A stretch of DNA of 64,000 nucleotides, taken from Hyphomicrobiales bacterium. Its GTDB lineage: Bacteria > Pseudomonadota > Alphaproteobacteria > Rhizobiales > Rhizobiaceae. Of the stretch, positions 1-64,000 are shown piece after piece (positions within the stretch are counted from its first letter, which is position 1; every line of letters begins with the position of its first letter). The position numbers and the translations under genes were made by a program. The DNA is taken from contig UBZT01000025.1 of the NCBI GenBank assembly GCA_900470155.1, positions 1 to 64,000 on the forward strand, in the 5' to 3' direction. Under the pieces are notes generated by a model. It was not told the DNA's origin. It did not search any database and saw nothing but the letters and a program-made list of their open reading frames with translations.

Positions 1-25
1 CCCGCAACCAAAATTACACAAATAC

Positions 26-54
26 AAACCGCCCCCAAATCGGGGGCGGTTTTT
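26..54 (+). terminator. Rho-independent terminator of an upstream gene
   Basis: An 11-bp GC-rich inverted repeat (26-36 with about 42-52) with a short loop is followed by a run of five T. This is the terminator of a plus-strand gene lying left of the window. Nothing else is seen between it and the first gene end at 119. Confidence 0.75.
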
Positions 55-118
55 GCGTTTGGGGGGGTGCGTTTCGACCTCTCTCGAGGGCCGGATCTCA
101 TCGTCTGACAAATATCGG

Positions 119-1705
119 TCACATCAAGCGATGCAGCGCATCGCGGTGATGTATCATTTCCCTCAGAAGGGCATGGTCCCGGGTCAAACCATTCTTTCGC
201 GCTGTATCGGGCGCGATTTCCGTCATGCGGACGGCCATCGCCTGCCCCGCTGTCCAGAAATCAGGATAGCGGCCGGCAGCAACCGCCGTGTGCAGCGCCG
301 TGCCGAGCAGAACTGCGTCACAGCCATCAGCCTTGCGGACTGTGCATCCCGTTGCGTCAGCATAGAGTTGTGACAGGAGCGGATGATGGGCGAGACCTCC
401 GGCCAGCAGCAGTGTCTTGATCGGCACAAGCTCCGGTGGCAGGCGGTCGATGATATATTTGACCCCGCAAGCCAGCGCCACGCAGCTTCGCCAATAGATC
501 TGGCAGAGGCCGTCAAAGCTCCGGTCGAGGCTCAGGCCTGCCATGGTTCCCGTCAGGCGGGGATCGGACGTGGGGGAGCGGGTTCCATGAAAGTCGGGCA
601 GCACGGTGATCGGCAGGCCGTAGTCGGCGCCGTGCTGTTGAAGTTGCAGGGCAATATGGTCCAGGATCGACCTGTGCCGTGCCTGGGTCGGCTCGCCACC
701 CTTCGGATGAGTGCTGACAATGTGGTCGAGCAGCGCGCCGGATGCAGACTGTCCGGCCTCCAGCAGCCAGAGATCGGGGACCGCAACATCACGAAAGGTT
801 CCCCAGCATCCTTCTCCGGAAACCGGCCTGCCAAGCAGACGCACGATGCAGCTCGACGTGCCGGCGATCAGCACCGCCTGGCTTTCCAGCGTATCGGGCG
901 TCGAACGATCCGTTGCGCAAAACAGCGACACTGTTCCGGCATAGGCGTCGATGAGGCCGGGCGCGACGAGGCAGTCTGGGGCAAGACCGAGCGCATCGGC
1001 CGCTTCTGTTGTCAAATGCCCGACAGGCAGCGTCGGCAGGCCTGACTTGTCCGGAAGCGCCGATTTCTCACTGAGATCTTCAAGCCCGACACGGCGATAG
1101 AAGGCATCCGGGCGGTCGCCAGGCGCAATCGCGCCATAACCCCATTTTGCCGCCAGCGGCGAGTGTCCGCGACTGTTGATGCCCGTCGCTCGCCATGTCA
1201 GATAATCCGCAAGGTCGAAGATCATTCCGGCTTGCCGCCAGGTTTCGGGCAAATGCCGCTTCAGCCACAGCAGCTTCGGAACCTGCATTTCGACCGAGAG
1301 CCGGCCGCCGAAGCGTTGCAGCAGCGGATCGTTGGTGCTGTTGCATTCGTCGGTCTCGCGGATCGCCCGGTGATCCATCCACAAGATCGTATCCAGCTGG
1401 CTTTGACCGGACGTCGAAACGGTAAGCGGCTTGCCATGTGTGTCTCTGACCACCAGAGAGCAGGTTGCATCAAAGCCGATGGCGGCCACATCCGTTGCCG
1501 AAAGTCCGGCTTCCGACACGGCAGCCCTCACAGCGGTGCAAACGGCCGACCAGATCTCGTCGCTGTCTTGTTCGAGGTGAAGAGGTTGTGACTGAAACAG
1601 TGAAATCGCAGTGACATGCCGGGCAATCTGGCGACCGTGAAGGTCGAATACGCCAGCACGTGCACTGCCCGTGCCGACGTCCACGGCGATGATGTGGTCA
1701 TGCAT
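119..1705 (-). CDS. FGGY-family pentulose kinase, D-ribulokinase type
   Basis: This 528-residue cytoplasmic sugar kinase probably phosphorylates a ketopentose, most likely D-ribulose, with ATP. It opens with the FGGY phosphate-binding motif DVGTGSARAGVFD. It also carries ATCSLVV, an ILWMDHRA segment, SVEMQVPKLLWLK and GTSSCIV, which resemble the human FGGY/yeast YDR109C D-ribulokinase subfamily more than xylulokinase or glycerol kinase. The chosen ATG overlaps the end of the HAD gene by 8 bp; a start 21 codons further upstream is possible but would overlap more. It is the last gene of the polyol operon and would feed the dehydrogenase product into the pentose phosphate pathway. The subfamily is recognised by eye; the substrate is inferred. 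Confidence 0.85.
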   Translation of the reverse strand: MHDHIIAVDVGTGSARAGVFDLHGRQIARHVTAISLFQSQPLHLEQDSDEIWSAVCTAVRAAVSEAGLSATDVAAIGFDATCSLVVRDTHGKPLTVSTSGQSQLDTILWMDHRAIRETDECNSTNDPLLQRFGGRLSVEMQVPKLLWLKRHLPETWRQAGMIFDLADYLTWRATGINSRGHSPLAAKWGYGAIAPGDRPDAFYRRVGLEDLSEKSALPDKSGLPTLPVGHLTTEAADALGLAPDCLVAPGLIDAYAGTVSLFCATDRSTPDTLESQAVLIAGTSSCIVRLLGRPVSGEGCWGTFRDVAVPDLWLLEAGQSASGALLDHIVSTHPKGGEPTQARHRSILDHIALQLQQHGADYGLPITVLPDFHGTRSPTSDPRLTGTMAGLSLDRSFDGLCQIYWRSCVALACGVKYIIDRLPPELVPIKTLLLAGGLAHHPLLSQLYADATGCTVRKADGCDAVLLGTALHTAVAAGRYPDFWTAGQAMAVRMTEIAPDTARKNGLTRDHALLREMIHHRDALHRLM

Positions 1706-2426
1706 CCGGTTGGTCTTTCGGTCTCCCCACTGGAACGACAAAGTGGAGCAATTTCTCCATCGCGTCAAATGCTTGCAGCGGCATCAGCGCGGCAAGTCCA
1801 TCGCGATATGCAGATAGACCGGTGTGCGAACCACCGGTAAACGCAAGCACGTCCATCCCGGCGGCGCGGGCGGCCAGGATACCGGCCGGACTGTCTTCTA
1901 TGACCAGGCATTCCGACGGCGCCGCACCCATCTTGTCTGCCGCAAAGAGGAAGAGATCAGGCGCCGGCTTGCCATTTGCCACCATGCTCGCGCTGAAGAT
2001 ATGCGGCGAAAAGCGATCCAGCATGCCGGTTGCGGACAGGCACAAGGCGATCCGTTCGCTCTGGCTGGACGAGGCAACGCACCAGGTGATACCCGCCTCT
2101 TCGAGCCCATCCAGGGCGGCATGGATGCCGTGGATCGGGCGCAGTTCGCTTCGGAAGCGCGTATAGAGCATGTCTCGCATCCGGTTTAGAAACCGGTCGT
2201 CTATCTGAAGGCCGTATTCTTCCCTGACGAGGTTGCGCACGGTTGTCAGGCTGCGACCGAGATATCGTTTTGCCGCACCTTCTTCGTCGATGGTGATGCC
2301 GGACATACCCAGCGTTTCGGTCAAAACCGACAGTGCGATCGGCTCGCTGTCAACGAGCACGCCATCGCAATCGAATATGATCAGCCGTTTCGCATCCAAG
2401 GTTCTTGGCCCTCTATCGGCCCTCAA
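1698..2426 (-). CDS. HAD-superfamily hydrolase, beta-phosphoglucomutase/phosphatase-like
   Basis: This 242-residue cytoplasmic HAD subfamily IA protein has motif I as DCDGVLVDSE (nucleophile Asp19, general acid Asp21), a helical cap, motif II near VASSSQSER and motif III/IV near GKPAPDLFL and VIEDSPAGI. That arrangement fits a sugar-phosphate phosphatase or mutase. Its ATG overlaps the stop of the upstream dehydrogenase gene by four bases (ATGA), so the two are translationally coupled in the polyol operon. A role in removing unwanted polyol or ketose phosphates is a guess from context. Substrates of this family cannot be read from sequence. Confidence 0.8.
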   Translation of the reverse strand: MRADRGPRTLDAKRLIIFDCDGVLVDSEPIALSVLTETLGMSGITIDEEGAAKRYLGRSLTTVRNLVREEYGLQIDDRFLNRMRDMLYTRFRSELRPIHGIHAALDGLEEAGITWCVASSSQSERIALCLSATGMLDRFSPHIFSASMVANGKPAPDLFLFAADKMGAAPSECLVIEDSPAGILAARAAGMDVLAFTGGSHTGLSAYRDGLAALMPLQAFDAMEKLLHFVVPVGRPKDQPDA

Positions 2427-3907
2427 TCAGCCAGATGGCCATCGATGTAGCGTTTCAGTGTTTCAGCGGTGCCAATGGCGCGCAGTGTCTCCAAGGCTTT
2501 GCCGAATCGCTGGATAAACAATGGATTGGCGCCGACGTTACCGAAGATGTCGGTCAGCGCAAGGAAGGCCCTCGGATCGTTGCGCGAGGCAATGGCGGCT
2601 GCCTGCAGCCGTTCGGCGCTGGCATCGTTGAAGACGATGGCCTTGCCGCTGTCCGAAGCTCCTTCGAAATACCGGCACCACAGGGCAGACACCAGAGCCA
2701 GGCCGACCACATCAAGCCCCTTGGCGAGACGATCTGCGGTCGATGGCAGGATAAATTTCGGTTGGCGGTTCGAGCCATCCTGCGCCAGACGCGGAATCGT
2801 GTCGCCGATCTTCGGATTGAGGAAACGGCTTTCGATCAGCTTGAAGTAGTCCTGGAGGCTGGTATTGGGCACCGGCGGAACGATCGGAATGATCTCGTCA
2901 TTTTCGAGCTTGGCGAGATAACCCCGGATCAGCGGATTTTCCATGGATTCATGAACAAAATGAATGTCCATCAATGCTGCCGGATAGGCGATCGCCGCAT
3001 GACCTCCGTTGAGGATCCGCAGCTTCATCAATTCGTAAGGGGCCACATCTTCGACGAAGGTGACGCCGACCTCTTCCAGAGCCGGGCGACCGAGCGGAAA
3101 CTTGTCCTCCAGCACCCATTGCTTGAACTCCTCGCAGAACACCGGCCATTTGTCGTCAATGCCATAGGTATCGCGCGCAATGCCGATTTCGCGCTCGCCG
3201 GTCGCCGGCGTGATGCGGTCGACCATGGCGTTGGGAAAGGCGACATTCTCTTCGATCCAATGGGCAAAATCGGGATCCGATAGTTTGGCAAGCCCGGTCA
3301 GCGTGGCTTCCGTGACCTCGCCATTGCCGGGAATGTTGTCGCAGCACATCACCGTAAATGGCGCAATCCCCGCAGCTCGGCGCGCCTTGAGGCCGGCGAT
3401 GATCAACCCGAAGACGCTTGTCGGATTGCTGGGATCACCGGCATCAGCAACCATCGCCGGGTGGGTCGGATCGAATTGACCGGTGGCGGGATCGATGAAA
3501 TAGCCGCCCTCGGTGATTGTCATCGACACGATGCGGATCGCCGGGTCGGCCAGAGCCGCAATGATTTCGTCAAAGTCCGGCGCGGTCAGGATGCCTGTCA
3601 TCGGTCCTGTCACGGTCGCGGCACTGCGATTGTTGTCCTGCTCGACCACCGTTGTCAGATAGTCCTGCGAGGCCAGCTTTTCCTTCATCATCCGGTCCGA
3701 CGGCATAATGCCGGCACCGAGAATGGCCCAGTCGAGATCCCGGCCCTTGTTGAACAGTTCGTGCAGATAGATCGCCTGGTGGGCGCGGTGAAAATTGCCG
3801 ACGCCGAAATGCAGGATGCCGGCCTTCAGCTGCTCGCGGCGATAGTTCGGCACAGCGGCGGTCGAGGCGATTTCGGCAAGATTGGCCAGAGATAAAGTAT
3901 GTGTCAT
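2423..3907 (-). CDS. mtlK: Mannitol 2-dehydrogenase (long-chain polyol dehydrogenase)
   Basis: This 494-residue NAD-dependent polyol-specific long-chain dehydrogenase oxidises D-mannitol to D-fructose; relatives also accept D-arabitol or sorbitol. The N-terminal nucleotide-binding stretch is GVGNFHRAHQA. The family catalytic motif K-x4-N-x2-H is present as Lys295, Asn300 and His303. Length is normal for MtlK. It lies between the sorbitol SDR (55 bp upstream) and the HAD gene (ATGA overlap). The fructuronate and tagaturonate reductases are close relatives, but co-location with a SmoEFGK importer and an SDR polyol dehydrogenase supports a polyol substrate. Confidence 0.9.
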   Translation of the reverse strand: MTHTLSLANLAEIASTAAVPNYRREQLKAGILHFGVGNFHRAHQAIYLHELFNKGRDLDWAILGAGIMPSDRMMKEKLASQDYLTTVVEQDNNRSAATVTGPMTGILTAPDFDEIIAALADPAIRIVSMTITEGGYFIDPATGQFDPTHPAMVADAGDPSNPTSVFGLIIAGLKARRAAGIAPFTVMCCDNIPGNGEVTEATLTGLAKLSDPDFAHWIEENVAFPNAMVDRITPATGEREIGIARDTYGIDDKWPVFCEEFKQWVLEDKFPLGRPALEEVGVTFVEDVAPYELMKLRILNGGHAAIAYPAALMDIHFVHESMENPLIRGYLAKLENDEIIPIVPPVPNTSLQDYFKLIESRFLNPKIGDTIPRLAQDGSNRQPKFILPSTADRLAKGLDVVGLALVSALWCRYFEGASDSGKAIVFNDASAERLQAAAIASRNDPRAFLALTDIFGNVGANPLFIQRFGKALETLRAIGTAETLKRYIDGHLAD

Positions 3908-3962
3908 GTCACGGTCCTCGGGGTGCGAGACGCAAGTCTTTCGAGCGGGGCGCCTTGGGCGC

Positions 3963-4739
3963 TCAGCTCATCCAGTTGCCGCCATCGACATTGTATGTCT
4001 GGGCGACTATGTAATCGGCTTCCGGCAAGGCGAGGAAAATCGCCATGCCCGTCAGGTCCTCGGCCCGGCCCATGCGACCGAAGGGCACGGCTTCACCGAC
4101 CAGCTTCTTCTTTTCGCCACGCGGCCGGTTCTCATGCTTTGCAAACAGCGCGTCGACGCCGTCCCAGTGTTCGCCGTCGACCACGCCAGGCGCGATGGCA
4201 TTGACGTTGATGCCGTGCTTGATCAGATCGAGACCGGCCGATTGCGTGAGCGAGATGACGGCAGCCTTGGTGGCGCAATAGACAGCGACCAGCGCTTCGC
4301 CGCGGCGGCCCGCCTGGCTGGCCATGTTGATGATTTTCCCGCCTTTGCCGCGCGCAATCATCGATTTGGCTGCGGCCTGCAGCATGAACAATGAGCCCGC
4401 AACATTGATCGAAAACAGGCGATCATAGCTCGCGCGGCTGATCTCGACGATCGGGGCGAGGTCGAACAAGGCGGCATTGTTTATCAGGATGTCCAGCCCG
4501 CCCGCCCGTTCCTCGACAGCCCTGACCGCCGCCTCGATCGAAGACTGGTCGGTCACGTCGAGATGAACAGGATAGGCACGTGGGTCAATCTCCAAGGCCG
4601 TGTCGCTGGCCCGGGCAAAGTCGATATCGGCAATGGCAACTGTTGCGCCTTCGCGGACATAGGCTTCGGCAAACGCGCGGCCTATGCCGCGCGCCGATCC
4701 GGTGATCAGAGCCGACTTGCCTGTAAGCCTGCCAGTCAT
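3963..4739 (-). CDS. smoS: Sorbitol (L-iditol) 2-dehydrogenase, SDR family
   Basis: This 258-residue classical short-chain dehydrogenase/reductase probably oxidises sorbitol or galactitol to the ketose with NAD. The cofactor motif TGSARGIG is at residues 13-20, NNAA is near 87-90, and catalytic Ser141, Tyr154 and Lys158 (YCATK) are all present. The start overlaps the stop of the ABC ATPase gene by four bases, placing it firmly in the polyol operon. The gene order ATPase-SDR-MtlK matches the smoK-smoS-mtlK order known from Rhodobacter sphaeroides. Another secondary alcohol substrate is possible. Confidence 0.88.
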
Positions 4740-5734
4740 ATCGCCAGTCCCTTATCATTGAACCGGTGAATGCGGTTCGGATCAGGCGTGATGAACACGG
4801 TATCACCGTGTTTCACGGTGAATTCGCCGCCAGCGCGGGTGGTAATATGGCCGATGCCCTCGACATCGACATGCAGGAACGTGTCGGAGCCCAGATGCTC
4901 TGCGACAACGACCTTGCCCTTCCACGTGCCTTCGGTTGTCGACAGCGTCACGTGTTCGGGGCGAACCCCGATCGTATGGGCGCTGTAGGTTCCGGCAAAA
5001 GCGCCCGAGATCAGGTTCATCTTCGGTGAGCCGATGAAACCGGCGACAAAGATGTTAGCCGGCTTGTGATAGAGATCGAGTGGCGAGCCAACCTGTTCGA
5101 TACGCCCCTTGTTCAAGACGACGATCTTGTCGGCCATTGTCATGGCTTCGACCTGATCATGCGTCACATAGATCGAGGTCGCCTTCAGCTGCTGGTGCAA
5201 CTGGGTGATTTCCAGCCGCATGTTGACGCGCAGCGCCGCATCGAGGTTCGACAAGGGTTCGTCGAACAGGAAGCATTCCGGCGAACGCACGATCGCGCGG
5301 CCGATGGCGACGCGCTGGCGCTGGCCACCCGACAGGTTGCGCGGCTTGCGCTCTAGGTAGTCAGTCAGGTTGAGGATCTTTGCCGCGTCATTGACCTTGC
5401 GGTCGATCTCTGCCTTGTCCATTCCGGCCATCTTCAAGGGGAAGCCGATATTGGAGCGCACGCTCATATGCGGATAAAGGGCATAGGACTGGAACACCAT
5501 CGCCAGGCCGCGCTGCGAGGGAGCCTTGTCCGTGGCGTCGACCCCGTCGATCAGGATCTTGCCGCCCGAGACATCCTCGAGACCTGCAATCAGGCGAAGC
5601 AAGGTGGACTTTCCGCAGCCCGAGGGACCAACGAAGACTGCAAATTCGCCGTCGTTGATCTGCAGGTCGATCGAGGGGATGACCGAGACTTCGCCGAAGG
5701 TTTTCGACACGTTTTGAAGTGTGATGCTACCCAT
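4736..5734 (-). CDS. smoK: Polyol ABC transporter ATP-binding protein
   Basis: This 332-residue MalK/UgpC-type ATPase energises the polyol importer at the inner face of the membrane. Walker [10 protein letters not shown] is at 36-44, the signature LSGGQ at 134-138, Walker B ends in Asp158-Glu159, and the switch histidine lies in a VTHDQVEA segment near 190. A C-terminal regulatory TOBE-like domain follows (about 240-332). All catalytic motifs are intact, unlike the paired ATPases of the glycerol importer in this window. It lies 11 bp after the permease gene. Confidence 0.9.
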
Positions 5735-5745
5735 TATGGTCTTCC

Positions 5746-6570
5746 TTATTTGACGGCGCCGAAGGTCAAGCCGCGGACAAGCTGTTTCTGGCTGAACCAG
5801 CCAAGGATCACGATCGGGGCGATGGCCAGCGTCGAAGCGGCGGACAGCTTCGCCCAGAAGAGTCCCTGCGGTGAGGAGAAGGAGGCGATGAACGCCGTCA
5901 GCGGCGCTGCATTGGTCGTGGTCAGCCGGATCGTCCAGAAGGCTTCGTTCCAGGCGAGAATGATATTGAGCAACATGGTCGACGCGATGCCCGGGATCGC
6001 CATCGGCGTCAGGACATAGACGATCTCGCCCCAGAGCGATGCCCCGTCCATGCGGGCAGCTTCCAGGATTTCACCGGGAATCTCGCGGAAGTAGGTGTAG
6101 AGCATCCAGATGACGATCGGCAGGTTGATCAGCATCAGCATGATGGTCAGGCCGATACGGGTGTCGAGCAGTCCTGTATCGCGAAAGATCAGGTAGATCG
6201 GCACGAGTACGGCGACCGCGGGCATCATCTTGGTCGACAACATCCACATCAGGATGTCCTTGGTCCGCTTTGTCGGCGAAAACGCCATGGCCCAGGCAGA
6301 CGGGATCGCGATGATCAGCGCCAGGATGGTGGAGCCGACCGAGATGATCACCGAGTTCATGAACGGCTTGAAATAGTCGCGCTGCGTCTGCACCGTGACA
6401 TAGTTCTCCAGCGTGAACGACGGGATCAGCCGGAAGCCCTGGATCGCTTCGGTCTCGGTCTTGAGCGACGTGATGATCGTGTAGAGGATGGGGAAGAAGA
6501 TCACCATCGCGAGGATCCATGCGACGACCGTAAAGGCGATCTTGCGCTGGGTGGAGACTGTTCGGGCCAT
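5746..6570 (-). CDS. smoG: Polyol ABC transporter permease (MalG type)
   Basis: This 274-residue integral inner-membrane protein has about six predicted helices. The EAA loop contacting the ATPase reads [14 protein letters not shown], near residues 178-191. The N-terminal helix and the P-type periplasmic loop match the MalG half of carbohydrate transporters. It is followed 11 bp later by smoK and preceded 12 bp upstream by smoF. Assignment to polyol uptake rests on the operon. Confidence 0.88.
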
Positions 6571-6582
6571 GATCTCTTCTCC

Positions 6583-7455
6583 TTAGCGGTCGAGGTTCTT
6601 GCCGACGGCGCGCATCAGGAAGAAGGCGACGATGTTGGCGAGGATGACTGCGATGATGCCGCCTGCTGATGCGCCACCGACGTCGTAGCCGAGCAGGGCC
6701 GTGCGGTAGATCAGGAAGGGCAGGTTGGTAGAGGCATAGCCCGGCCCGCCATTGGTGGTGACGAGGATTTCCGCGTAGACGCCGAGCAGGAAGATTGTCT
6801 GGATCAGGATGACGACGGTGATCGCACGGGCCAGATGCGGCAGCGTGAGGTAGATGAACTGGCTGATAAAGCCGGCCCCGTCCATCTCGGCCGCTTCCTT
6901 CTGCTCGCCGTCCAGAGACTGCAATGCGGTCAGTAGGATTAGCGTCGCGAACGGCAGCCATTGCCATGCGACGATGACGATGATTGAAAATAGCGGATAT
7001 TGCCCGAACCAGTCGACGGGCTGCAGACCGAGCGACCTGTTGATATCGGCGAGCACCCCGTAGCCCGGATGCATGATCATGTTCTTCCAAACCAGGGCAG
7101 CAACCGGTGGCATGACGAAGAAAGGCGAGATGATCAGGATACGGACTATGCCCTGGCCGAACATCGGCTGGTCGAGCAAGAGGGCAATGCCGATGCCGCC
7201 GACCACGGTGATCAACAGAACGCCGCCGACGATCAGCAGCGTGTTCCAGACCGACTGGAAGAAGGCCGGGTCGGTATAGAAGTATTTGTAGTTGAACAGT
7301 CCAGCGAAGCTGACATTGCCCGGATTGAGCAGATTGTAGTTCTGGAACGAGAACCACAGTGTCATCGCCAGCGGCACGATCATCCAGACGAGAAGAAGAC
7401 CGACGGACGGCGCCATCATGAGACGCGACAGCGCCCGTGTGTTGTGCGTAGCCAT
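6583..7455 (-). CDS. smoF: Polyol ABC transporter permease (MalF type)
   Basis: This 290-residue inner-membrane permease has six or so hydrophobic segments and an EAA loop EAAEMDGAGFISQF. The ATG at 7455 was chosen because AGGGTGG lies about eight bases upstream; a start nine codons earlier lacks a comparable site. It pairs with SmoG to form the transmembrane channel. It follows the binding-protein gene after a 182-bp gap that contains a stable hairpin. Confidence 0.87.
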   Translation of the reverse strand: MATHNTRALSRLMMAPSVGLLLVWMIVPLAMTLWFSFQNYNLLNPGNVSFAGLFNYKYFYTDPAFFQSVWNTLLIVGGVLLITVVGGIGIALLLDQPMFGQGIVRILIISPFFVMPPVAALVWKNMIMHPGYGVLADINRSLGLQPVDWFGQYPLFSIIVIVAWQWLPFATLILLTALQSLDGEQKEAAEMDGAGFISQFIYLTLPHLARAITVVILIQTIFLLGVYAEILVTTNGGPGYASTNLPFLIYRTALLGYDVGGASAGGIIAVILANIVAFFLMRAVGKNLDR

Positions 7456-7590
7456 GGAAGAACCCACCCTGATGGCCAACACGCGCGGCTGTGTCGGCCG
7501 GCTGCGTCAGCTCGTTTTCTTGTGTCGGCCAAAACGGCCCGAAGTATCCGCGCCGAACGGCAGGAGAGGCGCGTCAAACTTTTTGGTGTT

Positions 7591-7616
7591 GCCGCCCGGA
7601 TCGCAATCCGGACGGC
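7591..7616 (-). other. Intercistronic hairpin between smoE and smoF
   Basis: An 11-bp stem (7591-7601 with 7606-7616, one G-U pair in the minus-strand RNA) has a four-base loop and sits just after the smoE stop. No strong U-run follows, so it is more likely an mRNA-stabilising or partial-termination element that keeps binding-protein expression above permease expression, as in other ABC operons. Confidence 0.6.
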
Positions 7617-7637
7617 TTCATTTCCTTCGGGAGGAAA

Positions 7638-8951
7638 TTACTTGATATAGCCGCCGCGGGTCATTTCGCGTTCGGTGACCTGCTGGGCCTGGGCAAGAGC
7701 ATCGTCAACCGACATCTGGCCTGCAAGCGCTGCAGAGAACAACTGGCCGACGGTTGTTCCAAGACCCTGGAACTCCGGAATGGCGACAAACTGCACGCCG
7801 ACATATGGCACCGGCTTGACAGTTGGGTTCTTCGGATCAGCAGCATTGATGCTGTCGAGCGTCATCTTTGCGAACGGAGCAGCCTTCTGGTACTCGGGAT
7901 TTTCGTAAAGCGAGGTGCGCGTGCCTGGAGGAACGTTGGCCCAGCCTTCCTTGGAAGCGACGAGGTTGGCGTAGTCCTTGCCTGTTGCCCAGGCGATGAA
8001 CTTCTCGGCCGAAGCAGTCTTCTGCGAGCCGGCCGGGATAGCGAGGTTCCAAGCCCAGAGCCAGTTGCCACGCTTGCCAAGGCCGGTATCCGGAGCCAGA
8101 GCAAAGCCGACCTTGTCGGCAACGGTCGAGTCCTTCGGGTTGGTTACGAAGGAAGCAGCAACCGTGGCATCGATCCACATGCCGCACTTGCCCTGCTGGA
8201 AGAGCGCCAGGTTCTCGTTGAAGCCGTTCGACGAAGCACCCTGCGGGCCAGCGTCGTTCATCAGCTTGACATACATGTCGAGCGTGTTCTTCCATTCAGG
8301 CTGATCGAACTGCGGCTTCCAGTTCTCATCGAACCAGCGGGCGCCGAAAGCATTCGACGTTGCCGTCAGGAACGCCATGTTCTCGCCCCAGCCAGCCTTG
8401 CCGCGCAGGCAGATGCCGTTGATGCCGGCCGCGCGGTCGGTCATCTTGCGTGCCGCTTCGCCGATGAATTCCCAGGTCGGAGCGTCAGGCATGGTCAAGC
8501 CAGCCTTCTCCATCAGGTCGCGACGGTACATGACCATCGAGCTTTCACCGTAGAACGGCGCGGCATAGAGCTTGCTGTCGTCGCCGGTGAGGCCCGAACG
8601 GATGGCCGGCAGCAGATCGTCGACGTCATAGTCGGCGCCGAGATTGTCGAGTGGCAGCAACCAGCCCTGCTTGGCCCAGATCGGAACTTCATAGGTGCCG
8701 ATCGTCATGATGTCGTACTGGCCGCCCTTGGTCGCGATGTCGGTCGTGACACGCTCGCGTAGGACGTTTTCTTCCAGCGTAACCCATTCGACTTGGATGT
8801 CGGGGTTCTTGGCTGTGAATTCGGACGTCAGACCCTGCATGCGGATCATGTCGCCATTGTTCACGGTTGCGATGGTAAGGGTTTCGGCAGATGCCATGCC
8901 CGCAAGGGCGAGAGCTGAGCATGCGCCCAGCAGAATCGTCTTCAATGTCAT
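7638..8951 (-). CDS. smoE: Polyol ABC transporter periplasmic binding protein
   Basis: This 437-residue extracellular solute-binding protein is of the MalE-like family 1. A Sec signal peptide with a cleavage site after AGMASA (about residue 22) exports it to the periplasm, where it delivers polyols to SmoFG. The mature part has the usual two-lobed binding-protein length. The start is supported by GGGAGGAAG seven bases upstream. It is the first structural gene of the operon, 150 bp downstream of the SorC-type regulator gene, with a candidate operator just upstream. Confidence 0.9.
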   Translation of the reverse strand: MTLKTILLGACSALALAGMASAETLTIATVNNGDMIRMQGLTSEFTAKNPDIQVEWVTLEENVLRERVTTDIATKGGQYDIMTIGTYEVPIWAKQGWLLPLDNLGADYDVDDLLPAIRSGLTGDDSKLYAAPFYGESSMVMYRRDLMEKAGLTMPDAPTWEFIGEAARKMTDRAAGINGICLRGKAGWGENMAFLTATSNAFGARWFDENWKPQFDQPEWKNTLDMYVKLMNDAGPQGASSNGFNENLALFQQGKCGMWIDATVAASFVTNPKDSTVADKVGFALAPDTGLGKRGNWLWAWNLAIPAGSQKTASAEKFIAWATGKDYANLVASKEGWANVPPGTRTSLYENPEYQKAAPFAKMTLDSINAADPKNPTVKPVPYVGVQFVAIPEFQGLGTTVGQLFSAALAGQMSVDDALAQAQQVTEREMTRGGYIK

Positions 8952-8972
8952 GTCTTCCTCCCAGAAGAGAAC

Positions 8973-8991
8973 TGAGCATTCGCTTTGCTCA
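8973..8991. promoter_or_regulatory. Inverted repeat, candidate operator upstream of smoE
   Basis: A dyad TGAGCA-N7-TGCTCA lies 22-40 bp before the smoE start. A possible minus-strand -35 (TTGACT, at 9022-9027) places the transcription start near or inside the dyad. A SorC-family regulator encoded directly upstream is the natural ligand. The dyad is seen; its function is inferred. Confidence 0.45.
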
Positions 8992-9100
8992 TGGGCAATT
9001 ACTCAGTCTCCGGCTGTCGAAAGTCAATGGAGATTCCATGCTGCGATGCGGCAAAGAATACTCAGGACGTTGAATTTCAATGATTTATTTTAATGAAACA

Positions 9101-10054
9101 TCAGCCCTTGAGCAGATATCGAGCACCGTCTTCGTCGGTAATCAGCCCGTTTATGTGCCCGCCGCGAACCGCAGCTCGAATGGCGGCATGTTTGCGCTGA
9201 CCGCGGGCCATGCCGATCACGGTCGATGTTTCGCGCGAAGGTATGGCGAGACTTGCCACCCGATCATTGACCGGATCATCGAGCAGGCGGCCATCGGGAC
9301 CAAAGATCCAGCCGCAGATTTCACCGGTCGCGCCCGCCGTCAGCAGCGCCTCCATCTCGTCTTGCTGCAGGAAACCATCGAGCAGAAGCGGGGCATTGAG
9401 TGTCATCTCGCCGATGCCGACGAATGCGGCGTCGGAGGATTTGCCAAGCTCGATCGTGGGAGCGACCAGCGGCTGGCGGTGCAGAAGATCCCGCTCCTCG
9501 CGTGACGACACGATGACGGGCAGAGGCATGGGAAAATGCCGCGCCTTGACCGCATCCGCCATCGAAAAGATGACGTTGAAATAGGCAGCCGAGCCGTCCG
9601 GGCTGATATTGCCGGTCAGCGAAACAATTTTATGCTGCGGACATTCCATCGGCGAGAGTTGATCGACCATGGCGCGCAAAGTGCGTCCCGTTCCCATGGC
9701 AATGACCAAGGGGTCGGGCTGCTTCAGCCATCGTTCCAGTTCCGCGGCGCCAGCCTCGGCCACGCCAACGGTGGCCGATTCGGAGGCCGGGTCGCTGGGG
9801 ACGATTTCGACATGCTTGAGGCCGTATTTGTCTTTGACAGCTTCGCCGAGTTCGAGACAGGCGGCAATCGGATGGTCGAGCCGCACCTTGATCAGCTTTT
9901 CGGCAACCGACAGCGACACGAGCCTCTGGGCGCTTTGCCGCGAAATGCCCATCGCAACCGCAATCTCGTCCTGGGTCCGACCGGCGACATAATAGAGCCA
10001 GCCTGCTCTTGCCGCATCATCGAGCCGCGTTTGGCCTTCTGGTCGCTTTGCCAT
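9101..10054 (-). CDS. smoC: SorC/DeoR-family transcriptional regulator of polyol utilisation
   Basis: This 317-residue regulator has an N-terminal helix-turn-helix (about 25-48, containing TQDEIAVAMGISRQSAQRL). A C-terminal SorC-type sugar-phosphate sensing domain follows, with the family hallmarks AMGTGRTLRAMVDQL and SLTGNISPDGSAAYFN. The ATG at 10054 is preferred over one 43 codons upstream because the HTH domain starts here at the usual distance and AAGGGTGGG lies upstream. It is encoded upstream of, and on the same strand as, smoE, so it probably controls the operon in response to a phosphorylated polyol or ketose. Confidence 0.87.
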   Translation of the reverse strand: MAKRPEGQTRLDDAARAGWLYYVAGRTQDEIAVAMGISRQSAQRLVSLSVAEKLIKVRLDHPIAACLELGEAVKDKYGLKHVEIVPSDPASESATVGVAEAGAAELERWLKQPDPLVIAMGTGRTLRAMVDQLSPMECPQHKIVSLTGNISPDGSAAYFNVIFSMADAVKARHFPMPLPVIVSSREERDLLHRQPLVAPTIELGKSSDAAFVGIGEMTLNAPLLLDGFLQQDEMEALLTAGATGEICGWIFGPDGRLLDDPVNDRVASLAIPSRETSTVIGMARGQRKHAAIRAAVRGGHINGLITDEDGARYLLKG

Positions 10055-10200
10055 CAAGATTGGCCCACCCTTTCGAAACCAGTGCTGCCAATTTTCGCTC
10101 TGACTGTCAAATGACCGAGGCGTCTCCTCACATCTCCACAGGGTGCGCCAGCGTGTCCTGAGCGGTAAAATTGCACTGGACATTCGAATCGGCGATCTTT

Positions 10201-10230
10201 AATGTTACGATATTACATTACCAAATATCG
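10201..10230. promoter_or_regulatory. Overlapping AT-rich dyads between smoC and the cobalamin riboswitch
   Basis: Two overlapping inverted repeats are visible: AATGT-N9-ACATT (10201-10219) and CGATATT-N9-AATATCG (10208-10230). They lie about 60-90 bp upstream of the riboswitch and 150 bp upstream of smoC on the other strand. They could be an operator for either divergent transcript. No specific regulator is recognised. Confidence 0.3.
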
Positions 10231-10290
10231 GCGAGTGGATGAGGCATGAGCAGGCTTGACCGGAAGACCCGACAAGCCCTAAACATATGG

Positions 10291-10500
10291 CTGACGGTTC
10301 CCCAATTGGATGACTCCAAGGGGATTAATAGGGAACACGGTGCGGAATACCCAACAAGGGACCAAGACCGTGGCTGCCCCCGCAACTGTAAGCGGATTGC
10401 CGTCCATCCTCGTGGCGTGAAAGCGCCAGGCCACTGCGATCGTGATCGCGGGAAGGCAGATGGACAGCAGATATCCGCGAGCCAGGAGACCTGCCGTCGT
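10291..10500 (+). ncRNA. Cobalamin (adenosylcobalamin) riboswitch
   Basis: The conserved blocks occur in order: GGTTCCC at the start, TAATAGGGAACACGGTG (10327-10343), GGCTGCCCCCGCAACTGTAAGCGG (10372-10394), the GCCACTG stem (10430-10436), GGGAAGG, and the B12 box AGCCAGGAGACCTGCC (10480-10495). Spacing and order match the class I cobalamin aptamer. The element lies 120 bp before the DUF1636 gene, and a hairpin that covers that gene's ribosome binding site follows. Binding of a cobalamin should reduce expression of the four downstream genes. Confidence 0.95.
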
Positions 10501-10592
10501 CGAAGAGAAACCGCAACGGACGGGGTGTTCCGATGGAAAAGATCTGGCTTGAAGGCAGCGCTTCCGCGCGCTTTTACAATATTGCCATTTTG

Positions 10593-10614
10593 CCTCCGGA
10601 GATACCGACGGAGG
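10593..10614 (+). promoter_or_regulatory. RBS-sequestering hairpin, riboswitch expression platform
   Basis: CCTCCG (10593-10598) is complementary to CGGAGG (10609-10614), which contains the Shine-Dalgarno sequence placed six bases before the ATG at 10621. The fold would block ribosome binding, so control by the upstream aptamer is probably translational. No oligo-U intrinsic terminator was seen between aptamer and start codon. Confidence 0.6.
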
Positions 10615-10620
10615 ACAATC

Positions 10621-11028
10621 ATGGCACATGCGAAACGACACACGGTAACCGTTTGCACGGACTGCCGAATCACGGGGACGGCGTGCCGCCCCGGACTTCA
10701 GCTTCTCGATCACCTTAACGCCTGCCTGTCAAAGATCGGGGCCTCGGACAATCGCGACTTTGCGGTTGAGGGCACCGTATGCATGGCGGGCTGCAAGAGA
10801 CCCTGCACCATCGCGTTCCAGGCAAGCGGGAAGGCCACCTATCTCTTTGGTGACATCAAGCCCGACGTGGACATCGAGGCGCTGGTCACATTTGCCAAGC
10901 TCTACGGCGAGCGCGCCGATGGCATGACCCGCGAAGCAGAACGTCCGCGCGGTCTTGGCGGCAAGATACTCGCCCGCATCCCGGCCTCCGTGCTGATTTC
11001 GGAACAATCCTCGGAGCGTCTCCAATGA
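10621..11028 (+). CDS. DUF1636 metal-binding (ferredoxin-like) protein
   Basis: This 135-residue cytoplasmic protein has a thioredoxin-like ferredoxin pattern: an early CTDCRITGTAC cluster (Cys11, Cys14, Cys20) and a second VCMAGCKRPC cluster, which together could bind a 2Fe-2S centre or a metal. It matches the DUF1636/COG5469 family of uncharacterised proteins. The ATG is chosen for GGAGG at 10610-10614. It is the first gene under the cobalamin riboswitch and is followed 24 bp later by an ABC ATPase, so a role in corrinoid or cobalt handling is inferred. The biochemical activity is unknown. Confidence 0.85.
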   Translation: MAHAKRHTVTVCTDCRITGTACRPGLQLLDHLNACLSKIGASDNRDFAVEGTVCMAGCKRPCTIAFQASGKATYLFGDIKPDVDIEALVTFAKLYGERADGMTREAERPRGLGGKILARIPASVLISEQSSERLQ

Positions 11029-11052
11029 GCCCGAACCGTGGGAGAGCCTCCC

Positions 11053-11847
11053 ATGAGCTGTGATGCGAATGGCACGTCGATACGGGTGTCCGATCTCGGC
11101 TGGGGTCCGAAGCCGGACCTCCTCCTGGTGCGCGGGGTGAATTTCGAGCTGAACGCAGGCGAGCGGCTCGCGATCATCGGCCCCAATGGTGCCGGCAAGA
11201 CGTCGCTCCTGCGTTGCCTTTACCGCGGTGTTGTTCCGCGCGAAGGCAGGGTCGAAGTCGGAGGAGAGGACATTTGGCAGATCGGATCGCGACAGGTTGC
11301 GCGCCGAATCGCCGTGGTCCTGCAGGAAATGCCGGCGGATTTCCCATTCAGTGTCCGTGATGTGGTGATGATGGGGCGCATTCCCTGGCGCGAGGGTCTG
11401 ACCGGCTGGACGGATGAGGATCGCCGCGAAGTTGCCCATGCCCTTGAGCACCTGAACCTGGCGCATCTCGCCATGCGCCAGTTCTCCACGCTGTCGGGCG
11501 GGGAAAAGCAGCGTGTTCTGGTTGCCCGCGCGCTCACCCAGAAACCCGAGATCATCATTCTCGATGAGCCGACGAATCATCTCGATATCCGCCACCAGCT
11601 CGAGATCCTCAACCTGTTGCGCAGTCTCAAACTCACGATCATCACCACGCTACATGACATCAACCTGGCGGGCGACTTCGCCACCCATGTCGCACTGATG
11701 TGCGAGGGGTGCATGACGGCATTTGGAAGACCGGATGATGTCCTGACATCCGGCGCTGTCTCGACCACTTTTGGCGTCTCAGCCATGGCGCATCCGACCC
11801 CTGGCAGCAGCGTTTCACGCTTCTCGTTTTCACTTCAAACTGCTTGA
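11053..11847 (+). CDS. Cobalamin/siderophore-type ABC transporter ATP-binding protein
   Basis: This 264-residue BtuD/FecE-type ATPase has Walker A GPNGAGKTS at 43-51, signature STLSGGEKQR, Walker B IIILDEPTNHLD and a switch histidine in TTLHDINLA. The ATG at 11053 is preceded by GGGAGAG; a GTG five codons upstream is an alternative start. It should drive the FecCD-type permease encoded two genes later. The riboswitch upstream points to a corrinoid rather than an iron chelate as substrate, but BtuD and FecE ATPases cannot be told apart by motif alone. Confidence 0.87.
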   Translation: MSCDANGTSIRVSDLGWGPKPDLLLVRGVNFELNAGERLAIIGPNGAGKTSLLRCLYRGVVPREGRVEVGGEDIWQIGSRQVARRIAVVLQEMPADFPFSVRDVVMMGRIPWREGLTGWTDEDRREVAHALEHLNLAHLAMRQFSTLSGGEKQRVLVARALTQKPEIIILDEPTNHLDIRHQLEILNLLRSLKLTIITTLHDINLAGDFATHVALMCEGCMTAFGRPDDVLTSGAVSTTFGVSAMAHPTPGSSVSRFSFSLQTA

Positions 11848-11863
11848 TTTAAAAGGATTCCAC

Positions 11864-12826
11864 ATGTCGCTTACACGTTTTTCCGCCGCGACCGCCAGCA
11901 TTCTCGTCTCGGGTTTGCTGACCACCTCGGCGCTCGCTTATCCGGTCACCGTTAAGAGTTGCAATCGCGACGTTACCTTCGATGCGGCACCCAGTCGCGC
12001 CGTTTCCAACGACGTCAATCTGACCGAGATGATGCTGGCGCTGAAACTGCAGGATCACATGGTGGGCTACACCGGCGTTTCCGGCTGGAAAACCCTGGAC
12101 GAAAAAATCAGGGAGGGCGTCAAGGAACTGCCGGAGCTGTCGCCCAAATATCCGACGAAGGAAGTCTTGCTCAACGCTGACGCTGATTTCTACTTTGCTG
12201 GCTGGAATTACGGCATGAAGGTCGGCGGTGAAGTCACACCGGAGACACTCGATGCGTTCAAGATCAAGGTCTACGAGTTGACGGAATCCTGCATTCACAT
12301 CATGGCCAAGGGCAAGCCGACGATGAATGACATGTTTGTCGATCTCGTCAATCTCGGCAAGATCTTCGGCGTCGAAGAGCGCGCCAATGAACTTGTAGCC
12401 GGCTATGAAAAAGGACTGGCCGAGGTTCAAACCCGCATCGGCGCGGTGAAGGAACCGGTTCGTGTCTTTGTGTATGATTCGGGCACGGAGAAGCCGTTCA
12501 CCTCGGGTCGCTACGGCATTCCGACGGCGATGATCGAAGCTGCAGGCGGCATCAACGTCATGGACGATGTCGAGAAAAGCTGGACTGAAGTGTCCTGGGA
12601 GCCGGTGATCGAGCGCAACCCTCAGGTCATCGTCATCGTCAACTACGGCGACGTGACGGCTGACCAGAAGATCGCCTTCATGAAGGAAAATCCCGCCTTC
12701 AAGAATCTCGATGCGGTGAAGCAGGACCGTTTTGTGGTTCTCGAATATGTCGAGGCGACCCCGGGACCACGCAATATTGATGCTATCGGCAGGCTGGCCG
12801 ACGCTTTCCATCCTCGCAATATGTAG
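11864..12826 (+). CDS. Periplasmic corrinoid-type substrate-binding protein (BtuF/FecB-like)
   Basis: This 320-residue protein has an N-terminal signal peptide ending near TTSALA, then a class III periplasmic binding-protein fold. The segment PVTVKSCNRDVTFDAAPSR is typical of the start of the mature domain in FecB/BtuF relatives. It would capture the ligand in the periplasm. The start is preceded by AAAAGGA. It lies 16 bp after the ATPase gene and 79 bp before the permease gene. Corrinoid specificity is inferred from the riboswitch; a siderophore or cobalt chelate is not excluded. Confidence 0.85.
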   Translation: MSLTRFSAATASILVSGLLTTSALAYPVTVKSCNRDVTFDAAPSRAVSNDVNLTEMMLALKLQDHMVGYTGVSGWKTLDEKIREGVKELPELSPKYPTKEVLLNADADFYFAGWNYGMKVGGEVTPETLDAFKIKVYELTESCIHIMAKGKPTMNDMFVDLVNLGKIFGVEERANELVAGYEKGLAEVQTRIGAVKEPVRVFVYDSGTEKPFTSGRYGIPTAMIEAAGGINVMDDVEKSWTEVSWEPVIERNPQVIVIVNYGDVTADQKIAFMKENPAFKNLDAVKQDRFVVLEYVEATPGPRNIDAIGRLADAFHPRNM

Positions 12827-12851
12827 ATCGCGAAACGCAAACAGGTCTTGT

Positions 12852-12874
12852 CACCGGGCGCCATGCGCCCGGTG
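12852..12874 (+). other. Intercistronic hairpin after the binding-protein gene
   Basis: A 9-bp GC-rich stem (12852-12860 with 12866-12874) with a five-base loop lies 25 bp after the stop. No long U-run follows directly. It is probably a 3-prime mRNA stabiliser or weak terminator separating binding-protein and permease expression. Confidence 0.55.
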
Positions 12875-12905
12875 AACCGAATTTTATCCAGCAGATAGGC
12901 ATGTG

Positions 12906-13916
12906 ATGACGAGCGGCAAGGTGTTGACGTGGGGGGCACTAGCGGCCGCCCTGATGGTGCTGTGCCTGACTGCAGGCGTTTCTTTCGGCGCCGCGCCGAT
13001 CCCGTTCACCACGGTCTGGTCGATCATCGCCAACAAGCTTCATCCGGGCTTTAGCGAAGTGACATGGTCCGCCGGTCGTGAGAGCATTGTCTGGGACGTG
13101 CGCTTCCCGCGGGCGATCCTGGCAGGACTTGTCGGCTCAGGTCTCGCGGTTGTCGGTGCTGTCCTGCAGGCGGTCACGCGCAATCCGCTCGCCGATCCGC
13201 ATCTGCTGGGCGTCTCTTCGGGTGGCGCGCTTGGCGCCATCATCGCGCTGCTGCACACGGGCCTGATCTTCGGCCTTGTCACGGTACCTCTGTTTGCCTT
13301 TGTCGGCGCACTTGCTGCAACGCTGGCTGTGATGGCGGTCACCCGCTATTCGGGCGCTGCTGCGGACCGGCTGGTCCTGTCCGGTGTCGCCGTTGCCTTT
13401 GTCGCCACCGCCCTCGGCAATCTTACCATCTTTCTCGGTGATCCGCGTGCGGCCCATACCGTTGTCTTCTGGATGCTCGGCGGATTGGGCCTCGCCCAGT
13501 GGTCGCACCTGCTTTATCCCGCCCTGGCACTGGCTCTATCGCTGATCTGGCTCCTGCTGCGCGCGCGCGAAATCAATGCGCTTGCCATGGGCGACGAGAC
13601 GGCCGCGACACTGGGTGTTCCCGTCTCGCGCTTCCGCGCCCAGCTGTTTGTCGTCACGTCTCTGTTGACCGGCGTCATGGTCGCCTTTTCCGGTGCCATC
13701 GGATTTGTTGGTCTGTTGATCCCGCATATCGTGCGACTGGTCGGTGGCAGCGATAATGTCCGCGTCATCCCCTTGTCCGCCTTTCTTGGTGCGATCGTTC
13801 TGATCCTCGCCGACATTGCCGCGCGGGTTGTCATGGCGCCCGAAGACATGCCGATCGGTGTTGTCACCGGTCTGGTGGGTGGGGTTGCGTTCATCATCTT
13901 GCTTCGCCGCCGATGA
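12906..13916 (+). CDS. FecCD/BtuC-family ABC transporter permease
   Basis: This 336-residue polytopic inner-membrane protein has about ten predicted helices and the FecCD hallmarks: RFPRAILAGLVGSGLAVVGAVLQ near the N-terminus, NPLADPHLLGVSSGG, and IGFVGLLIPHIVRL late in the sequence. It completes the importer with the ATPase and binding protein upstream. A GTG one codon earlier could also start translation. Substrate is inferred from the cobalamin riboswitch. Confidence 0.9.
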   Translation: MTSGKVLTWGALAAALMVLCLTAGVSFGAAPIPFTTVWSIIANKLHPGFSEVTWSAGRESIVWDVRFPRAILAGLVGSGLAVVGAVLQAVTRNPLADPHLLGVSSGGALGAIIALLHTGLIFGLVTVPLFAFVGALAATLAVMAVTRYSGAAADRLVLSGVAVAFVATALGNLTIFLGDPRAAHTVVFWMLGGLGLAQWSHLLYPALALALSLIWLLLRAREINALAMGDETAATLGVPVSRFRAQLFVVTSLLTGVMVAFSGAIGFVGLLIPHIVRLVGGSDNVRVIPLSAFLGAIVLILADIAARVVMAPEDMPIGVVTGLVGGVAFIILLRRR

Positions 13917-13961
13917 CCCTCACAAGTCGAGACAGCAGCAATTTGTGACGAGCTATTGCTC

Positions 13962-14000
13962 CATTTTCGTTTTGGCCTAGGATGAAGCAAAACGAAGAAT
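13962..14000. promoter_or_regulatory. Imperfect dyad upstream of glpR, candidate GlpR operator
   Basis: CATTTTCGTTTT (from 13962) and AAAACGAAGAATG (to about 14001) form an imperfect inverted repeat ending just before glpR. The TTTCGTTT half-sites resemble the direct repeats before glpD and typical DeoR/GlpR half-sites. Autoregulation by GlpR is inferred. Confidence 0.5.
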
Positions 14001-14012
14001 GGGGAGGGGACA

Positions 14013-14804
14013 ATGATTTTTTCCGCGCGTCAAGCCGAAATCATGGCCATCGCAAAGGAGCAGGGGCGTGTTCTGGTTGAAGAACTTGCCACGCGTTTCG
14101 CCGTCACGCCGCAAACCATCCGCAAGGACCTCAACGACCTCTGTGATACCAGGGCGCTGAACCGCATTCATGGCGGTGCCGTATTTCCGAACGGAAATGA
14201 AAACGTCAAATACGAAGCGCGCCGATCCATGGCGGCGGCCGAAAAACAGGCGATCGGTCGGGCAGCGGCCGCATTGATTCCGGACAACTCGTCGCTTTTC
14301 ATCAATATCGGCACGACCACGGAAGCTGTCGGCGAAGCGCTTGTTGACCACAGGGAGCTGATGGTTATCACCAATAATATCAATGTCGCCAATCGCTTGC
14401 GTGTCTATCCCTCGATCGAGGTGGTGATTGCCGGCGGCGTTGTCCGTGGCGCTGACGGCGGTATCGTCGGTGAGGCTGCGGTCGATTTCATCCGCCAGTT
14501 CAAGGTTGATTTCGCGGTGATCGGCGTTTCGGCGATCGATGAGGATGGGGCACTGCTGGACTTCGATTTTCGAGAAGTGAAGGTGGCGCAGGCCATCATC
14601 GCCAATGCAAGGCACGTCGTGCTGGTTTCCGATGCCTCGAAGTTCGAGCGCACGGCACCTGTGCGTATTGGGCATATTTCCCAGGTTCATACCTTCATTA
14701 CCGACCATTGTCCTTCGGCCAATGTCCGGGCGATCTGCCTGGACAAGGAGGTCCAGTTGCTTGAGACGACCCCTTCGGACATCGGCCAGGACAGATCGGC
14801 GTAA
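14013..14804 (+). CDS. glpR: Glycerol-3-phosphate regulon repressor, DeoR family
   Basis: This 263-residue DeoR-family repressor has an N-terminal helix-turn-helix (about 20-42, LVEELATRFAVTPQTIRKDL) and the RIHGGAV linker typical of the family. A C-terminal sugar-phosphate binding domain follows (NIGTTTEAVGEAL, GGVVRGADGGIVG). Its place immediately before glpD, the glycerol transporter genes and glpK identifies it as the GlpR that senses glycerol 3-phosphate. Strong GGGGAGGGG precedes the ATG. Confidence 0.92.
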   Translation: MIFSARQAEIMAIAKEQGRVLVEELATRFAVTPQTIRKDLNDLCDTRALNRIHGGAVFPNGNENVKYEARRSMAAAEKQAIGRAAAALIPDNSSLFINIGTTTEAVGEALVDHRELMVITNNINVANRLRVYPSIEVVIAGGVVRGADGGIVGEAAVDFIRQFKVDFAVIGVSAIDEDGALLDFDFREVKVAQAIIANARHVVLVSDASKFERTAPVRIGHISQVHTFITDHCPSANVRAICLDKEVQLLETTPSDIGQDRSA

Positions 14805-14836
14805 CATTCGTTTGACATTCGTTTGCATTTCATTTT
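14805..14836. promoter_or_regulatory. Tandem CATTCGTTTG repeats before glpD, candidate GlpR operator
   Basis: CATTCGTTTGA (14805-14815) and CATTCGTTTGC (14816-14826) are head-to-tail and are followed by a diverged copy (ATTTCATTTT). They begin directly after the glpR stop and end about 58 bp before glpD. Direct repeats of this kind are the usual binding pattern of DeoR-type repressors. Confidence 0.55.
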
Positions 14837-14893
14837 AGATGATGATGCTTTCGCTATCGCAATAAATGCTGCAGTGCGAAATACAGGGGAACA

Positions 14894-16405
14894 ATGACGG
14901 ACGAGCCTATCTACGATCTGTTTGTGATCGGTGGCGGCATCAACGGCTGCGGCATTGCCCGTGACGCCGCTGGCCGGGGCTATACCGTTGCGCTTGCCGA
15001 AATGAACGATTTTGCCTCGGGCACATCCTCAGGCGCGACCAAGCTGATCCACGGTGGTCTCCGTTATCTCGAACATTACGAATTTCGCCTCGTGCGCGAA
15101 GCGTTGATGGAGCGCGAAGTGCTGTGGGCCATGGCGCCGCATGTTATCTGGCCGCTGCGTTTTGTCCTGCCGTTCCAGAAGGGCGGCATCCGTCCGGCAT
15201 GGCTGATCCGCCTTGGCCTGTTTCTCTACGATCATCTCGGCGGCAGAAAGCTGCTCCCGGCGACCAAGACCTTGGATCTCCGCCGGGATCAGGCCGGACA
15301 GCCGCTGAAGCCAATTTTTGCGAAGGCCTTTGAATATTCCGATGGCTGGGTCGATGATGCCCGCATGGTCGTGCTCAATGCGCGTGACGCGGAAATTCGC
15401 GGCGCCCGCATTTTCAGCCGCGCCAGGGTGATCTCGGCCCATCGCGAAAACGGCGTATGGGTCGTGACGACCAAGGCCAAGGGCAGCGGAGCGACAACCG
15501 TCCACCGCGCCCGAATGCTGGTCAATGCAGCCGGTCCCTGGGTCGATCAGGTGCTCGCTGGTGCTTTCGGCCGCAACAACGTTCACAATGTTCGCCTGGT
15601 TCAGGGCAGCCATATCATTGTCCGCAGGAAGTTTGCCGATAAACGTGCCTACTTCTTCCAGAATCCGGACAATCGCATCATCTTTGCCATTCCCTATGAA
15701 GGCGATTTCACCCTGATCGGCACAACGGATCGTGACTACACGGATGATCCGAAGGATGTGAAGATCAGTGCGGAGGAGGTAAACTACCTCTGCAATGCCG
15801 CGAGCGAGTATTTCAAGGAACCGGTCGTACCGGACGACATTGTCTGGAGCTATTCTGCCGTGCGTCCGCTGTTCGACGATGGCGCCTCCAAGGCGCAGGA
15901 AGCGACCCGCGACTACGTGCTGAAGGTCGAGGCAGCGGACGACGGAGCGCCGCTGTTGAATGTATTTGGCGGCAAGCTGACGACCTATCGTCGCCTGGCC
16001 GAGCATGCTCTCGAAAAGATCGGTGAAGCGATCGGTGTCAAGGGCATTGCGTGGACCGCAGGCAGTCGGCTTCCGGGCGGCGATTTTCTCGTGACCGGCT
16101 ATGATGCCACGGTGCAGGAACTCATCGGCGTCTATCCGTTTCTGGAACGTCGCCATGCGGAACGTCTCATCCGCTGCTACGGGACGGATGCAAAAACCAT
16201 TCTCGGAAATGCGGCGACGACCGAGGATCTAGGTCGGCATTTCGGCGGAAGTCTCTACGAGTGCGAATTGCGCTGGTTGATGGAAAAGGAATGGGCGGTC
16301 ACGGCCGAGGATGTGCTGTGGCGCCGAACGAAACAAGGGTTGTTCCTGTCGCCTGAGGAGGCGCGGGGGCTGGAGGAATACTTGGGGACTGTCGCGGCGA
16401 GCTAG
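14894..16405 (+). CDS. glpD: Aerobic glycerol-3-phosphate dehydrogenase
   Basis: This 503-residue FAD-dependent, membrane-associated enzyme oxidises glycerol 3-phosphate to dihydroxyacetone phosphate and passes electrons to quinone. The N-terminal dinucleotide motif GGGINGCG is at 13-20. Further family segments are GTSSGATKLIHGGLRYLEHYEFRLV split over the FAD domain, and VFGGKLTTYR near residue 360. Length is normal. AGGGGAAC precedes the ATG. It is the first gene of the glycerol operon, behind the candidate GlpR repeats. Confidence 0.95.
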   Translation: MTDEPIYDLFVIGGGINGCGIARDAAGRGYTVALAEMNDFASGTSSGATKLIHGGLRYLEHYEFRLVREALMEREVLWAMAPHVIWPLRFVLPFQKGGIRPAWLIRLGLFLYDHLGGRKLLPATKTLDLRRDQAGQPLKPIFAKAFEYSDGWVDDARMVVLNARDAEIRGARIFSRARVISAHRENGVWVVTTKAKGSGATTVHRARMLVNAAGPWVDQVLAGAFGRNNVHNVRLVQGSHIIVRRKFADKRAYFFQNPDNRIIFAIPYEGDFTLIGTTDRDYTDDPKDVKISAEEVNYLCNAASEYFKEPVVPDDIVWSYSAVRPLFDDGASKAQEATRDYVLKVEAADDGAPLLNVFGGKLTTYRRLAEHALEKIGEAIGVKGIAWTAGSRLPGGDFLVTGYDATVQELIGVYPFLERRHAERLIRCYGTDAKTILGNAATTEDLGRHFGGSLYECELRWLMEKEWAVTAEDVLWRRTKQGLFLSPEEARGLEEYLGTVAAS

Positions 16406-16452
16406 CCGCCTGATCCCGGATTGCCGAAGGTTTGGAGGAGGCCTGAGGAAAC

Positions 16453-17535
16453 ATGTTGGAATTGAAGAACATCTCGAAGATGGCGGGCGGTGAATACCAC
16501 ATTCACCCGACCGACCTGACGTTGCAGCGGGGTTCGCTGAATGTCCTGCTCGGGCCGACGCTTTCGGGCAAGACATCGCTGATGCGGCTGATGGCCGGGC
16601 TGGACAAGCCGACATCCGGCACGATCCATGTCGATGGCATCGATGTCACTGGAAAGCCGGTGCAGCAACGCAATGTCGCCATGGTCTACCAGCAATTCAT
16701 CAATTATCCGGCCCTGACGGTGTATGAAAACATCGCCTCGCCGATGCGCATTGCCGGCAAGGACGCCGCCACCATCGATCGCGAGGTGCACAAGGCCTCG
16801 GACCTGTTGCGGCTGACGCCCTATCTTCAACGCACGCCACTCAGCCTCTCCGGTGGTCAGCAGCAGCGCACGGCGCTTGCCCGCGCGCTGGTGAAAAAGG
16901 CGACACTGGTCCTGCTGGACGAGCCACTGGCCAATCTCGACTACAAGCTGCGTGAGGAATTACGCGAGGAGCTGCCGAAGATTTTTGCCCAGTCCGGCGC
17001 TATCTTTGTTTACGCGACGACAGAACCGTCGGAGGCCTTGCTGCTTGGGGGCAACACAGCAACCCTGAGCGAAGGGCGTGTGACGCAGTTTGGCGAGACC
17101 ATCGGCATCTATCGCCAGCCGGTCGATCTGTTGACGGCGAAAACCTTCGCAGACCCGCCATTGAACACCCTGGCACTGGTGAAATCCGGCCAGCAGTTCC
17201 TGCTGGCTGACCGCCATGTGCTTGACGTTCCGGCGCATCTTGCAGGCGTGGCGGATGGGCCGCTGACGGTCGCTTTCCATCCTCACCATCTGTCGCTGGC
17301 GGCAACATCCCATGCCGCTAAGCCGTTGCGAGTTCGTACGCTGGTGTCGGAAATCGCCGGCTCGGAAAGCTTCATCCACGTCGAATTTGCCGGTGCGCGC
17401 TGGGTTATCCTTGCGCACGGCATCCACGACATCGATCCGGACAAGGAAATCGACGTCTATATCGACACCCGTCACCTGATGGCATTTGACGTGCAGGGCC
17501 AGTCCCTGCTCGCCCATGCCAGCATGGCCGCTTGA
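16453..17535 (+). CDS. glpS: Glycerol ABC transporter ATP-binding protein GlpS
   Basis: This 360-residue MalK-like ATPase is one of two consecutive and different ATPases of the glycerol importer. Walker A GPTLSGKTS is at 34-42, the signature LSGGQ at 132-136 and Walker B Asp156-Glu157. At the switch (H-loop) position it reads YATTEPSEA, with Thr190 where a histidine is expected, so its own ATP site should hydrolyse poorly. The gene order glpD-glpS-T-P-Q-U-V matches the glycerol operon described in Rhizobium leguminosarum. The C-terminal about 120 residues form a TOBE-like regulatory domain. Confidence 0.9.
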   Translation: MLELKNISKMAGGEYHIHPTDLTLQRGSLNVLLGPTLSGKTSLMRLMAGLDKPTSGTIHVDGIDVTGKPVQQRNVAMVYQQFINYPALTVYENIASPMRIAGKDAATIDREVHKASDLLRLTPYLQRTPLSLSGGQQQRTALARALVKKATLVLLDEPLANLDYKLREELREELPKIFAQSGAIFVYATTEPSEALLLGGNTATLSEGRVTQFGETIGIYRQPVDLLTAKTFADPPLNTLALVKSGQQFLLADRHVLDVPAHLAGVADGPLTVAFHPHHLSLAATSHAAKPLRVRTLVSEIAGSESFIHVEFAGARWVILAHGIHDIDPDKEIDVYIDTRHLMAFDVQGQSLLAHASMAA

Positions 17536-17548
17536 AGGGAGGCGCGAC

Positions 17549-18619
17549 ATGGCACGTATCAATCTCGACCATATCCGCCACGCTTATTCCCCCGCTGCCC
17601 GCGCGGCGGGAGACTATGCGCTGAAGGAAGTCCATCACGAATGGGCTGACGGCGGCGCCTATGCCCTGCTCGGGCCTTCCGGCTGCGGCAAGACGACCCT
17701 GCTCAACATCATTTCCGGGCTGATCAACCCTTCTGACGGCAAGATCCTGTTCGACGGTGTCGACGTGACCAACCTCTCGACCCAGGCCCGCAACATCGCC
17801 CAGGTTTTCCAGTTTCCGGTCGTCTACGACACGATGAGCGTTTACGACAATCTCGCCTTTCCGTTGCGCAATCGCCATGTGCCGGAAGATCAGGTTCATC
17901 GCCGCGTCACCGAAATCCTCGAGATGACAGATCTCGCCGCGATGGCGAAGAAGACCGCACAAGGCCTGACAGCGGACCAGAAGCAGAAGATTTCGCTTGG
18001 CCGCGGCCTGGTTCGCGCCGATGTCAACGCGATCCTGTTCGATGAACCGCTGACGGTGATCGATCCGCATATGAAATGGGTGCTGCGCTCTCAGTTGAAG
18101 CGCCTGCATCGCCAATCCGGCTTCACCATGGTCTATGTCACGCACGATCAGACCGAGGCGCTGACCTTCGCCGACAAGGTTGTGGTGATGTATGACGGCC
18201 AGATCGTCCAGATTGGCACGCCGGCCGAACTGTTCGAGAAGCCCAGCCACACATTCGTCGGCTATTTCATCGGTTCGCCCGGCATGAATGTCCTGCCCGC
18301 TGCCGTGAATGGCGCGACCGCGACCGTCGGTGACCAGTCCATCGCCCTTCCCGGTGTGCCGAAACTGTCGGGCCAGTCCAAGATAGAGCTCGGCATTCGT
18401 CCCGAATTCGTCCGCCTTGGACGCGAGGGCATGCCTATCACGATTTCCAAGGTCGAGGATATCGGTCGCCAGAAGATCATCCGCACGCGGTTTTGCGATC
18501 AGCCGATGTCGATCGTCGTAGCAGAAGACACGGACATTCCATCGGATCCGAAAGTGACGTTCGCACCCCAGGCGATCGGGATTTACGCCGATAGCTGGCG
18601 CGTGGGCATGGAGGGCTGA
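17549..18619 (+). CDS. glpT: Glycerol ABC transporter ATP-binding protein GlpT
   Basis: This 356-residue partner ATPase has Walker A GPSGCGKTT at 42-50, Walker B Asp165-Glu166 and an intact switch histidine His199 (VTHDQTEA). Its signature is degenerate, LTADQ at 140-144 instead of LSGGQ, and the D-loop reads TVID instead of NLD. These defects are complementary to those of GlpS. GAAGGGAGG precedes the ATG, which lies 13 bp after glpS. It is not the unrelated E. coli glycerol-3-phosphate antiporter of the same name. Confidence 0.9.
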   Translation: MARINLDHIRHAYSPAARAAGDYALKEVHHEWADGGAYALLGPSGCGKTTLLNIISGLINPSDGKILFDGVDVTNLSTQARNIAQVFQFPVVYDTMSVYDNLAFPLRNRHVPEDQVHRRVTEILEMTDLAAMAKKTAQGLTADQKQKISLGRGLVRADVNAILFDEPLTVIDPHMKWVLRSQLKRLHRQSGFTMVYVTHDQTEALTFADKVVVMYDGQIVQIGTPAELFEKPSHTFVGYFIGSPGMNVLPAAVNGATATVGDQSIALPGVPKLSGQSKIELGIRPEFVRLGREGMPITISKVEDIGRQKIIRTRFCDQPMSIVVAEDTDIPSDPKVTFAPQAIGIYADSWRVGMEG

Positions 18620-18622
18620 GCG

Positions 18623-19492
18623 ATGAACAAGACCTGGAACAACAAAGCCTGGTTCATGGTCATTCCGGTGTTGGTGCTGGTGGCCTTCTCCGCCGTCATC
18701 CCGCTGATGACCGTGGTCAACTACTCGGTCCAGGACACCTTCGGCAACAACGAGTTCTTCTGGGCCGGCACTGACTGGTTTACGGAAATCCTGTCCTCGG
18801 ACCGGTTCTGGAATGCGCTTGGTCGCAACATGATCTTCTCAATGATCATCCTGGCGATCGAAGTGCCGCTCGGCATCCTGATCGCGCTCAACATGCCGAA
18901 AAAAGGTCTTGGCGTGCCTGTCTGCCTCGTCTTGATGGCACTGCCGCTGCTCATTCCGTGGAACGTTGTCGGTACGATCTGGCAGGTCTTCGGCCGCGTC
19001 GATATCGGCCTGCTCGGCTACACGCTGAATGCCATGGGCGTCGACTACAACCTGACCCAGGACCCGGTCGACGCCTGGATCACCGTCATTGCCATGGACG
19101 TCTGGCACTGGACCAGCCTCGTGGTGCTGCTGTGTTATGCCGGCCTCGTCTCGATCCCGGATGCCTATTACCAGGCCGCCAAGATTGATGGTGCCTCGCG
19201 CCTCTCGGTCTTCCGCTATATCCAGTTGCCGAAGATGAAGCGTGTGCTCCTGATCGCCGTCCTGCTCCGCTTCATGGATTCGTTCATGATCTACACCGAG
19301 CCTTTCGTCGTCACCGGCGGCGGGCCGGGCAATTCCACCACCTTCCTGTCGATCGACCTCGTCAAGATGGCCGTCGGCCAGTTCGACCTCGGTCCGGCAG
19401 CCGCCATGTCCATCATCTACTTCCTAATCATCCTGCTGCTGTCATGGGTCTTCTACACCGTGATGACCGTCAGCGACGCAAAGAGCCAGTAA
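18623..19492 (+). CDS. glpP: Glycerol ABC transporter permease GlpP
   Basis: This 289-residue inner-membrane permease of the MalF type has about six helices and an EAA-like loop reading QAAKIDGASRLSVF near residues 190-203. It begins three bases after the glpT stop with GGAGGGC upstream, so it is translationally linked. It forms the membrane channel with GlpQ. Confidence 0.88.
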   Translation: MNKTWNNKAWFMVIPVLVLVAFSAVIPLMTVVNYSVQDTFGNNEFFWAGTDWFTEILSSDRFWNALGRNMIFSMIILAIEVPLGILIALNMPKKGLGVPVCLVLMALPLLIPWNVVGTIWQVFGRVDIGLLGYTLNAMGVDYNLTQDPVDAWITVIAMDVWHWTSLVVLLCYAGLVSIPDAYYQAAKIDGASRLSVFRYIQLPKMKRVLLIAVLLRFMDSFMIYTEPFVVTGGGPGNSTTFLSIDLVKMAVGQFDLGPAAAMSIIYFLIILLLSWVFYTVMTVSDAKSQ

Positions 19493-19505
19493 GGAGGCGT
19501 ATTCG

Positions 19506-20324
19506 ATGAGCAATTCCGACGATCGTTCGCGCTTCGGCTTTCTGATCCCGACGGTCTATATCGTGTTCCTGCTCCTGCCGATCTATTGGCTGGTCAACAT
19601 GAGCTTCAAGACCAACGCGGAAATCACCGGGGCGCTCTCGCTCTGGCCCGTAAATCCGACGCTTGGCAACTACATGGTGATCTTCACCGATCCGTCGTGG
19701 TACAAGGGCTATATCAACTCGATCATCTATGTCTGCCTGAACACGGTGATCTCCGTTGCCGCAGCCCTGCCGGCGGCTTACGCCTTCTCGCGCTACAGGT
19801 TCCTCGGCGACAAGCACCTGTTCTTCTGGCTCTTGACCAACCGCATGGCGCCGCCGGCCGTCTTTGCGCTGCCCTTCTTCCAGCTCTATTCGGCCTTCGG
19901 CCTCATCGACACGCATATCGCGGTCGCGCTTGCCCACTGCCTGTTCAATGTGCCGCTGGCGGTGTGGATCCTCGAAGGTTTCATGTCGGGCGTGCCGAAG
20001 GAAATCGACGAAACCGCCTATATCGACGGCTATTCCTTCCCGCGCTTCTTCGTGAAGATCTACATGCCGCTGATCGCCTCGGGCATCGGTGTCGCCGCCT
20101 TCTTCTGCTTCATGTTCTCCTGGGTCGAGCTCCTGATCGCCCGCACACTTACGACAACCGACGCCAAGCCGATCGCTGCCATCATGACGCGCACCGTCTC
20201 GGCCTCGGGCATGGACTGGGGCGTGCTGGCAGCCGCCGGCGTGCTCACCATCATCCCGGGCGCACTCGTGATCTATTTCGTCCGCAACTACATCGCCAAG
20301 GGCTTTGCCCTGGGCCGCGTCTGA
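19506..20324 (+). CDS. glpQ: Glycerol ABC transporter permease GlpQ
   Basis: This 272-residue inner-membrane permease of the MalG type has a cytoplasmic loop reading ETAYIDGYSFPRFF, corresponding to the EAA motif. Multiple hydrophobic helices start from residue 13. AAGGAGG lies before the ATG, 13 bp after glpP. It is unrelated to the glycerophosphodiester phosphodiesterase called GlpQ in enterics. Confidence 0.88.
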   Translation: MSNSDDRSRFGFLIPTVYIVFLLLPIYWLVNMSFKTNAEITGALSLWPVNPTLGNYMVIFTDPSWYKGYINSIIYVCLNTVISVAAALPAAYAFSRYRFLGDKHLFFWLLTNRMAPPAVFALPFFQLYSAFGLIDTHIAVALAHCLFNVPLAVWILEGFMSGVPKEIDETAYIDGYSFPRFFVKIYMPLIASGIGVAAFFCFMFSWVELLIARTLTTTDAKPIAAIMTRTVSASGMDWGVLAAAGVLTIIPGALVIYFVRNYIAKGFALGRV

Positions 20325-20334
20325 GGAGGCGTCG

Positions 20335-20616
20335 ATGAACTTCACATGGATGGCCTGGACGCTGCCGACGGCGCTCTTCTTCATCGCGATCTTCACGCTG
20401 ATCGTCTCGATGGCGGTCTGGGAATACTTCTCGCCCGGCGGCAATCCGCGCGTCGGCGTGCTGCGCTTTGAAACCACGCGCGGCGACCGGCTCTTCGTGT
20501 CGCTGCTCGGATCAGCCTTTATTCATCTCGCTTGGCTCGGCCTTGTTGGGTCGAACCTGTGGTGGGCTCTCGCTCTCTCCGTGGTCTACGCCATCGGCGT
20601 ATTTCGCTACGTATAG
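20335..20616 (+). CDS. glpU: Small membrane protein GlpU (DUF2160)
   Basis: This 93-residue protein has three hydrophobic segments (about 8-27, 52-69 and 72-88) and belongs to the DUF2160 group found next to permeases of this glycerol transporter. TGAGGAGGC overlaps the glpQ stop and precedes the ATG. The family is known only as an accessory of the glycerol ABC operon; its role in the complex is unknown. Confidence 0.85.
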   Translation: MNFTWMAWTLPTALFFIAIFTLIVSMAVWEYFSPGGNPRVGVLRFETTRGDRLFVSLLGSAFIHLAWLGLVGSNLWWALALSVVYAIGVFRYV

Positions 20617-20699
20617 AGCAAGACAACGACGGATGGCGGCGGGAGGCTGCCATCCTCACGGACTGGAAACTCGGCAATCGCAACCTTAGGGAGGATACT

Positions 20700-22421
20700 A
20701 TGCGAAAGCACCTTTTAACGACGACGGCGACAATGCTTCTCGCCATGACCGGCGTGGCATTCGCCGACATGGACGCGGCAAAGAAATTCCTGGACACCGA
20801 GATCGGCGACATGTCGTCTCTCGACCGCGCGTCCCAGGAAGCCGAACTGCAGTGGTTCATCGATGCGGCAAAGCCCTTTGCCGGCATGGATATCAAGGTG
20901 GTCTCCGAGACCATCACCACGCATGAATACGAATCCAAGGTTCTGGCGCCGGCATTTACCGCGATCACCGGCATCAAGATCACCCATGACCTGATCGGCG
21001 AAGGCGATGTTGTCGAAAAGCTGCAGACCCAGATGCAGTCGGGCGAGAACATCTATGACGCCTATGTCAACGACTCGGACCTGATCGGCACCCACTGGCG
21101 CTACCAGCAGGCCCGCTCGCTGACCGACTGGATGGCCAATGCCGGCAAGGACGTCACCAATCCCGGCCTCGACCTGAACGACTTCATCGGCCTGAAGTTC
21201 ACCACGTCGCCGGACGGCAATCTCTACCAGTTGCCCGACCAGCAGTTCGCCAACCTCTACTGGTTCCGGTATGACTGGTTCAACGACGACAAGAACAAGG
21301 CCGACTTCAAGGCGAAGTATGGCTACGACCTCGGCGTACCCGTCAACTGGTCTGCCTATGAGGACATCGCCGAGTTCTTCACTGGCCGCGAAATCGACGG
21401 CAAGAAGGTCTTCGGCCACATGGACTACGGCAAGAAGGACCCGTCTCTCGGCTGGCGCTTCACCGATGCCTGGCTCTCCATGGCCGGCAACGGCGACAAG
21501 GGCCTGCCGAACGGCCTGCCGGTCGACGAATGGGGCATCAAGGTCAATGAAAAGTCCCAGCCGGTCGGCTCTTGCGTCGCCCGCGGTGGTGATACCAACG
21601 GCCCGGCCTCGGTCTACGCCATCCAGAAGTACCTCGACTGGTTGAAGGCCTATGCACCGCCGGAAGCGCAGGGCATGACCTTCGGTGAAGCCGGTCCGGT
21701 GCCTGCCCAGGGCAACGTCGCCCAGCAGATGTTCACCTACACCGCCTTCACCGCCGATTTCGTCAAGGAAGGCCTCGCCGTCGTCAATGCGGATGGTACG
21801 CCGAAATGGCGTTTTGCACCCAGCCCGCACGGCGTCTACTGGAAGGACGGCATGAAGCTCGGTTACCAGGATGTCGGTTCCTGGACCCTGATGAAGTCGA
21901 CCCCTGACGACCGCGCCAAGGCCGCATGGCTCTATGCGCAGTTCGTCACCTCGAAGACCGTGGACGTGAAGAAGAGCCAGGTTGGCCTGACGCTCATCCG
22001 CGAATCGACGATCCAGCACAAGTCGTTCACCGACCGTGCGCCGAAGCTCGGTGGTCTGATCGAGTTCTACCGTTCGCCGGCCCGCGTCCAGTGGTCGCCG
22101 ACCGGAACGAACATCCCTGACTATCCGAAGCTGGCACAGCTGTGGTGGCAGGCGATCGGCGATGCATCCTCGGGTGCAAAGACCGCGCAGGAAGCCATGG
22201 ATTCGCTTTGCGCCGAGCAGGAAAAGGTCCTGCAGCGTCTTGAGCGTGCAGGCGTCCAGGGTGACATCGGTCCGGCACTCGCCGAGGAAAAGACCCTCGA
22301 AGAGTGGAATGCCGACGCTGTCGCCAAGGGCAACCTGGCACCGCAGCTGAAGATCGCCGAAGAAAAAGAAAAGCCGATGACGGTCAACTACGACGAACTC
22401 GTCAAGAGCTGGCAGAAGTAA
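20700..22421 (+). CDS. glpV: Glycerol ABC transporter periplasmic binding protein GlpV
   Basis: This 573-residue secreted solute-binding protein has a signal peptide MRKHLLTTTATMLLAMTGVAFA, then a family 1 binding fold that is longer than the usual 400-450 residues. The ATG is set by AGGGAGGA just upstream. It would deliver glycerol to GlpPQ. It is last of the transporter genes and is followed by a hairpin and glpK. Confidence 0.9.
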   Translation: MRKHLLTTTATMLLAMTGVAFADMDAAKKFLDTEIGDMSSLDRASQEAELQWFIDAAKPFAGMDIKVVSETITTHEYESKVLAPAFTAITGIKITHDLIGEGDVVEKLQTQMQSGENIYDAYVNDSDLIGTHWRYQQARSLTDWMANAGKDVTNPGLDLNDFIGLKFTTSPDGNLYQLPDQQFANLYWFRYDWFNDDKNKADFKAKYGYDLGVPVNWSAYEDIAEFFTGREIDGKKVFGHMDYGKKDPSLGWRFTDAWLSMAGNGDKGLPNGLPVDEWGIKVNEKSQPVGSCVARGGDTNGPASVYAIQKYLDWLKAYAPPEAQGMTFGEAGPVPAQGNVAQQMFTYTAFTADFVKEGLAVVNADGTPKWRFAPSPHGVYWKDGMKLGYQDVGSWTLMKSTPDDRAKAAWLYAQFVTSKTVDVKKSQVGLTLIRESTIQHKSFTDRAPKLGGLIEFYRSPARVQWSPTGTNIPDYPKLAQLWWQAIGDASSGAKTAQEAMDSLCAEQEKVLQRLERAGVQGDIGPALAEEKTLEEWNADAVAKGNLAPQLKIAEEKEKPMTVNYDELVKSWQK

Positions 22422-22450
22422 GCCGGCCAGGGATCTGATCATTGACAATC

Positions 22451-22475
22451 GCCGGGGCGATATCTACGCCCCGGC
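22451..22475 (+). terminator. Hairpin between glpV and glpK
   Basis: A 9-bp GC stem (22451-22459 with 22467-22475) with a seven-base loop is followed by TTCTTCT, a weak U-rich tract. It may terminate part of the transcription or protect the glpV message; glpK lies 28 bp downstream, so read-through is likely. Confidence 0.55.
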
Positions 22476-22502
22476 TTCTTCTATAAGGGAGCTTGAAGCC
22501 TG

Positions 22503-23996
22503 ATGAGCGGTTACATTCTGGCGATTGACCAGGGAACGACGTCGACGCGTTCGATGATCTTCGATCAAGACATGCACATTGTCGGTGTCGCGCAGCAGGA
22601 ATTCACGCAGCATTTCCCCGATTCCGGCTGGGTCGAACATGATGCCGACGAGATCTGGCAGAGTGTCCTGAAGACCATAGACAGGGCAGTCGCCGCAGCG
22701 GGCATCAAGATCGGCGACGTGACTGCGATCGGAATCACCAATCAGCGTGAGACCGTCGTGGTCTGGGACCGCGAAACAGGCAAGCCCATGCATCATGCGA
22801 TCGTCTGGCAGGACCGTCGCACGGCGCGTTTTTGCGATGAACTGAAGGCGAAGGGCCTGGAACCGCTGTTCACGGAGAAGACCGGCCTGCTGCTCGATCC
22901 GTATTTCTCCGGCACCAAGCTTTCCTGGCTGCTCAAGAATGTCGATGGTCTGAAGGCGCGTGCAGAAAGAGGCGAACTCTGCTTTGGCACGGTCGATAGC
23001 TGGCTCATCTACAAGCTGACCGGCGGCAAGGTCCACGCGACGGATGCCACGAATGCCTCGCGAACATTGATCTACGATATCGGCGAAAACCGGTTCGATG
23101 ACGACCTGCTGCAGATTCTTGAGATCCCGCGGGCGATGCTACCGGAAGTCAAGGACTGCGCCGATGACTTCGGCATCACCGAAACCTCTGTTCTGGGCGC
23201 GGCCATCCCGATCCTCGGCGTGGCCGGCGACCAGCAGGCAGCCGTCATCGGCAACGCCTGCTTTGAGCCGGGCATGATGAAATCGACCTATGGAACGGGC
23301 TGTTTTGCACTGTTAAACACCGGATCGGATCGTGTCACCTCGTCGAACCGCCTGCTGACCACGATAGCGTACAGGATGAACGGCAAGACGACCTATGCCC
23401 TCGAGGGTTCGATCTTCATCGCCGGTGCCGCCGTACAGTGGCTTCGCGACGAACTGGGCTTCGTCAAGGTCGCGTCCGATACCGATGCGCTGGCCATGCG
23501 GGCCGATCCAAACCAGCGTGTCTATCTTGTGCCAGCCTTTACCGGTCTTGGTGCGCCACATTGGGATGCGGATGCGCGCGGTGCGATCTTCGGGCTGACC
23601 CGCAGTTCCGGCCCAGCCGAATTTGCCCGCGCCGTGTTGGAAAGCGTGGCCTATCAGACCAATGACCTGCTCGAAGCGATGAAGAAGGACTGGTCGGGTG
23701 CCAGCGAGCAAACCGTCCTGCGCGTCGATGGGGGCATGGTCGCGTCCGACTGGACGATGCAGCGCCTTGCCGACATTCTCGACGCACCCGTCGACCGTCC
23801 GATGATCCTGGAGACCACCGTGTTGGGCGCCGCTTGGCTTGCGGGCTCGCGTGCAGGACTTTGGCCGGATCAGGCAGGTTTTGCCGCGACCTGGAAACGC
23901 AACCGCCGTTTCGAACCGCAGATGCAATCTGCTGAAAGAGAGAAGGCGATCGCCGGCTGGCAGGATTGCGTCAGCCGCTGCCTGACCAAGCGATAG
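22503..23996 (+). CDS. glpK: Glycerol kinase
   Basis: This 497-residue FGGY kinase phosphorylates glycerol to glycerol 3-phosphate with ATP. It has the N-terminal [13 protein letters not shown], the glycerol-binding WVEHD segment, NQRET, and STYGTGCF and [17 protein letters not shown] in the C-terminal lobe. Length is normal. It ends the glycerol operon and supplies the substrate of GlpD; GlpK trapping drives net uptake. AAGGGAGC lies upstream of the ATG. Confidence 0.96.
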
Positions 23997-24004
23997 CCCC
24001 GAGT

Positions 24005-25621
24005 CTACGCAATCATCGCGACAAGGGTCTCCAGCCGGTCGGCATCCTTCGGCAGCTTGTCCTGGCGCAGGCGTGCTATCCGCGGGAAGCGCATAGCGAC
24101 GCCTGACTTGTGCCGGTTGGAACGCGCAATGCCTTCAAAGGCCACTTCCACGACAAAGCCATGCTCCGGCTCTGCCCTGAGCGCCCGCACCGGGCCAAAG
24201 CGATCGACGGTATTGTTGCGCACGAAGCGATCGAGTACTTCGAGTTCCTGGTCGGTGAAACCGAAATAGGCCTTGCCGACAGGCACAAGAACATCGCCTT
24301 CGCCGGGAATGGCGGTCCAGACGCCAAAAGTGAAGTCCGAATAGTAGCTCGATCGCTTGCCATGCCCGCGCTGCGCATACATCAGCACCGCATCGGCATT
24401 CATCGGATCGCGCTTCCACTTGAACCACGGCCCCTTGGCGCGCCCAGCCTGATAGACGCTGTCGTGGCGCTTCAGCATCACGCCTTCGATCACCGGATCG
24501 GGCGGGCAAGACCGCAAACGCTCCAGTTCCTCCCAGCTTGTGAACGGCACCAGCGGCGACAGGTCGAAGCGGCTCGTCTCCTGCGTCTCTACAAGCCTGC
24601 CAAGTCTCTCGCGCCTTGCAGGAAAGACCTCGCCGCGAACGTCGTCTTTACCTTCGAAAAGAATGTCATAGGCGCGGATGAAGACCGGATAGTCCTCCAT
24701 CATCCGCGAGGTCACCGTCTTGCGGTTCAGCCGCTGCTGCAGATCCGAAAACGTTCGGACCGGAACATTGCTGCGCGAGGTGCCGCCGACCAGCAGTTCG
24801 CCGTCGATCACGCCATCGAAACGTGCCGCTTCGACAATGTCCGGGAAAGCACCCGAAATGTCATCGCCGGACCGGGAGTAGAGGCGGTTTCGCCCGTCGG
24901 AGCAGGAAAGCTGCACGCGAATGCCGTCCCACTTCCATTCGGCGGCAAAATCCGAAGGGTCAAGCACCTCAAGATCGCGGTCCTCGATCGGCGTCGACAG
25001 CATGACCGAGTGGAAAATCGCAGGCGTCGCCAGAACGGGTTTTTCGGTGCGGTCCTCCAGCCAGTCGAAAAGCTGCAGATAGGGGGGCGTCAGTCCGTGC
25101 CAGAGGCTCTCGATATCGCCGATATCCTTGTTGCCGAAACCCGCCAATGCCTGTTTGGCAAGGCGCGCCGACACGCCGATGCGCATGCCGCCTGTGACCA
25201 GCTTGATCAGTGCGAAACGCTCGGAAGTGCCGAGGCTGTCGAGAAGGCTGCGCATGACGCCGCGTGTCTCGTTCCGCCCGAGACGTTGCAGTCTCTCGAC
25301 AATCGTCGCCAGCTGCAATTCCGCGCCTTCGGCCGGTTGTGCGTCGCCCGCCGGCTCCCAGACCAGCGAGATTGTTTCGGCAAGGTCGCCGACATAGTCA
25401 TACGAATAGCGGAACAGAACGTCGTCCATGCGTTCCAGAACCAGCTCCTTGAGCAGGGCCGGCTTGACGTTGCTGATCTCGAGATTGTCGGTCAGTGCCG
25501 CAAGTGCGTATCCCCGGTCAGGATCGGGCGTGGCATGGAAATAGTCATCGAGCAGCCTAAGCTTGCCGTTGCGGCTCGGTGTGAGCACCAGACGATCGAG
25601 AAGGGCCGCGAATGCCTTCAT
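24005..25621 (-). CDS. ATP-dependent DNA ligase (ligase-associated operon type)
   Basis: This 538-residue bacterial ATP-dependent ligase has the adenylation motif EWKWDGIRVQL, with the nucleotidyl-accepting lysine at 230. An N-terminal all-helical DNA-binding domain (about 1-200) precedes it, and an OB domain with FKWKRD and EVAFEGI segments follows. It belongs to the group linked to an MBL-fold exonuclease, a Lhr-type helicase and a metallophosphoesterase, thought to act in DNA repair. Here it follows the exonuclease gene by three bases. It converges on glpK with only eight bases between stops. Confidence 0.9.
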   Translation of the reverse strand: MKAFAALLDRLVLTPSRNGKLRLLDDYFHATPDPDRGYALAALTDNLEISNVKPALLKELVLERMDDVLFRYSYDYVGDLAETISLVWEPAGDAQPAEGAELQLATIVERLQRLGRNETRGVMRSLLDSLGTSERFALIKLVTGGMRIGVSARLAKQALAGFGNKDIGDIESLWHGLTPPYLQLFDWLEDRTEKPVLATPAIFHSVMLSTPIEDRDLEVLDPSDFAAEWKWDGIRVQLSCSDGRNRLYSRSGDDISGAFPDIVEAARFDGVIDGELLVGGTSRSNVPVRTFSDLQQRLNRKTVTSRMMEDYPVFIRAYDILFEGKDDVRGEVFPARRERLGRLVETQETSRFDLSPLVPFTSWEELERLRSCPPDPVIEGVMLKRHDSVYQAGRAKGPWFKWKRDPMNADAVLMYAQRGHGKRSSYYSDFTFGVWTAIPGEGDVLVPVGKAYFGFTDQELEVLDRFVRNNTVDRFGPVRALRAEPEHGFVVEVAFEGIARSNRHKSGVAMRFPRIARLRQDKLPKDADRLETLVAMIA

Positions 25622-25624
25622 CGC

Positions 25625-26638
25625 TCAGTCTCCCTCGTCTTCGTAGCCAACCAGATGCAGCGGCCGCGCCTTGATGCCGGCAAGCTCGCACCAGCGCACA
25701 AGCGCCTCTTCACGGCCATGTGTGACCCAGACCTGCTGCGGGGCGATCTCGGTGATCGTTGCGATCAGTTCCGGCCAGTCGCAATGGTCGGAAATGACCA
25801 GCGGCAGTTCGACACCGCGTTGTTTTGCCCGCTGCCGCACCATCATCCATCCGGATGCAAAGATCGACAGCGGATCTTCGAAGCGGCGTGCCCAGCGATC
25901 ACTGAACGCTGACGGTGGTCCCACGACAATGGCCCCTTTGAAGGCGCCGGATTTCGTGTCTTCGGTGGTTGCCTGCCGAAGATCGCCGAGATCGATGCCC
26001 TCGCTGCGATAATAGTCGCAGAGCCTGGTGAGAGCGCCATGAATATAGATCGGCTTGTCATAGCCGGAACGACGAATGAGCGAAATCACCCGCTGTGCCT
26101 TGCCCAGCGCATAGGCGCCGACCAGATGGCTGCGTTCGGGAAACTGGTTCAGTGAGGTGATCAGCTTGAGAATTTCAATCTTCGGATCGGGATGATGAAA
26201 GACCGGCAGTCCGAACGTCGCCTCGGTGATGAAGACGTCGCAAGGCACCGGTTCGAAAGCCGCGCAGGTCGGATCGGCACCGCGCTTGTAGTCACCGGAC
26301 ACGACAATTCTTGTGCCTTGATGCTCGATTTCGATCTGCGCCGAGCCCAGCACATGGCCGGCGGGATGAAAGCACACGGAGACGCCGTTGTGCTGGATCG
26401 TCTCGCCGAATTCTGCAGCCTGAGCGCTGTCGCAAAAGTTGTCCCCATAGCGGATGGCCATGATATCCAGTGTCTGACGTGTCGCCAGCACGTGGGTGTG
26501 TCCGGAGCGGGCATGATCGGAATGTCCGTGGGTCACCAGTGCCCGTCCAACGGGGCGAACCGGATCGACATAGAAGTCGCCGGGCGGGCAATAAAGCCCG
26601 TTGGGGGTAGGATGCAGCAGCTGCTCTGGTTTGATCAT
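25625..26638 (-). CDS. Ligase-associated MBL-fold DNA exonuclease
   Basis: This 337-residue metallo-beta-lactamase/beta-CASP nuclease (SNM1/Artemis-like) has the metal motif HGHSDH at 37-42. Further metal-binding segments include HPAGHVLGSAQIEI and VSGDYKRGADPT. It is the first gene of the two-gene unit with the ATP-dependent ligase and would trim DNA ends before ligation. The helicase and phosphoesterase usually associated are not in the window. Confidence 0.88.
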   Translation of the reverse strand: MIKPEQLLHPTPNGLYCPPGDFYVDPVRPVGRALVTHGHSDHARSGHTHVLATRQTLDIMAIRYGDNFCDSAQAAEFGETIQHNGVSVCFHPAGHVLGSAQIEIEHQGTRIVVSGDYKRGADPTCAAFEPVPCDVFITEATFGLPVFHHPDPKIEILKLITSLNQFPERSHLVGAYALGKAQRVISLIRRSGYDKPIYIHGALTRLCDYYRSEGIDLGDLRQATTEDTKSGAFKGAIVVGPPSAFSDRWARRFEDPLSIFASGWMMVRQRAKQRGVELPLVISDHCDWPELIATITEIAPQQVWVTHGREEALVRWCELAGIKARPLHLVGYEDEGD

Positions 26639-26678
26639 GCAATCAAGATAGGGCAGGCAGAACCACCCTGCCAGACGC

Positions 26679-27080
26679 TCAGGCCACGAAACGCGAAACG
26701 GCGAGATAGCCTGTTGCTGCAGCGGTTGCTGTCAGAAACGCCCCCCACGCCATGTCCACGACACTGACCGACAGCGACCAGCCTTTCAAGGTCGAAAGAT
26801 TGGTCATGTCATAGGTGCCATAGGCCAACAGCCCGAGCAGGGCACCATTGATAATCGCGGTCGAAAGAGTGTTGGCGTTGACGGCGGGCAAAACGGCGAA
26901 ATAGACGATGCCGGCAATATAGAGGAGATAAAACGCACCTGCTGCAGCCAGATTAGGGCTCGCCAGCATCAGGTCGCCGATATTCCGACGGTAGAATCCG
27001 ATGGCAATTCGTGTCAGCCACAGGAAGTCGAGGCCGAAGAACACGACTGCCGTCGACAGATAGGCGACCAGATAGGTCAT
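26679..27080 (-). CDS. DUF2177 family membrane protein
   Basis: This 133-residue protein has four predicted transmembrane helices, with FFGLDFLWL in helix 1 and LLGLLAYGTYDMTNLSTLKGWS in the central loop, which are hallmarks of DUF2177. No enzymatic motif is seen. DUF2177 genes often sit close to ECF-sigma/ChrR loci with amine-oxidase-like and cyclopropane-synthase-like genes, as here (43 bp from the anti-sigma gene, same strand). Function unknown. Confidence 0.82.
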   Translation of the reverse strand: MTYLVAYLSTAVVFFGLDFLWLTRIAIGFYRRNIGDLMLASPNLAAAGAFYLLYIAGIVYFAVLPAVNANTLSTAIINGALLGLLAYGTYDMTNLSTLKGWSLSVSVVDMAWGAFLTATAAATGYLAVSRFVA

Positions 27081-27123
27081 CTTGTCTTCTCCATGCGACG
27101 GCCTGCTACGACCGCGCTTTTTG

Positions 27124-27801
27124 CTAGATGCCGAGAACAGGCTGCAACAGCCTCAGAAGCCGGCTTTGGAATTTCAGCGGCGCATCCGTGACGGCAAGGC
27201 AGATACAGTCTTCCTCCGGCGTCGCGACGGGCTGGTGCGTCAGGCTCTCGTCGGCTTCCTCGAGGTCGCCGCGCTTGAACACACTAGCGCCATCGGTGAA
27301 AGCGCCTTTTAGCACCAGCGTCAGTTCACGACCGCCGTGCGAGTGCTCCGGAACAGGTTTGCCTGCAGGGATCTTCAACAGGCGCACCTGTGTCTGGCCA
27401 TCCGCAGTCTTTATCGGGATATGATACGCGCCCCGCCCGAGTGCCTTCCATTTCAGGAGCCCGACGTCGCCGCCGAGATAGGATCGAAGCGGTTCCGGCA
27501 GAATGGGGGTATCGGTTTGCTCGGGCACAGTCTTGAGTTCGGATTTTTTCACAGGCCTGGACGCTGAAATCTTCGCTTTCATCTCGTCCCAGCTGCTCGA
27601 CGCCATGTCGTCCGTGGTCTCGGGCATCGCCAGTTCCAGCAGTTCGCCACCAGCATGCTCCATGAAGGAAAGCCGGCTACGACAGCTTGGGCACAGAGCC
27701 AGATGCGTTGCGACCGCAAGGCTCCAGCCTTCCGCCAATTCTCCTGTGGCATAGGCGAGCAACAATTCGTCGCTGACGTGATGTTGGACCTGGAGCGTCA
27801 T
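27124..27801 (-). CDS. chrR: ChrR-type zinc anti-sigma factor with cupin domain
   Basis: This 225-residue cytoplasmic anti-sigma factor has an N-terminal zinc-binding domain containing His7/His8 and His33-x3-Cys37-x2-Cys40. A linker and a C-terminal cupin domain (about 120-215) follow, with metal ligands His153, His155, Glu159 and His189 in the ChrR pattern. In Rhodobacter sphaeroides ChrR releases its sigma factor on singlet oxygen. The ATG overlaps the sigma-factor stop by four bases, giving stoichiometric coupling. The triggering signal here is inferred from the family. Confidence 0.9.
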   Translation of the reverse strand: MTLQVQHHVSDELLLAYATGELAEGWSLAVATHLALCPSCRSRLSFMEHAGGELLELAMPETTDDMASSSWDEMKAKISASRPVKKSELKTVPEQTDTPILPEPLRSYLGGDVGLLKWKALGRGAYHIPIKTADGQTQVRLLKIPAGKPVPEHSHGGRELTLVLKGAFTDGASVFKRGDLEEADESLTHQPVATPEEDCICLAVTDAPLKFQSRLLRLLQPVLGI

Positions 27802-28367
27802 GCGCGTTGCTCCAGAGCTGCTCGCAACTTTGCAAAAGCAAGGCGAATACGGGATTTGACCGTGCCCATTGGCAAGCCGAGTTCGGCGGCGATGGCACTG
27901 TGCGAGGCTTCTTTGTAAAATGACATCTTCAGGAGTTCAAGTTGCTCGGGAGGGAGTGTTTCCATGGCGCGGCGGAGGCGATCTGCTTCCTGGCGTCCTT
28001 CATATTCGACGTCTGCAGCAGGCACATCGTCCGGCACGAAGGCTGGATCGGTAGGGTCGAAAGTCGGCCGGCGTTCCTTGCGAAAGGCATCGATTCGTTG
28101 ATTGCGCGCAATCGTGAAGATCCAGCTCGAAACATTGCCCCTCAGGGGGTCGAATTGCGCGGCCTTGTTCCAGACGGCAAGCATGGTTTCTTGCATGAGT
28201 TCCTCGGCCATCTGTCCGTCGCGGGCAAGCTTGGCCATGTAGGCTTTTATCTTCGGGCTGTAATGCTTGAAAATCTGTTCGAACGCTTCGACGTCCCGGT
28301 CCCGGCCGACGGCGGCCAGAAGCTTTGAAAAATTACGCTGCGCAATATCGTCTGCAGAATCGGACAT
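27798..28367 (-). CDS. rpoE: ECF RNA polymerase sigma factor (RpoE, ChrR-partner type)
   Basis: This 189-residue group 4 sigma factor has region 2 at about 27-100 (AEELMQETMLAVWNKA, RNQRIDAFRKERR) and region 4 at about 130-183 (GLPMGTVKSRIRLAFAKL). The start at 28367 gives the usual ECF length and has GGAAG upstream; longer in-frame starts to 28580 would add a non-homologous tail overlapping the divergent gene's leader. It is coupled to chrR and probably controls the adjacent lipid-modification genes. Confidence 0.9.
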   Translation of the reverse strand: MSDSADDIAQRNFSKLLAAVGRDRDVEAFEQIFKHYSPKIKAYMAKLARDGQMAEELMQETMLAVWNKAAQFDPLRGNVSSWIFTIARNQRIDAFRKERRPTFDPTDPAFVPDDVPAADVEYEGRQEADRLRRAMETLPPEQLELLKMSFYKEASHSAIAAELGLPMGTVKSRIRLAFAKLRAALEQRA

Positions 28368-28483
28368 AGAAACGCTTGTCTTCCCCTTGTGGGGCTGTGC
28401 CACGGCAAGCTGCCGCACCAATAGCCGGGGGCCATTCTGGCATGCATCTGCCGATATGGGAATCGTGTTGACCATCATGGCAG

Positions 28484-28513
28484 CCATTACGGCGACCGTG
28501 CGTTGCTGGATCA
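28484..28513 (-). promoter_or_regulatory. Candidate ECF-type promoter upstream of rpoE
   Basis: On the minus strand TGATCC (28513-28508) is separated by 18 bases from TAATGG (28489-28484). The -35 matches the TGATCC consensus of ChrR-linked ECF sigma factors; the -10 only partly fits TAAG(A/T). It would start a leader of about 110 nt before rpoE and give autoregulation. Confidence 0.35.
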
Positions 28514-28610
28514 CCGTTGAGATTTTATTCCGCCGCGAACAATCCGTTCCCGAAACCGAACCGTAGTGATGACCAGACAAAAGCTGCGGTATGCGAATAA
28601 AGGGCAGGTG

Positions 28611-29969
28611 ATGGACACGGATATTTCTAGGACTGTTGTCAGCGGCAAGCGCAGGATTGCGGTCATCGGATCTGGAATCTCTGGTCTATCTTCAGCTTGG
28701 CTTTTATCCAAAAGCGCAGACGTGGTGCTCTATGAGACCGAAGCCCGACCCGGCGGCCATTCCAATACGGTGATTGCACCGGCCGATGGCAGGAATATTC
28801 CGGTCGACACGGGCTTCATCGTTTACAACGACCGGAACTACCCGAATCTGGTCAAGCTGTTCGAGCATTTGAAGGTGCCGACCTTAGCATCGAACATGTC
28901 GTTTTCTGCGTCGATTGCGGGTGGAAAATTCGAATACTCCGGCTCCGGCTTGTTCGGCCTTCTGGGCCAGCGCACGAATCTCTTCAGTCCCCGTTTCTGG
29001 AAAATGGTATCGGACATCAGGCGCTTTTACCGCGAGGCACCCGGGTTGCTGAGCCGCCCGGAACTTGAGAGCGTCAGTCTTGGCGAGTACCTGAAGTCCG
29101 CCGGCTACAGCGCGTCCTTCATCGAAGATCATCTTCTGCCGATGGGTGCGGCTATCTGGTCGACCACGGCGCATGACATGCAACTCTATCCGTTGCATGC
29201 CTTTATCAGGTTTTTCGATAATCATGGTCTCTTGTCCCTGACTGATCGACCGCGTTGGCGCACGGTGGATGGTGGAAGTCGAGAATATGTGATGCGCATT
29301 CTCGCCGATTTCCCGGGCGAGCTGCGGCTGTCGACACCGGTGGCGCATGTTCGCCGTAGCGGCTCCGGCGTGGAAGTCGTCGATATACGCGGCCACAGAG
29401 ATCAGTTTGACGATATTGTCATGGCAACGCATGCCAATCAGAGCCTCGACCTGCTGCAGGATGCAGACAGTGTTGAACGCCGTGTGCTTGAATCCTTTCA
29501 ATACACCCCGAACCTTGCCGTACTGCATTCGGACGAGCGCCTGATGCCAAGCCGAAAATCGGTATGGTCGAGCTGGAATTACATCGCCGATGGTCACGAT
29601 GCCGGCAGCAAAGCACCCTGTGTGACCTACTGGATGAACAAATTGCAGTCGCTGGATGCCGGCTGTCCACTGTTCGTCACCCTCAATCCGTGCCGCAAGA
29701 TCGATCCGGCGAAGATCGTGCAGACATTCAACTACGAGCATCCGCTGTTCGATACTGCGGCCATTCGTGCGCAACGCGAACTCTGGCAGTTGCAGGGTCG
29801 CCGCAATACATGGTTCTGCGGAGCCTATTTTGGCAGCGGCTTTCATGAAGACGGGCTCCAGGCCGGACTGGCCGTGGCTGAAGCGCTGGGTGGCGTTCGC
29901 CGACCGTGGAGCGTTGCCAACGAATCCGGCCGCATCGTGCTCGGCCATCAACTTGAGGCGGCGGAATGA
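28611..29969 (+). CDS. FAD-dependent amine-oxidase-like oxidoreductase
   Basis: This 452-residue flavoprotein has the FAD dinucleotide motif GSGISG at 20-25 and the GG motif EARPGGHSNTV near 44-54, as in NAD(P)-binding Rossmann/amine oxidase proteins. The ATG at 28611 has AAGGGCAGG upstream; a start 15 codons earlier is possible. It heads a four-base-overlap operon with DUF1365 and a cyclopropane-synthase-like gene. Relatives near ECF/ChrR systems are linked to fatty-acid desaturation or modification (furan fatty acid UfaD-like); that role is inferred. Confidence 0.85.
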   Translation: MDTDISRTVVSGKRRIAVIGSGISGLSSAWLLSKSADVVLYETEARPGGHSNTVIAPADGRNIPVDTGFIVYNDRNYPNLVKLFEHLKVPTLASNMSFSASIAGGKFEYSGSGLFGLLGQRTNLFSPRFWKMVSDIRRFYREAPGLLSRPELESVSLGEYLKSAGYSASFIEDHLLPMGAAIWSTTAHDMQLYPLHAFIRFFDNHGLLSLTDRPRWRTVDGGSREYVMRILADFPGELRLSTPVAHVRRSGSGVEVVDIRGHRDQFDDIVMATHANQSLDLLQDADSVERRVLESFQYTPNLAVLHSDERLMPSRKSVWSSWNYIADGHDAGSKAPCVTYWMNKLQSLDAGCPLFVTLNPCRKIDPAKIVQTFNYEHPLFDTAAIRAQRELWQLQGRRNTWFCGAYFGSGFHEDGLQAGLAVAEALGGVRRPWSVANESGRIVLGHQLEAAE

Positions 29970-30757
29970 GCCTGACATCCGCCATTTATGCCGGCCATGT
30001 ACTGCATGTTCGGCACCGACCCAAACAGCACAGGCTGCGCTATAGCGTATTCTCGCTTCTGGTCGATCTGGATGAATTGCCTTTACTCGACAGGTCACTG
30101 CGACTGTTTGCCCACAACCGTCGGGCTGTTTATTCGGTGCATGACGAAGATCACGGCGATGGTATTGTGGGCGGCCTGCGCGGGTGGGTCGAGCGGCAAC
30201 TGGCTGCAGCGGGCATTGATCGACAGGGCATGAAAATCCACATGCTCTGCTATCCTCGCATACTGGGTTATGTGTTCAATCCGCTCACAGTCTATTTCTG
30301 CTACCGCGAAGCCGGTGACCTCGCCGCGGTTCTTTACGAAGTCAGCAACACCTTCAAAGAGCGTCATACATACGTGATCCCGGTCGCAGCAGGTGGCAAA
30401 ATCCTGCGTCATCAATGCGCCAAGGAAATGTATGTCTCGCCGTTCATTCCCATGAACTGCCAGTACAGTTTCAGCATCCAGCCGCCGTCGGACGATGTCG
30501 TGATCAATATCGGAGAAACGGACGCCGACGGGTTGCTGCTTTTCGCGGGCTTTTCCGGGCGACGCCGGGTCTTGTCGGATGCAAGCTTGTTGCACATGTT
30601 AGTAACCTTCCCCTTGATGACCCTGAAGGTGATGGGTGGGATCCACTGGGAAGCGCTAAGGCTGTGGCTGAAAGGGACCCCGATTTACCGCCACAAACCC
30701 GCAGCGAAGCCGATCGCAACGACAATCGTTCTGCAGAATGGGATAGAAAAGTCATGA
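29966..30757 (+). CDS. DUF1365 family protein
   Basis: This 263-residue protein has the family opening AIYAGHVLHVRHRPKQHRLRY split by a variable base, then RILGYVFNPLTVYFCY and EVSNTFKERHTY. No signal peptide is evident and one hydrophobic segment near the C-terminus may associate with membrane. It overlaps both neighbours by four bases. DUF1365 proteins nearly always accompany this flavoprotein and cyclopropane-synthase-like pair, which suggests joint action on lipids; the chemistry is not known. Confidence 0.85.
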   Translation: MSLTSAIYAGHVLHVRHRPKQHRLRYSVFSLLVDLDELPLLDRSLRLFAHNRRAVYSVHDEDHGDGIVGGLRGWVERQLAAAGIDRQGMKIHMLCYPRILGYVFNPLTVYFCYREAGDLAAVLYEVSNTFKERHTYVIPVAAGGKILRHQCAKEMYVSPFIPMNCQYSFSIQPPSDDVVINIGETDADGLLLFAGFSGRRRVLSDASLLHMLVTFPLMTLKVMGGIHWEALRLWLKGTPIYRHKPAAKPIATTIVLQNGIEKS

Positions 30758-31974
30758 GCCATGCAGAGCAGGAAATGCAAAATGTGATCCATGCGCGTTC
30801 CATCTGGCAGCGTGTCCTGTGCGGCTGGGCCGACCGGATATCGGTGGGGCGCTTGACGTTGCAGTTTGACGGCGGCGCTGCTCACACCGCTGTCGGTCGC
30901 GAAGTGGGACCGAGCGCGGTCCTTCATATTCGCAACTCCAAAGCCGCATTTCGCATTCTCACCGGGGGAACGCTCGGCTTTGCGCAGTCGGTCATGGAGG
31001 GTGACCTTGATAGTCCCGATATCGGCGCCGTCCTCGAACTGGCGCTGGCTAACGAAGCGAGCCTGAAGAAAGTTCTCAATCCGTCGACCATTTTCGGAAG
31101 GCTGGCGCACTTGCGCCATAGACTGCGGCGCAACTCCAAGCAGGGCAGCCGTCGAAATATCGCCTTCCACTACGATCTCGGCAATGCATTCTATGGCCTG
31201 TGGCTGGATCGGACGATGACCTACTCATCGGCCTTGTATGCCCCCAGCAGCCTCTCGCTGGCTGAAGCACAGGAAGAGAAATACGCCCGCATTGTGCGCG
31301 AACTTGGCATCGGTCCAGACGACCATGTTTTGGAGATCGGCTGCGGTTGGGGAGGTTTTGCCGAATTTGCCGTGCGGGCCACCGGCTGTCGCGTCACCGG
31401 TTTGACGCTTTCCGTCGAGCAGGCTCGTTTTGCCGAGCACAGATTGCAGAAGGCCGGCATCGCCGACCGCGTCGATATCCGCCTGGAGGATTATCGCGAT
31501 TGCAAGGGCGAGTTCGACAAGGTCGTGTCCATTGAGATGTTCGAGGCCGTGGGCGAGGAAAACTGGCCGGTCTATTTCAGGGCTGTTCACGAACGACTTA
31601 CGTCGGGTGGCAAGGCCCTCATCCAGACGATCACCATCGACGAGCAGCGCTTCGAGGCCTACCGGCGCAATGCCGACTTCATTCAGACCTACATCTTCCC
31701 GGGCGGCATGCTGCCCTCCGTTTCCCGGTTCGTTGGCGACGCGCAGGAGACGGGGTTGCTAGTGTCGGACTGCTTCCGTTTCGGCAAGGATTATGACCGG
31801 ACGCTTCTCGCCTGGGATGCGGCGTTTACGGCCAACTGGCAGAAGATCGAACCGCTGGGATTTGATCGCCGCTTCTACCGTATGTGGCGGCTGTACCTGC
31901 ACTACTGCGCAGTCGGATTCCGCACCGGCCGCATCGATGTTGCGCAATTCAAGCTGGAAAAGCCCCGCGGATAG
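30754..31974 (+). CDS. Cyclopropane-fatty-acyl-phospholipid synthase family methyltransferase
   Basis: This 406-residue SAM-dependent enzyme would methylate or cyclopropanate unsaturated acyl chains in phospholipids. The N-terminal lipid-binding domain (about 15-120) is followed by RRNIAFHYDLGNAFYGLWLD, the SAM motif VLEIGCGWGG at 192-201, and the conserved IFPGGMLPS. The ATG overlaps the DUF1365 stop by four bases. In the ECF/ChrR context it could be a UfaM-like methylase rather than a housekeeping Cfa. Confidence 0.9.
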   Translation: MSHAEQEMQNVIHARSIWQRVLCGWADRISVGRLTLQFDGGAAHTAVGREVGPSAVLHIRNSKAAFRILTGGTLGFAQSVMEGDLDSPDIGAVLELALANEASLKKVLNPSTIFGRLAHLRHRLRRNSKQGSRRNIAFHYDLGNAFYGLWLDRTMTYSSALYAPSSLSLAEAQEEKYARIVRELGIGPDDHVLEIGCGWGGFAEFAVRATGCRVTGLTLSVEQARFAEHRLQKAGIADRVDIRLEDYRDCKGEFDKVVSIEMFEAVGEENWPVYFRAVHERLTSGGKALIQTITIDEQRFEAYRRNADFIQTYIFPGGMLPSVSRFVGDAQETGLLVSDCFRFGKDYDRTLLAWDAAFTANWQKIEPLGFDRRFYRMWRLYLHYCAVGFRTGRIDVAQFKLEKPRG

Positions 31975-31993
31975 ATGAGGCCTGCGTGTGCCA

Positions 31994-32749
31994 TCAGAGA
32001 CCGGAAGGACGCAGCATCCGGCGGGTGATGGCGAAACGCAGTTTATGCGGCAGCGCATGCAGCAGCCGAACTGCAATCGCCATTTTCCAGGGAAAGATGA
32101 TCTCGAAACGATCCGTGTTCAGGCCGTCGGCAATGCTGTCGGCCGCTTCCTCGGCCGAGACGAGGAAGGGCATGGGAAAATCGTTCTTCTGCGTCAGAGG
32201 TGTATCGACGAAGCCCGGGTTGACGATAGTCAGCTTCACGCCATGGGCGGCGAGTTCAGGATAAAGCGCTTCGCACATCGCATTAAGCGCCGCCTTGGTA
32301 GCGCCGTAGCTTGCTGCGCCCGGCAGGCCGACATAACCGGACACTGACGCGACAACCGCAATATGTCCCCGTTTGCGCGCGATCATGCGTGGCATGATCG
32401 CTTCGAGGCATTGGGCGGTTCCCATCACGTTCAAGTCAAACATTTGGCGGGTTCGATCGCTGTCAAAGCCAGCCGCATAGTCTCGGGTATAGGAGCCGGC
32501 GGCGAAGACGCAGAGATCGATTGGACCCAATGACGCTTCGATCGTCTCCGTGACGGCCTGCACCGCCGCCTTGTCGGTGACGTCGAGTGGAAACGGCCTG
32601 ATGTGTTGCGGCGCAGCTGTGGCAAGATCGGCCAATGCGTCAGTACCCCGTGCACTGACGGCGACGGTATAGCCGTCACGCACAAGCCTATAGACGAGTG
32701 AACGGCCGATGCCGGAGCTGGAACCGGTAACCCATGCGATCTTGGTCAT
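31994..32749 (-). CDS. SDR family oxidoreductase
   Basis: This 251-residue short-chain dehydrogenase has cofactor motif TGSSSGIG at 8-15, and catalytic Ser in ASVSGYVG and Tyr-x3-Lys in YGATKAALNAM. The ATG at 32749 has AAGAGGA five bases before it and is preferred to the ATG seven codons upstream. It converges on the cyclopropane-synthase gene (19 bp between stops). SDRs are frequent members of ChrR regulons; the substrate is unknown. Confidence 0.85.
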   Translation of the reverse strand: MTKIAWVTGSSSGIGRSLVYRLVRDGYTVAVSARGTDALADLATAAPQHIRPFPLDVTDKAAVQAVTETIEASLGPIDLCVFAAGSYTRDYAAGFDSDRTRQMFDLNVMGTAQCLEAIMPRMIARKRGHIAVVASVSGYVGLPGAASYGATKAALNAMCEALYPELAAHGVKLTIVNPGFVDTPLTQKNDFPMPFLVSAEEAADSIADGLNTDRFEIIFPWKMAIAVRLLHALPHKLRFAITRRMLRPSGL

Positions 32750-32801
32750 GGCATCCTCTTGGTTTGTCATGCAACCAATACGCCGTAACCTGGCTTTCGG
32801 T

Positions 32802-34226
32802 TCAGCTTTGCCAGTTGTCCAAGAGCTGCAGGCCGCCCTTCAGCAGTGTCTTTGCGTCCTCAGCAGAGGGTGCTTCGACATAACATCGCATCTCGGGTGC
32901 GTTGCCGGAGGGGCGGAAGTGAACGACAGAGCCATCGTCAAGCGTGATGCGCAGGCCATCGATGTCGCTGACGGTTTTCACGTCACCGAGAGGCGCAAGG
33001 AAACGTGTCATGTTGTCGGTGGACTGGCGCAGATGCGCCATCAAGGCACTGCTGCGTTCGACGGCGAAATTCTCTAGCCGGTCGCTGAGCGCCATCGGCA
33101 TGCGGAACGCATTGGCAAGCGCAGAGAGTGATTGCCCGGTCTGTCTGGCCGTCGCCAACACGGCAAGTGCCGGCAGGAAACTGTCGCGCGTCGGCAAAGA
33201 CTTCAGCACAGCCGTTCCGGTATCGAAATCCGAACCGAGCATCAGGCCGCCATTGGCTTCGAAGCCGAGAACCCCTGTCTGACCGGCGGTGATGGCTTCA
33301 TTCATCGCGGCGATGACAAATGGTGAGCCGACACGCGTGCGAACAACGGTAAAATGTCCGTCTGCCTCAAGTCCGGAATTGGAGGTCACCGGTGTTGCGA
33401 CAAGCGAGGCCCGCAGGAAGCGTGCTGAAATCAGGCCGAGCAGATCGCCGCGTAGCGGCGTTCCACGCTCGTCCGACACCAGTGGGCGGTCTCCGTCGCC
33501 ATCTGTTGAAACAATCGTGTCGAGCGCCAGTTCGTCCGTCCATCCGGCAAGCAATGCGACTGTCTCTTCCGACACGGCCTCGGTATCAACCGGTATGAAT
33601 TGTTCGGAGCGGCCAAGCGGGAATACCGTTGCCCCGAAATGCTCGAATACCTTGACCATCATGTCGCGGGCGACGGTGCTATGCTGGTAGATGCCGACGC
33701 GCATGCCGGCGAGCGCTTGCTCGGGTAGCGTCGCGAAATTGCGTGCCAGGAACAGATCTGTCGCCTCCGCCTCATGGTTGGCGCCCGAGCCCCTTTCAAC
33801 GCGATTGGCTTCAGCGTCCTCTGCAAGGCTCGCAGCCAATGCCACGATCGTCTGTTCGTCCTGCTTGTCGATCTCGCCGTCCGGTCGATAGAACTTGATG
33901 CCATTGCGGTCGGCGGGAATATGCGAGCCTGTAATCATGATGCCGCCAGCTTGGATGGCAGCACCGTAAAGCGCCAGCGCCGGTGTTGGGATTGTTCCGC
34001 AATCGATCGGGGTCAGTCCAGCGCGGGTGAGTGCGGCCATGACCGTTGCCGCAATTTCAGGGCTCGATTGGCGGAAATCACGCGCAACGACGACACAGCC
34101 GCCAGCGCTGACAAGGTTGCCTTCCAGCAGAAATCGGGCAAAAGCCGTCGCGTACAGGGCCGATACACTTCCGACCAGGTCGGAGGAAAGCCCGCGCAGC
34201 CCGCTTGTTCCGAATTTTACTGCCAT
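32802..34226 (-). CDS. Phosphohexomutase (phosphomannomutase/phosphoglucomutase)
   Basis: This 474-residue alpha-D-phosphohexomutase interconverts hexose 6- and 1-phosphates, feeding GDP-mannose or UDP-glucose synthesis for surface polysaccharide. It opens with KFGTSGLRG. The phosphoserine loop is ITGSHIPADRNG with Ser101, the metal loop is DGDGDRP, and the sugar-binding loop is GFEANGG. The active loop reads TGSHIP rather than the more common TASHNP, as in some rhizobial NoeK-type enzymes. AGGAG precedes the chosen ATG. Confidence 0.85.
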   Translation of the reverse strand: MAVKFGTSGLRGLSSDLVGSVSALYATAFARFLLEGNLVSAGGCVVVARDFRQSSPEIAATVMAALTRAGLTPIDCGTIPTPALALYGAAIQAGGIMITGSHIPADRNGIKFYRPDGEIDKQDEQTIVALAASLAEDAEANRVERGSGANHEAEATDLFLARNFATLPEQALAGMRVGIYQHSTVARDMMVKVFEHFGATVFPLGRSEQFIPVDTEAVSEETVALLAGWTDELALDTIVSTDGDGDRPLVSDERGTPLRGDLLGLISARFLRASLVATPVTSNSGLEADGHFTVVRTRVGSPFVIAAMNEAITAGQTGVLGFEANGGLMLGSDFDTGTAVLKSLPTRDSFLPALAVLATARQTGQSLSALANAFRMPMALSDRLENFAVERSSALMAHLRQSTDNMTRFLAPLGDVKTVSDIDGLRITLDDGSVVHFRPSGNAPEMRCYVEAPSAEDAKTLLKGGLQLLDNWQS

Positions 34227-34319
34227 AAGGTTCTCCTGTTCGTCAGACGCTTTGACCACAGGATATAGAGCCCGCTGGTCACAGGCTCAAGCAAACGCAT
34301 GATTTTTGGATAAGGAATC

Positions 34320-34447
34320 CCATAAATGGAAAGAGCCTGGCGCGGGAGGAGGATGCGCCAGGCTCTTAAACTTGATCGGCAATTGGGAGGAGGAGGAGTT
34401 GCCGATCCAATCGGGCGGCACTGGGAGGAGGAGTGCGCCGCTTCGAT
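34320..34447 (-). ncRNA. Alpha-r14/NfeR1-like small RNA with anti-Shine-Dalgarno loops
   Basis: Three consecutive hairpins are seen (arms 34331-34343/34355-34367, 34374-34382/34399-34407, 34415-34421/34433-34441). On the minus strand each loop carries CCTCCTCCC, the complement of a Shine-Dalgarno sequence. A promoter TTGGCA-N17-TATAAA lies at 34482-34454 and predicts a start near 34447. The last, 13-bp stem followed by CTTTCCATTTAT can act as terminator. Size (about 125 nt), three-hairpin plan and ultraconserved loop motif match the rhizobial alpha-r14 family (NfeR1). Such RNAs bind ribosome binding sites of ABC-transporter and other mRNAs. Confidence 0.85.
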
Positions 34448-34453
34448 GGTTTG

Positions 34454-34482
34454 TTTATACGAGCTTGAGTTTGACCTGCCAA
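34454..34482 (-). promoter_or_regulatory. Promoter of the alpha-r14-like RNA
   Basis: Minus-strand -35 TTGGCA (34482-34477) and -10 TATAAA (34459-34454) are separated by exactly 17 bases. Both are close to the housekeeping sigma consensus, and they lie just upstream of the first anti-Shine-Dalgarno hairpin. Confidence 0.7.
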
Positions 34483-34847
34483 TCCTTGTTGGTGCAATGC
34501 AGCAGTGTGAAAAATGCATAGCTATCAGTGCGCCAGATCCACCTGAATGTATTTCTCTGCGAGTGAGGTTCATATCGACACGAAAAGTCTTCGAAAAACA
34601 GCTCATTGCATCAGTGAAGTCATGCAACTGAACATGTGTTGGACTGAGACCGGAGAACCTATGCAAAACACGGATAGCTGCAGCTGTTGCAAAAAGACTC
34701 AGGCCCGGACTTGCTTCAGAAATGCCCGAACTCCGGGCTTTTGCTCAGCGTCTACTCTGCATGCGAGGTACACGGTGGTGGGTTGGGGTAGTGCCAGCAT
34801 GCGCTTTGGGATATAGCCAGCGGACCGGATTTTGACAGGAGATAGGC
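34483..34847. other. Intergenic stretch without recognised features
   Basis: Between the small-RNA promoter and the RNase D-like gene no convincing coding frame, tRNA or strong terminator was seen. The last 20 bases hold the ribosome binding site (CAGGAGATAGGC) of the next gene. Upstream control elements of the small RNA may extend into the left part. Confidence 0.5.
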
Positions 34848-35474
34848 ATGGCATCGACGATCCGCTTTCACGAAGGCGACATTCCCGCAGCCGATGCCGT
34901 ACGCTACACCGGCGCGATCGCGATCGATACGGAAACGTTGGGACTTGTCCCACGACGGGATCGCCTGTGTGTCGTGCAATTGTCCCCCGGTGACGGCAGT
35001 GCCGACATCATTCGCATTGCCGCAGGGCAGAAGCATGCGCCCAATCTCGTGGCGATGCTGGCAGATCCCGCCCGCCAGAAGATCTTCCACTATGGCCGCT
35101 TTGATATCGCCGTTCTCTTCCACACGTTTGGGGTGACAACCACGACTGTTTTCTGCACCAAGATTGCGTCCCGCTTGAGCCGAACCTACACGGATCGCCA
35201 CGGTCTGAAGGACAATCTGAAGGAAATGCTCGAGATCGACATTTCCAAGGTTCAGCAGTCGTCGGACTGGGCCGCCCAGACCCTGAGCAAGGCTCAGCTT
35301 GAATATGCGGCATCCGATGTCCTGCATCTGCACGCCTTGCGCGACCGACTGATGGAACGGTTGGTTCGCGATGGCCGCATGGAGCACGCCGGTGCCTGTT
35401 TCGAATTCCTGCCCACACGAGCCAAGCTCGATCTGCTGGGCTGGGATGAAACCGACATCTTTGCCCATAGCTGA
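34848..35474 (+). CDS. RNase D-like 3'-5' exoribonuclease
   Basis: This 208-residue DEDDy exonuclease lacks the HRDC domain of enteric RNase D. Exo I is AIDTETLGL (Asp27, Glu29), Exo II is FHYGRFDIAVL, and Exo III is YAASDVLHL with the Tyr of the y-type. The short single-domain form is usual in alphaproteobacteria. It should process 3' ends of stable RNAs. AGGAGATAG precedes the ATG. Confidence 0.88.
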   Translation: MASTIRFHEGDIPAADAVRYTGAIAIDTETLGLVPRRDRLCVVQLSPGDGSADIIRIAAGQKHAPNLVAMLADPARQKIFHYGRFDIAVLFHTFGVTTTTVFCTKIASRLSRTYTDRHGLKDNLKEMLEIDISKVQQSSDWAAQTLSKAQLEYAASDVLHLHALRDRLMERLVRDGRMEHAGACFEFLPTRAKLDLLGWDETDIFAHS

Positions 35475-35701
35475 GATCCTGTATTGCAGGAACTGTCGCC
35501 GCTGCTCTTGCATCCGGCTGCGCTTTCGCCGCACCGGCCGCGCCCGGCGGTGAAAAAACACGGGTGAATTCTTGTCCCCAACAGATCGTCCCGCCAAGCT
35601 TTTCTTAACCGCCGTAACCCATCATGGCTGCAAAGAATCGGAGGGACAGGGTTGGCTTTCGCGCTGATCATGTCTCCATAACGCGGTGAATTTCTGCGGA
35701 C

Positions 35702-35989
35702 ATGACGGAAGCATCCTATAGCCTGCTTGAGACGGTATCGCGTGATGTGACAATGTTTCGGGATAATCCCGATGAACGGCTTCAGTCCTCTTTTCCCGCT
35801 GGGGATAATGACGACGACCTGCCGCGCGATGAGGACCCTTCGCCGTCTTTGCCGAGCTACGCGCCGGCAAACTGGCTCGACGCTTTCACCGCTGACGAGC
35901 GCAGCCATACCGGCAAGATTGCACCGAGAATTGCGTCGCCCTCCGACGAGGCAGGGCTTTATCAGATGCACATGAAGGCGATCGACTGA
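35702..35989 (+). CDS. Hypothetical acidic protein
   Basis: This 95-residue protein has no recognised domain and no signal or membrane segment. The middle is acidic and proline-rich (DNDDDLPRDEDPSPSLPSY). It ends one base before the stop of the convergent phosphoribosyltransferase gene. Coding is supported by the frame and absence of a better alternative on either strand, but not by homology known to me. Confidence 0.5.
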   Translation: MTEASYSLLETVSRDVTMFRDNPDERLQSSFPAGDNDDDLPRDEDPSPSLPSYAPANWLDAFTADERSHTGKIAPRIASPSDEAGLYQMHMKAID

Positions 35990-37387
35990 TCAGCGCGATG
36001 GAGTCGCGTCGGCAGCTCTCCTGCGGACATCGTCAAACATCCAGTCGCGCAGAAGCGCGCCATTCTCCCAGACCGGCTGCAGAATGTTGTCCCGGCGTCC
36101 AAGCTCGGTGAGCGGGACGCTGACGATATCCGTACCCTCCGTGATGACGGCCAGCCGCCCTGCCATAGGCGGTTTCTCCTGAGGATTGGTTGGCCGTCGG
36201 CCGATGTCGCGCCAGACACCCTTGTCATCGTGAAGTGCACTCGCTCGCATGGTGAATGACAGCGTGTCACGGTTGATCTTGTGCAGCAGCGCCGAACCCA
36301 TGCCGAAGGAAATGTTTTCTGCCGAAAACCCCATGCCTTCCAGCCGACCAAGGATCATCTGGATGTCCTGCAGCGATATGCCGTCCGACTGAACAACCCG
36401 GACATTCGCGTCCAGCACCTTGAAGCCCTTGCTGTTCAGTCGGGTGCCGTAAGCGTAGGCCAGCTGTGCAACGACTTGGACTGGCGTTTCGATCGGATCG
36501 CCGCTGTCGGGTCGCACGACCAGAGTTGCTCCTGCGGCCCGAACCTTGGTTTGCAGCAGTTTGCCCCAGATCTCCGCGACAGCATTGTTGAGATCATAGC
36601 TGTCGGAAACGACGGAATAGGCGCCGAATTTTGCAAATGTCTCGATCATGTTTGCAAATGCATCCGCTTCGCGGGTCTGCCCCCATGCGGTGATGGTACT
36701 GTGTTCCGAGGCGGGTATCGATTTGCCGGCCATTTTTGCGCCGTAGTAGCGCCGAGCATGCAGGATACCTGGCAGCGAATCGGTGCTGTCGAAATGAACC
36801 AGATGGGCTGCCCCCCCCAATGCCGCCTGTTCCAGGCTGGACGTCCCGCGCGCGCCATAGTCGCTGATGCGGTTTCGCGCCAGGCCGTCGATATCGTCGG
36901 CCGTGCGATCGAGGTAGGGCTGGATGGCCAGTCGCAAGCGCCAGGCAGTGGTTGCCACCGTCGATGGATACCAGACCGCGCGCAGCAGGGCAGGCTCGAT
37001 ATGAGAGACGAGCCAGGGAACCTGCAGATCCGTATTGACGACTTGCACGACCGGCACGCCGCGACGGATGGCGATGCCTTCGGGCAAGGCCTCGATGCGC
37101 AGCGGCAGGTATCCGCCATGGGCATTGAGGATGTGTGTCCAGCCTGCCCGGTCGAACGGTTGTCCATGCAGGCCGGCGACCTCTTCAGCCTCATCGATGT
37201 CGGCAGCGGTGATTGCTTTCGACAGATACTCCTTCAGGAACATCTGTAGTCCGAAAAACATCACCTCCGGCCTGAAGGAATTGCCGCGAGTGGTGATGTA
37301 GGCACTGATGGCCCTGGTATCCGCTGGATACTGCAGGAAGTGCCCGAGCTTGTAGCTGTCCGTGTTCAAGATCGTATTGAGTGTCAT
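35990..37387 (-). CDS. nadV: Nicotinamide phosphoribosyltransferase (NAMPT/NadV type)
   Basis: This 465-residue enzyme makes nicotinamide mononucleotide from nicotinamide and PRPP, a one-step NAD salvage. The segments AHLVHFDSTDSLPGI and SIPASEHSTITAWG align with the human NAMPT active site, including the Asp that selects nicotinamide over nicotinate and the catalytic His. NTDSYKLGHFLQYP near the N-terminus fits NAMPT too. The ATG at 37387 starts at the usual MTLNTILNTDSYK; 19 further codons upstream are unlikely to be used. Automatic annotation often calls this family nicotinate phosphoribosyltransferase. It stands alone, without PRPP synthetase or NMN adenylyltransferase beside it. Confidence 0.82.
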   Translation of the reverse strand: MTLNTILNTDSYKLGHFLQYPADTRAISAYITTRGNSFRPEVMFFGLQMFLKEYLSKAITAADIDEAEEVAGLHGQPFDRAGWTHILNAHGGYLPLRIEALPEGIAIRRGVPVVQVVNTDLQVPWLVSHIEPALLRAVWYPSTVATTAWRLRLAIQPYLDRTADDIDGLARNRISDYGARGTSSLEQAALGGAAHLVHFDSTDSLPGILHARRYYGAKMAGKSIPASEHSTITAWGQTREADAFANMIETFAKFGAYSVVSDSYDLNNAVAEIWGKLLQTKVRAAGATLVVRPDSGDPIETPVQVVAQLAYAYGTRLNSKGFKVLDANVRVVQSDGISLQDIQMILGRLEGMGFSAENISFGMGSALLHKINRDTLSFTMRASALHDDKGVWRDIGRRPTNPQEKPPMAGRLAVITEGTDIVSVPLTELGRRDNILQPVWENGALLRDWMFDDVRRRAADATPSR

Positions 37388-37664
37388 GCTTGGCGCCCAT
37401 CCGGATATCAGCCCGACAATACCGCATCGCCGAACGTGAATCACGCGTCACAGAGATGTATGCGAGCACCGGTGGAGCGGCAAGGATGGCCTTGGTTTTT
37501 ATGGTTAGCGCTTTGTTAACCGTTTCTCGCCAATACTGCCCGTTGATACTCTGGCAGACCCTTATTGTATGCCCCCGTGCCGATCACGACCGCATGGAGA
37601 CAGTGGACCGCATGAGCGGCCTGACTTTGCCCTTGTTGTTTCACTCGCACCGAGAGAGTTTGCA

Positions 37665-39416
37665 ATGCTTCCTCCTGTGAGCACTGCGTCAAACGCCTAT
37701 CCGGCATATCAGGATGCGCGCGTGCCCAGCGACAGTGCGGGCGCGACGGCCGCACTTGGTGCGAATGCCGCAGCGAAAACGCCCGGCGCGCTTGAGCAAA
37801 ACAATGAAATTGCCGGTCGGCTCAACCTTCTGCTTTTGACGGGTCAGGAGCGCATGGCGCAAAATCTCACGGTCCTGGTCGATCTGCTGGGCAGCGCATT
37901 GAAGATGGAGCGTTTGCCCAACGAGCCACTCAGTGGCTATGCGGCGCGCTTGATCGAGGCGCTAACGGATCTGACGCCCCGCGAACGCGTCGCTTTGCAA
38001 CGGCAACTCATGCAGGCATTCGCAGGTCTTCAATTGCGGACGCTGATAGAGGCTTTCCGCAATCCCGTTGGCCCGGAAGCGGCAACATTGTCGATCTATC
38101 TTGAGCTTTACCGCCAGAAGGATCGCGATCTTGCGACCCGGTCTGTCGTGACATCCTACAGGCAAAATTCTGCAGAGGGTCGGGTACCTTTGGACGTCTT
38201 GCCAAAATCCTCCGGGAGCGAGGCGACGACAGCCCCCAGGACGCCGCCCGGTGTGTCGCTGAGCGATAGCGGCACCCATGCTGCAGGTTCGATCGCAGTG
38301 GACAAGCGTCCTGCTGGACCGTCGGTCGAAACGAGGAATTTTGCACAGTTGGGGACGGCCACGCGGGCCCCCGAAGAGATGGTGGAAATCTCTCGGCAGC
38401 CCCCTCCTGTCATTACCGCTGCGGAAGACCTTCAGACGGTCAGAAACCAGTTGCGCAATCTCGAAATTGTCCCTCACGTACTGCAGGCGCAGCTGGATGA
38501 GACCTTCGCCGGAGCAAAAATGATCTCGGCGGTGAACGAGGGGCAGATTGCAGTCCCGCCTGAACAAGCGGCGCGCGATCTTCCTTGGGCAGATGCCAAT
38601 GACGAGCAAGGCAATGCCACTCGGCTACAGACTGCCTTTCGGCAAGCGACAAGCGCGCAAGAGGCAGGGCTGTCGGGTACTGACCCGATCGAGCCAAACG
38701 CAAACATGTCCCGATCGCCATTGGTGATAACTTCGGCAGGCGCCAATGGGCAGCCGCCAGCAATGTTTCCGCCGATTCCGGCGACGTCCCTGATCGATGT
38801 GGTCGAAACCGATCTCGCGCGCGTCTTGCTCAATCTGCAAGTCGAGGAGGCGAGCCGTGACGGCGCGGCGACCGACATTGTCCAGATCCATGGCGAGGCT
38901 GAGGATTTGGCGCCAGCAAGGTCGGATCGTGGCCTGGCGCCCTTTGCGCCCGAACCGGAGGCGTTAACCCTCGCTTTGGCGCAACGCGGTCGCAGCGGAG
39001 GGTTCGAGGAACAAGTCGCCTACGCAATGTTCACGGCGCCGACCGATGCGCCGGTTGCCCTTCAGGCAATCGGCTTACGCGACGTCATCCCCGTTCCCTT
39101 CGTCAACTATCTGATTGTCGACGCGTTCGATCCGGATCTCGGCGAGGTCGAAGAACGCCGGCACGCCGAAGACGAGGAAGAACCAGGCGACGAAGGCCTG
39201 TCCGATGACGGTGCCGCCAGCGACGACCCGAACGAACAGGCGCAGGAACAGGTGCACGAAGACCATGCAGGGCAAGAGGCGAACTTGCTCACTCTCCAGG
39301 AAACGGCGCCCGTTTTCATCTTGGAAGATCTCAGCGCCGATCGCATCGTGTCAGAGCCTGCGGGGCAAGATGATCCCGCCCATGACCTCTATCTTCGGAT
39401 GTCGGGGTTGATTTGA
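37665..39416 (+). CDS. Large hypothetical protein with acidic C-terminus
   Basis: This 583-residue protein matches no family I recognise. After an alanine-rich N-terminus, residues about 50-145 look folded and helical (RLNLLLLTGQERMAQNL, LPNEPLSGYAARLIEAL, LTPRERVALQRQLMQAF). A long low-complexity centre follows, then a hydrophobic patch near 485 (IPVFVNYLIV-like) and a strongly acidic stretch (EDEEEPGDEGLSDDG). No signal peptide is seen. GAGAGAG lies before the ATG. The layout of structured ends and a flexible middle recalls secretion or flagellar regulators, but there is no motif evidence. Confidence 0.65.
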   Translation: MLPPVSTASNAYPAYQDARVPSDSAGATAALGANAAAKTPGALEQNNEIAGRLNLLLLTGQERMAQNLTVLVDLLGSALKMERLPNEPLSGYAARLIEALTDLTPRERVALQRQLMQAFAGLQLRTLIEAFRNPVGPEAATLSIYLELYRQKDRDLATRSVVTSYRQNSAEGRVPLDVLPKSSGSEATTAPRTPPGVSLSDSGTHAAGSIAVDKRPAGPSVETRNFAQLGTATRAPEEMVEISRQPPPVITAAEDLQTVRNQLRNLEIVPHVLQAQLDETFAGAKMISAVNEGQIAVPPEQAARDLPWADANDEQGNATRLQTAFRQATSAQEAGLSGTDPIEPNANMSRSPLVITSAGANGQPPAMFPPIPATSLIDVVETDLARVLLNLQVEEASRDGAATDIVQIHGEAEDLAPARSDRGLAPFAPEPEALTLALAQRGRSGGFEEQVAYAMFTAPTDAPVALQAIGLRDVIPVPFVNYLIVDAFDPDLGEVEERRHAEDEEEPGDEGLSDDGAASDDPNEQAQEQVHEDHAGQEANLLTLQETAPVFILEDLSADRIVSEPAGQDDPAHDLYLRMSGLI

Positions 39417-39460
39417 ACCCGACCGACCGACTGAGCGACGCGAAACCGTCCGCATGCAAC

Positions 39461-39496
39461 AAAAAACCCGCCGGACGTTGTCGTCCGGCGGGTTTT
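39461..39496 (-). terminator. rpsA terminator
   Basis: A 14-bp stem with a seven-base loop has six T following on the minus strand, 24 bp beyond the rpsA stop. The plus side also has TTTT, so it may serve the convergent hypothetical gene as well. Confidence 0.85.
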
Positions 39497-39519
39497 CCTA
39501 TTCAGCAAAACCGCAACGA

Positions 39520-41223
39520 TTAGTCGTTGGTGCGGTTCTTCAGGGCTGCGCCCAGGATGTCGCCCAGCGATGCGCCAGAGTCGGACGAACCGAACTGAGC
39601 AACCGCTTCCTTCTCTTCTGCGATCTCGAGAGCCTTGATCGACAGCATGACCTTGCGATCCTTCTTGGAGAAGTTCGTGACGCGAGCGTCAAAAACCTGG
39701 CCAACGGAGAAACGCTCAGGACGCTGGTCGTCACGGTCGCGAGCAAGGTCGGCACGACGGATGAAGGACGTGATGTCTTCGTGAGCAACGAGCTTCACTT
39801 CGACGCCACCGTCATTGATCGCGATGACTTCGCAAGAAACAACGGCGTTCTTGCGCAGATCGCCCGAGGTTGCTGCTTCGCCAACCGCATCACGGCCGAG
39901 CTGCTTGATGCCGAGCGAGATGCGTTCCTTCTCGACGTCAACGTCGAGAACGACGGCCTTGACCACGTCACCCTTGTTGAACTCCTCGATGACCTGTTCG
40001 CCCGGACGGTTCCAGTCGAGGTCGGAGAGGTGAACCATGCCGTCAACGTCGCCTTCGAGGCCGATGAACAGGCCGAATTCGGTCTTGTTCTTGACTTCGC
40101 CTTCGACCTCAGTGCCGGCCGGATGGCTGAAGGCAAATGCCTGCCACGGGTTCTCGAGGGTCTGCTTGAGACCGAGCGAGATACGGCGCTTGGACGGATC
40201 GACTTCGAGAACGACGACGTCGACGTCCTGCGTGGTCGAAAGGATCTTGCCGGGATGAACGTTCTTCTTCGTCCAGGACATTTCCGAGATGTGGATCAGG
40301 CCTTCGATGCCCGGCTCCAGCTCGACGAATGCACCGTAGTCGGTGATGTTCGTGACCGTACCGGAGATCTTCTTGCCAACCGGGTACTTGGCAGCGATGC
40401 CATCCCACGGATCCGACTCGAGCTGCTTCATGCCGAGCGAGATGCGGTGGGTTTCCTGGTTGATGCGGATGATCTGAACCTTGACCGACTGGCCGATGGA
40501 CAGGATTTCCGAAGGATGGTTGACGCGGCGCCATGCCATGTCGGTCACGTGCAGCAGGCCGTCGATGCCGCCGAGGTCAACGAACGCACCGTAGTCGGTG
40601 ATGTTCTTGACGACGCCGTCAACAACCTGGCCTTCTTCGAGGTTCTGGACGATTTCGGAACGCTGTTCAGCGCGGGACTCTTCGAGAACCGTACGACGCG
40701 ATACAACGATGTTGCCGCGACGCTTGTCCATCTTGAGGATTTCGAAGGGCTGCGGGTTGTGCATCAGCGGGGTCACGTCGCGGATCGGACGGATGTCGAC
40801 CTGCGAACGCGGAAGGAAGGCAACAGCGCCGTCGAGGTCGACCGTGAAGCCGCCCTTGACCTGGTTGAAGATGACGCCTTCAACGCGCTCGCCAGCTTCG
40901 AACTTGGCTTCGAGCTTGATCCAGCTTTCTTCGCGGCGAGCCTTTTCGCGCGAAAGAACAGCTTCGCCGAGAGCATTTTCGATGCGCTCGACATAAACTT
41001 CGACTTCGTCGCCAACCTTCAGCGTACCGTCCTTGGCGCGCGCACCGAATTCCTTCAGCGCGATGCGGCCTTCGACCTTCAGGCCGACGTCAACGATCGC
41101 GACGTCCTTTTCGATGGCGGTGATGATGCCCTTGGCAACATAGCCTTCGGCCAGATCGGTCTTGGCAAAGGATTCTTCGAGAAGGGCTGCAAAGTCCTCC
41201 CGCGACGGGGTAGAAACAGACAT
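39520..41223 (-). CDS. rpsA: 30S ribosomal protein S1
   Basis: This 567-residue S1 brings structured mRNA to the 30S subunit. Six S1/OB repeats are visible, for example GYVAKGIITAIEKDVAIVDV in repeat 1 and VVKNITDYGAFVDLGGIDGLLHVTDMAW in repeat 3. The ATG (MSVSTPSRED) has TAGGAGA upstream; in-frame sequence before it is noncoding leader. It follows cmk as in other alphaproteobacteria, with a 156-bp leader where autogenous control could act. Confidence 0.97.
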   Translation of the reverse strand: MSVSTPSREDFAALLEESFAKTDLAEGYVAKGIITAIEKDVAIVDVGLKVEGRIALKEFGARAKDGTLKVGDEVEVYVERIENALGEAVLSREKARREESWIKLEAKFEAGERVEGVIFNQVKGGFTVDLDGAVAFLPRSQVDIRPIRDVTPLMHNPQPFEILKMDKRRGNIVVSRRTVLEESRAEQRSEIVQNLEEGQVVDGVVKNITDYGAFVDLGGIDGLLHVTDMAWRRVNHPSEILSIGQSVKVQIIRINQETHRISLGMKQLESDPWDGIAAKYPVGKKISGTVTNITDYGAFVELEPGIEGLIHISEMSWTKKNVHPGKILSTTQDVDVVVLEVDPSKRRISLGLKQTLENPWQAFAFSHPAGTEVEGEVKNKTEFGLFIGLEGDVDGMVHLSDLDWNRPGEQVIEEFNKGDVVKAVVLDVDVEKERISLGIKQLGRDAVGEAATSGDLRKNAVVSCEVIAINDGGVEVKLVAHEDITSFIRRADLARDRDDQRPERFSVGQVFDARVTNFSKKDRKVMLSIKALEIAEEKEAVAQFGSSDSGASLGDILGAALKNRTND

Positions 41224-41379
41224 GAAATCTCCTAATCGCATCCATTTCGGATGCGGGCTGCGCCGGTGGTTCGTGTTGGTCGGGGCCAATTCCTTCGTCC
41301 GCTCTAAAGAGCTGTCCGGCGCGGGGACGGTGGGATTGGCCAACTGAAAAGGAAAACGGCTAGGCCGGTCCGGATCAGC

Positions 41380-42009
41380 TCATGCTTTATTCAAGGCAGC
41401 GTCAATCAAGTCCTTCGCTGCCCGAAACGCCGCCTCTATACTCATTTCCGAGGTATCTAGCAAGTGCGCGTCTTCGGCTGGCTTCAACGGGCTGTCGGCG
41501 CGGCCCATGTCGCGCTCGTCCCGCCGCTTCACATCCTCGAAAATAGCCTCGAAATCGGCAGCCCGGCCTTTGCCGACAATCTCGTCGAAGCGGCGCTTTG
41601 CCCGAACTTCCGGCGACGCCGTGACATAGAGCTTCACCGGCGCCTGCGGGCAGACCACGGTGCCGATATCGCGACCGTCGAGCACGGTTCCAGGTTCCCG
41701 GATCGAAAATGCACGCTGTGCGTCGACCAGTGCACGGCGCACCGATGGCATCACGGCGATCTTGGAGGCCGCTTCGCCGATCTCGTGCGCCGATAGAATG
41801 TCGCGGTCCAGACCGGCAAGTTCGACGGTCCCGGCGATCTTGGCTGCAATCCCTTCATCATCGAGCGGCAGGCCGGCATCCAATAGCGCCCTGGCTGTTG
41901 CCCGGTAGGTGAGGCCCGTATCGAGATGATGGAAGCCGTAGGCCTCTGCAATGCGGCGCGACAACGTTCCCTTGCCGGCAGCAGCGGGTCCATCAATGGC
42001 GATGATCAT
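41380..42009 (-). CDS. cmk: Cytidylate kinase
   Basis: This 209-residue (d)CMP kinase phosphorylates CMP/dCMP with ATP. P-loop GPAAAGKGT is at residues 7-15, the LDTGLTYRA segment fits the CMP-binding domain, and [11 protein letters not shown] follows near 125-135. The ATG begins [14 protein letters not shown], the normal N-terminus. It precedes rpsA by the usual distance. The gene aroA, often upstream of cmk in rhizobia, is absent here. Confidence 0.95.
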
Positions 42010-42291
42010 CGGCGTCCTCGTTCTGAAGAAGAAAAATCTGCGTTCCTGATAGCGATCCCGGCCATGAAAGCCAAGCATGTCGGCAGGTCTTGCGAAAGCC
42101 GAACCGGGCACGCCAGGCGACGTTCTCGCCAGCCTAACTGGCGGCCCAGGCCACCGCCATCCGGTCTTGATGCAGTTTGCCTTTGACAGACCGGAGCGCA
42201 ACGATTAAGGGGACCGACTACAGTTTGGCCGGCTTTCCGCCGGGCGCTTGGCGCATTCCCTTATTCTTCACGACTTCATGAGGCTTTGACA

Positions 42292-42678
42292 GTGGCGAAG
42301 GCAGAACTTGGAACAAAACGCACTTGCCCTGATACCGGCAAGAAATTCTACGATCTGAACAAGGATCCGATCGTATCACCCTATACGGGCAAATCCTGGC
42401 CGCTCTCCTATTTCGAGGAGACTTCGGTTGCAGCCATCATGGAGAAGGCTGAAGAAGAGGAAGTCGCGGAAGTCGATACCGAGAATACGGATGTCGAACT
42501 GGTTTCGCTCGAGGATGCAGACGATGCAGCCGGCGGCGATGACATTCCGGACCTCGGCGACGATGACGTCGAAATCGACGGCGACGACGACGACACCTTC
42601 CTCGAAGCCGATGAAGACGATGACGACGATGACATGACCGGCATCATCGGCGTCTCAGGCGACGACGACGAAGTCTGA
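42292..42678 (+). CDS. TIGR02300 family FYDLN-acid protein
   Basis: This 128-residue protein has the family N-terminus AKAELGTKRTCPDTGKKFYDLN and PYTGKSWP, followed by a long Asp/Glu-rich tail. The GTG at 42292 gives the standard N-terminus and has GAGG upstream. The N-terminal Cys and Lys-rich part looks like a small zinc-ribbon-like fold, while the acidic tail suggests interaction with basic proteins or nucleic-acid mimicry. Function unknown. It is restricted largely to alphaproteobacteria and often lies beside this tRNA-Ala. Confidence 0.85.
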   Translation: MAKAELGTKRTCPDTGKKFYDLNKDPIVSPYTGKSWPLSYFEETSVAAIMEKAEEEEVAEVDTENTDVELVSLEDADDAAGGDDIPDLGDDDVEIDGDDDDTFLEADEDDDDDDMTGIIGVSGDDDEV

Positions 42679-42690
42679 TATTTCAATATT

Positions 42691-42730
42691 TTCGGACCCG
42701 GAGACGAAAAGTTTTCCGGGTCCGAAATTT
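42691..42730 (+). terminator. Terminator of the FYDLN-acid gene
   Basis: A 12-bp stem (42691-42702 with 42715-42726) is followed by ATTTTA, 12 bp after the stop. Confidence 0.75.
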
Positions 42731-42829
42731 TAGGCTTGCTATCTTCGGAAACCGAACGTATTAAGCCGCCACCCCGACGGAAGCGCTGCTTCACGGGGTT
42801 CCCGGAACCGGCATCGCCGGACCCTTGAT

Positions 42830-42905
<76 letters not shown>

Positions 42906-43027
42906 AACCTCCTTCTCGTTCTCGAAATGCTCGTCTTCTATAGAAGATTTGGCGCATGACGTGACCTTGAAATCCGGCCCCGGAAATCTCCGAGGCCGGT
43001 ATGGTATCAATGCGATATGTTGACGCT

Positions 43028-43225
43028 TCAGCGCTGAAAAAGCTGTCCGCGTTCCCGGCTTTCGGGGCGATCGATCTGGAACCAGTCGACGATCCTGTCG
43101 ATTGCGATCCTCATTTCTCCATCGCGGAGTTGGACGCACAGTTGGTCCTCGGCCATGCCAAGCGGGGTGCCGATGTAGATTCGGTTGTTTCCGGTTTCGT
43201 CGACGGTATCAATTGCAAAACGCAT
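43028..43225 (-). CDS. Small hypothetical protein
   Basis: This 65-residue protein begins MRFAIDTVDETGNNRIYIGT. The start has a strong GGGGAGGG five to six bases upstream, which favours this reading over an overlapping plus-strand frame of similar size. It has a predicted small beta-rich fold with no signal peptide or cysteines. No family is recognised. Confidence 0.55.
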   Translation of the reverse strand: MRFAIDTVDETGNNRIYIGTPLGMAEDQLCVQLRDGEMRIAIDRIVDWFQIDRPESRERGQLFQR

Positions 43226-43386
43226 GAACACCCTCCCCATAAAAGAATCGAAATTTCGCAATGGCTCAGGGTGTATGAACGCCTGCTTGAGCGAAACTGA
43301 CGTGTCTTGATGATTCGGCCCCAGGCGCCGCGCAGGATCCGAATCGAGACCGTGGCCGTGCTTGAAGCATGAATGAAGGAACCGCT

Positions 43387-44178
43387 ATGTTTGTCATATC
43401 GAAACTGTTCTGGATGGCGGCACAGCCGCTGTCACTTGCTTTCCTGCTTACGACGATCGCCTTCGCAGCGCTGCTGTTTCACGGGCGCAGGGCAGCGATC
43501 GGCGCACTGGTTGCCAGTCTGCTCATTCTGTTTCTGACGCTCTATACGACCCTTGGCTCGTATGTCCTCCAGGGACTTGAGGCACGCTTTGCGCGCCCGA
43601 CGGCCGATCCCGCATCGCTTTCCTGCATGATCGTGCTTGGCGGAGCCTTCGAGACAGAGGTGACGACTGCCCGCGGCGGGATCGAGTTCAACCAGGCGGC
43701 CGAGCGTTTCATTGAGGCACTGCGTCTTGCCGACCGTTTTCCCCAGTCGAAGATCTTCGTATCCGGCGGCGACGGCTCGCTCAGCGGCAGCTACGAAGGC
43801 GATGCCGTGGCATCCGAGCGCTTCTTTGCCACATTCGGCGTTTCGGCTGACCGGCTGATCGGCGAACGCGCCTCGCGCACCACGTTCGAGAATGTCGAAA
43901 ACAGCGGTACGATCCTCGAACGGAGCGGATTGACCAATTGCCTGCTGATCACGTCGGCGTTTCACATGCCGCGCTCCATGGGCCTGTTTCGCAAGGCAGC
44001 CATTGATGTCGTGCCCTGGCCCGTCGATTTCCGCACCAGCGGCACCGTGAGCCTGGGCCTGGACTTCACGCAGCCGACGCTGAATGCACAGCAGATGGCG
44101 ACTGCCACGCGGGAATGGATCGGTCTGCTCGCCTATTTTGTCCTGGGCCGGACAAGCGCGCTGTACCCCGCGCCCTAG
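43387..44178 (+). CDS. YdcF/ElyC family DUF218 membrane protein
   Basis: This 263-residue protein has two N-terminal transmembrane helices (about 9-30 and 37-58) and a periplasmic or cytoplasmic DUF218 domain with VLGGAFE, KIFVSGGDG, ASRTTFENVENS and ITSAFHMPRSMGLF. ElyC relatives influence envelope and peptidoglycan precursor metabolism. The ATG has AAGGA six bases before it. The stop codon lies inside a 20-bp perfect palindrome. Confidence 0.85.
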   Translation: MFVISKLFWMAAQPLSLAFLLTTIAFAALLFHGRRAAIGALVASLLILFLTLYTTLGSYVLQGLEARFARPTADPASLSCMIVLGGAFETEVTTARGGIEFNQAAERFIEALRLADRFPQSKIFVSGGDGSLSGSYEGDAVASERFFATFGVSADRLIGERASRTTFENVENSGTILERSGLTNCLLITSAFHMPRSMGLFRKAAIDVVPWPVDFRTSGTVSLGLDFTQPTLNAQQMATATREWIGLLAYFVLGRTSALYPAP

Positions 44179-44189
44179 CGCTAGGGCGC
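44170..44189. terminator. 20-bp perfect palindrome at the end of the ydcF-like gene
   Basis: GCGCCCTAGCGCTAGGGCGC reads the same on both strands and contains the TAG stop of the upstream gene. The convergent gene ends at 44209. No U-run follows on either side, so it may be a hairpin barrier, a Rho-dependent end or a protein-binding dyad. Confidence 0.5.
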
Positions 44190-44208
44190 AGGAAGTCCGG
44201 TGGGGCAG

Positions 44209-44682
44209 TTACTTTTTGGAGATGGTCAGGAATTTCGTGCCGCGGACCCGCACCGTCATTTCGCAAGGGTCGGTGCCTTCCTCGCGCTCGCAATATTTGG
44301 GGTGCATTTTGAGCACGAAGACCATGTTGCCGAAGCGCTTGATGAAGTCATAGCTATACATCTGCGCAGTGGCGATCATGAAATATCCACCCTCCTTGAC
44401 CTGGAGGTAGTAGTTGAACGGGCAACCTTCGTCGGAGCAATCCGGTCCGCGTGTGCCGTCGCACAGGATCTCGCTGCTGTTGGTCACGGCGTCGATCAGT
44501 CCGTCATTGTTGATGTCGATCCGATCGATGAAGTCGGCGCCGTATTGCACCAGCTTGCAGCGTTTGCCGTAATGCTCCTTCTCGTAGATCTCCGGATCGC
44601 TGAGAAGCTCCTGCTGCGCATGGGCGATCGGTGCTGCAAGGCCGAGCAGCAGGGCAAGTAACAGGCGAATAAAGGGCGTCAA
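44209..44682 (-). CDS. Secreted cysteine-rich hypothetical protein
   Basis: This 157-residue protein has a TTG start chosen because GGAGG sits seven bases upstream and a clean signal peptide follows (residues 1-22, cleaved after AHA). The mature part has six cysteines, probably in disulfides (KRCKLV, LCDGTRGPDCSDEGCP, YCEREEGTDPC), and a DINNDGLIDA loop resembling an EF-hand/dockerin calcium loop. It would be periplasmic. No named family is recognised. It is divergent from the TRIC gene. Confidence 0.7.
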   Translation of the reverse strand: MTPFIRLLLALLLGLAAPIAHAQQELLSDPEIYEKEHYGKRCKLVQYGADFIDRIDINNDGLIDAVTNSSEILCDGTRGPDCSDEGCPFNYYLQVKEGGYFMIATAQMYSYDFIKRFGNMVFVLKMHPKYCEREEGTDPCEMTVRVRGTKFLTISKK

Positions 44683-44799
44683 GGCTGAACCTCCGGGATG
44701 CAGCGGCCAAACAACAGGAGGCGCCAATCTAGCGCAGGCGGCTTGCGTCACCCTTAACGGCGTGATTCAAATCCAGCCAGCCCAAGAGGAAAACGAGAC

Positions 44800-45435
44800 A
44801 TGTCGCTGCTATCGTATCTGGACTATGCCGGCATCGCGCTGTTTGCAGCCACAGGTGCGCTGGCCGCGTCGCGCAAGCAGCTCGACATGATCGGCTTCCT
44901 GTTTTTCGCCGTCATCACCGGCCTTGGTGGCGGCACGGTGCGCGACATCGTGCTCGGTCGCGTGCCGGTCTTCTGGGTGCTCAATCCGGACTATATCATT
45001 GTCTGCTGCGCCATCGGTGTGTTGGTCTTCTTTACCGCGCATCTGGTGGAATCCCGTTACAAGCTGCTGATCTGGCTGGATGCAATCGGCCTGTCGGCCT
45101 ATTGTGTCATGGGCGCGGCGAAAGGCTTGGCTGCCACGGGCTCGCCAACGATCGCGATCGTTACGGGTACGTTGACGGCAAGCTTCGGCGGCGTGTTGCG
45201 CGATCTTCTCGCCAATGAGCCATCGGTTTTGCTGCGGCCGGAAATCTACATCACGGCTGCCCTTGTCGGCGCTGCCGTCTTCACCTTGGCCAATGAAATC
45301 GGTGTGCCGCTCTATGTTGCATCGATGATTGGCGCTCTTGCGGCGTTCGTGGTTCGCGGCGGCGCGCTCTATTTCGGCTGGACCTTCCCGACCTACAGGC
45401 ACAAACCGGGACGGCATCCGGATGAGGTGATGTGA
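44800..45435 (+). CDS. Trimeric intracellular cation (TRIC) channel family protein
   Basis: This 211-residue inner-membrane protein has seven predicted helices in two repeats of the UPF0126/TRIC fold. The paired glycine motifs FAVITGLGGGTVRDIV and TLTASFGGVLRDLL are the repeat hallmarks. Bacterial TRIC homologues conduct potassium ions. AAGAGGAAA lies upstream. Confidence 0.88.
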   Translation: MSLLSYLDYAGIALFAATGALAASRKQLDMIGFLFFAVITGLGGGTVRDIVLGRVPVFWVLNPDYIIVCCAIGVLVFFTAHLVESRYKLLIWLDAIGLSAYCVMGAAKGLAATGSPTIAIVTGTLTASFGGVLRDLLANEPSVLLRPEIYITAALVGAAVFTLANEIGVPLYVASMIGALAAFVVRGGALYFGWTFPTYRHKPGRHPDEVM

Positions 45436-45438
45436 AGC

Positions 45439-45861
45439 TCAGCCCTGTTTGGCGCGCAGGCGGATGATCACGTCGACATGCGCGATTTCCATGCCTTCGG
45501 GCGCTTCCGGCAAGTTGTCGATCGTCAGGTGGTTGACCGGGATGTCGAGAACTTTGTTTTCCCCCTCCACGAAGAAGTGGTGGTGGTCGGAAACATTGGT
45601 GTCGAAATAGGTCTTAGCGCTTTCGACCGCGAGAACCCGGATCAGTCCGGCCTCGGTAAACTGGTGCAGCGTGTTGTAGACGGTTGCCAGGGACACTGGA
45701 AAATCAGCAGCAAGAGCTTCCTCATGCAGTTCTTCGACAGTGAGATGACGATCGCCCTTGGCGAACAGAAGATTGGCCAGCGCGATGCGTTGACGCGTCG
45801 GGCGCAGGCCCGATCGACGCAATTTCAGTTCGATGCCAGTCTGGCACATTGCCATCGTCAA
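45439..45861 (-). CDS. irr: Iron response regulator Irr (Fur family)
   Basis: This 140-residue Fur-family regulator is stable under iron limitation and controls haem and iron genes in rhizobia. It has a winged helix (about 20-80, LRPTRQRIALANLL, SLATVYNTLHQF). The His93-His94-His95 triplet (SDHHHFF) of the haem-responsive Irr group is present, with no C-terminal CxxC zinc motif as in Fur. Length and motif favour Irr over Fur or Zur. It is divergent from fabA. Confidence 0.93.
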   Translation of the reverse strand: MTMAMCQTGIELKLRRSGLRPTRQRIALANLLFAKGDRHLTVEELHEEALAADFPVSLATVYNTLHQFTEAGLIRVLAVESAKTYFDTNVSDHHHFFVEGENKVLDIPVNHLTIDNLPEAPEGMEIAHVDVIIRLRAKQG

Positions 45862-46178
45862 AGAACGACCTCCGGTTCGGCGCGAGCAATGTGCATCGCA
45901 TGAACTTCGGATATAGCTTTAAAATCAGGGCGTTTCAATAGTTGGGGTGGGTACAAGCCGGGGGGCAGGCGGGCAGGCCTCCTTTTTTCGCCGAAATGGG
46001 TCTGGTGGTGCGTTATTGCTTCCTGTATCGACCGTGAGTGAAATAGGTTCATCGTCCGGCCCGAATGCCGGTTCCGAATGCCGGCGATCACTGACCCGAG
46101 ATTGCGGGGCTTCATTTTGCCTCTCTCTTGCTCTATTGGGTCCGGACATCTGTAGCCGAGGGGGGAAGAAGAAGAAAA
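45862..46178. promoter_or_regulatory. Divergent irr-fabA control region
   Basis: This 317-bp region holds no supported gene. It carries two direct copies of CCGAATGCCGG (46061-46071 and 46074-46084) with a 13-bp period, about 95-118 bp before fabA. It also holds a purine-rich ribosome binding tract GAGGGGGGAAGAAG before the fabA start. The repeats may bind a regulator; none is identified. Confidence 0.45.
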
Positions 46179-46697
46179 ATGGTAACGAGACAGTCTAGCT
46201 ATAATTACGAAGAAATCCTCTCCTGCGGCCGTGGCGAATTGTTTGGCCCGGGCAACGCCCAACTGCCTTTGCCGCCGATGTTGATGGTACATCGCATTAC
46301 CGACATTTCCGAAACCGGCGGTACCTTCGACAAGGGTTATATCCGCGCGGAATATGACGTTCGTCCCGATGACTGGTATTTTCCCTGCCATTTCCAGGGC
46401 AATCCGATCATGCCGGGCTGCCTTGGACTCGACGGTATGTGGCAGTTGACCGGCTTCTTTCTCGGCTGGCTCGGAGAGCCGGGTCGCGGCATGGCGCTCT
46501 CCACCGGCGAAGTGAAATTCAAGGGCATGGTTCGCCCGGACACGAAGCTGCTCGAATACGGCATCGACTTCAAGCGCGTCATGCGCGGTCGCCTGGTGCT
46601 GGGCACGGCGGACGGCTGGTTGAAGGCCGATGGAGAAACCATATATCAGGCATCCGACCTTCGTGTAGGTCTGTCGAAGGACAAGGTTGCCGAATAG
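46179..46697 (+). CDS. fabA: 3-hydroxydecanoyl-ACP dehydratase/isomerase
   Basis: This 172-residue hot-dog-fold enzyme makes trans-2- and cis-3-decenoyl-ACP, the branch point of unsaturated fatty acid synthesis. Catalytic His71 and Asp85 lie in [19 protein letters not shown]. Length is standard. It starts the fabA-fabB-fabI cluster. The isomerase role (not FabZ) is supported by the adjacent fabB. Confidence 0.95.
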
Positions 46698-46736
46698 GCG
46701 CCTGTCCCCCACCATAATTACTAGAAGGTCTGAGAG

Positions 46737-47960
46737 ATGAGACGGGTTGTAGTAACGGGTCTTGGCATCGTGTCTTCGATTGGCGCTGACGCTGCAGAAG
46801 TCACCGCATCGCTGCGCAGTGCCAAGTCGGGCATTAGCTTTTCGCCGGATTTTGCCGAGCATGGCTTCAAATGCCAGGTATGGGGCAAGCCCAATATGGA
46901 TCCGACCGATCTGGTCGATCGTCGCGCCATGCGCTTCCTGTCGCAGGGCGGTGCCTGGAACCATGTCGCGATGAAGCAGGCTCTGGCCGATTCCGGTCTT
47001 GAGGAAAAGGACTACGCCGCCAACGAGCGGACTGGCATCATCATGGGCTCTGGTGGCCCGTCGACCCGACAGATTGTCGAGGCAGCCGATATCACCCGCC
47101 AGAACAAGAGCCCGAAGCGCATCGGCCCGTTCGCCGTGCCGAAGGCGATGTCCTCGACCGCCTCGGCCACGCTTGCCACCTGGTTCAAGATCCACGGCGT
47201 CAACTATTCGATCTCGTCGGCCTGCTCGACCTCGGCCCATTGCATCGGCAATGCCGCGGAGATGATCCAGTGGGGCAAGCAGGACATCATGTTCGCCGGC
47301 GGCCACGAAGATCTCGACTGGTCCATGTCGAACCTTTTCGACGCCATGGGCGCCATGTCGTCGAAATACAACGACGTGCCGTCGACCGCATCACGGGCTT
47401 ATGACGTCTCGCGCGACGGCTTCGTCATCGCCGGCGGTGCAGGCGTTCTGGTCCTCGAAGAACTGGAACATGCAAAGGCGCGCGGCGCAAAGATTTATGC
47501 CGAAATCACCGGATACGGTGCGACTTCCGACGGCTACGATATGGTTGCCCCGTCGGGCGAGGGCGCCATGCGCTGCATGCGCCAGGCCCTGTCCACTGTG
47601 AAGGGCGAAGTCGATTACATCAACACCCACGGCACATCGACCCCGGTGGGTGACTCGAAGGAAATCGGCGCGATCCGCGAAGTTTTCGGCGACAAGATCC
47701 CGCACATCCAGTCGACCAAGTCGTTGACCGGTCACTCCCTGGGTGCAGCCGGCGTGCAGGAATCGATCTACGGCCTGCTGATGATGCAGGAACGTTTCAT
47801 CGGCGAAAGCGCCCATATTACCGAGCTTGATCCCGAATTCGACGGCGTGCCGATCGTGCGCAAGCGCATCGACGACGCCAAGATCGATACGGTCCTGTCG
47901 AACTCCTTCGGTTTTGGCGGTACGAACGCCACGCTGGTCTTCCAGCGTCACAACGGATGA
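46737..47960 (+). CDS. fabB: 3-oxoacyl-ACP synthase I
   Basis: This 407-residue ketoacyl-ACP synthase elongates the cis-3-decenoyl intermediate. Nucleophile Cys163 is in [10 protein letters not shown], with histidines in [11 protein letters not shown] and [12 protein letters not shown]. It lies 39 bp after fabA, with AAGGTCTGAGAG before the ATG. Its stop overlaps the fabI start by four bases. Confidence 0.95.
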
Positions 47961-48772
47961 CCAACATGCTGGGATCAATGCAGGGCAAACGCGGCCTGAT
48001 CATGGGCGTTGCCAACAACCACTCGATCGCTTGGGGTATCTCCAAGGCGCTTGCATCCGCCGGCGCCGAACTTGCCTTCACCTATCAGGGTGATGCGCTT
48101 GGCAAGCGCGTCAGGCCGTTGGCTGCAGAACTGGGCTCGGACCTCGTCCTGCCTTGCGACGTCGAGGATCTGGCCTCGCTTGACAGCGTTGTCGACGCCT
48201 TGCGCGAGCGCTGGGGCAAGGTCGACTTCATCGTTCATGCCATCGGTTTTTCCGACAAGAACGAGCTGAAGGGCCTCTATGCCGACACGTCCCGGGACAA
48301 CTTCACCAAGACCATGGTGATCTCCTGTTTCTCGTTCACCGAGATTGCCAAGCGCGCAGCCGGCCTCATGACTGAAGGCGGCTCGATGCTGACGCTGACC
48401 TATGGCGGTTCCGTCCGGGTCATGCCGAACTACAATGTCATGGGCGTTGCCAAGGCGGCCCTTGAAGCATCCGTTCGTTATCTCGCGGCCGACTATGGTC
48501 CACGCGGTATTCGCGTCAATGCGATCTCCGCAGGTCCTATCCGTACCCTTGCCGGTGCCGGCATTGCGGACGCACGCGCTATGTTGTCGTGGCAGCAGAA
48601 GAATTCCCCGCTCCGCCGCAGCGTCACGATCGAGGATGTCGGAAGCTCGGCGCTCTATCTGCTTTCCGATATGTCGCGCGGCGTGACCGGTGAAATCCAC
48701 TATGTGGATGCGGGCTATAACGTCACATCCATGCCGGCACTGGATGTGCTTGCCAGTGCGGACAGCGAATAA
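47957..48772 (+). CDS. fabI: Enoyl-ACP reductase (NADH)
   Basis: This 271-residue atypical SDR performs the last reduction of each elongation cycle and is the triclosan target class. The N-terminal [19 protein letters not shown] is diagnostic, and active-site Tyr149, Tyr159 and Lys166 form the Y-x6-K pattern. The ATG overlaps the fabB stop; a second ATG three codons later is possible. It ends the fabA-B-I operon. Confidence 0.94.
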
Positions 48773-48777
48773 GGTAT

Positions 48778-48811
48778 AAAAAAGCCTGGCGCGTCTCGTG
48801 TCGCGCCAGGC
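48778..48811 (-). terminator. Terminator of the LuxR-type HTH gene
   Basis: A 10-bp stem (48784-48793 with 48802-48811) is followed by six T on the minus strand, 38 bp past the stop at 48849. It can also form in the fabI transcript but lacks a U-run there. Confidence 0.75.
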
Positions 48812-48848
48812 ATTCAGTCGGAGGGTCCGCCAGCCGATGGGAGATCGA

Positions 48849-49112
48849 CTACTCCGAGTGAGATTCATCCGAGTGATCGATCGCGCCGATCAACATTGCT
48901 ATGCTCACGGCATGCATGAGATTGCTGGCATTCAGCTTGATCCGCGCCGAAGTGAGCGCCACATCGATTTCCGCGCGCGACAGCAAAAGGCTTGTTCCGG
49001 TGTCGCCGGGCTTCTTGCCTTCCGCAATCAGCGTCAGACACTGTATTTCACGATCTGTGAGCATCGGTGAAATCAACCGATCCCCGATCGCCACATGGGT
49101 ATCGGTCATCAT
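48849..49112 (-). CDS. Stand-alone LuxR/GerE-type HTH protein
   Basis: This 87-residue protein consists almost only of a GerE helix-turn-helix domain (LTDREIQCLTLIAEGKKPGD, ALTSARIKLNASNLMHAVSIA). There is no receiver or autoinducer domain, so it may be constitutive or controlled through dimerisation. Such short LuxR proteins occur across Rhizobiaceae. A second ATG one codon later is equally possible; no strong Shine-Dalgarno is seen. Confidence 0.78.
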   Translation of the reverse strand: MMTDTHVAIGDRLISPMLTDREIQCLTLIAEGKKPGDTGTSLLLSRAEIDVALTSARIKLNASNLMHAVSIAMLIGAIDHSDESHSE

Positions 49113-49324
49113 TTTCTTTTACGCCGGGAAGGTGAAGCAACAAAAGACGGAAGGGCTCACCCGCACGTCAACACTGCGCCCTTATAAACAAACCGGACGC
49201 AAAGTATTTATCCCGGCACGCCAAAGTCTTACCTTTGGGTGCAGGTGGAGATTACGTCACATCTTATGATCGGGATTGAAGATCTATTTCGCGGTATAAT
49301 CATCAAATTGTCAAGGCGTCCAGC

Positions 49325-50353
49325 CTATGCCGATTTTCTTTCGCGCACTTCGGTGGGCGTGTGGCCGAACCACCGGGTCACCGAACGGGTGAAGGCGCTG
49401 GGTGCCGAATAGCCGAGCCGGTAGCAGATTTCGGAGATGGGCAATTCGCTTTCCGTGAGCAGATTGAAGCTCACGTCGCGGCGGATACTGTCACGGAGGT
49501 CGTTCATGCTGGTGCCGTGCTGGGCAAGTCGCCTCTGGAACGTACGCTCCGACAACCCGAAATAGGGAGCGATATCGGAAAGTGGATAGTCTCCGTCGCA
49601 GACATGCAGGAGCAGATAGTGACGCACCTGATCGAGGAAGTCGCCATCCATATTCAGAGTGGCGGGCCGCGCCGACCGGCACTGCATGTCCATCAACTCG
49701 TGCAGGCGCTTGTCTCCCGCCGGATTGGCCGTTTCCAGAAAACTGCCAGGAAACCGGATACAGTTCATCCGTTGGCCGAAGGTGACCTTTCGCGTGAGAA
49801 GCTCCCGAAACGGCTGGATGTTTCGCGGCCTGGGCCTTTCAAGTTCGATTTCGATCTGATCGGTCACCGACGCCGCCAGATCGCGTGCGCGTTGCATGAC
49901 AAGCCCGACCGACATATCGACATACTGATCGCGTTTCACCACAATCGGCGCGAATGTCCAGGATAGCAGGGCGCCGCGTTCATCCATCGACAGGCGAGAA
50001 TAACTGGTATGGGTAACGTACTGGATATGCGCATCCAGGAACCGCACGAAATCGAGACCCGTCGGTGCAGACATCAAACCATAGCCGAAAGCGCCGGTCG
50101 AGCCCGGCTCATAGGCACGTACGCTGGCAAGACCGAATGCCTCGTCATCCGACAGCAGCGCACACGCTTCCAGAAGCCTGCACAGACGATCGAGACTGAT
50201 GCGGGCGGTCATGCTCTGGAAACAGTCTGGATTGATGTCCAGCGCCTTGCAAATCGGCACGATATCGATGCCGTAGCTCTGGGCGTGAACCACCACGGCT
50301 GAGGCAAGGCCTGCAACCGTGGTCAGTTCATCGGTCAGATTTTTTTGCGGCAT
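49325..50353 (-). CDS. AraC-family transcriptional regulator
   Basis: This 342-residue regulator has an N-terminal arabinose-binding-like sensory domain of the OruR/ArgR-type AraC subgroup (about 20-210) and a C-terminal double HTH (about 245-340; GLSERTFQRRLAQHGTSMNDL, PISEICYRLGYSAPSAFTRSVTRWFG). The ligand and target are unknown. No metabolic genes lie beside it to suggest a role. Confidence 0.86.
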   Translation of the reverse strand: MPQKNLTDELTTVAGLASAVVVHAQSYGIDIVPICKALDINPDCFQSMTARISLDRLCRLLEACALLSDDEAFGLASVRAYEPGSTGAFGYGLMSAPTGLDFVRFLDAHIQYVTHTSYSRLSMDERGALLSWTFAPIVVKRDQYVDMSVGLVMQRARDLAASVTDQIEIELERPRPRNIQPFRELLTRKVTFGQRMNCIRFPGSFLETANPAGDKRLHELMDMQCRSARPATLNMDGDFLDQVRHYLLLHVCDGDYPLSDIAPYFGLSERTFQRRLAQHGTSMNDLRDSIRRDVSFNLLTESELPISEICYRLGYSAPSAFTRSVTRWFGHTPTEVRERKSA

Positions 50354-50428
50354 TTTGAAGCCTGGCGCCGAAGGGAAAGAACTTGGCGTCCAAAGCTAAG
50401 AGAGGATGGCACACGAGTCGAGTGGCCC

Positions 50429-50458
50429 AATCACGGAGGATATCAATCTCCCGTGATT
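50429..50458 (-). terminator. Possible terminator after the RsmC-like gene
   Basis: AATCACGG (50429-50436) pairs with CCGTGATT (50451-50458), extendable by two pairs with a bulge, 18 bp beyond the stop at 50476. The minus-strand trailing sequence is not U-rich, so confidence is low. Confidence 0.3.
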
Positions 50459-50475
50459 ACATGCGAAAATATGGA

Positions 50476-51492
50476 TTAGCGTTTCGCCCAGAGGATCTTG
50501 AATCGCGAATTCCGGCAGGTTTCGCCATGCTGCTTGAAGTTCGCCGCCAGGATGGGCTCGTAGGGCAGGCCGCGATTTGCCACCATCAGCAGCTCACCGC
50601 CGTTGCGCAGTGCCTCTGCCGCGGCCTTGATCATCGCCTCGCCAATGGAAGGCTCGGCGGCATGCCCTTCGTGGAATGGCGGGTTCATGATCACCAGATC
50701 GTATTTTTCCTTTGCCGGCTCGCTGCCCAGATCCTGCCAGAAGAAACGGGTCGTCAGCTTCGGGCAGTTGCTCGCAAGATTCTTGCGGGCATGCTCCAGA
50801 GCGTCGTGGCTCGCCTCGAAGAGGTCGATCCGGTTGGTGCGCGGTGATGTTTCGGCCAGCATGACGGAGAGATAACCCCAGCCCGCACCAAAGTCCGCGG
50901 CATTGCCGTCGAAGTTGGTTGGCAGACGGCTTGCGAGCAGTTCCGAACCATCGTCGACATGCGCGTGCGAAAACAGACCCACCTTGGTCTCAAAGCGGCC
51001 GTCGACGATCACCGGCTTGGCCTGCAGTTTCGCGATCGCGGAAGAGGGGTCCTGGGGAACGGTAAACCAGACGGCGATGCCATGATATTTCGGCATGGAC
51101 TGAGGCTCGAAGCCCAGCCGATCGAGTTGCTTGCGCAAGGGCTGCACGCCATCCTCCTTGGCGCCGGCGATCATGACCAACCCACCGGCCTTGACGCGCG
51201 TCAGCGCTTCGGCAACCCGGTCTTCATTGATGCCTTTGTGCTTGTCGCACAAGATCAGGGCACCGTCGAAATCTTCGCCCTCGACCACAGGTACGGGACC
51301 GTGGTGCGCCGCTTCCAGTCGACGGAACTCGGGACGGAACCCCTGAACGACCGTCAGCTCTGCTGCGAAGCCTTCAGGCTTAGCAAAGCCGGCTTCGGCG
51401 CCGAGGAAGAGATAGCGTGTGCCTTCGCCCGGCAACGCGACGGTTTCCGTGACAAAGGGATGGAACAGGGTCTTCAGCGTATCGCGGCTCAT
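50476..51492 (-). CDS. rsmC: RsmC-like 16S rRNA (guanine-N2) methyltransferase
   Basis: This 338-residue class I SAM methyltransferase probably methylates G1207 of 16S rRNA. It has a degenerate N-terminal methyltransferase-like domain, then a catalytic domain with ADFGAGWGYLSV (SAM motif) and the N2-guanine catalytic NPPFHEG. Length equals RsmC; RlmG is the main alternative. AGAGGGG precedes the ATG. Confidence 0.82.
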   Translation of the reverse strand: MSRDTLKTLFHPFVTETVALPGEGTRYLFLGAEAGFAKPEGFAAELTVVQGFRPEFRRLEAAHHGPVPVVEGEDFDGALILCDKHKGINEDRVAEALTRVKAGGLVMIAGAKEDGVQPLRKQLDRLGFEPQSMPKYHGIAVWFTVPQDPSSAIAKLQAKPVIVDGRFETKVGLFSHAHVDDGSELLASRLPTNFDGNAADFGAGWGYLSVMLAETSPRTNRIDLFEASHDALEHARKNLASNCPKLTTRFFWQDLGSEPAKEKYDLVIMNPPFHEGHAAEPSIGEAMIKAAAEALRNGGELLMVANRGLPYEPILAANFKQHGETCRNSRFKILWAKR

Positions 51493-51570
51493 CTCGAGGC
51501 CCCTCTAGAGCAGTTCAGGGAAGGGCGTCGGGCCTCTTCGGTTGAAGACTGCATCAAACAATTGGATAAC

Positions 51571-51598
51571 AAAAAAGGCGCGGAAATTCTTCCGCGCC
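51571..51598 (-). terminator. pnp terminator
   Basis: A 9-bp stem GGCGCGGAA/TTCCGCGCC (51577-51585 with 51590-51598) has six T following on the minus strand, 22 bp after the pnp stop. Confidence 0.85.
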
Positions 51599-51620
51599 TC
51601 TGGATCAGTTGGAAGCGCGC

Positions 51621-53762
51621 TTATTCAGCGGCTTCGCCACCTTCGTTCTTCTTTTCGACGACTTCCTTGCCGGTCGTCTGGTCGACGGCCTTCATCGACA
51701 GGCGAACCTTGCCGCGTTCGTCGAAGCCCATCAGCTTGACCCAGACCTTGTCGCCTTCCTTGACGACATCAGAGGTCTTGGCAACGCGCTCGGAGGCGAG
51801 CTGCGAGATGTGCACGAGGCCGTCACGCGAACCGAAGAAGTTGACGAACGCGCCGAAGTCGGCGGTCTTCACAACGGTACCTTCGTAGACGACGCCGACT
51901 TCCGGCTCGGCAACGATGGAATGGATCCACTTGCGGGCTGCTTCGATTTCCTTGCCGGAGGCAGAGGCGATCTTCACGGTGCCATCGTCTTCGATGTTGA
52001 TCTTGGCGCCGGTCTTTTCAACGATTTCGCGGATGACCTTGCCGCCCGAGCCGATGACTTCACGGATCTTGTCGACCGGGATGTTCATCACTTCGATGCG
52101 CGGTGCGAATTCGCCGAGCTGCGAACGGCCTTCGGTGATGGCGTTGGCCATCTCGCCGAGGATGTGCTTGCGACCGCCCTGAGCCTGCTCCAGAGCAACC
52201 TTCATGATCTCTTCGGTGATACCGGCGATCTTGATGTCCATCTGCAGCGAGGTGATGCCGTCGGCAGTACCAGCAACCTTGAAGTCCATGTCGCCGAGGT
52301 GATCTTCGTCACCCAGGATGTCGGAGAGAACCGCAAAGCGCTCACCTTCGAGGATCAGGCCCATGGCAATACCGGCAACCGGCTTGGCCAGCGGAACGCC
52401 GGCATCCATCAGTGCGAGCGAGGTGCCGCAAACGGTTGCCATCGAGGACGAGCCGTTCGACTCCGTGATCTCGGAGACGACGCGCAGCGTGTAGGGGAAC
52501 TGCTCAGGCGAAGGCAGCATCGGACGGATAGCGCGCCATGCGAGCTTGCCGTGACCGATTTCGCGACGGCCCGGGGAGCCCATGCGGCCGGTTTCGCCAA
52601 CCGAGTAGGGAGGGAAGTTGTAATGCAGAAGGAAGCGTTCCTTGTACATGCCGGTCAGGCTGTCCACGTACTGCTCGTCTTCGCCGGTGCCGAGTGTCGC
52701 GACAACGATCGCCTGGGTCTCGCCGCGGGTAAACAGGGCCGAACCGTGGGTGCGCGGCAGGATGCCAACTTCCGAGACGATAGCGCGAACGGTCGACAGG
52801 TCACGGCCGTCGATGCGGCTCTTGGTGTCGAGGATGTTCCAGCGAACGATCTTCGCCTGCAGGTGCTTGAATGTCGCGCCGATCACTTCAGCGGTGTACT
52901 TCGGCTCTGCGCCTTCCGGGAAGAAATGTGCCTTGACCTTCGCCTTGACGGCGTCGACGGCAGCGTAACGTTCAGCCTTCTGGGTGTTCTTGTAGGCGGT
53001 GCGCAGTTCGGCTTCGAAATGCTTGAGCATTTCGGCTTCGAGCTCGGAATGGTCTTCCGGCTGGAAATCGCGCGGCTCCTTGGCGGCGACTTCAGCGAGC
53101 TTGATGATCGCGTCGATGACCGGCTGGAAACCCTTGTGGCCGAACATGACGGCGCCGAGCATGATTTCTTCGTTGAGTTCCTTGGCTTCCGATTCCACCA
53201 TCAGCACGGCGTCCTGGGTACCGGCAACGACGAGGTCGAGAACCGACTCGTCCATTTCGTCCAGATGCGGGTTCAGAACGTATTCGCCGTTGATGTAGCC
53301 GACGCGTGCGCCACCGACCGGGCCCATGAACGGAACGCCGGAAAGTGTAAGTGCTGCAGAAGCGGCAACCATCGACAGGACGTCCGGGTCGTTTTCAAGG
53401 TCGTGCTGGACGACGGTGACGACGACCTGGGTGTCGTTCTTGTAGCCTTCCGGGAACAGCGGGCGGATCGGACGGTCGATCAGGCGGGAAACCAGCGTTT
53501 CCTTTTCCGACGGACGACCTTCGCGCTTGAAATAGCCACCCGGGATCTTGCCGGCGGCATAGGTCTTTTCCTGGTAGTTGACGGTCAGCGGGAAGAAGTC
53601 CTGGCCCGGCTTCGGCGACTTGGCCGAAACAACGGTAGCGAGAACGACGGTTTCGCCGTAGGTGGCCAGAACGGCACCGTCAGCCTGACGGGCGATCTTG
53701 CCGGTTTCGAGCTTCAGCGGGCGGCCTGCCCACTCGATTTCAACGCTGTGAGTATCAAACAT
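51621..53762 (-). CDS. pnp: Polynucleotide phosphorylase
   Basis: This 713-residue 3'-5' phosphorolytic exoribonuclease is the core of RNA turnover. It has two RNase PH domains (about 1-225 and 310-545), a KH domain with [10 protein letters not shown] and an S1 domain near 620-690 ([20 protein letters not shown]). The ATG ([11 protein letters not shown]) is the usual start, with GAAGGACAAGAG upstream. It lies downstream of rpsO as in most proteobacteria. The leader holds an 8-bp stem of the type used for PNPase autoregulation. Confidence 0.97.
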
Positions 53763-54107
53763 CTCTTGTCCTTCATCCGCGGAGTGCCCTTGCACAAAAA
53801 GACGAGCGCTCCAGAAGGAACCAACGTCTCCGCGGAAATTCTGACACATCACGGGCAAGACAGCGGGAGGCTTTCGGGTGTCGCGAACGGATCTCTTTCC
53901 AATCGCTCAGTCCATCTGACGCCAGTTTTCTGGCGAAAGCATCCGGCAATCCTGCCCCATGACAGGTCATCGGTTGGTATTTGCAGCACCGGTCATCCGG
54001 ACTGCCTTTCATGCGCTTCGATCACGATGGTATCATGTCGAAGTCCAGGGACCTGTGTCCCAAAAGAGGCCGGCGGACCTTCTTGCGAAGATCCGCCGGA
54101 AACTGTT
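53763..54107 (-). promoter_or_regulatory. rpsO-pnp intergenic region with pnp leader hairpin
   Basis: The 345-bp gap holds no supported gene. It contains the rpsO terminator at its right end. Close to pnp it has an 8-bp stem CCGCGGAG/CTCCGCGG (arms 53828-53835 and 53777-53784) enclosing smaller complementary arms (GACG/CGTC). The stem ends about 15 nt before the ATG, as in E. coli pnp leaders cut by RNase III. Confidence 0.5.
54062..54099 (-). terminator. rpsO terminator
   Basis: An 8-bp outer stem CCGGCGGA/TCCGCCGG with a 4-bp inner stem CTTC/GAAG (54070-54099) is followed on the minus strand by CCTCTTTTGG. It sits just past the rpsO stop. Confidence 0.75.
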
Positions 54108-54377
54108 TTAGCGGCGGATGCCCAGAGCAGTGATGATCTTGCTGTAGCGGGCTTCATCCTTGTTCTTGACATAGTCAAGAAGCGAACGGCGCGTCGAAAC
54201 CATCGTCAGGAGGCCACGGCGGGAGTGGTTGTCCTTCTTGTGACCTTTGAAGTGTTCCGTCAGGTTGTTGATCCGCTCGGTCAGGATCGCAACCTGGACT
54301 TCCGGAGAACCGGTATCGCCTTCGTTGATCGCGTATTCCTTGATGAGGGCAGCCTTGCGTTCTGCAGTAATCGACAT
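54108..54377 (-). CDS. rpsO: 30S ribosomal protein S15
   Basis: This 89-residue primary rRNA-binding protein has the universal segments [23 protein letters not shown] and RRSLLDYVK. Length is exact for the family. AGAAAGGATTT precedes the ATG. It sits between truB and pnp as in most proteobacteria. Confidence 0.98.
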
Positions 54378-54529
54378 CGTAAATCCTTTCTAGAATTTAT
54401 GAGAAATAGGTCGCCAAAGGCCGAGATGTCGTTCAGCAATGGCCATGAATGCAGGCGCATCAGCGCCAGCTGGTGCCGCCTATACTCCATTCCCCCTGGA
54501 AAGGGAAGAGCGGACGTTTTCCGGCAAGT

Positions 54530-55459
54530 TCAGTTGAACACCCGCCGCGGATGAAACTCGCCGCCGGCAATCTCGCCGATTGCAACCAGCTTGCTTCCAG
54601 ACAGGGCGACTGCCTCCGGCTCGGCAACGGGAGCGTCGCGGCCACGCACGATGATCGGATTGCCCATGCGCAGGCGATGGGCCTGATCCTCGGTGATGCG
54701 GATCTGCGGCAGGGCGGAAAGTGCCTCGCTCGTATCGACGATGAAAGCATCAAGTGCCTCGAGCCGGGCATCACGATCCTCGATGGCTTCAAGTGCCACG
54801 AGCTCTGCAAGCGGCACCATCGTCTCTTCGGCAAACGGTGCGACAAACGAGCGGCGCAGGCTCGAGATATGACCATAGCAGCCCAGGTCGCGTCCGAGAT
54901 CCCGGGCGATCGACCGCACATAGGTGCCCTTGCCGCACTCCACTTCGAAATGCGCCTTGTCGGCTTCCACGTTCAGCAGGGTCAGGCGAAAAACTTCCAC
55001 CTCGCGTGACGGGATTTCGACGGTCTCGCCTTCGCGGGCAAGGTCATAAGCCCGTTCGCCGGCGATCTTGATGGCGGAAAACTGCGGCGGGATCTGGTTG
55101 ATCACACCGGTATAGTTCGGCAGCAAGGCCCGGATGTCGTCTTCGCTCGGCCGCTTGTCGGAGGTCTGCGTGGCCTCGCCTTCAAGGTCGTCCGTCGAGC
55201 GTTCCTCGCCCCAGGTCACGGTGAATTCGTAGATCTTGCGGCCGTCCATAACATAGGGAACGGTCTTGGTCGCATCGCCAAGCGCGATCGGCAGCATGCC
55301 GGAGGCGAGCGGATCGAGCGTACCGGCATGGCCGGCCTTCTGGGCGTTGAACAACCACTTGATCTTGCCGACGGCTTCGGTCGAGCCGAAATCCACGGGC
55401 TTGTCGAGAATGAGCCAGCCCGAAATCGGGCGGCCCTTGGGCTTTCTGGGTTTGGACAT
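54530..55459 (-). CDS. truB: tRNA pseudouridine-55 synthase
   Basis: This 309-residue enzyme forms pseudouridine 55 in the tRNA T-loop. The catalytic Asp lies in [17 protein letters not shown], and [18 protein letters not shown] is the second hallmark. It starts six bases after the rbfA stop. The C-terminal PUA-like part is short, as in alphaproteobacteria. Confidence 0.96.
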
Positions 55460-55465
55460 TGTCTC

Positions 55466-55879
55466 TTATTCTTGTTCGTCGTCTGCGCTGTTGGCGGCGA
55501 GGTCACGCTGGACTTCCGGCGAGCGCAGCAGGGCATCGATCTTCTGGTAATTGTCGAAGCTGGTGTCGTCGCGGAAACGCACTTCGGGCATGTGCTTCAA
55601 CTGGCGAAGCTGGCTGCCGATCCGACCGCGGATATATTTGGCATGGCGGTTGAGCGCCTCGATGATCGCTGTGTGGTCGCTGACCCCGAGCGGGGCGACA
55701 AAGGCCGTCGCCACCCTCAGGTCGGTTGACATGCGCACTTCCGAAATGGAAATCACCGTCCGTTCGATGAGGTCGTCGCGGACATCGCCACGCTGCAGGA
55801 CCTGGGTAATGGCGGCGCGCACCTGCTCGCCGACGCGCAGCATGCGCTGCGTGGGAGCTGAAGAGTTTGCTTTGCTCAT
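55466..55879 (-). CDS. rbfA: 30S ribosome-binding factor A
   Basis: This 137-residue single KH-fold assembly factor is needed for 16S 5'-end maturation. Family segments are [34 protein letters not shown] and [16 protein letters not shown]. The ATG at 55879 gives the common [16 protein letters not shown] start. It is linked to truB. Confidence 0.95.
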
Positions 55880-56006
55880 GGTCGTTTGCCTTTTCGCATT
55901 CAATGGGGTCCGAAGGTCCGGTTTTCCCAGTCGCAATGCTTCAGTTGGGAGAAGATAAAATCGGCAGCAAAAGCTGTCGCAGACCAATGTCTGCATTCAA
56001 ATAAAG

Positions 56007-56030
56007 CGAGCGCCGGAAACCCGGCGCTCG
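56007..56030 (-). terminator. infB terminator
   Basis: A 10-bp GC stem (56007-56016 with 56021-56030) has a four-base loop and CTTTATTTG following on the minus strand, 29 bp beyond the infB stop. It separates infB from rbfA. Confidence 0.7.
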
Positions 56031-56058
56031 TTCTCTATTCCTGTCCGCAGGCTCTGGA

Positions 56059-58773
56059 TCAGAGCGTACGGGTGATATGCTCCACGCGGAAGCACTCGAT
56101 CGTGTCGCCGGCACGGATGTCTTCGTAGTTCTCGAAGGCCATACCGCATTCCTGGCCCATCGGGACTTCGGCAACTTCGTCCTTGAAGCGCTTGAGCGTC
56201 TTGAGCTTGCCTTCGTGGATGACGACGTTGTCGCGAACCAGTCGAACGCCTGCACCACGCTCCACCTTGCCTTCGATGACGCGGCAACCCGCGACCTTGC
56301 CGGTCTTGGTGATGTTGAACACTTCCAGAATTTCGGCATTGCCGAGGAAAGTTTCGCGGCGTTCCGGAGACAAGAGGCCCGACATCGCTGCCTTCACGTC
56401 ATCCACCAGATCGTAGATGATGTTGTAGTAGCGGATTTCGGAGCCGGCACGCTCGGCGGCGGTCCGGGCCTGGGCATTCGCACGAACGTTGAAGCCGATG
56501 ATGGCCGCATTCGACGCTTCGGCAAGCGCGATGTCGGACTCGGTGATACCACCGGCACCCGAATGCACGATCCGTGCCCGGACTTCGTCCGTGCCCAGCT
56601 TGTCGAGTGCGCCGATAATGGCTTCGATCGAGCCCTGCACGTCGCCCTTGATAACCAGCGGGAATTCCTTGTAGCCGGTGTTTTGCAGCTGGGTCATCAT
56701 CTGTTCCAGCGAACCGCGCTGGCCAGACTGGCGAGCAGCGGCCTTGTCACGGGCCAGACGCTGACGATACTCGGAAATCTCGCGAGCACGTGCTTCGTTT
56801 TCGACCACGGCAAACTTGTCACCGGCAGCCGGCGTACCCGACAGGCCGAGAACCTCGACCGGCATGGCAGGCCCTGCTTCCTTGACATGAGCGCCCTGAT
56901 CGTTGACCAGCGCACGAACACGGCCCCACTGATCGCCGGCCACGATGATCTGGCCCGGGCGAAGCGTGCCCTTCTGGACTAGGACCGTTGCCACCGAACC
57001 GCGACCACGGTCGAGCTGGGCTTCAATGACCGTACCTTCGGCAGTCCGGCTCGGATCGGCCTTCAGGTCGAGGATTTCGGCCTGCAGAAGCACGGCTTCG
57101 AGCAGTTTGTCGAGGTTGAGCTTGTTCTTCGCCGAAACTTCGACGTCGAGCACTTCACCACCCATGGATTCGACGAACACTTCATGTTGCAGAAGCTGCT
57201 GGCGGACCTTGTCCGGGTTGGCTTCGTGCTTGTCGATCTTGTTGATCGCCACGATGATCGGCACGCCGGCCGCCTTGGCGTGGTTGATCGACTCGATCGT
57301 CTGCGGCATCACGCTGTCGTCGGCCGCAACCACCAGAATGGCAATGTCGGTCGCCTGTGCGCCACGGGCACGCATTGCGGTAAACGCGGCGTGACCGGGT
57401 GTGTCGATGAAGGTGATCTTCTGGCCGTTCTGCTCGACCTGATAGGCACCGATATGCTGGGTGATGCCACCGGCTTCGCCCGATACGACCGAGGTCTTGC
57501 GGATGGCGTCGAGCAGCGAGGTCTTGCCGTGGTCGACGTGACCCATGATGGTGACGACCGGCGGACGGGAGACCATTTCGCCTGCATCGTCCTTGACGTT
57601 GAAGATACCTTCTTCGACGTCGGATTCCGATACGCGCTTGACGGTATGGCCGAATTCCGTGGCGATCAGTTCAGCGAGGTCGGCGTCGATGACGTCGCCC
57701 GGCTTCATCATCTGGCCTTCCTTCATCAGGTACTTGATGACATCGACGGCGCGTTCTGACATGCGCTGCGACAGTTCCTGGATGGTGATGGTTTCCGGCA
57801 GGACCACTTCGCGCATGACCTTCTCGCGCGTTTCCTGCATCTGGCTGCGGCGGAACTTTTCCTGGCGGCGACGCATGGCAGACAGCGAACGGCCACGGGC
57901 ATTGCCGTCGTCGTCGGTGCCGACAGTGGTCACGGTCAGCTTGCCGCGGCGGCGGTCTTCCTCGGCCTTCGGACGGGCAGGAACCTTGGCCGGAGCCGGA
58001 GCCACAACCTTGCCGCGACCTGGAATGACGCGCGCCGGAGCACGATCTTCTTCTTCGTCGGAAGCCTTGCGACCACGTACGAAGCCGGCAGGCGCCGGGG
58101 CAGCCGGGCGCGTTTCACCGGCAGGACGTGCAGTGCTGGCCGGTTGGGCAACAGCGGCTGCCGCCACCTCGACAGGTGCTTCAGCCTGCGGCTCGGGCTG
58201 CGGTTCGGCGGCCCGGCGAGCCGCTTCTTCCGCGGCGACACGTGCGGCTTCTTCGGCTTCGCGCTGACGGCGAACCTCGTCTTCGGCACGACGCTTGGCG
58301 TCTTCGATATCACGGGCCTGCGCTTCAATCAGTGCGCGGCGACGTGCTTCCATCTCGCCGGCCGACAGGTCGTGCAACACGGCGCCGCGCGGACGTTCCG
58401 GCTGGCGGTTCTGCTGCTGCGGACGTTCCGGCTGACGGTTGTTGTTGTTCTGCTGCTGTGCCGGGCGGTGCTGTTGCGGAGCCGGCTGCTGCGCGCGCGG
58501 AGCAGGTGTCGGCGCGGGCGCGGGCGCAGGTGCTGCCGGACGCGGCGGTTGCGCGACTGCCACCGGAGCGACGGGCTCAGGCGCACGAATGGGGGTGATT
58601 GGCGGCTTTTCGTCCTGCGGGCGTGTAGGGCGTCGCTTCACAGTCTCGACGACGACCGACTTCGTGCGGCCGCGCCCCATGTCCTGGCGTACGGTGCCCT
58701 GGCTCATCCCCGATGGTTTCAGGGTGAGCGTCTTCTTCACGCCGATGGTCTTGTCGTCATTGTTGTCGGTCAT
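56059..58773 (-). CDS. infB: Translation initiation factor IF-2
   Basis: This 904-residue GTPase places initiator tRNA on the 30S subunit. A long low-complexity Pro/Ala/Gln/Arg-rich N-terminus (about 1-300) precedes the G domain with [19 protein letters not shown] and NKID, then beta-barrel domains and the C-terminal fMet-tRNA domain. The size is typical for rhizobia. It follows ylxR by 101 bp in the nusA operon. Confidence 0.97.
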
Positions 58774-58874
58774 TCCGTTCCCGTTCCTTCGAGCGAGGCC
58801 GGATGCCGAGCATCAGACCACGCCGTTCACATACTGTCCTAAACCACGGAGGTCGGCCTTGGCCGATGACCGTG

Positions 58875-59561
58875 TCATTGTGGTCTCGGGCCAGTGCTCA
58901 ACCTGCGCGGCTCAAGGCCACGGTAGGTTTCGAGCAGAGTTGCGCGTTTCACTACACCTTCACCCGCCTGCCCTGCAAGCGCGCAAGCATGGATAAACGC
59001 ATTCTGGCCCATCAGTTCGTCCATTTCGTTCCCGGATAAAAGCTGGAACGAAGGGATCTCCGCATCAGTTTCCATTCCGAGATGCCGGGCCTTTCGAGCC
59101 TGGTCAATCTTGCGAATGCCGTCCGCTGCCGCGTCCTTGGAATGGAACACCGCAAGGGCTTCCCCGCTGCGAACAGCGAGTTCGACCTTGGCAGACCCGA
59201 TGATGAACTGCCCCGCCTTGCGGGCCAGGTTCATCATTCCGGTCAGTTGACTGGCAAGCAGCCTGTCAACCCGTTCGCCAAGGGCGGGATCCGCCTTAAC
59301 GTCTTTCTTCAGCGCCCTGGCGAAGAGTTTCTTCGCCACAGCCTTTTCGACAGCCTCACGGCTTGGTGTGACCCAGCAGCCCCGACCGGGAAGCGTGCGC
59401 TTCAGGTCGGGAACGATCGAGCCGTCCGGCCCGGCAACGAAGCGAAGCAACGTTTCCGGGGAACCACTCTCACGCGTAACGATGCACATGCGTCCATTCA
59501 CGTCGCTCAAGTCGAAGTCATCTTCGTCCTGCACCGTGTCCGGAGACTGGGCGGTCATCAC
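58875..59561 (-). CDS. YlxR-type RNA-binding protein fused to an L7Ae-like domain
   Basis: This 228-residue protein has an N-terminal DUF448/YlxR domain (about 20-95, RMCIVTRESGSPETLLRFV, GRGCWVTPSREAVEKAV). A C-terminal domain of the L7Ae/L30e fold (about 115-205, LTGMMNLARKAGQFIIGSAKVE) follows. The two are separate genes in Bacillus. It overlaps nusA by four bases. It probably acts in RNA binding with NusA. Confidence 0.9.
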   Translation of the reverse strand: MMTAQSPDTVQDEDDFDLSDVNGRMCIVTRESGSPETLLRFVAGPDGSIVPDLKRTLPGRGCWVTPSREAVEKAVAKKLFARALKKDVKADPALGERVDRLLASQLTGMMNLARKAGQFIIGSAKVELAVRSGEALAVFHSKDAAADGIRKIDQARKARHLGMETDAEIPSFQLLSGNEMDELMGQNAFIHACALAGQAGEGVVKRATLLETYRGLEPRRLSTGPRPQ

Positions 59562-61168
59562 GCTTCCTGCTCGGCTTCCGCCTCGCCTTCCACATCTGCT
59601 TCGGCTTCAACAGCCAAATCGTCTTCGGTGATCCATCCGGCGGAAAGTCGCGCCTGGACGATCATGTTTTCGGCTTCTGCACGCGAAACTTCGAACTTCG
59701 AGAACAGGCCCTCGAACTTCTTGGTTTCGCCATTCTTGCGTTCGCTCCAACCCACCAGGTCGTCAGCGGCGCAGCCCGCAAAGTCTTCGATCGTCTTGAT
59801 GCCGTCTTCGCCGAGCGCGACCATCATCTGCGAGGTCATGCCGTTGATCTGGCGCAATTCGTCGGCAACGCCGAGCTCGCGGCGCTTGGCATCTCTCTCG
59901 GCTTCGATCTTTTCCAGATACTCGCGAGCGCGGGTCTGGATTTCTTCGGCGGTATCGTCATCGAAACCATCGATCGAGGCAATTTCGTCCAACTCGACGT
60001 AAGCCAGTTCCTCGACGGCTGCGAAGCCTTCCGAGGCCAGCACCTGACCAACCATTTCGTCGACGTCGAGCGCGTCCATGAACAGGTTGGTGCGGACGTT
60101 GAATTCCTTTTGGCGGCGTTCCGATTCCTCGGCTTCCGTCATGATGTCGATGTCCCAGCCGGTGAGCTGCGAGGCAAGGCGCACGTTCTGGCCGCGACGG
60201 CCGATGGCGAGCGACAGTTGCTCGTCCGGCACCACGACTTCGATGCGCTCGGCGTCCTCATCGAGAACGACCTTGGCGACTTCCGCCGGCTGCAAGGCGT
60301 TGACGATGAACGAAGCCGGATCCTGGCTCCACGGAATGATATCGATCTTTTCACCCTGCAATTCGCCGACGACGGCCTGAACACGGCTACCGCGCATACC
60401 GACGCAGGCGCCGACAGGATCGATCGAACTATCGTTCGAAATGACGGCGATCTTGGCGCGCGAACCGGGATCACGGGCCACCGACTTGATCTGGATGATG
60501 CCGTCGTAGATTTCAGGCACTTCCATGGTGAACAGCTTCACCATGAACTGCGGATGGGTACGCGACAGGAAGATCTGCGGGCCGCGCTGTTCGCGGCGCA
60601 CGTCGTAGACATAGGCGCGCACGCGGTCGCCGTAACGGAAGGCTTCGCGCGGGATCATCTCGTCACGACGGATGATACCTTCGCCGCGGCCGAGATCGAC
60701 GATCACGTTGCCGTATTCGACGCGCTTGACGGTGCCGTTGACGATTTCGCCCATGCGGTCCTTGAATTCGTCATACTGGCGGTCACGTTCGGCTTCGCGC
60801 ACCTTCTGCACAATGACCTGCTTGGCCGACTGCGCGGCAATACGGCCAAAGTCCATCGGCGGTAGCGGATCGGCAATGTAGTCGCCCAGCTTGGCATCGA
60901 CATTGCGGTCGCGCGCCAGTTCGAGAGCGATCTGCGTTGCGTAGTCCTCGACCTTCTCGACGACTTCCAGCAGGCGCTGCAGGCGAATTTCGCCGGTCTT
61001 CGAGTTGATGTCGGCGCGGATGTTGGTCTCGGTGCCGTAACGCGAACGGGCAGCCTTCTGGATCGCGTCGGCCATGGCGGCGAGGACGATTTCGCGGTCG
61101 ATCACCTTTTCGCGGGCAACGGCATCTGCGATCTGCAGGAGCTCGAGCCGGTTAGCACTGACTGCCAT
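59558..61168 (-). CDS. nusA: Transcription termination/antitermination protein NusA
   Basis: This 536-residue elongation factor has an N-terminal RNAP-binding domain (1-130), S1 (about 137-200), KH1 and KH2 (about 200-345, [26 protein letters not shown]) and a C-terminal acidic-repeat region with HhH-like segments ([14 protein letters not shown]). It lies between rimP and ylxR. Length and order are standard. Confidence 0.97.
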
Positions 61169-61224
61169 GTCTTAGGTCTCCGTCTTCATGCCTGGGCGTC
61201 TGCCACAAGGCTATCTGTCAAACG

Positions 61225-61836
61225 TTATGCGTCTTCGCTGTCGTCTTCGTCGTTCTGGTTGGCGGCTTGCGCCTTGGCCAACTTGTCCGCGCGAAGCGCG
61301 TCACGGATCAGGTCATCGGTCAGAATCAGCTTGGCTTCGGCCAAGGTGCTGAACGGGATCGTCAGCCGCGGCTCTTCGCCATAAGCCAGCTGATCACGTT
61401 CTAAGGTAAAGCCATCTGCATCCACGGCAACGATCTTGCCGCGGAAGCGCTTGCGATTGTCGACAAGGATCGAAGTCTCGCATTTCACCAGATTGCCCTG
61501 CCAGCGGACAAAGTCCGACTTGCGTACCATCGGCCGGTCAATCCCTGGGGAGGAGACTTCCAGATGATATTCCCGGTCAACCGGGTCCTCGACGTCGAGC
61601 ACCGGCGAGATCGCCATGGATGCGGCTTCGCAATCCTCGACGGTCATTGTCCCGTCGCTGCGTTCAGCCATGACTTGCAGCGTAAGCCCATTCTGGTTCA
61701 TCATGCGAACGCGAACAAGTTTGAAATCCATCGCCACGAGCACAGGCTCGATGATCTCTGCGATCCGACGGTCAAGGCCCGTCTCAATGATAATCCGTGC
61801 TTCGCCTGCTTCAGGCTGCGGCATGTTATCGGACAA
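61225..61836 (-). CDS. rimP: Ribosome maturation factor RimP
   Basis: This 203-residue 30S assembly factor has the two-domain RimP pattern: an N-terminal alpha/beta domain ([32 protein letters not shown]) and a C-terminal SH3-like barrel ([16 protein letters not shown]). It is first in the nusA operon, preceded by a leader with an intrinsic-terminator hairpin. Confidence 0.94.
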
Positions 61837-61869
61837 TCGTCATACTCCCGATTGGATACGATCGCCAAT

Positions 61870-61899
61870 AAAAAAGAGCGGGTCCTTGCGGTCCCACTC
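61870..61899 (-). promoter_or_regulatory. rimP leader attenuator hairpin
   Basis: On the minus strand a 10-bp stem (one mismatch, one G-U; arms 61899-61890 and 61885-61876) with a GCAA loop is followed by six T. It lies 34 nt before the rimP ATG and about 20 nt after the predicted transcription start. A terminator in this place can only control read-through into rimP-nusA-infB. It resembles the rimP-leader class of candidate attenuators. Confidence 0.65.
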
Positions 61900-61927
61900 T
61901 CCATCGGTCGATCAAGAATTTGAATGC

Positions 61928-61956
61928 CGTATACGCTGCCTTGCCCCCAAATGCAA
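61928..61956 (-). promoter_or_regulatory. Promoter of the rimP-nusA operon
   Basis: Minus-strand -35 TTGCAT (61956-61951) and -10 TATACG (61933-61928) are separated by 17 bases. The predicted start near 61921 yields a leader of about 85 nt that includes the attenuator hairpin. Confidence 0.55.
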
Positions 61957-62075
61957 GCTTTTCACTTCAACTTCAAAACAAACTTGCCTTTCACGCCTTG
62001 ACCGTTGCAAGGTGGAGGCGGCTGGCGTGCTTCGCCAATTCCGTTCCTGGACAAGCCAATCGACGAGTAAGCTCT

Positions 62076-63704
62076 GTGCCCGACAGCCGATCTCCGCTAT
62101 CTCCGCTTGCAAACGAGTTCTATCGACGCATCTGGTTCGCCAGTATGGCGTCCAATCTTGGTGGCCTCATTCAAGGTGTCGGCGCGGCCTGGATGATGGC
62201 GTCCATCTCCAGTTCCGAAAACATGGTGGCGCTGGTCCAGGCGTCCAACACCGGACCAATCATGCTGTTCTCGCTGATCGCTGGCGCCATTGCCGACAGT
62301 TTCGATCGTCGGCGCGTGATGATCGCCTCGCAGATCTTCATGGTGACGATCTCGGCGCTTCTCGCCTTGTTTGCCTATCTCGATCTGATCACGCCCTGGG
62401 CGCTTCTCGCCTTTACCTTCCTGATCGGCTGTGGCACGGCACTCAACAATCCGTCCTGGCAGGCCTCGGTCGGCGATATGGTGCCGCGCGCCGATCTGCC
62501 GGCGGCTGTCTCACTCAACAGCATGGGCTTCAACATCACCCGAAGCGTCGGCCCCGCCATTGGCGGTCTGATCGTGGCCGCAGCCGGTGCGGCGGCGGCT
62601 TTTGCCGTCAACACACTGAGCTATTTCGCCATTCTGTATGCGCTTTTCCGTTGGAAACCGAATTTTCCGCAGAGCACGCTGCCGCGTGAGCAATTGGGCC
62701 CGGCGATCTCCGCCGGTCTTCGTTACGTTGCCATGTCGCCCAATCTCGGTAAGGTTCTGTTCCGCGGCTTTGTCTTCGGCCTGACCGCAACCTCCATCCT
62801 ATCGCTTTTGCCGATCGTCGCCCGCGACCAGTTGGCCGGAGGACCGCTGGTCTATGGCGGTCTTCTGGGTGCCTTCGGCATCGGCGCGATCCTCGGCGCG
62901 CTCTACAATCAGCGCCTGCGCGACATCCTGTCCAGCGAGGATATCGTGCGTGCCTCCTTTGCCGGCTTTGCGCTGGCGACGGTTGTCACCGGGGTAAGCG
63001 ACTCGATCTGGCTGGCGGGCGCCGCATTGATGGTCGCCGGCGCTTGCTGGGTCTTGGCGTTGTCGCTGTTCAATACGGTGGTGCAGCTTTCAACCCCGCG
63101 CTGGGTCGTCGGTCGGGCGCTGTCGCTGTACCAGACGGCCACCTTTGGCGGCATGGCGACAGGAAGCTGGTTGTGGGGCAGTATCGCTGAAAGCTATGGT
63201 TCCGGCCATGCGCTCGTTGCTTCTGGCGCGCTGATGATGGTCGGTGTCGCGATCGGGTTCTTTCTGCCGATGCCGGCTTTCTCCGCCCTTGATCTCGATC
63301 CCCTCAACCGCTTCAACGAGCCGGCGCTCAAGCTGGACATAAGGCCGCGGAGCGGGCCGATCGTCATCCAGATCGATTTCGAGATCGACGACGTCGACAT
63401 GCCGGAATTTCTCCGCATCATGGTCGAGCGCCGTCGCATCCGCCTGCGCGATGGCGCCCGCAACTGGACGCTGATGCGCGATCTTGAAAAGCCGGAGATC
63501 TGGACGGAAACCTATCACGTCCCGACCTGGGTCGATTACGTTCGCCACAACCAGCGCCGCACCAAAGCCGACGCGGAGATCACCGATCGTCTGATCGAAT
63601 TGCATCGCGGGCCGACCAAGCCGCATGTGCACCGGATGATCGAGCGACAGGCGATCCCGCCGGAGGATGATGTGTTCCACCAGTCACATCTGGACCCTCA
63701 CTGA
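62076..63704 (+). CDS. MFS transporter, EntS-like, with C-terminal extension
   Basis: This 542-residue inner-membrane protein has about 11-12 helices in residues 20-410 (MFS_3/EntS family: FRGFVFGLTATSILSLLP, GRALSLYQTATFGGMATGSWLWG). A cytoplasmic C-terminal domain of about 125 residues follows (VIQIDFEIDDVDMPEFLRIM) and resembles a small ferredoxin-like or ABM domain. A GTG start at 62076 is inferred because the preceding frame is unlike protein; its ribosome binding site is weak. It could export a siderophore or drug; substrate unknown. It is divergent from rimP. Confidence 0.82.
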   Translation: MPDSRSPLSPLANEFYRRIWFASMASNLGGLIQGVGAAWMMASISSSENMVALVQASNTGPIMLFSLIAGAIADSFDRRRVMIASQIFMVTISALLALFAYLDLITPWALLAFTFLIGCGTALNNPSWQASVGDMVPRADLPAAVSLNSMGFNITRSVGPAIGGLIVAAAGAAAAFAVNTLSYFAILYALFRWKPNFPQSTLPREQLGPAISAGLRYVAMSPNLGKVLFRGFVFGLTATSILSLLPIVARDQLAGGPLVYGGLLGAFGIGAILGALYNQRLRDILSSEDIVRASFAGFALATVVTGVSDSIWLAGAALMVAGACWVLALSLFNTVVQLSTPRWVVGRALSLYQTATFGGMATGSWLWGSIAESYGSGHALVASGALMMVGVAIGFFLPMPAFSALDLDPLNRFNEPALKLDIRPRSGPIVIQIDFEIDDVDMPEFLRIMVERRRIRLRDGARNWTLMRDLEKPEIWTETYHVPTWVDYVRHNQRRTKADAEITDRLIELHRGPTKPHVHRMIERQAIPPEDDVFHQSHLDPH

Positions 63705-63713
63705 CCACGAGTA

Positions 63714-64000
63714 TCAGCGCAGCTTAGCTTTCAGGCTGGCGCTCGGATAGCAGGTCGGTTTCAGGCCGTTTTTTGCCTGCCATTCGCCGAGAGACCGCCG
63801 TGTCTTGAAACCAGGCAGCCCGTCCACCTTGCCGACATCATAGCCTTGCGCCACCAGTGCTTTTTGCATGGCCAGGACATCCGAGCGCAGCATCTTGCCG
63901 ACATCGCCCCAGGCGGCTTTGAAAGCACCGGATCCGCTGCCGATCCTGTCGGCCAGATTGCCGATGAACAGTGCGTAGAGGTCCGAATTGTTGTATTCCT
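63714..64000 (-). CDS. Lytic murein transglycosylase, C-terminal part
   Basis: Only the last 95 codons are in the window. The segment EYNNSDLYALFIGNLADRI matches the end of the MltB-like catalytic domain. A peptidoglycan-binding domain (SDVLAMQKALVAQGYDVGKVDGLPGFKTRRSL) follows, ending KAKLR. The enzyme would cleave glycan strands in the periplasm. The start lies beyond 64000. Confidence 0.82.
   Translation of the reverse strand, partial: EYNNSDLYALFIGNLADRIGSGSGAFKAAWGDVGKMLRSDVLAMQKALVAQGYDVGKVDGLPGFKTRRSLGEWQAKNGLKPTCYPSASLKAKLR

Follow-up and report, generated by a model that had tools for sequence, protein, structure and literature searches.

The two ATPase subunits of a predicted glycerol importer, GlpS and GlpT, carry complementary motif changes that, in the majority of their homologues, map to a single composite ATP site. 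We infer from these sequences that GlpS and GlpT probably form an obligate heterodimer in which one ATP site is catalytic and the other structural, with hydrolysis unequal between the two. Both genes lie in the window, which is the whole stretch of 64,000 nucleotides of a Hyphomicrobiales genome (contig UBZT01000025.1) that was analyzed.

The operon comprises glpR (14013-14804), glpD for glycerol-3-phosphate dehydrogenase (14894..16405), glpS (16453..17535; ABC ATPase subunit, 360 aa), glpT (17549..18619; ABC ATPase subunit, 356 aa), genes for the permeases GlpP (18623..19492) and GlpQ (19506..20324), glpU for a small membrane protein with the DUF2160 domain (20335..20616; PF09928), glpV for a solute-binding protein of 573 aa (20700..22421), and glpK for glycerol kinase (22503..23996), with all genes from glpD onward on the + strand and glpD and glpK supplying the pathway context. 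The names glpP, glpQ, glpU, and glpV are those of the operon described in the available part of PMC7912956. This set of two ATPases, two permeases, a DUF2160 protein, and a binding protein beside glpD, glpK, and glpR matches the GlpSTPQV importer, so that the operon is of the GlpSTPQV type by gene set and glycerol transport by the proteins of this strain is predicted. A mutant table for the homologous genes of Ruegeria pomeroyi (glpVSTPQ), in the part of PMC10130141 available to us, lists values of 79.6% and 78.8% with glycerol; read as growth and drawdown deficits, these indicate that the glpVSTPQ family transports it. Of 398 genomes searched from the phylum, 85 have the DUF2160 protein, and they are nearly the same genomes as those with GlpV. 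A PDB sequence search with GlpV returned no relative.

In GlpS, the signature LSGGQ (residues 132-136; 16846..16860, + strand) is intact and the D-loop is complete, but its own Walker A and H-loop are altered. The Walker A motif reads GPTLSGKT (34-41), with Thr36-Leu37 (16558..16563, +) where control ATPases have Ser-Gly and with the motif lysine and flanking glycine retained; LVLLDEP follows at 152-158, and YATTEP (187-192; 17011..17028, +) places Thr190 (17020-17022) at the position of the switch histidine, flanked by the further changes Ala188, Glu191, and Pro192. GlpT has intact Walker A (GPSGCGKT, 42-49) and Walker B (AILFDEP, 161-167) motifs, the Q-loop glutamine, and an intact H-loop (YVTHDQ, 196-201) with the switch histidine His199 (18143..18145, +). 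Its signature is the degenerate LTADQ (140-144; 17966..17980, +), with Asp143 (17975-17977) at the second glycine of LSGGQ, and its D-loop is the altered LTVID (168-172; 18050..18064, +). HMMER alignments place GlpS Thr190 opposite the histidine of 1v43 and GlpT LTADQ opposite the LSGGQ of 2it1, both MalK-type ATPases. The two subunits are 30% identical across 247 aligned residues. The sequence-only reading had named LSGGQ and Thr190 in GlpS and LTADQ, His199, and an altered D-loop in GlpT, and it was right to the residue; the additional Walker A and H-loop changes of GlpS and the changes in the permeases described below were not on its list.

Homologues were collected in two ways. A GlpV search (E ≤ 1e-60) covering 398 genomes from the phylum and 249 from the order found the protein in 87 and 96 genomes, respectively, and flanking DNA was taken from 100 GlpV places, a choice among those listed. 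A GlpS/GlpT pair was present near GlpV in 94 of these 100 places (93 plus L293, which is outside the distinct pairs counted here). No GlpS/GlpT-like ATPases were found on either flank of the GlpV places L060 to L063; of the other places without a pair, L064 runs into the end of its contig, and the one in genome G472 (L099, L294) has none in the stretches read. Another 80 pairs come from 80 named loci that ranked highest among at least 590 hits of a GlpT profile. The pooled set contains 171 distinct GlpS/GlpT protein pairs. L106 to L109, taken with L060 to L063, have GlpV-like binding proteins (53-62% identity) for which the stretches read on both sides contain no GlpS/GlpT-like ATPase, and these proteins are possibly sensors; in L107, one of them precedes a protein that has weak similarity to an amino-acid binding protein.

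All 171 distinct pairs have LSGGQ in GlpS and the switch histidine in GlpT. Position 190 of GlpS is Thr in 162, Ser in 8, and Ala in 1 and is never the switch histidine, while the Ser-Gly-Gly columns of the GlpT signature read TAD in 135, SAD in 14, SPD in 8, GAD in 7, AAD in 4, and TPD, GAA, and SAA in 1 each, so that SGG occurs in none of the 171. Aligning homologues for co-occurrence of the two substitutions, as had been proposed from the sequence alone, thus shows them together in every distinct pair. The LTVID D-loop of GlpT is identical in 173/173 loci, and the catalytic glutamate is retained in both subunits in the same number. The eight loci with Ser190 in GlpS are the same eight that have SPD in GlpT, and all have glpV before glpS. 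Among loci L101 to L120, 16 pairs were found, all with glpV before glpS rather than behind glpQ, and 8 of the 16 have Ser190 with SPD. One locus, L191 of Mesorhizobium sediminum (4775-5988), has a broken GlpS frame with the two motifs in two frames, both present (LSGGQ in the second), which reflects either a sequencing error or a pseudogene. It was dropped from the GlpS alignment, which has 171 rows including the window against 172 rows for GlpT.

As controls from the same superfamily, we used 40 ATPases, 17 of them encoded in the genome of the window and 23 at loci retrieved with the UgpC model. Both the switch histidine and SGG are present in all 40, and all 45 ABC hits in the control loci likewise retain them. 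Because none of the 40 controls lacks the histidine or SGG, versus complementary losses in 171/171 pairs, these losses are more than chance. The genome has a second operon for a sugar importer with two ATPases (L132; contig C20, 240000-250500). This operon and its relatives have the switch histidine in 42/42 subunits, indicating that duplication alone does not cause its loss. Some signature drift in one subunit occurs in this family too: SGG is present in 31/42 subunits, and the other 11, all of them first subunits, have AGG or SSG. The first-ATPase signatures of the L132 relatives drift to LSGGD, LAGGD, or LSSGD with both switch histidines kept, which is possibly an early stage of asymmetry. 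The L132 operon adjoins a dihydroxyacetone-kinase-like gene, and a further MalK-type ATPase encoded in the window (4778-5740, - strand) is 44% identical to its second ATPase. For the motif-column alignment, 37 of the 40 controls were used; the two from L132 were treated with the two-ATPase operons, and one, the second of L228, was left out.

In a composite ATP site, one ATPase supplies the Walker A and B motifs and the Q- and H-loops, and its partner supplies the signature (PMC7756269, available in part); the D-loop, which lies at the interface, was counted here with the signature. We scored motif columns that are at least 95% fixed in the 37 controls, giving 23 per composite site (14 cis and 9 trans). 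In the majority of GlpS rows, the changes are S36T and G37L in Walker A and V188A, H190T, D191E, and Q192P in the H-loop, with none at signature or D-loop columns. In the majority of GlpT rows, they are the S, G, G, and Q of the signature, the arginine three residues on, and the D-loop leucine (now I171), with none at Walker A, Walker B, Q-loop-Gln, or H-loop columns. Consequently, 12/23 columns are changed in most rows in the site formed by the GlpS Walker motifs and the GlpT signature, versus 0/23 in the opposite site (Fisher p = 7e-5, an optimistic value, since the choice of columns followed inspection of the table and columns within a motif are not independent). Counted as whole motifs, four are changed, and finding all four in one site would have odds of about 1 in 8 if the losses were independent. 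The signature glutamine was scored as changed with Q at GlpT 144 in 44% of rows, Q being the control letter and the residue present in the GlpT of the window. Neighboring positions that are fixed in controls and differ here were left out of the tally (GlpS 42, 44, and 79; GlpT 53, 56, 149, 175, and 176; and both Q-loop flanks); of these, both Q-loop flanks and two residues of the GlpT helix that follows Walker A (Asn53 and Ser56) face the permease. The earlier proposal of asymmetric sites gains support from this distribution, with the heterodimer and the unequal hydrolysis still to be understood as presumed.

In our proposal, the GlpP/GlpQ permease carries GlpS and GlpT as an obligate heterodimer. 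One site, which combines the Walker A and B motifs and the Q- and H-loops of GlpT with the signature and D-loop of GlpS, is complete and would carry out the hydrolysis that drives import. In the other, the GlpS Walker A and B motifs would act without a histidine switch, opposite the LTADQ and LTVID of GlpT, with the Walker lysine and catalytic glutamate present; this site probably binds nucleotide with little or no turnover and may serve as a structural hinge. Neither homodimer would have any complete site, which would enforce heterodimerization. With the catalytic glutamate of GlpS kept in all 173 loci, unlike in many exporter degenerate sites, the second site may still turn over slowly. A stronger form of this idea, that both sites hydrolyze because the glutamate, aided by Thr190, turns the second site over and the changes only tune its rate or communication, is in our judgment unlikely. 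It has in its favor that Glu157, the Walker lysine, the Walker B aspartate, and the Q-loop glutamine of GlpS are all fixed and that residue 190 bears a hydroxyl (Thr or Ser) in 170/171 pairs, but it must contend with a GlpT signature that lacks Ser-Gly-Gly in all 171 pairs and mostly places an aspartate where the gamma-phosphate would be held. Asp143 of GlpT corresponds in position to G551D in CFTR. That substitution, in LSGGQ, impairs ATP binding and hydrolysis according to passages of PMC10727502, which also argues against turnover at both sites.

The membrane side shows a parallel asymmetry. In the maltose importer, Arg47 of MalK bridges to the glutamate of the EAA loop, and its counterpart is arginine in 35/37 controls and missing in the other two. 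GlpS keeps this residue as Arg45 (16585..16587, +; R in 156, K in 10, and Q in 5 of 171 rows), whereas in GlpT it is replaced by Asn53 (17705..17707, +; N in 169 and S in 3 of 172 rows). The permeases, read in 170/171 loci for GlpP and 169/171 for GlpQ, differ likewise: the EAA-loop glutamate of GlpP is glutamine in 169/170 loci (Gln184 in the window, 19172-19174) and arginine once, and that of GlpQ is kept in 168/169 (Glu169, 20010-20012) with a gap once. Arg/Glu in GlpS/GlpQ occurs together with Asn/Gln in GlpT/GlpP in 150/170 pairs tabulated. One GlpQ-like control permease also has glutamine at the EAA glutamate, and such membrane-side losses are not unique to the GlpSTPQ family. The Arg/Glu pattern suggests that GlpT docks on GlpP and GlpS on GlpQ, in which case Asn53 would face Gln184 and Arg45 would face Glu169, with a salt bridge on one side only. 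We tentatively, and with considerable doubt, outline a one-ATP importer with a one-sided clutch, in which hydrolysis would take place at the GlpT site alone, Asp143 would either block closure of the GlpS site or mimic the gamma-phosphate and hold the site shut on ADP as a hinge, the loss of the Arg/Glu pair between GlpT and GlpP would loosen coupling on the catalytic half only, and one ATP would be spent per glycerol.

In a tree of 87 proteins, 15 GlpS and 15 GlpT sequences each fall on one side of a fully supported branch with a long stem, and a quicker tree with 28 of each gave the same split. Since each subunit forms one clade, the complementary losses were retained from one ancestral state rather than arising by repeated co-loss, and they most likely predate the GlpS/GlpT family. 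The L132 pair, whose Walker A GPTGAGKT resembles that of GlpS, was considered as a sister of GlpS/GlpT in the same 87 rows, which include the 15 GlpS and 15 GlpT. No S-B or T-A pairing was supported there, and the tree speaks neither for nor against common ancestry of the two pairs. AlphaFold monomer models (mean pLDDT of 87 for GlpS and 89 for GlpT) match MalK, SugC, and MsmX over their full length, with TM-scores mostly about 0.8, indicating an ABC ATPase domain followed by a MalK-type regulatory domain in both proteins; Pfam OB_MalK matches GlpT only. The best NCBIfam model for both is UgpC (NF008653), at 232 bits for GlpS and 276 for GlpT, below its cutoff of 432, and MalK-type ATPases of other systems top the PDB sequence matches (best 60 of 537 for GlpS and of 555 for GlpT).

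Inheritance from one ancestor would also be expected if a spare site had simply lost its motifs neutrally after gene duplication, one good site sufficing, and some heterodimeric exporters, TAP and ABCC1 among them, are active with a mutated degenerate site (PMC7756269, in the sections available). We nevertheless regard neutral decay as very improbable. The families diverge to 42% identity for GlpS and 49% for GlpT (2000 sampled row pairs each), and yet the derived residues are conserved (GlpT Asp143 in 99% and LTVID in 100%; GlpS Glu191 in 99% and Pro192 in 98%), which argues that the change in the ATP site is not simple decay. Mean conservation is 0.94 over degenerate-site columns and 0.996 over consensus-site columns, compared with 0.77 and 0.80 over the ATPase domains of GlpS and GlpT. 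More variable among the derived positions are GlpT 144 (Q 44%), GlpT 141 (T 80%), and GlpS 37 (L 85%), and the consensus site itself is imperfectly fixed (GlpT Pro43, 91%). That GlpS and GlpT do not pair and that each instead partners an ATPase of another importer is scarcely credible, even though MalK-type ATPases that serve several importers, such as the shared MsmX, exist (PMC7658222, seen in excerpt), because glpS lies next to glpT and ahead of it on the same strand in 173/173 loci (gap of -11 to 280 bases, median 13) and the losses are mutually complementary.

An old question, approached with artificial mutants of symmetric transporters, is whether both ATP sites of a MalK-type importer have to work. 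If the heterodimer with one catalytic site is real, GlpST would be a natural answer to it, an importer that looks single sited and is retained by genomes of the window's class and by others of the phylum beyond that class. With it, the ATP used per substrate could be counted and the role of a nonhydrolyzing site in an importer tested, and GlpT Asp143 would offer for study a counterpart of a disease mutation that is tolerated in nature. A literature search over titles and the beginnings of abstracts, with most subscription papers outside its reach, showed among the matches listed no degenerate site described for a two-gene MalK-type importer. When GlpSTPQV and "glycerol ABC transporter" were searched, only the latter term was among the matches listed, mostly in Mycoplasma papers. 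Degenerate sites are known in exporters and in fused importer ATPases, and the two-gene MalK-type case is, as far as we have found, new.

Among the exporters, TAP1/TAP2 (ABCB2/B3) and TM287/288 resemble GlpST in having two different ATPase domains and one altered composite site with the H-loop affected, but in their degenerate sites the catalytic glutamate is replaced as a rule, while GlpS keeps it (PMC7756269, available sections). Loss of this residue is usual but not universal in degenerate-site transporters and has occurred in neither GlpS nor GlpT. The exporters also have their fold joined to the ATPases, whereas GlpST serves separate EAA-loop importer permeases and a solute-binding protein. 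ABCG5/ABCG8 is similar in having a degenerate site with signature and Walker A changes (same source and sections), although it is a sterol transporter of another fold whose Walker A lysine is replaced, a residue that GlpS keeps. Among importers, RbsA (ribose) and NupO (nucleosides) have one degenerate site with an off-consensus signature, as described in the accessible part of PMC11466899. The suggestion that asymmetric sites are rarely discussed for sugar importers therefore holds for the two-gene MalK type, as far as searched, and not for these fused proteins. In RbsA and NupO, two domains share one chain and the second Walker A lacks its lysine, whereas GlpST is encoded by two MalK/UgpC-type genes, both with the lysine. 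DppD/DppF of the E. coli dipeptide importer are likewise two separate, different ATPases and are set beside consensus and degenerate sites in a supplementary figure; they differ in belonging to a peptide importer with iron-sulfur clusters and in showing ATPgammaS density in both subunits (PMC12136057, in part). The glpSTPQUV operon of Rhizobium leguminosarum VF39 has the same genes, flanked by glpD and glpK, and the passages on it in PMC7912956 contain nothing on ATP-site asymmetry. MalK2 of the E. coli maltose importer and UgpC have the same full-length fold as GlpS and GlpT. MalK2 is a symmetric homodimer with two complete sites, and a mutation in one of its two subunits is enough to cripple maltose import; GlpST would then tolerate by design what MalK does not.
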